Shown: piece after piece, positions 1 to 35,594 of the stretch
How positions within the stretch are numbered: position 1 is the stretch's first letter
How the letters are laid out: the number at the start of each line of letters is the position of its first letter
Assembly (NCBI GenBank): GCA_019894715.1
Contig: JAGXOA010000217.1
Location: forward strand, 1 to 35,594
Length of the DNA: 35,594 bases
Direction of reading: 5' to 3'
Origin: Promethearchaeota archaeon
GTDB taxonomy: Archaea > Asgardarchaeota > Lokiarchaeia > Sigyniarchaeales > SOKP01
Made by a program: the position numbers and the translations under genes
Notes under the pieces: generated by a model
What the model saw: the letters and a program-made list of their open reading frames with translations, nothing else
Told to the model about the DNA's origin: nothing
Databases searched by the model: none

Positions 1-1
1 A

Positions 2-184
2 AGTCATATTGATCGAGATCTTAATTCAGCGATTAATATTATGGTATATTTCCTTGATATAAAGGATACCTTTGATTTCCTATCGCATCAATCCTCTGTG
101 AACGAGGAATCATTCCTATCACATTGGGATGGTTTTCTACGATATACAGACCAATCCGTACTAGAAGCGATTGTGCACTCGTAG
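2..184 (+). pseudogene. tnpB: C-terminal end of TnpB/OrfB (IS200/IS605 family), truncated by the window edge
   Basis: Frame from nt 2 reads SHIDRDLNSAINIMVYFLDIKDTF...SVLEAIVHS*, matching the TnpB 'DRDxNAAxNI' C-terminal motif; followed at once by an IS605-type hairpin. Cannot tell whether the whole gene is intact. Confidence 0.8.
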
Positions 185-217
185 GAAGCCACGGCCTTTA
201 GGCCGTGTGTAGTTCAC
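184..217 (+). repeat. IS605-type right-end hairpin (omega-RNA 3' end-like)
   Basis: GGAAGCCACGGCCTTTAGGCCGTGTGTAGTTCAC directly after the TnpB stop; same core as the palindrome at 33937-33974. Confidence 0.75.
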
Positions 218-313
218 TAAAATTACATATCAAAATATCTAAATTTTTATATTGCTTTTATTTTATTATAAAAATATACATGATAGATAAATCAAAAGAA
301 AATCTAAGGAGAT

Positions 314-1033
314 ATGATAAGTCATAATAATTTGATTATCCGATTTTTTCATCAGATAAATTTACGGCTAACTAATCTAAAATTATTAAAATTTTGTGTT
401 ATATCAGCACCATCAATATTCATTTTTGGACTGTTTATTGGTGTTGTTATCGCATTCTTTTTTGGACCTGAAAGTTATAATATATGGGATAATTATATTT
501 CTGATTTAGGCTCAATAAATTATACACCAGCACCATATTTTCTGGATTTTAGTGCAATGATTACAGCCATTCTACTTATTCCTGTATTTACTCATTTTGT
601 CAAGCTTCTTTTTCAAAAATCCGAAGTTAAAAAAGATGGATTATGGAAAATCTTTCATTTTATCATGAGAATTCTAATAGTAATCGGCTATATTTTTCTT
701 CTACTATCTATTATTGGATTATTTGGTATTGGATTATTTAGTGAAGATAGAACTACGGAATTAGGGCTTCATTTAATATTTTCATTTGTAGTGTTTGGTG
801 CTTTTTCATTTTCTGCATATTTTATTGGAACTGTTATAATATTGAAAAAAACTTCCTTTTTTAGAGTGATCGGATTATTTATGATTTGTACTACTCCTAC
901 TTTTGCAATTTTATTTATAATAAATCCAGAAAACTTAACAAGACCATTTATTGAATGGATGATGTTTTTATCAATATGTGTCTGGCTTCTCTTAATTGAT
1001 CTAATAGTATATAACAAACTAAAAAAAAAGTGA
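314..1033 (+). CDS. DUF998-like multi-pass membrane protein
   Basis: 239 aa, about 6 hydrophobic segments; 'NIWDNYISDLGSINYTPAPYFLDFSAMI' resembles the DUF998 signature. Confidence 0.65.
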   Translation: MISHNNLIIRFFHQINLRLTNLKLLKFCVISAPSIFIFGLFIGVVIAFFFGPESYNIWDNYISDLGSINYTPAPYFLDFSAMITAILLIPVFTHFVKLLFQKSEVKKDGLWKIFHFIMRILIVIGYIFLLLSIIGLFGIGLFSEDRTTELGLHLIFSFVVFGAFSFSAYFIGTVIILKKTSFFRVIGLFMICTTPTFAILFIINPENLTRPFIEWMMFLSICVWLLLIDLIVYNKLKKK

Positions 1034-1093
1034 ATCTCTGATTATTTATTTTTAATATTAATTTAATATTCTTAAATTAATTGACATTATTAA

Positions 1094-1768
1094 TTAGTTA
1101 TTGTGAAAATATAGATAATTTACAAGAAATGTGCTAAGAAGAATTGCCCGATCAATCTTAGAGTCAAGGATCCTTAAGAGATAATTATTTCTGGATCCTT
1201 GCTTATTTGGACTCTGAATTATATCTTTAAAATTATTGATATGGCCAAATTCTGCAACAATTTGATTATTTACAGCATAGCTCTTGATTTTATATGTAAA
1301 TGATTTTGTTCTATAAATCCCAAACCACTTTTCTTTAAATGGAGATTCTACATAGAATTGCATTAACGAAGTTGAAAAGGGTGATTTCTTTATTTTGGCA
1401 AGGATTTTACCATTTACATCTGATATTTTATATGTTTTTGAAATTGAAAGAAGTACGGGTGATATTGTAAGAACTAGCCCCTCTTTTTCATCATAAATCT
1501 CTCCAATTAAATTTAAAGAAGTGTCTCTAATTCCAAATCTACCAATTTTTTGATTATCGTCATTATAAATTTCATTATCTTTCATATTGAAAATATAAAG
1601 GTTATTTTCTGTTTCAAAAATAGAACTCTGATAACTATCTGGAATATAAATTTGATCTTTCAATACTATACCATCTCTTGGAAGAGATGATGAACTTACT
1701 CTTCTACCGCATTTCTCACAAAATCGAATGCTCAGTGTTATTTTATTTCCACAAAATTCGCATAACAT
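1094..1768 (-). CDS. Zinc-ribbon protein with LURP-one/Tubby-C-like beta domain
   Basis: N-terminal CEFCGNK...CEKCGRR; remainder (IFNMKDNEIYNDDNQKIGRFGIRD...KIKKSPFSTSLMQFYVESPFKEKWFGI) resembles LURP-one-related/scramblase-like repeats. Confidence 0.55.
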   Translation of the reverse strand: MLCEFCGNKITLSIRFCEKCGRRVSSSSLPRDGIVLKDQIYIPDSYQSSIFETENNLYIFNMKDNEIYNDDNQKIGRFGIRDTSLNLIGEIYDEKEGLVLTISPVLLSISKTYKISDVNGKILAKIKKSPFSTSLMQFYVESPFKEKWFGIYRTKSFTYKIKSYAVNNQIVAEFGHINNFKDIIQSPNKQGSRNNYLLRILDSKIDRAILLSTFLVNYLYFHNN

Positions 1769-1789
1769 CTATGATTCCATATATTGTCT

Positions 1790-3216
1790 TTACTTATTAA
1801 AATTTTTTATATATGTAATTATTTTTTTTCGTTTTTCTAAAGCCTGCTCAGCTGCATGATTTATTTTTTCTTCCATTTTCTCGATGTGTACTGGAGTTTC
1901 TTCACCTATCTCCTGTTTAATCTTTGTATAGGCGGATTCTCTAAACTTTGGTAAGAATTCTTTTGAATCTTCCCCTTCAAATATAATAGATACTGTTTTA
2001 GAATCATCAACATAACCTATTTCATTGCATTTTATATTATTCTTCCTTAATAATTGCGTTATTCCTTTGGAATCATCTGGAGAGCAATAAATCAATAATG
2101 AATCTAATGATACTCCTAAATAATCAACCCCTAATCTTTCTAATAATTCTAATATAATTGGATTTACAAGATTTTTAACTTGTTTTTCGAAAATAGTCAC
2201 TCCGCAATCTGCTTCATAATTTATTTCATAAAGATCTCCCCGAAGACCTCCATTAGTAACATCACACATAGCATGAATTACATCTTTATAAGCTGAATTT
2301 AATAATAATTCACAAGCTTCTAAGAATTTAATATTCATAGTTTCCTTTACCACCTCATGATTTCCAGAATAAATTGCTGTTGTTGAAATTGTGCCTCCTC
2401 CAGCACCTTCAGTCATTAATATTTTATCTCCTTGTTTTATATTTCTCCTAGCAAATAAATTCCCTTTGGTAATTCCAATTCCTCCTATACCTCCTACTAA
2501 TCGAGTACCTATAACCATATCTCCTCCAATCCTTAAAGTTGATCCCGCTGTTAAAGGTACATTTGCTAATTCACATATAGTAGAGATTCCCGCCATAAAA
2601 TCAAAAAGTTTTCCAACATCTGCATCATCTCCCAAATGAACATCTACTAAAATTGAAATTGGTTTTGCTCCTTTAACATACAAATCTCTTAAAGTGGCTC
2701 TCGATACGTTTATGTAAGAAAATTACATTAAATTACGTGAAAACCACATAAAAAAGGAAAATCACTAAGTCTTGAGTGAATTCCCTCCATTTTTGAGACT
2801 ATTATTAGATTATTGGAAAAACTGTTCTCTTTTTCAAATCCTTTTATATCTTGTATTCGAACAGCTCCTGCATCATCCAAAGCACTTGGTGCAAGAAAAG
2901 GGATCTTTTCGATCTTAGATAACTTTCCCAATAATTTATGAACAAAAAAGTCCCCTGCTCCTCTACATCCAACTCCTTGCTTTCCTGAACTAACATTCGC
3001 CATAGGAATCTCTAATAATTCTTTGATAAAAAAATTAGAAAGCTGTGATATATCACTTTTTTTACATTCTTCATAAACCGCTTTCGCATAAGTATAAGCC
3101 AAAACTTTATCTATATCTTTAAAATCAAGATATTCTTGAACCAATCTTTCAATAATATCATCTTCAGAAAATCCTTTTTGAATCAATCTCCTTGTTAATC
3201 CTTCTAAATCACTCAA
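1790..3216 (-). CDS. AIR synthase-related protein (PurM/SelD-like fold), reading frame interrupted by a 29-nt insert
   Basis: ORFs 2728..3216 and 1790..2683 form one family protein; removing 29 nt (2705-2733) joins GFHV to SRATLRDLYVKGAKPISI in frame, which is the expected family sequence. Confidence 0.8.
2705..2738. repeat. Short insert with inverted-repeat core (TTATGTAA-gaaaa-TTACATTAA) flanked by TACGT/ACGTA direct repeats
   Basis: Plus strand TACGT TTATGTAAGAAAATTACATTAAAT TACGT inside the AIR-synthase-like gene. Confidence 0.8.
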
Positions 3217-3432
3217 AAATAAAACCTTCGATTTATTTATTTAAATTTTAATATATACTAGTTTATATTAAATTATAAAATTATGAATATCATAGACAGA
3301 ATCTATAAATCCACTTTAAGTATCCTTTTTAACAAACATATCAAAAATAAGTGTTCAAAAAATTTAAAAAATAAAAATTTCTTTTTTTTTGCAAAAAGTA
3401 ATTGATTATCTCAAACTAAATAATCTCGTTTT

Positions 3433-3810
3433 TTAAACTTTAAAATTATTCATATTTATTACTTTTTCAATATTCTGTATCAATTTATTCATTGTAAACG
3501 GTTTATTTTTAAAACTTACGGCACCTATAGACATAGCTTTCTCTTTTATAGTTGTATCCGCACTGGCAAAAATGATCTTTGAATTTATATTGATCTTTAA
3601 AATTTCTTCAGCAGCTTCCAAACCATTTTTTATTGGCATTCTATGATCCATGATAATAACATCTGGTTTATTTTGAAGTTCTTTATATATATTAATAGCT
3701 TCTTGTCCGTTTTGTGCTGAAGCTATTACTTCATATCCATTTAATACTAAAACTTTTCTATATAAAATACTTAAAAATTCATCATCTTCAACAATAAATA
3801 TTGAGACCAT
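3433..3810 (-). CDS. Stand-alone response regulator receiver domain protein (CheY-like)
   Basis: FIVEDDEFLSILYRKVL...PDVIIMDHRMPIKNGLEA...IIFASADTT...GAVSFKNKPFTMNKL: acidic pocket, phospho-Asp, T/S and K residues present. Confidence 0.9.
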   Translation of the reverse strand: MVSIFIVEDDEFLSILYRKVLVLNGYEVIASAQNGQEAINIYKELQNKPDVIIMDHRMPIKNGLEAAEEILKININSKIIFASADTTIKEKAMSIGAVSFKNKPFTMNKLIQNIEKVINMNNFKV

Positions 3811-4077
3811 TCGCTTATACTCACTTTTTAAAAATATAGTTAACTTATTTTTTCTATTTATAATTTCATATAAAATTTTTTGAATAAAGCCTTATCATCT
3901 GATTACAAATATCTATAATATAGATTATTAGTTATTTAATATTTTCCAAAAAAAAACTTCTAATTAAATAGACATTTGGAAAAGAATCAATATTTCTCCT
4001 TTTTTTAAGCTATTTTTGAGATATAAACAAAAAAAATATATATGTAATCTTATATTAAAAATATTAAGCAGAAACTA

Positions 4078-4500
4078 ATGGTGTATAATTTTATGTTGAA
4101 AAATGTAAATTATTTTTTATTTATTGTCAGTCAGAAAAATTGGGAAATTATAAAATCAGATAAAATAATTGGAACTGATAATCAAAAAACATTTAAAAAG
4201 ATAATGTCAAATGATAAAATACTTGTATATATTAATGGAATTTCTGAAATAAAAGCACTATATAACGTTATAGAAAAATATGAAGATCATGATCAATTAT
4301 TTATTGATAGAAATTATCCCTACAGATTTAAAATCAATGAAATAGAATTTTTTGATGAAAAGATTGATTTTAAAGAACTTGTACATAAGTTAAAATTCAT
4401 TAAAAATAAGGATAAATGGTATACCCATATTGGGGGATTGAAAGGAGCAACCCAAATTTCCTTAAGAGACTATACTGCTCTAATAAAAGCTCTAGTCTAA
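4078..4500 (+). CDS. EVE/PUA-like domain protein
   Basis: NYFLFIVSQKNWEIIKSDKIIG...NDKILVYINGISEIKALYNVIEKYEDHDQLFIDRNYPYRFKI: EVE-type pattern. Actual start may be the ATG at 4093. Confidence 0.65.
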   Translation: MVYNFMLKNVNYFLFIVSQKNWEIIKSDKIIGTDNQKTFKKIMSNDKILVYINGISEIKALYNVIEKYEDHDQLFIDRNYPYRFKINEIEFFDEKIDFKELVHKLKFIKNKDKWYTHIGGLKGATQISLRDYTALIKALV

Positions 4501-4541
4501 TATAATTTTTTATTGTAAACTCTTTTTTTTATTATCTCTAT

Positions 4542-4847
4542 CATAAAGTAGTTCATTTTATACTCGTAGATATATTTTTTGCTTCTAGCAAACTCTGTTC
4601 ATGTTGTGGTTGGAAAAACAACACCCTTACTTTACAAGAAAGAGTATGGGCATGCTTAAATTGTGGTGCTTCTCATGATAGAGATGAAAATGTTTTCTTT
4701 AATCTAAGAGAGGAAGATATTAGAATCTTGCAAAAAGAGAGAGACATCACAATCATCCATTATATATCTACCGTTGGGACAGCGGGAAGTAACACCTTTG
4801 AAGATAATGTAAGTCCTAAAGAGATTCTTCAGAATCTTTTTAGGTAA
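4542..4847 (+). pseudogene. tnpB: TnpB C-terminal remnant (zinc finger to stop)
   Basis: Frame reads HKVVHFILVDIFFASSKLCSCCGWKNNTLTLQERVWACLNCGASHDRDENVFFNL...STVGTAGSNTFEDNVSPKEILQNLFR*; the N-terminal part is absent. Confidence 0.85.
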
Positions 4848-4857
4848 TTTTCAAGGA

Positions 4858-4896
4858 AGAAGGAATCCATCACCTTTTAGGGTGTGATAGTTCAGG
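4858..4896 (+). repeat. IS605-type right-end hairpin
   Basis: AGAAGGAATCCATCACCTTTTAGGGTGTGATAGTTCAGG, just downstream of the TnpB remnant. Confidence 0.65.
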
Positions 4897-5093
4897 AAGG
4901 GAATGAGTTTAGAGAAATATGTTTTAAATTCAGTTTAAACGGGTATAAATAAACAATATTTAATATAAAATAAGATTCAGTCCCTTTTTATAATTTTTTC
5001 ATAATTATTATCAGAATTTATATATTTTTATGAATTTTAAAAACACAGCTAGAACAAATTTTAGGCTAAATTTAATTATAAGAATGTTCAAAT

Positions 5094-6098
5094 TTGAAAA
5101 TTAGAATTACAACACCTTGCAGAATACATTTGTCTCTTATTGATGAAAATGGATATACTGGTCGAGTAGATGGTGGTATTGGTCTGATGCTTAATCAACC
5201 TAATGTAGTATTTGAAGCATCGAATTCCGCAAAAGAATTTAAAATTGAGGCTCATAAATATTATCGAGAATCTATTGAAATTATAAATGAAAAAGCTTCA
5301 AAAATATTCAAAAAATATAATATCAATAATAAAAACTTTCATTTTAACCTTATAAAATATTATCCTTCTCATGTTGGACTTGGTTCTAAAACACAATTAA
5401 GTCTTGCAATTGCTAATTCAATTGCGAAACTTAAAAATCTCGAAATTAATCATAGAGAATTAACTAAAATAGTAGAGAGAGGAGGAACTTCTGGAATTGG
5501 CTGGAAAGGATTCTTAACAGGTGGTTTCATTTTAGATGCTGGACATGAATTTGGTATTGGAAAAGAGAAAGAAAATTTTCTTCCTTCATCCGCTTCAAAA
5601 TCAGCAGATCCTGCTTTAACTCTTCTTAGATATGATATACCTGAAAATTGGCGTTTTGTTTTAACTATACCTAATATAAAAAAAGGAGCATATGGTGATG
5701 AGGAGGTGTCTATATTTAAAAAATATACTCCTATTCCAAAAGAAGAAGTAAATGAAGTATCTCACCAAATACTAATGAAAATTATTCCTGGCCTGCTTAA
5801 AAATGATTTAGATTGTTTTGGAGAGGGATTAAAAAGTATTCAATCAATTGGATTTAAGAAAATTGAAATTAAATTACAGAATAAAGTTGTGAAAGATCTT
5901 TTAAATTTTATAGATAATTATGGTGCAAAGGCATATGGTATGAGTTCCTTTGGGCCTAGTGTAGTTGGTATTGTTGATTCGGATTTTCAAGCAAAAAAAA
6001 TGCTTCAAGCAATTCAAGATCATCTTAAAGATATTGGTGGACATTTTTATATTTGCAAACCAAACAATATTGGAGCTAAATACGAAATTATTGAATAG
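5094..6098 (+). CDS. mptG: Beta-ribofuranosylaminobenzene 5'-phosphate synthase (RFAP synthase; GHMP superfamily; tetrahydromethanopterin biosynthesis)
   Basis: TPCRIHLSLIDENGYTGRVDGGIGLML...HVGLGSKTQLSLAIANSIAKL...GTSGIGWKGFLTGGFILDAGH; TTG start. Confidence 0.88.
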   Translation: MKIRITTPCRIHLSLIDENGYTGRVDGGIGLMLNQPNVVFEASNSAKEFKIEAHKYYRESIEIINEKASKIFKKYNINNKNFHFNLIKYYPSHVGLGSKTQLSLAIANSIAKLKNLEINHRELTKIVERGGTSGIGWKGFLTGGFILDAGHEFGIGKEKENFLPSSASKSADPALTLLRYDIPENWRFVLTIPNIKKGAYGDEEVSIFKKYTPIPKEEVNEVSHQILMKIIPGLLKNDLDCFGEGLKSIQSIGFKKIEIKLQNKVVKDLLNFIDNYGAKAYGMSSFGPSVVGIVDSDFQAKKMLQAIQDHLKDIGGHFYICKPNNIGAKYEIIE

Positions 6099-6106
6099 AT
6101 AGAAAA

Positions 6107-6505
6107 ATGATAGGAAAAAAAGCTAAAAAGTATTTTTCAAAGGATCTCAATATTAGAGAGAGAGCATGTTTTGAATCTGGAATAAAACTTGGCGCTCTTT
6201 ATCATATTTTATGTGGAATTCCCATATCATCAGATGAAAATACAGTTTCTTCAATTGAAAAAGGTATAGCTTCTGCAATATCTTGTCAGCCATATGTTAA
6301 AACTGTAAATATTTGCTTAGATAGGAATAAAATAATTAAAAATAAATCTAATGAATTTGATTATGATGAAATTACAGGAAAAATAATTCAAGCAGAGCTA
6401 ATTTTAAAATTCGAAACTGTAGAAATATTGGCAAAAATAGATTGGATTGAAGATTTGGATTATCCTCTAATGTATATTGAAAAGATTAGCGAGATAAACT
6501 CTTAG
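6107..6505 (+). CDS. mptD: MptD-like archaeal dihydroneopterin aldolase
   Basis: RERACFESGIKLGALYHILCGIPIS..TVSSIEKGIASAISCQPYV matches the MptD family; immediately follows RFAP synthase. Confidence 0.8.
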   Translation: MIGKKAKKYFSKDLNIRERACFESGIKLGALYHILCGIPISSDENTVSSIEKGIASAISCQPYVKTVNICLDRNKIIKNKSNEFDYDEITGKIIQAELILKFETVEILAKIDWIEDLDYPLMYIEKISEINS

Positions 6506-7244
6506 GTAATAAATCCCGAATATATAATTCAATCAGATTAAAAGTTTTTATTATAGTTATATTATCTGAAAATCTTGTTGTTCTTCTCTTATTTTCAATA
6601 ATTTCATTATGTATTTTTTTTATTAAATTAGTATTGTCCTTGTCATAAGCAATCTTAAGCCTTGTTGCTAATATTATTGATTCTAAAGCAATATTTTCTG
6701 AGCGATTAAAAAGTTTATATGATTCTCTAAATTTACTATAAGTTAGAATCTTAACCTTAACCTCTGATAGAGTTGATTCTCCTAAATCATCTTTTTTATT
6801 TTCAAGGATTTCTGTATCTAATCTACAAATAAAGATTAACCATGATTGATTTACATAAGGTAAATTATTAATTATTGATTTAAAAGTAGTCTGAAAATTC
6901 TCTCGTACTATTTTATTTTTAGACAAGTCTATATAATCATAATATTTAATTGGAAATGTTCCAATTTGATTTGATGATCTTGGTTCCTTTAAAGATGCTA
7001 ACGCAAATAAATAAACATTGTTGATGAAATTGATACATAAATAACCATTTTTTTTCAAATTTTGATAAGTGTTTGTATTTATATATGGTCTAATTGTAAA
7101 GGTATTTTCTCTCGATAATCTTATTCCCATACTTGATGTGTTTAGAATCATCCTATCATGGGTATCCTCATAATAAAATGTTGTTATTAATGTTTCGTAC
7201 AGATAATCATATTCAATACCAAAATCTTTGGGATTAATTTTCAT
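6486..7244 (-). CDS. DUF447-family protein (flavin-reductase-like fold), associated with methanopterin gene clusters
   Basis: YETLITTFYYEDTHDRMILNTSSMGIRLSRENTFTIRPYINTNTYQNLKKNGYLCINFINNVYLFALASL matches the DUF447 pattern; genomic context agrees. Confidence 0.7.
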   Translation of the reverse strand: MKINPKDFGIEYDYLYETLITTFYYEDTHDRMILNTSSMGIRLSRENTFTIRPYINTNTYQNLKKNGYLCINFINNVYLFALASLKEPRSSNQIGTFPIKYYDYIDLSKNKIVRENFQTTFKSIINNLPYVNQSWLIFICRLDTEILENKKDDLGESTLSEVKVKILTYSKFRESYKLFNRSENIALESIILATRLKIAYDKDNTNLIKKIHNEIIENKRRTTRFSDNITIIKTFNLIELYIRDLLPKSLSR

Positions 7245-7492
7245 TTGAACATTTACATCTCGAATTTGATTTTAACTAATTATTAACTATTCTTCTATTA
7301 TTATTGTATTGATTTCAGGTTATCAATTTTATTAAAAACCGTTGATATTATTTAATGATTTTAATAAAAATTTATAATAAATATCAATATTTTTATTTTT
7401 TTTTTTGATGATATTTATCATTGATATACTTTAAAAATTTAAATTATAATAATTTTAGACAAAATAATAAGATAAAAAAATAAAAATTAAAA

Positions 7493-8596
7493 ATGACACC
7501 CATTACTTTTGGAATAGATCCTGGATCAATGAGTTGGGATTTTATAGCATTAGATGATGATAAGATCATATTAGATACCTCTATATCTACAAAAAAGATA
7601 TTAGAAGATCCAGATAGGGTAATCACAATTATAGATTCATTAAATAATAAAAAAAAGATTGATCTAATGGTTGCCCCTAGCGGGTTTGGGCTTCCATTAA
7701 AAAATATAAATGATCTAACTGAGAAGGATATTTTTCTTACTTTATTAAAATTTAATACCCAAGATAAAGAAAAGTTAGTGGGACTTGGAGAAATATTAAA
7801 AATAATTAAAAATAAAAACATTCCTGGAGTTATTGTTCCAAGTGTTAAACATCTTCCAACTGTTCCAAGATTTAGAAAAATAAATAAAATTGATATGGGA
7901 ACAGCAGATAAACTATGTACAGCAGTAATAGGGATAAAAGATCAGACAGAAAAATTTCAAATTCCTCCTGAAGAATCTAAATTTATCATGGTTGAGATTG
8001 GATATGCATTTTCAGCAGTTTTGGCTATTGAAAATGGACAAATTATTGATGGAATTGGGGGGTCAAATATCATGGGTTTTAGAGCATGTGGAAGTTTAGA
8101 TGGAGAATTAGCTTATTTAATTGGAGATATAAAGAAAAACAATATCTATAAGGGTGGTGTTGCATATATCTCGGGGGATTCAAATCTAAGTTTAAAAGAA
8201 ATAATGATTTTGGCAGAAAAAGATGATCATATTAATTGTGCTTTTAAATCATACATATCAAGTGTAGAAAAAGCAGTATTTGGAATTTCCTCCTCTTTTA
8301 CAAATAGAAATAATATCAAAGAAATTTTATTAGCTGGAAGGGGTGCTGAAAATAATTATTTGAGAAAAAATATAATTGATTCTCTCAACACTATAGCACC
8401 AGTGAGACTAATGAAATCTTATACTCAAATAGCTAAAAGGGCAGCTCAAGGAGCTGCTTTTATTGCGAATGGGCTATTGGAAGGTAAATCTAAATCAATT
8501 GTTGATAATTTAAAGATTAAAGAATCTTCTGGGTCTATATTAGATGATATATATGTTCCCTTTAATAAAGAAAGATTTAACAGTGATGTAAATTAG
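7493..8596 (+). CDS. DUF1464 family (ASKHA / butyrate-kinase-like) protein
   Basis: TFGIDPGSMSWDFIALDD...LPTVPRFRKINKIDMGTADKLCTAVIGI...GIGGSNIMGFRACGSLDGELAYLIG. Confidence 0.75.
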   Translation: MTPITFGIDPGSMSWDFIALDDDKIILDTSISTKKILEDPDRVITIIDSLNNKKKIDLMVAPSGFGLPLKNINDLTEKDIFLTLLKFNTQDKEKLVGLGEILKIIKNKNIPGVIVPSVKHLPTVPRFRKINKIDMGTADKLCTAVIGIKDQTEKFQIPPEESKFIMVEIGYAFSAVLAIENGQIIDGIGGSNIMGFRACGSLDGELAYLIGDIKKNNIYKGGVAYISGDSNLSLKEIMILAEKDDHINCAFKSYISSVEKAVFGISSSFTNRNNIKEILLAGRGAENNYLRKNIIDSLNTIAPVRLMKSYTQIAKRAAQGAAFIANGLLEGKSKSIVDNLKIKESSGSILDDIYVPFNKERFNSDVN

Positions 8597-10166
8597 AATT
8601 CTTATCTTAACAGGTCAACAAAGTTATGGGATATTAAAAGATATAACTAAATCAATTAAAAACCATCAAGTTACAATAACACTTATTCCAATATCTATTT
8701 CTGCTTTTATAACAGAAAATATGATAGAAGAGAAGCTAAAAGAATTAGATCTTTCTAAATATGAATTAATTTTGCTTCCAGGATTTATTCAGTGGGATTC
8801 TACAAATTTAGAAAAAAGAATCTCTCTGCCTATTAAGAAAGGAACTGAATTTGCATCAGATCTTCCCTTACTTTTAAAAAATTTGAAAGAAATTAAACTC
8901 TCAAATAAAATTCCTGCTAATAGAATTGTAGAATTAGCTGGAGAAAAAGATTATCATAGAATTATAAAAGAAAAATTTGAAAAAATTAAGAATAATCTTG
9001 GAAAGGTATCTTTTTATATAAATGAATCAAAGAGTGAGATTATGATTAGTAAAGAACTCCCACCTCCAATAATAGCTGAAATTGTAAATTGCACAAATAA
9101 AACTGATATTTCAATAATTAAAAAGGTTGAGCATTATATCAATTCTGGAGCTGATATAATCGATATAGGATGTATTGCTAGTTCTCCAAATCCAGAAAGA
9201 GTAAAAGATATTATTAATTTAATTAGAAAACAGTTTGATGTTTTATTAAGTATTGACTCAATGAATACAGAGGAAATTCAAATTGCGGTAAAATCAAATA
9301 TTGATATGATTCTTAGCATGGATATTAGCAATTATAAAGATTTTATAGATATTCCTAAAGATATTCCTATCGTCATTTTACCAACTAATATTAAAAAAGG
9401 ACACTTTCCCAAAACCCCTATAGAACGAGTAAGAAACCTATTTACATTAACTAATAAAATGAAAGAATTAGGATTTACCAAATTAATCGCTGATCCATTG
9501 TTAGAGACCCCAATATCTCCAGGAATTTTAAATTCTTTACAAGCATATTACTTATACAGAAATGAAGTGAATAAAGACAAGAATAAAAGATTAGAATTAC
9601 CATTGTTTTTTGGAATATCCAATGTTGTAGAACTTATGGATATAGATTCAGTTGGTATAAATGGACTATTATCAAGCATAGCTCTTGAGTTAGATATAGG
9701 GATTTTATTTACAACGGAACATAGTAAGAAATTAATTGGTGGTGTTAGAGAATTGAAACAATGTGTAAAACTGAATTATCTATCCAAAAATAGAAAATCA
9801 CCTCCAATAAATCAAGGTATTCAAATTTTTAAAGCAAAAGGTAAGCTTTATCAAAATACACCTCCATTATATCTAGAAAATTCAATAATAATAAATGAAA
9901 TAAATCTAAATTATATTCCTGATGAAAAAGGGTATTTTAAGATTTATATCAACCATTATGACAATAAAATATATGTTCTATTCTTTTCTAACAACAATAA
10001 GATTCTTAAAGTAATTGTTAGTTCTGATTCAGAATCTATTTGTAAAAAGATTATTGATTTAAGATTAACGAATGATCTCTCACATGTAAGTTATCTTGGA
10101 AGAGAGATTAAAAAGGCAGAATTATATCTTAAATTTGGTAAACCTTACATACAAGATAAATCATAA
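8592..10166 (+). CDS. Dihydropteroate synthase-like protein (archaeal H4MPT-associated family)
   Basis: DHPS-like motifs (IIAEIVNCTN...GADIIDIGCIASSPNPERV...VLLSIDSMN...LIADPLLETPISPG). In-frame sequence upstream of the called ATG (8721) encodes IRILILTGQQSYGILKDI..., the expected N-terminal strand, with no ATG/GTG/TTG/CTG available downstream of the in-frame TAA. Confidence 0.8.
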   Translation: MRILILTGQQSYGILKDITKSIKNHQVTITLIPISISAFITENMIEEKLKELDLSKYELILLPGFIQWDSTNLEKRISLPIKKGTEFASDLPLLLKNLKEIKLSNKIPANRIVELAGEKDYHRIIKEKFEKIKNNLGKVSFYINESKSEIMISKELPPPIIAEIVNCTNKTDISIIKKVEHYINSGADIIDIGCIASSPNPERVKDIINLIRKQFDVLLSIDSMNTEEIQIAVKSNIDMILSMDISNYKDFIDIPKDIPIVILPTNIKKGHFPKTPIERVRNLFTLTNKMKELGFTKLIADPLLETPISPGILNSLQAYYLYRNEVNKDKNKRLELPLFFGISNVVELMDIDSVGINGLLSSIALELDIGILFTTEHSKKLIGGVRELKQCVKLNYLSKNRKSPPINQGIQIFKAKGKLYQNTPPLYLENSIIINEINLNYIPDEKGYFKIYINHYDNKIYVLFFSNNNKILKVIVSSDSESICKKIIDLRLTNDLSHVSYLGREIKKAELYLKFGKPYIQDKS

Positions 10167-10188
10167 AGAAATATTATTTATCATAATT

Positions 10189-10230
10189 GCTCAAGAAGAC
10201 CCCTCCCTTTAGGGAGGGGATGAATTGAGC
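10189..10230. repeat. 42-nt hairpin element, copy A
   Basis: GCTCAAGAAGACCCCTCCCTTTAGGGAGGGGATGAATTGAGC. Confidence 0.9.
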
Positions 10231-10299
10231 ATGGTAAAAAAATAGGTAAACCGCCACACCCTCCCCCTTTTTCTCTATTCATATTCTCTTATTATAGTA

Positions 10300-10377
10300 A
10301 TGAAGCTCACGCAAAAGATCAGGATAAATCCTTCGAAGGAACAAGAACACCTATTCGGGATATTATCTGAGAAATAA
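10300..10377 (+). pseudogene. tnpB: TnpB N-terminal remnant
   Basis: ATG... reads MKLTQKIRINPSKEQEHLFGILSEK*, a typical TnpB N-terminus, then stop. Confidence 0.7.
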
Positions 10378-10399
10378 ATTAAATTAAAAAAATTCCATT

Positions 10400-10669
10400 C
10401 TAATTTAATCTTAGATTTTTCAACTTTTCAGCAATACTCAATATATGAGTTCCTTTCCAATAGATTTGTCCACAATTTTCATTAGGACAAATCCAAAAAT
10501 CTTTTTGATATTAGATTATAAACCATATCCAACAATATTGAAGATAATTTCTATCATTTCTATTGAAGAATTGTTTAAAATAATCCTTTATATCACTCAG
10601 TTCCTTATAGAATTTTCTTTGACGACTTAACAGGGATCGAAACTGTACATTCTCTTCTGACAAGAGATA
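10400..10669 (-). pseudogene. Zinc-ribbon protein fragment resembling the C-terminus of Mut7-C RNAse-family proteins, with an in-frame TAA
   Basis: Minus-strand frame: ...EENVQFRSLLSRQRKFYKELSDIKDYFKQFFNRNDRNYLQYCWIWFII*YQKDFWICPNENCGQIYWKGTHILSIAEKLKNLRLN*; TAA at 10511-10513. Confidence 0.55.
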
Positions 10670-10867
10670 TCATTCCGTTAGATCATAAGTCTATTTCATT
10701 GCTATTTCATGAAGCTTATAATTAGAGAATATATCTTTATATTTAAAGCTTTTCCTCTTCTGGGGAAGACTATGGGCATGGATCAGAATAACGGGAAACT
10801 AATGGGTAATTATCCCCAGAATGATGATCTTTTATATGATTTAAAGTGCTTTTTCTTGTAATTATTT

Positions 10868-11998
10868 TTAATAAAATTCTTTAATGTTATAAAGAGTATC
10901 TCGTCTAGCTGGACGCTTACCTGCGGATTTAATTATTTCTATTATTTGATTTTGATGTAAATACTCTCCATATATTGTTCCTGCACTTTTTGAAATATTT
11001 TCTTCCATTAATGTTCCTGAAAAATCATTTACACCATAATTTAAAGAAATTTGAGCTAATTTTTGTCCTAATTTAACCCATGAACACTGAATATTATCAA
11101 TATAATTATTTAAAAAGAGTCTTGCAACACATAGTAATTTAATATCATCCATTCCATGACAATGATTTGGAAGATATCCATTAAGCTTTGTTAAAATCGT
11201 ATTTTTTCCTATAAAAGGTAAAGGAATAAATTCAGTGATACCCCAAGTCCTTTTTTGGATATTTCTTATAATATCCAAATGTTCAATTCGATCTCTTAAT
11301 TTTTCGACATGACCATACATCATTGTTGATGTTGTGGGAATATCTAAATTATGAGCAATTGTTATTATTTCAATCCATTTTAATGTATTAATTTTATTTG
11401 GACATATGATTTGTCTAATATTATCATTTAAAATTTCGGCTGCTGTTCCAGGTATTGAATCTAATCCTGCTCTCTTTAACATTTTTAAAGTATTTTCAAT
11501 AGAATCCTCACATAAATCGGATAAATGATATATTTCTTGGGGTGAAAATGCATGGATATGTAAATTTGAATTAATATCTTTAACTGCCCTAAGAATATCT
11601 ATATAATATTCTATACTCAGATCGGGATTAATTCCTCCTTGAATACACACCTCAGAACATTCAGTATTATTTAATTCAATAATTTTATTCCTTATTTCCT
11701 CAATACTAAGTGTAAAACTATCCTTGTGAGTATTACTATGACTAAAACAACAAAATTTACATTTCTTATAGCAAATGTTTGTAAAATTGATATTCCTATT
11801 TATAATAAAAGTGACAATATCTTTTTTTTTTTCAAAACATATTTGGTTAGCAACATTTTGCAGAGCAATAAAATTTCTTCCTGTGACTTTTAATAGTTTT
11901 AATCCTTCTTCTACAGTAAGTTCTTCTGAATCTAATGCATGTTTTAAAATTCTACGTATTTCAGGAATTGTATTATCCAAATATTGTTCTATTATCAT
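10868..11998 (-). CDS. cofH: CofH, Fo synthase subunit 2 (radical SAM)
   Basis: NFTNICYKKCKFCCFSHS radical SAM motif; EVCIQGGINPDLSIEYYIDILRAVKD; IHAFSPQEIYH; ARRDTLYN C-terminus. Confidence 0.9.
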   Translation of the reverse strand: MIIEQYLDNTIPEIRRILKHALDSEELTVEEGLKLLKVTGRNFIALQNVANQICFEKKKDIVTFIINRNINFTNICYKKCKFCCFSHSNTHKDSFTLSIEEIRNKIIELNNTECSEVCIQGGINPDLSIEYYIDILRAVKDINSNLHIHAFSPQEIYHLSDLCEDSIENTLKMLKRAGLDSIPGTAAEILNDNIRQIICPNKINTLKWIEIITIAHNLDIPTTSTMMYGHVEKLRDRIEHLDIIRNIQKRTWGITEFIPLPFIGKNTILTKLNGYLPNHCHGMDDIKLLCVARLFLNNYIDNIQCSWVKLGQKLAQISLNYGVNDFSGTLMEENISKSAGTIYGEYLHQNQIIEIIKSAGKRPARRDTLYNIKEFY

Positions 11999-12039
11999 TG
12001 GAATATATAATATTATTGTTCTAAAAACATTTTAGTTTG

Positions 12040-13155
12040 TCAAATCTCCTTGATTTGGGTGTATTTATGGATTATATTCCTAACTCTTTTTGAGAGAAAA
12101 GAAGAATTATTTTTGAATTTATCATATACAGCAAGTCGCTCTTTAAGATTATATCCGTTCATCTTACAAATTTTCTTTAAATTCTCAATTTGAGGCCATT
12201 TTTTTTTAGGATTTATATGATCAATTGTAATTGGTGAAATTCCTCCAAAATCATTTATACCCATCTCTATAAAATCCTTTTCAAAACCCGATATGAGATT
12301 TGGTGGAACTTGAATTGAAATTTCATTGTTAAACATTATTCGGGCAATCCCCGTTATTTTTAATAATTCCTCAATTGGAACTTTCCTTTTTGGTTGATAA
12401 TTAATTCCCTCTTTTTTTTCGAAATTTTGTATTATAATCTCTTGTATATGACCATATTTTTCATGGATGTTTTTTATAAGCAAAAGATCTTTGATCCTGT
12501 CCTTTAGAGATTCCCCAATTCCTATGAGTAAGCCAGTCGTAAAAGGTATCTTTAATTTACCTGCATTTATCAGATGTTTTATTCTCTTATTTGGTAATTT
12601 ACTAGGGGAATTTTCATGAACTCCTCCTTTTTCATAAAGTCTAGGGCTAGTACTTTCTAACATTAAACCCATACTTGCTGTATATTCTTTTAATATTTTA
12701 AAATCATCGATTTTCACTAATCCAATATTTATATGTGGTAGAATTTTCTTATTAAGAAGAAAATCACAGACTTTTTTAACATAAAAAATATAATTCCGAA
12801 TTTTTAATCTTTCTAATTTGACTTTAACCTCTGGAAAACTACCAGGATCTTCACCTGATATCAATAAACCCTCTTTACAATCATATTTTAAGGCATTTTC
12901 TACTAATATACTAATTTTATCATTCTCTAATAAAATCGTATTTTTGTTACCTGTTTCTGAAAATATCTTATGATTGTAAAAGCAGTATTTACATTGATTT
13001 ATACAATAATTTGATAAAGATAAAGTAAAATTTTTTGAATATGTGATAATTTTTCCTTTTTCTTTGGGAATATCTTCTATAATTCTTTTTATTCTTTCTT
13101 TAATTTGTGGTAATGATATAGTACTGAGATTATTGATAATAGATTTTTCATTCAT
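12040..13155 (-). CDS. cofG: CofG, Fo synthase subunit 1 (radical SAM)
   Basis: SNYCINQCKYCFYNH motif; EGLLISGEDP; GLMLESTSPRLYEKGGVHENSPSKLPNKRI; overlaps the upstream gene by ATGA. Confidence 0.9.
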   Translation of the reverse strand: MNEKSIINNLSTISLPQIKERIKRIIEDIPKEKGKIITYSKNFTLSLSNYCINQCKYCFYNHKIFSETGNKNTILLENDKISILVENALKYDCKEGLLISGEDPGSFPEVKVKLERLKIRNYIFYVKKVCDFLLNKKILPHINIGLVKIDDFKILKEYTASMGLMLESTSPRLYEKGGVHENSPSKLPNKRIKHLINAGKLKIPFTTGLLIGIGESLKDRIKDLLLIKNIHEKYGHIQEIIIQNFEKKEGINYQPKRKVPIEELLKITGIARIMFNNEISIQVPPNLISGFEKDFIEMGINDFGGISPITIDHINPKKKWPQIENLKKICKMNGYNLKERLAVYDKFKNNSSFLSKRVRNIIHKYTQIKEI

Positions 13156-13820
13156 TCCCTTTTCCTTTTATAATTAAGAACAACATAATTGTCTCGATTA
13201 TTTACATTGATCAGATTAAATCTTTTCCCCTCAATCATTTTATCAAATCCCTTACCTTCAACTAAACTGGTAGCATCTTTTCCGCCAATTATCCATGGAG
13301 CTATAGTTAAGCGGATTTCATCAATCAAATCATTTTTTATGAAACTCCAGTTTAATGTACCTCCACCCTCTAAAATAATTGAATTAATTCCTTTTTTTTT
13401 TAAAATAGGCATTAATTTTAATAGATCAACTTGTTTATCATGCCCAGACTTAATAATTGATATATTTCTTTTTTTAAATTCTTTTATTCTAACTTCTGTT
13501 GCATTTTCGGTTGTGCAAATAATTGTTGGATATATTTCTGGTTTATAATTAATTACCTGTGAATCTATGGGGATCGATAAATTACTATCTAAGATAATTC
13601 TTGTATATCCATTATGATTATAATATTTAATATGTAATTTCGGATCATCTTGAATTATTGTACCTTTTCCAACCATAATAGCATCAACATCTGTCCTCAA
13701 TTTATGGACGTGTTTCCAATCTATTAAGTCTGATAATTCTGGGTCTCCTTTTTTAGAAGCAATTTTTCCATCAATAGTCATAGCAGCGCTAAGAATAATA
13801 TAAGGCTTTTCAAATTTCAT
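13152..13820 (-). CDS. arfC: 2,5-diamino-6-(ribosylamino)-4(3H)-pyrimidinone 5'-phosphate reductase (RibD C-terminal family)
   Basis: PYIILSAAMTIDGKIASKKGDPELSDLIDWKHVHKLRTDVDAIMVGKGTIIQDDPKL...ILEGGGTLNWSFI. Confidence 0.88.
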   Translation of the reverse strand: MKFEKPYIILSAAMTIDGKIASKKGDPELSDLIDWKHVHKLRTDVDAIMVGKGTIIQDDPKLHIKYYNHNGYTRIILDSNLSIPIDSQVINYKPEIYPTIICTTENATEVRIKEFKKRNISIIKSGHDKQVDLLKLMPILKKKGINSIILEGGGTLNWSFIKNDLIDEIRLTIAPWIIGGKDATSLVEGKGFDKMIEGKRFNLINVNNRDNYVVLNYKRKRE

Positions 13821-13876
13821 TTTGAATATTCCTCATTCAACCATTAAATTGAATATAATAAAAAAAATATCTTGAA

Positions 13877-15037
13877 TTATCTTTTAAACACTTGATTCCC
13901 TTTAATGTATACTTTTTTAATATTCTCTACTTTTGTTCTTTGTACAATTAAAGGATACAAGAGACTAGAATCAATATCGGCAGAATAAAAATTTATATCA
14001 TTGAGATTTATCATGAATAAATCTGCTGATTTTCCTTTCTTAATAGAGCCAATCTTTTTATCAAGTTTGAAATTTCTAGCTGCATTTATAGTAACCATTT
14101 TTAATAAATCAATTGCAGATAAACTAAGTTCTGTATTTTCTTTATTAAGAACTTTGAATATATTAAAGAAATATCTCATTTCTTCAAATAAATCTGGTGA
14201 ATTCGTCATAAAATTATCTGTTCCTAGTGATATTGGGATATTTAACCTAATAATCTCTAAAATAGGAGGGAAACCAAGTCCAAAATAACTGTTATTTATT
14301 GGACATAGTACAAGAGAGATATTATTTGATTTTATTTTCTGTAAATCTTCTTCTATAAATTGAGTTCCATGAATAATAACATCTACTAACTGATCTGAAA
14401 ATAATTTTTGAACTAATTCTTCTTCTCTAACTTTTTCGGCACAATGAGTAGAGACTAATTTTTCGCTTTTTTCTTTAAGTTTTTTGAGCATATCTAGATT
14501 ATTTGAATCAATTCTGTTATAATTTGGTATTCCTATCCCATCAGCTAATTGAAAAACTTCTCTTAATTCCTCGTTTGATTCAAAACGTCCAAGAATTTGG
14601 AAATTAATTGGAGATTCTATTAGAGCTTCTTTTAATAAAGTTATTCCCTCGATAGATCTTTCCCTATAATCTATAAAAAAGGTTATACCATTAGAAAGCA
14701 TTTCTTCAACCGCATTTTGAATCCCTAACACTTTTATATCTTTAGAGGCTCTTTCAAGTAGTCTATGTTTCAAACCAATCGGTGCGGAAACAATTTGCTT
14801 CAGCTCTTTATTATAACCCATTTCTTTAGCAAAATTATCTCCTATATGAGTATGAGAATTAATAAATCCCGGTATAGCAATAAAATTATTTTTATTTTGT
14901 GAAAGGTCTATTTCTTTTTTAGGGTCTTTAAATGATATGTTTGAAATAATTCCTTCATCATCTACATCTATATTTACATTTTCTTTTAGTTCTAAATCAT
15001 CTCCAACTAGACCATAACGACAAGATATATTTTTAAT
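13877..15037 (-). CDS. Metal-dependent amidohydrolase (MtaD/SsnA/cytosine-deaminase-like superfamily)
   Basis: Called ORF (13877..14821) contains STHCAE, IHGTQ, SLGTDNF and RNFKLDKKIGSIKKGKSADL. Upstream in-frame sequence supplies ...IAIPGFINSHTHIGDNFAKE (metal-binding HxH). The start codon is not canonical in this frame. Confidence 0.8.
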   Translation of the reverse strand: MKNISCRYGLVGDDLELKENVNIDVDDEGIISNISFKDPKKEIDLSQNKNNFIAIPGFINSHTHIGDNFAKEMGYNKELKQIVSAPIGLKHRLLERASKDIKVLGIQNAVEEMLSNGITFFIDYRERSIEGITLLKEALIESPINFQILGRFESNEELREVFQLADGIGIPNYNRIDSNNLDMLKKLKEKSEKLVSTHCAEKVREEELVQKLFSDQLVDVIIHGTQFIEEDLQKIKSNNISLVLCPINNSYFGLGFPPILEIIRLNIPISLGTDNFMTNSPDLFEEMRYFFNIFKVLNKENTELSLSAIDLLKMVTINAARNFKLDKKIGSIKKGKSADLFMINLNDINFYSADIDSSLLYPLIVQRTKVENIKKVYIKGNQVFKR

Positions 15038-15177
15038 AGATTTTCACTTTATTTTTTAATTTTTAATTAAGAATTTATAATTATAGGTTAAAATTTAATA
15101 TTGTGAAATTAAAAGAATTTGTCTAAAGAAAAAAAAAGAAAGATCTACAGATATTAAGCAATATTGAAAATTTCATT

Positions 15178-15390
15178 TCAGATTCTTTTCCCAATAATAT
15201 TTCTATTAATAACTTCTCCAACATTTTTAATATAACTAAATGGAAAATAAAAAGATTGGTTAAGAAATATCATAATGCTAAAACTTTTAGACTGTTTAAA
15301 ATTTATTTGAATTTCAAACACAGTGATCCAACCTTTAGAATTTGGTAGTTCAATAAATATTCCATTGATTAAATTAGATGAGATAAGAAA
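15178..15390 (-). other. Open frame without canonical start, possible gene remnant downstream of folE
   Basis: Reads FLISSNLINGIFIELPNSKGWITVFEIQINFKQSKSFSIMIFLNQSFYFPFSYIKNVGEVINRNIIGKRI*; protein-like alternation but no recognised family. Confidence 0.3.
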
Positions 15391-15396
15391 TTAGTT

Positions 15397-15954
15397 TTAA
15401 ATTTTTAGGAGTTGCAGAGCTTCATTTCTTGTTGCTATATTTTCCTTAAAGATACCTTTAATTGCAGATGTTATCATTATAGGATTTGGTTCCTTTACAC
15501 CTCTCATAATCTCACATAGATGTGTTCCTTTAACAATTACCATTACACCTCTAGGTTTTAAATTGCTATTCATGATATAATTAGCTATATTATCTGTCAT
15601 TCTTTCTTGTACATTTAATCTATGAGAGAAATAATTTACAATACGTGCAAATTTAGATATTCCTAGAATATGTTCAAATGGAAGGTATGCAATATCTACT
15701 TTTCCATAATATGGTAATATATGGTGTTCACACATACTATAAAATCTTATATCTTTTGAGATGATTATTTCACTATAGGAGGCTTTAAATATCGTGATAT
15801 CTTCTTCCAAATCCTGCTCATATCCATTAAAAATTTCGGAATATGCATTTGCTACTCTTTTTGGAGTGTTCAAAGTGCCCTCTCTAAGATTACTTTCTCC
15901 TTCAATTTCAATTAAGAGTTCTTTTACAAGACTTTCAACTTTCTTCTTGTCCAT
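15397..15954 (-). CDS. folE: GTP cyclohydrolase I (FolE1 type)
   Basis: GTLNTPKRVANAYSEIFNGYEQD...FYSMCEHHILPYYGKVDIAYLP..HILGISKFARIVNYFSHRLNVQERMTDNIANYI...GTHLCEIMRGVKEPNPIMITSAIKGIF: canonical motifs. Confidence 0.95.
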   Translation of the reverse strand: MDKKKVESLVKELLIEIEGESNLREGTLNTPKRVANAYSEIFNGYEQDLEEDITIFKASYSEIIISKDIRFYSMCEHHILPYYGKVDIAYLPFEHILGISKFARIVNYFSHRLNVQERMTDNIANYIMNSNLKPRGVMVIVKGTHLCEIMRGVKEPNPIMITSAIKGIFKENIATRNEALQLLKI

Positions 15955-16195
15955 AATGTCTCATATCTTTATTTTTGATAATATGTGAAATTAATGATAA
16001 AATATCTCTTTTTTGGTTTTAAAAAAATTAAGTATGGATAATTGCATTTTTTTATCAATATATTTATTTTTAGATAGTGTAGAGAAGTAAAGTATCTAAG
16101 ATTCTTTTCACTGGCTTATTTAAATACCTATTTTAATTTTATTTCTATAATAAAGAATATATTCTAAATTAAAGGAATTTTATGGTCATAAATTT

Positions 16196-16456
16196 ATGGA
16201 AGAACTAAAAAAATTAAATAAAAATGATTTTATTGATGATAAAATTCAAATTATCATAAGAAATGCAAAAAAACCCTTTAAAATTGGAGATAATCAAATA
16301 AAAGCATTAGACAACATCAATTTGGTTATTAAAAAGGGAGATTTTAAATTGATTCAAGGACCTTCTGGATGTGGAAAAACTACTTTACTCAATATATTAG
16401 GAGGATTAGATACACTTGATTCAGGAGAGGTATTAATAAATTTTGGAATTTTATAG
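16196..16456 (+). pseudogene. Truncated ABC transporter ATPase (LolD/MacB type), ends just after Walker A
   Basis: IKALDNINLVIKKGDFKLIQGPSGCGKTTLLNILGGLDTLDSGEVLINFGIL*; ABC signature and Walker B missing. Confidence 0.88.
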
Positions 16457-16490
16457 AAATTACCAATTTTTTATAAATAATTTGAAGGTT
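16444..16490 (+). repeat. Left copy of 47-bp inverted repeat
   Basis: TGGAATTTTATAGAAATTACCAATTTTTTATAAATAATTTGAAGGTT; 45/47 identical to the reverse complement of 17943-17989 by direct reading. Confidence 0.92.
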
Positions 16491-16540
16491 GTATAAATAT
16501 GTATATTACAAGTCTAGAAGCCACTATGTTATTTAGAAAA

Positions 16541-17569
16541 TTAGATGATTAACATTTTATCTTTTTTATTATTACCTAAAATAATCCGATAATAAAATCC
16601 TTGCTTTTTGATTATTATTTTCTCAAGTTTACCCTCCACCATAACAAAATCTCTTTTTCTTGCATGTTCACAAAATCTTCCTCTGTAAGAGATAATTTCT
16701 TTTATATCATTCTGATCGATTTTATGAAGACATTCTAAAATCCTTATAACATCTATTTTGTATTTGCAAGGTGTAAAAATTGAATCATTTGCATTAGTAA
16801 TCTTTGCCATTATTTTGATTATTCCTAGATCTTTATACTCATAATCATAATAATCTTCATTCCAATCTTCAGGGCTTTTTATGTATCTTATATAGAAATC
16901 CAAGTTATAATATTTACCTTGATGAAGCTTTTGTTTCTCATATTTTACAAAATCATTAATCGAGATGTCAGAACCTCCAGCTCTGAAATTATAATGAGAT
17001 TTTAGTTCTTCTGTATGGTATCTTCTACAATTATTTGGTTGATTAAGAATATCGGTAATACTCTTTTGAAAATCAATGCTGTTTTTGGTCCCATAAATTA
17101 CAAGATCAATATCAGAATTATTCTTATTTAATCCAACCATTTGTGATCCTGTAATTCCAATCATATCTTCTGATAAATTCGAGTTTTGAATAATTAGGTT
17201 ACATAATTTTAATGCATAATTGGCTTTAATATGTGGTTTACTTTTTTTTAGGAGTTTTTGATAGTAATTCCTTGGAGTATAGATTTTCTTAATATCTTTA
17301 AGATCAACGCCTTGTAATTCCATATCATGTTGTTTTGAGAAAAAAATATATTTCGGATAATTTTCTTTGAGGAAAGTATATCTATCTTGGAGATCATAGA
17401 CTTTTTTGTATTTTATACAATTTATTTCTCTATCTCCAAATGGATGAGGAAAAAACCTAATAAAACATATAATTTTATTATTTGGATGTTTGACTCCTTT
17501 AACATCAAATATTAAGTTATCATCCTTTGTCTGAAGATAATCTCCTTCAATAGCATTAAATTTTTTCAT
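16541..17569 (-). CDS. Archaeal predicted nucleotidyltransferase (DNA pol beta/MNT superfamily)
   Basis: GITGSQMVGLNKNNSDIDLVIYG (GS...DxD motif); N-terminal IFDVKGVKHPNNKIICFIRFFPHPFGDR resembles a conserved archaeal family. Confidence 0.8.
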   Translation of the reverse strand: MKKFNAIEGDYLQTKDDNLIFDVKGVKHPNNKIICFIRFFPHPFGDREINCIKYKKVYDLQDRYTFLKENYPKYIFFSKQHDMELQGVDLKDIKKIYTPRNYYQKLLKKSKPHIKANYALKLCNLIIQNSNLSEDMIGITGSQMVGLNKNNSDIDLVIYGTKNSIDFQKSITDILNQPNNCRRYHTEELKSHYNFRAGGSDISINDFVKYEKQKLHQGKYYNLDFYIRYIKSPEDWNEDYYDYEYKDLGIIKIMAKITNANDSIFTPCKYKIDVIRILECLHKIDQNDIKEIISYRGRFCEHARKRDFVMVEGKLEKIIIKKQGFYYRIILGNNKKDKMLII

Positions 17570-17746
17570 TATCTGGTATATAATTATCCTTTTTAACCTT
17601 TCAAAATAAGAAATTAAAATAAAATTAAAAATTATTATATTTGAGAATTATGCAAGATTTATCTAAAAGATTTCGTCTTTGTGATCTTACTTATATCCAT
17701 ATTTCTAATTTTAAGAAATTGCAAAAGTAAACTAATCATTACGATA

Positions 17747-17790
17747 TTGAACTACCACACCCTAAAGGACGTGGCTTTCTGGTGGAAGAC
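17747..17790 (-). repeat. IS605-type right-end hairpin remnant
   Basis: Reverse complement reads CTTCCACCAGAAAGCCACGTCCTTTAGGGTGTGGTAGTTCAAT. Confidence 0.65.
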
Positions 17791-17942
17791 GGGTAAATGC
17801 ACTTATACCGAAATTAATATAACTCCTTGAGGATATATTAAATACTAAACCGGGCATAATAAATGAATATTGATGTATTATTAGACCTGTTACTAGCAAT
17901 CCTAAAATTATTCCTGGAATCAATAAAATAACTAGATAGAAT
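17791..17942 (-). pseudogene. FtsX/MacB-like ABC permease fragment
   Basis: Minus frame RLFYLVILLIPGIILGLLVTGLIIHQYSFIMPGLVFNISSRSYINFGISAF, one hydrophobic segment with permease-like motif; abuts the inverted repeat. Confidence 0.5.
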
Positions 17943-17989
17943 AACCTTCAAATTATTTATAAAAAATTGGTAATTTTTATAAAATTTCA
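17943..17989 (-). repeat. Right copy of 47-bp inverted repeat
   Basis: AACCTTCAAATTATTTATAAAAAATTGGTAATTTTTATAAAATTTCA. Confidence 0.92.
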
Positions 17990-18013
17990 ACAAACAGTTG
18001 AAATAATACTATA

Positions 18014-18047
18014 TATTCTATATAAATGTTAAAAATTATATAGAATA
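18014..18047. repeat. Perfect 12-bp inverted repeat (TATTCTATATAA ... TTATATAGAATA)
   Basis: TATTCTATATAA-ATGTTAAAAA-TTATATAGAATA, 25 bp outside the right 47-bp repeat. Confidence 0.8.
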
Positions 18048-18470
18048 ACTTTAAATAATCCTAAAATCTACCTAATTCAAGTAAATATGATTATCTTCTT
18101 TTTATGTAAGTAGAAAATCATAAAATAACGTATACAACCCTCTTTAAATAAAAGGCAATGAAGAATGTCAGACCAAAATTAGCGTTTTGGTAAGATATCT
18201 TATTGCTAATTTATAACATAAGGAAAGAAAAAAAAAAACTGATAGTATTTACATATTTGATAAAATAATAGTAAAACTTTTATCGTTTTATTAATTCTAA
18301 TCAATGAGGTTTGTAGAAAATAATCTAGATTAAGGTTTATCTTACAAAACTATATAAAATTGTATGAAAGATATATTGTATGGATGTAATTCCTACATTA
18401 ATCTTAATCAATCATATATTATACATAACCTATAAATTCATATAATAAGATAATAAATTTAATAAAAGAG

Positions 18471-18656
18471 ATGAATAGTTTGACTAAATTTATAGATTTT
18501 GATAAATCTGCAAGAATATTTTATGATAATTTGTATTTAAATGATGAAAAATTAGTTGTTAAAGTTCCACTTTACTTTAAAGAAATGAACAAGAATAGAG
18601 TTAAGATAGATGTTTTTGATTTGACAAAATATACATATCTTATCTCTTATGACTAA
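18471..18656 (+). CDS. Small hypothetical protein (61 aa)
   Basis: ORF with reasonable composition (MNSLTKFIDFDKSARIFYDNLYLNDEKLVVKVPLYFKEM...); no family recognised. Confidence 0.35.
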   Translation: MNSLTKFIDFDKSARIFYDNLYLNDEKLVVKVPLYFKEMNKNRVKIDVFDLTKYTYLISYD

Positions 18657-18802
18657 TTTTATTTTTTCCTTATTTTAAGATCTTGATTTCTTGTTGATTA
18701 AATCAATGTTATAACACTCTCCAATTATTATATTAATACCACCTTAACAATTCTTCATATTAAACTTTTTATTATATCAAGAGTTCTTATACGTGTTTTA
18801 AA

Positions 18803-20116
18803 ATGGATATTTTTAACGCAGACCTACACATACATTCACCTCATTCTATTGCAGTATCTAAGAATCTTAATTTAGATACAATGTTAGAGACAAGTAGAAA
18901 AAAGGGATTGAATATTTTAGGTACAGGAGATATTTTACAACCAAATTGGTTAAAATATATGGAATCAAATTTGGAAAAGAAGAAAAATGGTATATATACC
19001 TATAAAGAACTATCATTCATTCTCCAAACGGAGATAGAAGATATGGATACAATTCACCAAATTATTTTTCTACCAGATTTTAATTCTGCAAAAGAAATCC
19101 AAAATAAACTAGAACCATATTCTAAAAATATTTTTGGTGATTATGGGGGGCGCCCAAGAATAAATTTATCTCCTGCTGAAATAACTGAAAAAGTTATAGA
19201 TTCTGGGGGTCTTATTGGACCTGCTCATGCATTTACTCCCTTTAGAGCTATCTTCAGGCAAGGAAAATATGAAAGTTTAGAAGATTGTTATCAAGGGGCC
19301 TTAAAAAAAATACATTTTATAGAACTAGGATTATCTGCTAATACCGAATTGGCAGATAGACTCGCCTCTTTAAAAGATGTTACCTTCCTCAGTAATAGTG
19401 ATGCTCATTCTCAAGATCCATCTTCCTTAGGAAGAGAATTTAATAGATTTAACATAGATGAACCTTCCTTTGATGAGATATTTTCTGCATTAGAAAGAAG
19501 AGATGGAAGAAATATATCATTAAATGTAGGATTGCATCCAAAACTTGGTAAATATTATAATATGTTTTGTGGTAAATGTCGAAGGAGAATCTTGTTTAAA
19601 AAAGAAAAAAAAAAAATTAATAATGAATTCAGCCAATATTCTATAACTAAAAATTTTTTGATTTTCTATGTGAATAATCCAGAAAATTCAAGAAAAGAAT
19701 ATATTCAAAATGTTGCTGATGATAAAATGATCTGTCTAGCATGTAAAGAAACACTAGGAAAAAATCATAAAGTAAAATTAGGTGTTAGTGAAAGAATCGA
19801 TACAATCTCAACATATGACGAACCAAAAAGTCCTCCCCATAGACCTCCATATATCAATGCTGTTCCTTTATTAGAAATCTTAAGATCTGTTAAAGGAATT
19901 AAGAGTAAAAAGAGCAAAACAATAACTACATTGTATAATGATATTATCGAGAAATTAGGAAAAGAGTTTGATGTTCTCTTAAATATACCTCTTGATGAAA
20001 TAAAGAAATATGATGGACAAATTGGTACTATTATAGAAGCCTTCAGGAAGAATAATATTCAATATACTCCTGGAGGAGGAGGGTCTTTTGGATCGATAAA
20101 TTTTGATTTTGAATAA
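18803..20116 (+). CDS. endoQ: Endonuclease Q-like PHP-domain nuclease (deaminated-base repair)
   Basis: NADLHIHSPHSIAVSKNLNLDTMLETSRKKGLNILGTGDILQPNWL...LSNSDAHS...CGKCRRR...CLACKETLG...YTPGGGGSFGSINF. Confidence 0.85.
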   Translation: MDIFNADLHIHSPHSIAVSKNLNLDTMLETSRKKGLNILGTGDILQPNWLKYMESNLEKKKNGIYTYKELSFILQTEIEDMDTIHQIIFLPDFNSAKEIQNKLEPYSKNIFGDYGGRPRINLSPAEITEKVIDSGGLIGPAHAFTPFRAIFRQGKYESLEDCYQGALKKIHFIELGLSANTELADRLASLKDVTFLSNSDAHSQDPSSLGREFNRFNIDEPSFDEIFSALERRDGRNISLNVGLHPKLGKYYNMFCGKCRRRILFKKEKKKINNEFSQYSITKNFLIFYVNNPENSRKEYIQNVADDKMICLACKETLGKNHKVKLGVSERIDTISTYDEPKSPPHRPPYINAVPLLEILRSVKGIKSKKSKTITTLYNDIIEKLGKEFDVLLNIPLDEIKKYDGQIGTIIEAFRKNNIQYTPGGGGSFGSINFDFE

Positions 20117-20257
20117 TTGATTCTATGTATTTTTCAAATTTAAAAATTCAAAATATAAAAACCTAATCCTCCATATTGAATAGGATAATAGTTAAATAAT
20201 ATGATATTGATATTACCTTAAAAATAACTCTATTAACTAAACTTTCAACATTCACAA

Positions 20258-21415
20258 ATGAATCTTCAAATTAATATTAGCGTAGAAATTCAATTTTTAT
20301 CATATTTAGTAATAGTTATTTTAGGTTTACAACTTTCTTTATTATTTTTTTATAAATATTTTAAATTGAAGGATATCCATCTTCCATTGAATAGAGTACT
20401 ATTGGTATTTGGTTATTTTATTTTATTTATCGTATTAGGACCTTTATTTGTTCAAATCTCTCGATTATTTGTTGAAGATCAATTTTTATATGAAATAATT
20501 TATCGGTTAGGTTGGGGAATCAGCTTTTTTTCAACTATTATGCCCTCTTTTTTTATAATCAAAAAAGAATTTTCAATTGTTATTAACATAAACTATGCCA
20601 AATTTCTATTGATCTTGAATTTCATTCCTGTTGTTACATTAGTTTTTATAAATACGATAAGGAGCCCTTTTTTTTTCGCAACTATCTTATTTGTAGTTAT
20701 TAATGGCCTCTATATTATTCAATTTATGATAATTCTCGTAAAAAAATCAGTTGGAAAGATCAAAAAAAAGTTTAAATTGTTTTTTATTGGTTCTATGGTA
20801 AGCCTTCCTTCTTTATTTTTTGCAATAATAGTTGCAATTGAAATTCTTCCTCCGATAATCCATGAAATCATTTATATTTTTGGTATTATTGAATTAATAG
20901 TTGGTTTTACTATTATTTACTATTCTATTATTGATTTTCCACCCTTTTATGAATTTGAATGGAAAAATAACTTAAAAAAATTATTTATAATCAATAATAA
21001 AAATAAAGAGTGTTATTTTTTCCATAATTTTGAGAATATAAAAGATAGTCAAATAAAAGAAGCTAATCAGTCAACTGATAATAACTTTATGAACGAAATT
21101 GATAATATAATTCCTGGAAGTATTATTGGAATCGAACAAATCATCTCAACAATAATAAGATCAGATAATGAAAAAATTAATATTATAAAAAAAAAAAATT
21201 CTGTTTTTTGCGTAGAACAAGGAGATAAGCTTTCCGATATAACTTATATCCTGATAATCAAGCAAGAATTAGAAAGTATCAATCATTTTTTGAAATTAAT
21301 AAAAAATCAGTTTGAAACTATTTATGGAGAAATTCTCTTAAATCTAGAAAATTTAAAAGAAGATAAATACATATTATTTAGTAATTTTGCATCTATAATT
21401 GACAATTTACAATAA
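20258..21415 (+). CDS. Seven-TM-like membrane protein with C-terminal cytoplasmic domain (paralog 1)
   Basis: Multiple hydrophobic helices to about residue 225, then soluble domain (SIIGIEQIISTIIRSDNEKINIIKKKNSVFCVEQGDK...FETIYGEILLNLENL). Confidence 0.65.
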   Translation: MNLQINISVEIQFLSYLVIVILGLQLSLLFFYKYFKLKDIHLPLNRVLLVFGYFILFIVLGPLFVQISRLFVEDQFLYEIIYRLGWGISFFSTIMPSFFIIKKEFSIVININYAKFLLILNFIPVVTLVFINTIRSPFFFATILFVVINGLYIIQFMIILVKKSVGKIKKKFKLFFIGSMVSLPSLFFAIIVAIEILPPIIHEIIYIFGIIELIVGFTIIYYSIIDFPPFYEFEWKNNLKKLFIINNKNKECYFFHNFENIKDSQIKEANQSTDNNFMNEIDNIIPGSIIGIEQIISTIIRSDNEKINIIKKKNSVFCVEQGDKLSDITYILIIKQELESINHFLKLIKNQFETIYGEILLNLENLKEDKYILFSNFASIIDNLQ

Positions 21416-21429
21416 AAAGTAGGTATATA

Positions 21430-22518
21430 ATGAATTTCCTCGAATATCCAATAGATTATCCCTTTAGACCTTCTTTATTGGCTGTTGAATGGCTAATTAT
21501 CATAATTTGTTTTGAATTAGGGATATTCTTTTTAATAAATGATAGAAGAAAAAAGATTTTTTTTAACTATTTACAAAAATTTGGGTATTCTACATTATTC
21601 GTCAGTTTTGGTCTTATGAGGTTTTTTACCTTATTATCTGATTTTTATAGCTTGGATTCATATTATCGACTTTTTTTTTTAGAGATGAGATACGTTTCAA
21701 TGACTTTTGGTGCTTTACTTTTTATCTTTTTTACAGAAAAAAGTAAAAAATATCTTATAATAAAATATTTCTTTACAATAACTACTTTGATATTTATGAT
21801 GCTATTTTTAATTTTTATTCTTATTGGAAATAGTCTATCAATATTTTTTTATCTATTAATATGGCTCTTCTTTATTATATTTTTGATCATTCATGCTATT
21901 GGATTAGTCAAAAACATACCCTATTTAGAAAATTATAGACTTAATATTTTTAAGTTTCTATTTTTAATCCTTCTTTTAATATTTGGGAATGTAATTTCAT
22001 TAGATATTTTTAATCTTTACATGGGACATGAAATTAGGTTGTTAGGATCAATATTACAATTAATTTGCATATGTTTGATTTTTAGATTCCTAATTATCCA
22101 TCCAATTAATTATGAGTTTAATTGGAGAAATGTTGTAGAAGATATATATATCTTGAGTTTAAGTGGTGCTAGTCTATTTCATCAATCATATAGTAATATT
22201 AATAAAAAACCCATAGATGCTTCTCTTGTTTCTGGAGCAATTTCTACAGTTAATATAATACTTAAAAAATTAACTTTATCTCAGGGTAAAGGAATTGGAA
22301 TCATGAGGAAAAAAGGTGCAAATATCTATATTTATACTGGGAAATATTGTGTTGGTACTCTAATATCAAAAGAAGATATAGGATATTTAAAATATTACTT
22401 GAAAAAACTCATTGAGAGAATCGAAATTATTTATAAGAATGTTTTTGAAGATTGGAAAGGAGAATTGCAGATATTCCATCCAATTAAATCTATAATTGAA
22501 GAAATATTCCCAAAATAA
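21430..22518 (+). CDS. Seven-TM-like membrane protein with C-terminal cytoplasmic domain (paralog 2)
   Basis: Same architecture; C-terminus GIGIMRKKGANIYIYTGKYCVGTLISKEDIGYLKYYLKKLIERIEIIYKNVFEDWKGELQIFHPIKSIIEEIF, roadblock/longin-like appearance. Confidence 0.65.
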   Translation: MNFLEYPIDYPFRPSLLAVEWLIIIICFELGIFFLINDRRKKIFFNYLQKFGYSTLFVSFGLMRFFTLLSDFYSLDSYYRLFFLEMRYVSMTFGALLFIFFTEKSKKYLIIKYFFTITTLIFMMLFLIFILIGNSLSIFFYLLIWLFFIIFLIIHAIGLVKNIPYLENYRLNIFKFLFLILLLIFGNVISLDIFNLYMGHEIRLLGSILQLICICLIFRFLIIHPINYEFNWRNVVEDIYILSLSGASLFHQSYSNINKKPIDASLVSGAISTVNIILKKLTLSQGKGIGIMRKKGANIYIYTGKYCVGTLISKEDIGYLKYYLKKLIERIEIIYKNVFEDWKGELQIFHPIKSIIEEIFPK

Positions 22519-22553
22519 AAACAAGTAAAAAAAATTATATGTATATTTGTGAA

Positions 22554-22796
22554 TTATATTTTAAATTCTAATTCTAAATTTAGTAATTCACCACATTTAT
22601 CACAAGTTAACCAGTCAAATACTAAAAGGGATGTTTTCATCAATTCCATATCTTTACGCCGAAATCGATTTTTAAAAGTTTTTTTATAACCACATTTGGG
22701 GCAATTTATTATCGCTCTAACATGAATTAGGTCCTTTTCTGGCCTTAATTCACTCTTAGCTTTACCTACATTAACATGAAAGTTATCGATCTCCAA
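22554..22796 (-). CDS. Small zinc-ribbon protein
   Basis: Two CxxC motifs: INCPKCGYKK and WLTCDKCGELL. Confidence 0.65.
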   Translation of the reverse strand: MEIDNFHVNVGKAKSELRPEKDLIHVRAIINCPKCGYKKTFKNRFRRKDMELMKTSLLVFDWLTCDKCGELLNLELEFKI

Positions 22797-23345
22797 CTAG
22801 TATATGCACCCCAATTCTATTAATATAAATTAAATATGTACTTATATAATTATGTTTTCTCATTCTTTTCACACGACTAATTTTCTTATCGAATCACTAA
22901 TATTGTTTTATATGACTGATTTAGATTTCATTAAATCTCTGTTTTCTAACATTTTTTCCATTCTATTAGGCAATGCTTAAAACCTATCAATAAAGATACT
23001 GTTTTTTCTTTATTTTATCAGACAAAATTTAATTATTATCTTGGATCTAATACTAAATATCAAAAGAGGGATTTAATATCTTTATAACTGATTTAAAATC
23101 TATATTTATCTTAATACTTTCTTGTTTTTAACTTTTTTTTTTCTAAGGAATCAAATATCAATATAAAGAGTTTAAATTAATATTTTAATTAAAATAGCCC
23201 TAAGATTTAATAATTTAGAAATTTAAAAAAAAAGTCACATGAAGCTTAAAAGAGATTTCTCACTGACATATCATTCTCATATCACATTCAAATATTATTG
23301 GAATATAATTCTGATATTATATACTTAAATTAACAAATTAAGAGT

Positions 23346-24512
23346 TTGCAGATTAAAATGCTCCAACCAAATAAAGATAATAAATCACTTCCTAATTCCT
23401 TGAAAATTAACTCTTCCGTAAGGACAAGATTTAATCAAGTATCTCAAATGAATAAACAGATGAATAATAATAATAATAAAAAATATGATAATGATGAATA
23501 TTTAGCTGATTTATTAAATGTTATAAAAATTAGGTCTAAGATAGTGGGTGTTGGTGGTGCAGGAAATAATACAATTTCTAGGCTTCAAGAGACAGATTTA
23601 GACGGGGCTAAAACTCTTAATGTTAATACGGATGCTCAAGATTTATATTATTCAAATTCTGATAATAAGATTCTAATTGGAAAGGAGACTTGTAATGGAT
23701 TAGGATCAGGTAATAATCCTTATATAGGGGCTGAAGCTGCCAAGGAAGATATAAAAAGACTAAATTCATCATTAAAATCAGATATCGTTTTTATAACTTG
23801 TGGATTGGGTGGGGGTACGGGTACTGGGGCTGCTCCTATTGTAGCAAGAGAAGCAAAACGAAATGGCTCTCTTGTTGTGTCTTTTTGTACAATCCCTTTC
23901 AATTCCGAAGGATATGAAAGAAGATCTAGAGCAAATTTAGGACTAAAAAAATTAGCTGAATTTTCAGACACAATGATAACTTTTCCTAATAATAATCTCG
24001 TAAAAATTATTCCAAAAGTTCCTTTAATCATTGGATTTAAAATTATGGATGAGATTATTATTAGAAGCATTCGAGAAGTAGTTAATTTAGTAAATAGTTG
24101 TGGATTGATTAACATTGATTTTGCAGATGTTAAAAATATATTTGATAAGAAAGGCAAATATCCTTCAGGTTTAATTGGAATAACAGAATCTCTAGGTGAA
24201 AAATCTGATATAATAAATAAATCTAAATTAGCAATTCATAATCCATTATTAGAATTAGATGCAAATAAAATTGAGAAATGTTTAGTTTCTATTTCAGGAA
24301 ATCATCATCTAACATTATCTTTAATGGATAGTATTGTATCAACGATATCAAATGAAATCCCTTCCTCAGCTCAATTGAAAGTAGGAAATGCTATAGATCC
24401 AGAATTAGGATCTAAAATTCGAATAATGGCACTAGGTAGTGGACCAATTTCTCCCTACGTATCTGCTGCTATTGATGATAATGAAGATTTATTCATGAAA
24501 TTAATGTCTTGA
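23346..24512 (+). CDS. ftsZ: Cell division protein FtsZ
   Basis: VGVGGAGNNTISRL...NVNTDAQDL...ITCGLGGGTGTGAAPIVAREAK...INIDFADVKNIF; asparagine/glutamine-rich N-terminal extension; TTG start. Confidence 0.93.
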   Translation: MQIKMLQPNKDNKSLPNSLKINSSVRTRFNQVSQMNKQMNNNNNKKYDNDEYLADLLNVIKIRSKIVGVGGAGNNTISRLQETDLDGAKTLNVNTDAQDLYYSNSDNKILIGKETCNGLGSGNNPYIGAEAAKEDIKRLNSSLKSDIVFITCGLGGGTGTGAAPIVAREAKRNGSLVVSFCTIPFNSEGYERRSRANLGLKKLAEFSDTMITFPNNNLVKIIPKVPLIIGFKIMDEIIIRSIREVVNLVNSCGLINIDFADVKNIFDKKGKYPSGLIGITESLGEKSDIINKSKLAIHNPLLELDANKIEKCLVSISGNHHLTLSLMDSIVSTISNEIPSSAQLKVGNAIDPELGSKIRIMALGSGPISPYVSAAIDDNEDLFMKLMS

Positions 24513-24532
24513 AAATCAATTTTATTATTATT

Positions 24533-24574
24533 GCTCAAAAAGACCCCTCCCTTTAGGGAGGGAATGAATTGAGC
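24533..24574. repeat. 42-nt hairpin element, copy B (outer arms extend further on both sides)
   Basis: GCTCAAAAAGACCCCTCCCTTTAGGGAGGGAATGAATTGAGC, flanked by TTTATTATTATT / AATAATAATAATAA. Confidence 0.9.
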
Positions 24575-24788
24575 AATAATAATAATAAACTCATATTCTT
24601 AAGTATTGATTTCTTTTTTTTTTAATTTAATAATAAAAAAAATCAGGAATAATTCCTTATCTACTCTATCAAAATCCCTTAATATCTTAGAAGATTATAC
24701 AATCCATTTTTATGTTAATAAATATAATAGAAATTATTAGTATCATCTGATTTATAGACATGAGAAAAAATTTACAGGGATTATCAGT

Positions 24789-25703
24789 ATGACTCAATTT
24801 TTTATTATTACTTCCTCAGAAGATAAAGCATCAATTAATATGAGAAATAACTTCATTAATTCTGATTCTTTTCAATTTAAAGACACAACCTATAGATGGG
24901 AAGATAATATAGTACAAAGATTAGAATCTTTTACAAACTCAAATAAAAAGAAATTAGATTTTTTAGAAAAGAATGAAATATTATTAGGTTTGACAGATAA
25001 ACACTTAATTTATCTAAATAATATTGATTTTGGGCAATACGAGATTAATCCTGATATTTTAATTTTTGCCAGTAGACATGCATCTAAAACAGAGAAACCT
25101 GCTTTTTTAATCCATACAACAGGAATATGGAATCAAAACATAGAATATGGAGGATCTCCAAGGGAACTATCATTCGCTAGTGCAATTATGGTAAAAGCAG
25201 GATATCTTTCAATTAATCAATGTGTGGAAAAATATGGTATGATAGAATTTTCTTCAGATATCGAAGTTTCTCACCATGGACCAACCAATCTTAATAAACC
25301 ATTAGTCTTTATTGAACTTGGAAGTAAATTAAAAGAATGGAACAATAATAATGCAGGAATTGTTATTGCATCTGCTATTATAAATTCTTTAATAAAATAT
25401 CAATCCCTAAAAGAAGATAATACTCTTAAAATAGGTGTAGGTTTTGGTGGAACACATTATGCACCTCAATTTCAAAGATTAGTCCTAAGGACAAATATTG
25501 CAATATCGCATATATGTCCAAAATATTATATTTCTTCTTTAGATAAGGAATTAATTAATCAAATGGTTAATAAATGCATAGAGAACATAGATTATTTTAT
25601 TTTAGATTGGAAAGGTATAAATTCAGAAGATAAAAAGCATCTTATTCCTATATTGGAGGAATATGATATTCCTATAAGAAAAGTAAAAGATTTTTATCAA
25701 TAA
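24789..25703 (+). CDS. dtdA: D-aminoacyl-tRNA deacylase, archaeal DtdA type
   Basis: FASRHASKTEKPAFLIHTTGIW...VSHHGPTNLNKPLVFIELGS...IGVGFGGTHYAPQFQRLVL. Confidence 0.9.
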   Translation: MTQFFIITSSEDKASINMRNNFINSDSFQFKDTTYRWEDNIVQRLESFTNSNKKKLDFLEKNEILLGLTDKHLIYLNNIDFGQYEINPDILIFASRHASKTEKPAFLIHTTGIWNQNIEYGGSPRELSFASAIMVKAGYLSINQCVEKYGMIEFSSDIEVSHHGPTNLNKPLVFIELGSKLKEWNNNNAGIVIASAIINSLIKYQSLKEDNTLKIGVGFGGTHYAPQFQRLVLRTNIAISHICPKYYISSLDKELINQMVNKCIENIDYFILDWKGINSEDKKHLIPILEEYDIPIRKVKDFYQ

Positions 25704-25726
25704 AATATATTTTTGACTGATGATAT

Positions 25727-26596
25727 CTATGTTGATTCTTCTTTTAGTCTTTCATAATAATTTATTAAATTTTTAAAGACAAATTCAGTAGGACTAAATC
25801 CTTGAGTAGCTGATCTTAAAAGTATTTTTTGAAGAAAATCCCGATGTTCCAGATCCATACCAGGAGTGATATTTAATTCTCTAATATTATAAAAACTTCG
25901 CCAAAAGTTAGTAGGCCAAATAATCATTTGATAAATATCTTTATTATAGTTTTTCTCTCCTTCTTCACTTAATTTTATCTCTTTCACTAATTTATAAAAA
26001 ATCCCTTCATTTTGTTGTTTTATAGTTATAAATCCATCTGCTTCAACTTCCCTCATCACAACATGGATTTGATCGAGAGTTATTTCATTATTAAATATTT
26101 TATTCATATTATTAAGAATGCTTTTATCACTCTGACCCTTTAATTTTAGCAATATATAATTTCGAGCAATAACATTATATTTAAACGGAATAGTTTTATG
26201 ATCTAATTTGTTATATTGGATTAAATTTCCTAAAACTTCTTTTGCAGTTAGATATTTTACTTTTAATTGATCTTCTTCTGAAAATTGTTGCTTAAAAGTA
26301 TTATCATTGAAATATAAGTTGTATAGTGTTTCTATTAGTGTTTTTATAGAATAAAATCCATCAATAATAGCTTGGGATACACATTTCAGAGTATTGATTC
26401 TATAATCAATATCCTCCAAAAATTTCTCGTCTTCAACAGGAATAGCCCTAACCAGATATGGTTTAGTATTAATGGTGCTGAGAAAATCATTCCATTTATG
26501 TTGAAATCTAAAGGTTTGAGACTTTGATAAGCTTGATAGCTTTTTAACTATTTTAAGAAGTCTATTTAAAAATTCTTTTTTAGATAGTTCTGTCAT
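25727..26596 (-). CDS. Hypothetical protein, possible helix-turn-helix-like domain
   Basis: 289-aa ORF; segment 'LDQIHVVMREVEADGFITIKQQNEGIFYKLVKEIKLSEEGEKNY' looks wHTH-like; family not recognised. Confidence 0.5.
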   Translation of the reverse strand: MTELSKKEFLNRLLKIVKKLSSLSKSQTFRFQHKWNDFLSTINTKPYLVRAIPVEDEKFLEDIDYRINTLKCVSQAIIDGFYSIKTLIETLYNLYFNDNTFKQQFSEEDQLKVKYLTAKEVLGNLIQYNKLDHKTIPFKYNVIARNYILLKLKGQSDKSILNNMNKIFNNEITLDQIHVVMREVEADGFITIKQQNEGIFYKLVKEIKLSEEGEKNYNKDIYQMIIWPTNFWRSFYNIRELNITPGMDLEHRDFLQKILLRSATQGFSPTEFVFKNLINYYERLKEEST

Positions 26597-26711
26597 ATAA
26601 TGAGAACCTAAAATTAAATTTATGATTATAAAATAATATAATTTTAATAAATATTAATTTAGTTATTAATTTTTTAATTTAATAATATAAAACAAGGAAG
26701 AAGTTGAAGAG

Positions 26712-27902
26712 TTATGTAAGTTTTTCTATTACACTAAGTACCTTTTCAACTTGAATATCATTTATTACCAAAGGAGGTAATATTCTTATGGTTGATAATC
26801 CAGAATTTAATAATAATAAAAACATCTCTTGAGCTTTTTTTATTAAATCTTTAACTTTAATTCGATAATCTACACCAATCATTAATCCTTTACCTCGAAC
26901 TTCTCGGATAAGTTTTTTATCATCTTTAGCTAGTTCCTTTAAAAATTCTAACATTTTATTACCTTGCTTTGCTGAATTTTCTACTAGATTTTCTTGTTCA
27001 ATTATTTCAATTGTAGCATTTGCAGCCGCACATACAAGGGGATTTCCTCCAAATGTTGTAAAATGTTCACCGATTTGCATTTTATTGAATAATTCTTCTG
27101 AAGAAATAGTTGCACCCATAGGTAGACCTCCTGCAATTGCTTTTGCCATACAAACAATATCTGGGACAATATTATAATGTTCAAAAGCAAATAATTTACC
27201 AGTTCTTCCAAAACCTGTTTGAACTTCATCATCGATCAAAATGAGTTTTTTTTCAACACATAATTCCTTCAATTCCCTTGCAAAATCGTAAGGTGCAGGA
27301 AATACACCACTTTCTCCTTGTACTAATTCAATAATAACTGCTATTGTGTTTTCATTTATTAATTTCTTAACAGATTCTATATCACCAAATGAAGCAAATT
27401 TGACATTTGTTGTCAACCAAGGTAGAAAAGGTTTTCGATATCTCATATTAAATGTCAAATTTAAAGCTCCTAAAGATCTACCATGGAAAGCTTTCTTAAA
27501 AGCAATTATTTCTGGTTTTTTTTTATCTCTATTTACCGCTAAAGCTAATTTTATTGCTGCTTCTATTGACTCCGTTCCACTATTAGAGAGAAATGTTTGA
27601 TTTAGAGATCTTGGAGTAATTTCAGATAATTTTTTTAGTAATTTATATCTTACTTCATTAGGATATCCCGGAGGAATCATAACTAAATCATCCAATTGCT
27701 TTTTTATAATTTCAATATATTTTGGATGAGAATGACCAATATTTAGAACTGCATGTCCCGTTTCACAATCAATATATTCATTTCCTTTATCGTCATATAA
27801 GATTGAGCCCTTACCTTTTATAATAATAAAATCTTTTTTTTGAAATAACTTGGAATGATAAAATTGTTCAGAATTTATACTGTAAGAGTTATTTTTTGAC
27901 AT
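26712..27902 (-). CDS. Class III aminotransferase (acetylornithine/GABA-type, PLP-dependent)
   Basis: GHAVLNIGHSHPKYI...NSGTESIEAAIKLA...AFHGRSLGALNLT...LILIDDEVQTGFGRTGKLFAFEHYNIVPDIVCMAKAIAGGLPMGA. Likely start is the ATG at 27902, not the listed ORF start. Confidence 0.92.
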   Translation of the reverse strand: MSKNNSYSINSEQFYHSKLFQKKDFIIIKGKGSILYDDKGNEYIDCETGHAVLNIGHSHPKYIEIIKKQLDDLVMIPPGYPNEVRYKLLKKLSEITPRSLNQTFLSNSGTESIEAAIKLALAVNRDKKKPEIIAFKKAFHGRSLGALNLTFNMRYRKPFLPWLTTNVKFASFGDIESVKKLINENTIAVIIELVQGESGVFPAPYDFARELKELCVEKKLILIDDEVQTGFGRTGKLFAFEHYNIVPDIVCMAKAIAGGLPMGATISSEELFNKMQIGEHFTTFGGNPLVCAAANATIEIIEQENLVENSAKQGNKMLEFLKELAKDDKKLIREVRGKGLMIGVDYRIKVKDLIKKAQEMFLLLLNSGLSTIRILPPLVINDIQVEKVLSVIEKLT

Positions 27903-27999
27903 AATGTTAATTTTACCTTTAATGTTATAATTGATAATACTAAAAATATATAAATCCATTAATTCTTATTGCTTTTTATATAACCTTTTGGATAAAAAT

Positions 28000-29109
28000 A
28001 TGAATGCTAATAATTTAGAATTAAAGAAACATGGAATAATTACCGAAAATGAGATTTATGAGATTCCTCAAACATTAAATAATATTATCAAGAATAAGCA
28101 AGAAATTATTAAAATCGCGCAAGAAATTGTTTCAAGAAGAATAAAACATATTTATATAATAGGTGCAGGGAGCTCATATCATGCGGGATTTGCTATGTCC
28201 TATATGTTTAATAGAATTACTAAAATTCCAACTTTTTGTGAATTTTCTATGGAATTTCAATATAAAATTCAACCAATTTTAAAAAAAGATGATTGCATTA
28301 TAGGAATGTCCCAGAGTGGAGAAACTCAAGATACTATCGAATCTATTATAATAGCAAAGGATAAAAAAGATTGTTTAACAATAGGGATTACAAATAATAA
28401 TATTTCAGTATTAGCTAAAAGTAGTGATTATAGTTTATCACTATATTGTAGAGAAGAAAAAAGCATTTTAGCCACTAAAACCTATATTAATCAACTTGCA
28501 GTATTATCCATCCTTGCATTAGAGATAGCTAAGGAAAGAAAAACAATAGAATTAGTTGAATATAATAAGATGTTTTCAGAACTAGATAAAATTCCAGAAT
28601 TAATAAGAGAATCAATACCTTCCTTACATAATATTATTAAATTATATTCACACTATTTCAAATTTGCAGAATTTTGTTTTATATTAGGAAGTGGCCCAGA
28701 TTATGCTACTGCGATGGAAGCTTCATTAAAATTAAAAGAAGGAGCACGAATTTTTGGACAAGCATATTCTACAGCAGAATTTCCTCACGGCCCAATAACT
28801 CTCGCAGATTCAAGGACATGGATTTTAGCCCTTATACCCCATGAAGATGATAAGAGAAAGAGAATATTGATTAGTCTTTTAGAGAGAATCAAAGAGAGAA
28901 AAGCTACAATTCTAGGTGTTTATGAAACGGGGGAAAAGGGAGTTATTCCTGGGCCTATAGATATAGCAATTCAAATTCCTAATACTATCATGGATTTCCA
29001 ACCTCTAATAATGATATTAGCTGTACAGCTTTTAACTTTAGAAATCTCCAGAATTAAAGGAATTGATTGTGATACTCCAAAATTTTTAACAAAAGTGAGC
29101 AGAATATAA
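28000..29109 (+). CDS. SIS-domain sugar isomerase (GlmS isomerase-domain-like, no glutaminase domain)
   Basis: IYIIGAGSSYHAGFAMSYMFNRI...IIGMSQSGETQDTIESIIIAKD...LGSGPDYATAMEASLKLKEGARIFGQAYSTAEFPHGPI. Confidence 0.9.
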   Translation: MNANNLELKKHGIITENEIYEIPQTLNNIIKNKQEIIKIAQEIVSRRIKHIYIIGAGSSYHAGFAMSYMFNRITKIPTFCEFSMEFQYKIQPILKKDDCIIGMSQSGETQDTIESIIIAKDKKDCLTIGITNNNISVLAKSSDYSLSLYCREEKSILATKTYINQLAVLSILALEIAKERKTIELVEYNKMFSELDKIPELIRESIPSLHNIIKLYSHYFKFAEFCFILGSGPDYATAMEASLKLKEGARIFGQAYSTAEFPHGPITLADSRTWILALIPHEDDKRKRILISLLERIKERKATILGVYETGEKGVIPGPIDIAIQIPNTIMDFQPLIMILAVQLLTLEISRIKGIDCDTPKFLTKVSRI

Positions 29110-29171
29110 AGAATACTATAAATTTAAGCGATCTTTTATATTATTAAATATATATTAAGCAGATTAATACC

Positions 29172-29570
29172 TTGAATAACGAAATTAAAATGCAATTGGA
29201 TCATTTTGCTATTTGTGCAAATTCAGAAGAAGATAGTGATCTTTTTTTCACTAATTTATTAGGTTTAAAGAAAGTACGAAATTTTATTGTTTCTTCAGAA
29301 TTAATGAAAGAATTTTTTGGAATTGAAAAAGAACAAAAAATTCTTAGATATGAAAATGATAATATAGCTGCTGAAGTATTTATAACTGATGATAAGAGTA
29401 ATTCTAAAGATTCCTTTACACACCAATGTTTAATTGTAAATGAAAGAGATGATTTCCTAAATAGAGCAATTACATTAGGATATAAAGTTACTAAGGTATC
29501 TAGAGAAGAAAAAGATTCATACTATCTTTTTATAAGAGATCATTATGGAAATACATATGAAATCAAATGA
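29172..29570 (+). CDS. VOC (glyoxalase/dioxygenase) superfamily protein
   Basis: MQLDHFAICANSEEDSDLFFTNLLGLKKV...YYLFIRDHYGNTYEIK. Confidence 0.8.
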   Translation: MNNEIKMQLDHFAICANSEEDSDLFFTNLLGLKKVRNFIVSSELMKEFFGIEKEQKILRYENDNIAAEVFITDDKSNSKDSFTHQCLIVNERDDFLNRAITLGYKVTKVSREEKDSYYLFIRDHYGNTYEIK

Positions 29571-29671
29571 TCCTTTTGGAAAGATAACAAATCTTTTATA
29601 AGACATTATTTTTATATTTATTTATAGTAGAGACAATTTTGTGTTTTTAAATCCAAGGGGATAGAAAAAAT

Positions 29672-30466
29672 ATGTCTAGTATATACAAATATAAGGTTTT
29701 AATAGGAGGTTTACAAACGCTTGATAATATCCCGTTTCTTAACAATACTGACATGGAAAAGCGTGATTTTCTCCACATCGGCATCTCAATTAAACCAGTT
29801 GAATGTTTGACTAACCATTGTGACTCTTATCTCTTTATCTTTTGGTCCCTTAGTCGAGCTAAAAAGTTTGAATTTATGAATTCATCTTTTTGTTATGGAG
29901 CTCGTGGTGCTATACTATGCCTTGATAAATCAGATTTAACATCACTAAAAGATGTTAATTATTGGATAGATACAATTAAATCAACTATAAAAGACATACC
30001 AATAATAATTGTAATTTATCAATCAAATCCTAAAAAAAAAGAAGTTTCAGAAGATAATATAAATAAAATCTTAAAAAATAAAGAATTAAAACATTTTACT
30101 TTACGTTCTCCTAATAGAGAGATGAATCATATCAAGAAATGTGAATTTTTTAAATTCTTAGTTTTAAAATTAAATTATGATTCTCCCATTTACCTTGAGG
30201 ATTTTTCTATAATTTTTCCAACTGAAGAAAAGAAATTTCAGCAATTCTCAAACTCTTATATACTGTGTCCAATATGTAAAAATAAAAATCATATTCATAA
30301 CTTAAAGGAATTTTATTACAGTAAAAACCCAACACTTTTAAAGATAAGAGAAAAATTTTTTAAAATTCAAAATAGGAAAAACGATACCAATAATGATATT
30401 TCTAATAGAATTACATTTGGGATTTTATGCTGTAGTTGTTATAAGAAATATTATAAAAAGAGCTAG
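29672..30466 (+). CDS. Degenerate Ras/Rab-like GTPase-fold protein with C-terminal zinc ribbon
   Basis: YKVLIGGLQTLDN...YLFIFWSLSRAKKFEFMNSSFCYGARGAILCLDKSDLTSLKDVNYWIDTIKSTIKDIPIIIVIYQSN aligns by eye with the Rab core but lacks P-loop GxxxxGK[ST], WDxxG and NKxD; C-terminal CPICKNK...CCSCYKK. Confidence 0.65.
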   Translation: MSSIYKYKVLIGGLQTLDNIPFLNNTDMEKRDFLHIGISIKPVECLTNHCDSYLFIFWSLSRAKKFEFMNSSFCYGARGAILCLDKSDLTSLKDVNYWIDTIKSTIKDIPIIIVIYQSNPKKKEVSEDNINKILKNKELKHFTLRSPNREMNHIKKCEFFKFLVLKLNYDSPIYLEDFSIIFPTEEKKFQQFSNSYILCPICKNKNHIHNLKEFYYSKNPTLLKIREKFFKIQNRKNDTNNDISNRITFGILCCSCYKKYYKKS

Positions 30467-30480
30467 TTCTAAAAAAGTTA

Positions 30481-30897
30481 TTAATCTATGAATCCTGCCT
30501 CTTTTAAAATCTTTTTATGATCAAAGGCCAAATCTATCGTTGATAATTTGTTTAAAGGGATTAATTCTATATGACTAGCATCATCTAAACCTTTAGGTTT
30601 GTCAATATAATTTTTTGGTTCACATAAGTAAGTTATAGATACAGTATGACCTCTTGGATCTCTATTTGGATCTGAAAAGACCCCAATTAGTTCTATAACT
30701 TTTATTGCTATATTGGTCTCTTCTTTTGCCTCCCTAATGCAAGCTTTTTCTAAAGTTTCACCAACATCTACAAAACCTCCAGGTAAAGCATATTCTCCTT
30801 TAAAGGGGGGGTTTCTTCTTCGAATTAGAACGATATAATTATCTTTATATAAGATGATTGCATCAACTGCTATTATAGGGGTAATTGGTTTTGTCAT
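30481..30897 (-). CDS. NUDIX hydrolase
   Basis: GGFVDVGETLEKACIREAKEETNI NUDIX box. Confidence 0.93.
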   Translation of the reverse strand: MTKPITPIIAVDAIILYKDNYIVLIRRRNPPFKGEYALPGGFVDVGETLEKACIREAKEETNIAIKVIELIGVFSDPNRDPRGHTVSITYLCEPKNYIDKPKGLDDASHIELIPLNKLSTIDLAFDHKKILKEAGFID

Positions 30898-30898
30898 A

Positions 30899-33853
30899 TT
30901 AGATGAATATTTTTTTTTTTAGATATGTAATAATAACTTCAGTACTTAAATTTATTTTAGGGATATATCCTTGACCAAAATCTTTAGTACCTCCCCCTTT
31001 ACCATTATAATTATCTACACAATTTTTTATAAGATTTCCAAGATTTAAATTCGATTTTTCTTTTGGTTCAGGTCCCATCATCCCCATAATGAGGAATCCA
31101 TTTTCAATTTGATTTATCATAATTGAAATTAAATTTGGTTCGATTTTTAGGATATTTTGGTTAATATTTTTTAGATCATCTTGGGAGAGTTGTTCAAATG
31201 AGCTGATAATTAGTTTATAACCTTCATATTCTTCTGCTTTAGATATAAGTATTCTTAAATGATCTTCACTAAGTATATGTCCAATTTCTTTCAGTTTTCC
31301 TTTTAATTTATCCCATTCAGTATATAATTTTGTTATTTTCTTAATTAAACCATCATAGTTTACTCCTAAAAGTTCAGAAAGGTTTGTTAAGATATTTCCA
31401 TCAAATTTATTTTGAGAATTTAGAAATAGATCATCATCATTAATTTTTCCGGAAGTTAAGGATTTTTTAGCATTTTTCCATTTTGTTAATAATTCTGAAA
31501 CCCTACCTACAATTATTTCAGAATTAATATTTAATAATACTCCAATATCATTAATTATTTTTTCTTTTTTCATTTTTATTTGTTCTGATGCATTTCCTGC
31601 TGTAAAGATCAGTCTAACAACTCCGTCTTGGATTTTTTGTGATTTTATAATCCGAATTTTTCCTGTTTCTTTTGTATTATTAAGATGAGTACCACCACAC
31701 GCTTCAACATCAATACCAGGGATTTCAACAATCCTTATTTCTTTTCCAGGGACTGCGCCTCCTTGATATATTTCCATCCCATATTCATATTCTGCTTCAG
31801 AGCGTGGTACGAATTTAAGATTTAAATCAATACCTAATTTTACAATTTCATTTGCTTTTTCTTCAATTCTCTTTAATTGTTTGTTATTGAGTTGTTCATA
31901 GTGAGTAATATCTAAATGAGAATTTTTTAGAGTTTTTTTAGCACCTGCTTGATTTATATGATTGCCTAGTATTTTACGTGCTGCTGCATTTACGATATGT
32001 GTTGCAGTATGATGTTGCGATAGTTGTTTTCGCCATGATTTATCAATTTCAACAATGACCGTATCACCTTCCTTAAATTCGGGATTTTCATATAACATAT
32101 GAATAACATGATTTCCTTGTTTGAACACTTCATCAAATTTTTGATTATTGATTATTCCAATATCATGTAATTGTCCACCAGATGTAGGATAAGCAACAGA
32201 TTTATCTAAAATAACCTTTTTATTTATTATTTTTAGGACTTTCGCTTTATTTTTAATATTTGTGTAGTCAGAATAAAACAAGGGAGTTGTTTCTGGAATT
32301 CCTGTTAAATCTAACTCTACTTTTTTTTTTGTTGCATGTTCTTGTTCTTGCTTTTCATGTCTTTCTAAAACAAGATTGTAAAAATTATCTGGTATTTCAA
32401 TATTTATATTATATTTTCTGGCAGCATCTTTTACCATATCAGGACTAATTCCATTTGAATCATACATTTCGATCAATAGTTCAGTATTGATTTCTTCTTT
32501 TTTCAAAACTCTATCTAGAATTTTAGTAGCTTTCTCTTTTGTAGTACGATATTTTTGTTTCTCTACATTAAGTATTTCTCTAATTTCATCTAAATTATTA
32601 GATAATTCTGGAAACATTTCCTTTAATTCTTCAGCATGCCATTCACAGACATCAGCAATATCAATATCCCACTTAAATTTATCAATAAATCCAATCGCTC
32701 TCCTAAAAATAACCCTTAGATTATATCCACCACCAACATTTGAAGGAAGTTTTCCATCATGAATAGCAAATAAGAGACATCTAGCGTGTTCAGCAATAGA
32801 ATAAAGACCAGTCATCGGAAGAATTTTATTTTTTAGTATATTAATTGGCATTTTTAGTTCATCTGCTACACGTTGCCATGCCATATCCATATCATCTACC
32901 TCATCTGCATTAAGATACGCAGAATATCTAGAGAATTTGTTGTATAAGTCTAAATCCAAATTAATTTGAGTATTTTTCCTTAATTTTGATAATACTTGGG
33001 GAAAAATTGCCTCATACATATTAGGAGTCCCTTGTGAAATCCAAGCCACTCTTTCTTGTCCTAATCCCATATCAAGAACTTTTAATTTAAGTTCTCTAGG
33101 GCCTTGAGATGTTTGCTCAAACATAGTGTATACTTGATTAAAAAGCTCAACACCTCGACTAAAAAACTCTAAACTACAACCAAAGGAACCTCCTCCTGCC
33201 CATGAATCTTCATGAATAGTTATTTCCTTTTTAGATAACCCAATTCCTTCTGTAATGAAATCATGCATATCCATAAAAAGTTCTCCTTGATTCCATTCAT
33301 TTGGGGGCATAAAAGTATGTTGTCCTATCATTACAAAGCCTGTATTATGCGAAGAGGACAAACCTACATTCCCGACATCATTAAATCTTAAACAAAATTG
33401 AGGAATTATCAATTTCCTTGCTGGAGGTTCCATCTCACCAGTAATTACATATGGTTGAAATGCCGATATAGACGCAATTGTGAATTCAGACGTAGGATTC
33501 CAACGTGCGACACATGGATATCTCTTGATTGGAGTATATCCTCTTGGTTCTAAAATCTCTACAATTTTCTTCCATACTCCTATATAAGATAGTTTTATTT
33601 TAGAAGGATTATTAATGACAACTTGAAATCCTCCTGAACACATTGGATCTCCACATACCTTACGATCAGTATGAATCGTCCAAAAATGAGTTCCACAAGA
33701 AACACATTCTTTTCTCATATATCCTAATTCTTTGAGCTCTTTTGTAGGAAAATATTTATCAGGTTCAATAGAGGCAATTTTTTTAAAAGCTTTTTTAAGT
33801 TCTTTATCAGTCCTACAATCTTTAAGTTGAGTTATATGTTGATTAGAGAGCAT
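30899..33853 (-). CDS. alaS: Alanyl-tRNA synthetase, archaeal type
   Basis: ECVSCGTHFWT..., full catalytic domain, HHTATHIVNAAARKILGNH editing motif, IPGIDVEACGGTHLNNT; 984 aa. Confidence 0.96.
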   Translation of the reverse strand: MLSNQHITQLKDCRTDKELKKAFKKIASIEPDKYFPTKELKELGYMRKECVSCGTHFWTIHTDRKVCGDPMCSGGFQVVINNPSKIKLSYIGVWKKIVEILEPRGYTPIKRYPCVARWNPTSEFTIASISAFQPYVITGEMEPPARKLIIPQFCLRFNDVGNVGLSSSHNTGFVMIGQHTFMPPNEWNQGELFMDMHDFITEGIGLSKKEITIHEDSWAGGGSFGCSLEFFSRGVELFNQVYTMFEQTSQGPRELKLKVLDMGLGQERVAWISQGTPNMYEAIFPQVLSKLRKNTQINLDLDLYNKFSRYSAYLNADEVDDMDMAWQRVADELKMPINILKNKILPMTGLYSIAEHARCLLFAIHDGKLPSNVGGGYNLRVIFRRAIGFIDKFKWDIDIADVCEWHAEELKEMFPELSNNLDEIREILNVEKQKYRTTKEKATKILDRVLKKEEINTELLIEMYDSNGISPDMVKDAARKYNINIEIPDNFYNLVLERHEKQEQEHATKKKVELDLTGIPETTPLFYSDYTNIKNKAKVLKIINKKVILDKSVAYPTSGGQLHDIGIINNQKFDEVFKQGNHVIHMLYENPEFKEGDTVIVEIDKSWRKQLSQHHTATHIVNAAARKILGNHINQAGAKKTLKNSHLDITHYEQLNNKQLKRIEEKANEIVKLGIDLNLKFVPRSEAEYEYGMEIYQGGAVPGKEIRIVEIPGIDVEACGGTHLNNTKETGKIRIIKSQKIQDGVVRLIFTAGNASEQIKMKKEKIINDIGVLLNINSEIIVGRVSELLTKWKNAKKSLTSGKINDDDLFLNSQNKFDGNILTNLSELLGVNYDGLIKKITKLYTEWDKLKGKLKEIGHILSEDHLRILISKAEEYEGYKLIISSFEQLSQDDLKNINQNILKIEPNLISIMINQIENGFLIMGMMGPEPKEKSNLNLGNLIKNCVDNYNGKGGGTKDFGQGYIPKINLSTEVIITYLKKKIFI

Positions 33854-33936
33854 AATGTTTTGACTACTGCTACAATTAATTAATAAAGAAGTTAATGTAT
33901 CTTATCCTAAAATTATTTTGATTTTAAATATAATCG

Positions 33937-33974
33937 GTGAACTACACACGGCCTTTAGGCCGTGTGTAGTTCAC
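33937..33974. repeat. Perfect 17-bp-arm palindrome, IS605 right-end derived
   Basis: GTGAACTACACACGGCC-TTTA-GGCCGTGTGTAGTTCAC; right half matches the TnpB-linked hairpin at 184-217. Confidence 0.9.
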
Positions 33975-33989
33975 TGAGAATTACTAACC

Positions 33990-34046
33990 TCACATCATTC
34001 TTACATCCTCTTCAAACGCATTCACCATAGTCCCTATGGTAGGATA
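33990..34046 (-). pseudogene. tnpB: TnpB C-terminal remnant
   Basis: Minus frame PTIGTMVNAFEEDVRMM*, resembling the TnpB C-terminal 'TVGTxxxNAxGEDVR' motif. Confidence 0.6.
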
Positions 34047-34170
34047 TCATTAATGATTGTGATATTATTCTATTCTTAGAATAGAATATATATAAAGATA
34101 AGATGTCCACAAGTTTTTTTAAATTATTAAGGAATATCTTGAAAATACCAAAGAAGGAGTATCAAACTAT

Positions 34171-34208
34171 GCGATTCATCACATACCTAAAGGGATATGC
34201 TTTCTCGC
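34171..34208 (-). repeat. IS605-type hairpin remnant
   Basis: Reverse complement GCGAGAAAGCATATCCCTTTAGGTATGTGATGAATCGC. Confidence 0.55.
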
Positions 34209-34423
34209 TTCTTAAATGGTAAATTTGTTAATGATTACAATGAATTATACTAAGAAGAGTAGAATGAAGGCTATTTAAAAATTGGAGTAAAAAGATTTTT
34301 TAAATTTAACAAGAATTTATAGGTTTTTATAAATAATTACTATATAGTTGAATTAATAACTGTCTCTAATCATCAATTGAATTCAATTATAATCTTACTA
34401 TTCATTTATCTAATTAAAAAATC

Positions 34424-35389
34424 ATGGAAAATCTTTATTTATTAATAATTGCATTAATATTTGGAATCTCATTCTTTATTTCTGATTATTATGATCATAA
34501 ACATCTAATATTACCTACATCTCTAATTGCCGGAATCTCAGTATCATATTTTTTTTTAGTTGTACTTCCAGAGATTTCTGAAAGGTTACCTGAATATCCA
34601 TTAGGATTAGAATTTTTTGAATACCTCTTTGTCTTGATAGGTTTTATATTTATGCATGTCAGTGAGAAGTTTATTCTCCAAAGAGTAGAAAAAAAACCTC
34701 AGAAAAAAGTAAGAAAACTAATTCGGATGGAAAACAATTTAAAAATTGTTGAGAGTAATATAGAAAATATAATAAATAAGGAATTGATGAATGAAAAATT
34801 AGATATTGATGCTCTCAAGGACTTAGGAAGTGTAGTTACAGGTCTCAATGACCAAAATATTGCAATTAAATTTCAAATAGATCAATTGAAAAGAAAAATT
34901 CATGATCATGTTAATGAAGAAATGGAGGATTTGCGATATTTTACAAATTTTACTTATCATTTTATTGTTGGACTAATCTTGATTAGTTTGATTTTTGTTG
35001 AATTAGTAGATGCAATCTTATTTTTTATATTCGCTTTATTTAGAATTATCATATCAAATAGGCTAATAGGAAAACATGAAATATTTACCGATTTAGATAT
35101 AAATTTTGATTATGAAGAAACACATTCTAGTAAATTAATATTATGTTCTTCTGCTCTAATTGGGATGGGTATTGGCTTGATAATTAATTTTTTCTTAGGT
35201 ATTAATTTAGAATTGATGTATATTCTATTTTCTTTTATATCTGGAGTAATATTATATACAATTGTTCGTGAGATCATTCCTGAAAAAGAGAAAGGTAATC
35301 CAATATTCTTTCTTATTGGTTTTATTGGTTTTGTAATTGTGATTTTTATTCTCAGTTTTTCAAAAATTCTTGTTATAATAAACATTTAA
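34424..35389 (+). CDS. ZIP-transporter-like membrane protein with a central coiled-coil insertion
   Basis: LIAGISVSYFFLVVLPEISERLP..., C-terminal SGVILYTIVREIIPEKEKGNPIFFLIGFIGFVIV (ZIP TM-like), with charged helical region about residues 88-165. Confidence 0.5.
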   Translation: MENLYLLIIALIFGISFFISDYYDHKHLILPTSLIAGISVSYFFLVVLPEISERLPEYPLGLEFFEYLFVLIGFIFMHVSEKFILQRVEKKPQKKVRKLIRMENNLKIVESNIENIINKELMNEKLDIDALKDLGSVVTGLNDQNIAIKFQIDQLKRKIHDHVNEEMEDLRYFTNFTYHFIVGLILISLIFVELVDAILFFIFALFRIIISNRLIGKHEIFTDLDINFDYEETHSSKLILCSSALIGMGIGLIINFFLGINLELMYILFSFISGVILYTIVREIIPEKEKGNPIFFLIGFIGFVIVIFILSFSKILVIINI

Positions 35390-35482
35390 GCAGATTATTA
35401 TAAGGTTTTAAAATTCCTTTTTAAGCAATATTTAAGAAAAAACAAAGAATTTCTCAGATTCAAATCAAATTTTATCATTTTT

Positions 35483-35524
35483 GCTCAAGAATACACCCTC
35501 CTTTAGGGGGGTGATGAATTGAGC
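35483..35524. repeat. 42-nt hairpin element, copy C
   Basis: GCTCAAGAATACACCCTCCTTTAGGGGGGTGATGAATTGAGC. Confidence 0.9.
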
Positions 35525-35594
35525 TAAAGACTCAGAAAACTGTTACTCCCTCGTTTTTTTAATAGATTCTCTTCTATTCTTCTAATAATGTTGC

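Follow-up and report, generated by a model that had tools for sequence, protein, structure and literature searches.

A probable 29-nt bulge-helix-bulge intron in the pre-mRNA of a Lokiarchaeota AIR-synthase-related gene

How can a gene be split by a short, stop-containing insert while both of its halves look sound? The question is raised by the window analysed here, 35,594 nt (positions 1 to 35,594 of contig JAGXOA010000217.1) from a 3.36-Mb MAG that its named relatives place in Candidatus Lokiarchaeota, in which two minus-strand ORFs, 2728-3216(-) and 1790-2683(-), are the two halves of a single AIR-synthase-related protein. Around the insert, the coding strand reads GGT TTT CAC GTA ATTTAATGTAATTTTCTTACATAAACGTA TCG AGA GCC. 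An earlier note made from the sequence alone had described the direct repeats ACGTA...ACGTA, the hairpin ATGTAA-TTTTC-TTACAT and an in-frame TAA after GTA ATT, a layout that our reading of the insert confirms in every element. As that note had also proposed, removal of 29 nt restores the frame: the halves join as a protein of 465 aa, to which intact Lokiarchaeota homologues can be aligned over the whole length (66-74% identity) with no gap at the place of the insert, and neither half has any other stop or frameshift. Three origins had been offered for the insert, namely a micro-MITE or excision footprint, removal at the RNA level and ribosome bypassing. The second of these stands and the other two are disfavoured: the insert is very probably a spliced pre-mRNA intron of the archaeal bulge-helix-bulge (BHB) type, and we infer that its cleavage and ligation take place in the cell. 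We prefer this reading to a MITE footprint or bypassing because of the Thr at the predicted junction, the covarying base pairs and the exon complementarity that accompanies the intron.

Folded as RNA together with its exon flanks, the insert forms a canonical BHB, the structure on which the archaeal tRNA-splicing endonuclease acts. The 77-nt fold, (((((((((((((...(((.(((((.....))))))))))))...))))))))), has an energy of -17.5 kcal/mol (z -4.6), which was reached by none of 200 shuffled sequences, and consists of a 9-bp exon helix, a 3-nt bulge, a 4-bp helix, a 3-nt bulge on the opposite strand and the intron helix. This corrects the earlier impression that bulges lie on one side only and that the structure is not a textbook BHB. 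In the order of the transcript, and all on the minus strand, the fold begins with the 5′ arm of the outer (exon) helix, GUGGUUUUC, at 2739-2747, and continues with the 5′ arm of the central 4-bp helix, ACGU (2735-2738), the 5′ bulge AAU (2732-2734), the intron helix with its loop (2710-2731), the 3′ arm of the central helix, again ACGU (2706-2709), the 3′ bulge AUC (2703-2705) and the 3′ arm of the outer helix, GAGAGCCAC (2694-2702). Besides the fold, both arms of the outer helix are supported by exon complementarity and those of the central helix by covariation, and the intron helix covaries between genera. If each bulge is cut between its second and third nucleotide, as is expected of cbf5 introns (PMC2738675), the 29-nt intron would occupy 2704-2732(-), an assignment that draws on the fold, on the same site in nine genomes and on the Thr register described below. 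It would separate exon 1 (2733-3216(-), with a TTG start at 3216 according to the ORF list and the homologue alignment) from exon 2, which runs to the stop codon (1790-2703(-)) and carries PF00586 and PF02769, the AIRS N- and C-terminal domains.

The BHB is the optimal fold in most intron-bearing relatives too; the intron of L057 (genome G007) has a slightly relaxed fold, in which the BHB lies 0.1 kcal/mol above the optimum. By itself, the motif is common in AT-rich DNA, with four occurrences in the window versus 0-4 in shuffled sequence, and it was dropped as stand-alone evidence. Because a lone BHB motif is not rare, the case for an intron rests on place, frame and conservation. A comparison of the window with Rfam gave no match at gathering score.

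Using a covariance model built from eight inserts and run on 228 Promethearchaeota genomes, we find inserts of 29 or 30 nt with an internal stop codon at the identical site in nine genomes, which represent five genera (g1, g2, g6, g7 and g8) of one family; both halves of the gene are open in all nine, in line with the earlier view that they are otherwise intact. No other gene rose above noise in this search of the 228 genomes, in which L124 and L125 were weak matches. The congener Zod_Metabat.578 (JAFGOA010000234.1) carries an identical 29-nt insert, whereas seven further genomes, from genera g2, g6, g7 and g8, have 30-nt inserts at the same codon boundary. The earlier note had looked to relatives that might read the segment as ordinary coding sequence; the 30-nt inserts are indeed in frame, but all of them hold an in-frame stop. 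In the set of 63 distinct genes gathered before the covariance search, the insert is present in 8 and absent in 55. All genomes compared are MAGs, whose bins may be mixed (CSMAG_2743 contains several AIRS loci). The insert recurs in independent assemblies, including that of the congener, and is therefore no assembly error. The identity with the congener extends over a run of 73 nt across the intron and its flanks (window 2686-2762 against L032) in two species whose fourfold-degenerate sites agree at only 56%, for which constraint and re-transfer are both conceivable reasons.

The BHB structure is maintained by compensatory change. Five pairs have changed on both sides, giving nine such cells versus 3.2 in shuffles (0/500), and in the alignment of intron structures 94% of the cells are paired, compared with 32-51% in slid controls. 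The flanking exon ends are complementary at 10.5 of 11 nt in intron-bearing genes but at only 5.3 of 11 nt in intronless ones (p 5e-6). The splice-site register can be judged from the protein. Because of the direct repeat, the boundaries of the insert are ambiguous and several registers are possible, yet the frame is restored with a Thr junction in all nine carriers only when the cut follows the second bulge nucleotide. With registers at the repeat, the junction residue would be Ser in six of these carriers and Ala in one, whereas among 55 intronless homologues 48 have Thr, 7 have Ala and none has Ser. The junction GFHV-S-RA of the earlier note accordingly gives way to GFHV-T-RA, as produced by the BHB cut, and the predicted spliced sequence joins CACGTAA to CGAGAGCC in the window and to CGAGRGCY in relatives. 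Judged from these sequences, the junction residue separates splicing from ribosome bypassing as well as from excision at the repeat.

In programmed ribosome bypassing, as in T4 gene 60, matching codons lie around a hairpin and a stop codon stands in the gap. Applied to the AIRS gene, ribosomes would take off at GTA, skip the hairpin and land at the second GTA, and the layout is similar to the T4 element insofar as every insert has direct GTA repeats, a hairpin and a stop codon. However, in only two genes does the stop come right after the take-off codon, elsewhere it lies deeper in the gap, and bypassing would generate precisely those Ser junctions that are absent from the homologues. It would also leave the complementarity of the exons without a role, and altogether we consider it very improbable. 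If a mini-transposon, MITE or excision footprint had recently inactivated the gene, this would account for the 5-bp direct repeats and the internal inverted repeat. Yet a genome-wide search for copies, as the earlier note had suggested, found the insert pattern ATTTAATGTAATTTTCTTACATAA just once in the 3.36-Mb genome with three mismatches allowed, and the insert is single-copy in each carrier genome. Moreover, inserts in five genera share one site and keep their pairing while their inner sequences differ, and no further stop or frameshift has appeared although the exons of the congeners differ at 44% of fourfold sites, so that this explanation, already contradicted by the data, is scarcely credible. 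Hardly more tenable is a dead gene whose halves are now separate ORFs. Annotation would indeed give two ORFs, the second of which could start at TTG 2683, but the halves are open in every carrier and, read as one, match intact homologues from end to end, and the break is bounded by a BHB every time.

For the spliced intron that we favour, the following course of events can be proposed. The transcript would fold such that the exon ends pair together, as do the last bases of exon 1 and the intron's 3′ end; EndA would then cut after the second nucleotide in each bulge, and RtcB would ligate the exons. From the spliced mRNA, the AIR-synthase-related protein of 465 aa would be made without interruption and with Thr where the exons meet, while translation of an mRNA left unspliced would stop at the TAA two codons past GTA. 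Genes for both a splicing endonuclease and an RNA ligase are present in the genome. The catalytic EndA subunit, with 3p1z and 3ajv (chain B) as best PDB matches, keeps the Tyr, His and Lys positions; in a second EndA-family subunit, the Tyr and His of the aligned enzyme are replaced by Phe and Ser, respectively. RtcB is encoded as well (1.8e-167). Long tRNA matches of 97-104 nt are intron-bearing according to ARAGORN. In the window itself, a tRNA-like RF00005 match of 35 bits at 10622-10692(-) emerged from the genome search and is absent from the results of ARAGORN and of cmscan at gathering score.

The distribution of the intron raises the question of its history. On the whole-protein tree, it needs at least six gains or losses, a number that is largely explained because the gene, when split at the intron, gives two different histories. 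Exon 1 of six genes (L041, L072, L075, L091, L014 and L116) forms one clade (100/99), whereas exon 2 of the same six is placed with different intronless relatives, and forcing the six together on the exon-2 tree costs 521 log-likelihood units (AU p 1.4e-56). For example, L041 and the intronless L043 show an identity of 0.80-0.97 in exon 2 versus 0.49-0.78 in exon 1. In five of the six genes, donor-like sequence gives way to resident sequence 0-14 codons after the intron, and in the remaining one 108 codons after it, with windows for L075 and L091 that allow anything between 0 and ~40 codons. Taken together, the single exon-1 clade and the scattered placement of exon 2 suggest that the intron spread horizontally with its upstream exon, the two having probably moved as a unit between Lokiarchaeota genera by recombination in six of the nine genes. 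L057, like the window gene and its congener, lies outside the six-gene exon-1 clade; a single intron clade on exon 1 is not rejected (p 0.137). Chimeric contigs could mimic part of this mosaic pattern, yet several assemblies made independently share the exon-1 type. Homing introns spread horizontally and take their flanks along, as seen for these six genes, but with its 29-30 nt the AIRS intron contains no endonuclease.

In several carriers, comparison with intronless relatives shows foreign DNA immediately upstream of the leader and exon 1 that they share, amounting to ~2 kb in G014, ~1.3 kb in G031 (where the resident exon 1 survives as a short 5′ piece), ~2.4 kb in G032 and ~4.9 kb in G162. 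G025 retains the resident leader, so its exon 1 was apparently replaced by recombination alone. In G014, the foreign DNA includes a 581-aa ORF and is preceded by the displaced, intronless and stop-containing resident exon 1; at this locus (L171, G014:C61, 12798-15747), the displaced exon 1, the ORF with its Cys-rich repeats and the new exon 1 with the intron stand in a row, an arrangement that looks like an insertion at the splice site. The ORF, whose C-terminal part is acidic and conserved, has relatives in 12 of the 228 genomes and adjoins the intron gene in G014 only. It had no match in Pfam, PHROG or PADLOC and none of significance in the PDB, and a structure prediction for its C-terminal part was discarded at a pLDDT of 37. 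From its position, one may conjecture that it is a homing nuclease. The ~4.9-kb insertion in G162 (L175, G162:C55, 1785-6680) comprises a 397-aa ORF with the motif IHFHV, a 403-aa ORF, a 233-aa ORF and a FeoB fragment; a rolling-circle Rep function considered for the 397-aa ORF on account of its motif was supported by no library searched. A speculative and rather unlikely extension would make the intron the seam of a site-specific gene-swapping cassette, in which a mobile element or homing nuclease targets GFHV-T-RA and brings in a new leader and exon 1, the foreign seam is spliced out and the host gene survives; the DNA found before the shared leader in other carriers differs from that in G014.

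Further introns of this kind were sought in ~640 kb (about a fifth) of the genome and in additional Lokiarchaeota loci, where only the AIRS intron recurred. Other candidates for BHB-interrupted genes matched control rates, and the two that were inspected proved to be gene boundaries. Virus contigs searched for exon 1 or the intron pattern yielded nothing useful. Elsewhere in the window, positions 5094-13820 hold a gene cluster resembling methanopterin and F420 biosynthesis, with a beta-RFAP synthase (5094-6098), a dihydropteroate-synthase-like protein (8721-10166; both NCBIfam) and two radical-SAM-like ORFs (10868-13155) that, by eye only, resemble CofG/CofH.

According to a study from 2020, cbf5 contained the only BHB intron then reported in archaeal mRNA besides that study's own 5′ UTR case (PMC7714728), and abundant tRNA introns were described in Asgard archaea in 2024 (PMC11291895). 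Our literature search, which left preprints and most subscription journals outside its scope, found no report of an mRNA BHB intron in Asgard archaea. Introns in archaeal protein genes are almost unknown, and the AIRS case would be the second interrupted coding sequence. If true, it would show that protein genes of the archaea nearest to eukaryotes make use of tRNA-type splicing, with evidence of spread between genera. There is also a practical warning: in Asgard MAGs, a gene of this kind will be cut in two by gene callers.

One of the known systems closest to the AIRS intron is the cbf5 pre-mRNA intron of Crenarchaeota, reportedly described by Watanabe in 2002. Crenarchaeal cbf5 is where BHB introns have been described in archaeal mRNA (Yokobori 2009, PMC2738675); there, as here, a BHB lies in coding sequence with a cut expected between the second and third bulge nucleotides, the host has an EndA of the two-subunit type and the intron is patchy along the host tree (PMC2738675). 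However, the present intron resides in an AIRS-related gene of another phylum, and cbf5 is uninterrupted in the Lokiarchaeota tested. Its BHB is of the canonical 3-4-3 form, whereas cbf5 introns are mostly unconventional, and their history has been read as vertical with losses (PMC2738675), while exon 1 and the intron appear to have moved horizontally here. Short BHB introns in 16S rRNA genes spread through co-conversion, together with an endonuclease gene next to them (PMC4496867). The hairpin introns of Thermoproteales 16S rRNA (<50 nt) share size class, BHB processing and spread with flanking DNA with the AIRS intron, but they are located in rRNA, some of them beside homing-endonuclease introns (PMC4496867), whereas the AIRS intron is in mRNA and a nuclease for it is conjectural. 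Action of EndA on mRNA is also a feature of the HVO_1309 intron of Haloferax volcanii; that intron, though, lies in the 5′ UTR (PMC7714728) and does not interrupt a coding frame as the AIRS intron does. Finally, BHB, EndA and RtcB are common to archaeal tRNA introns, which are present in the same genome, and what sets the AIRS intron apart from them is its host, a protein-coding gene.
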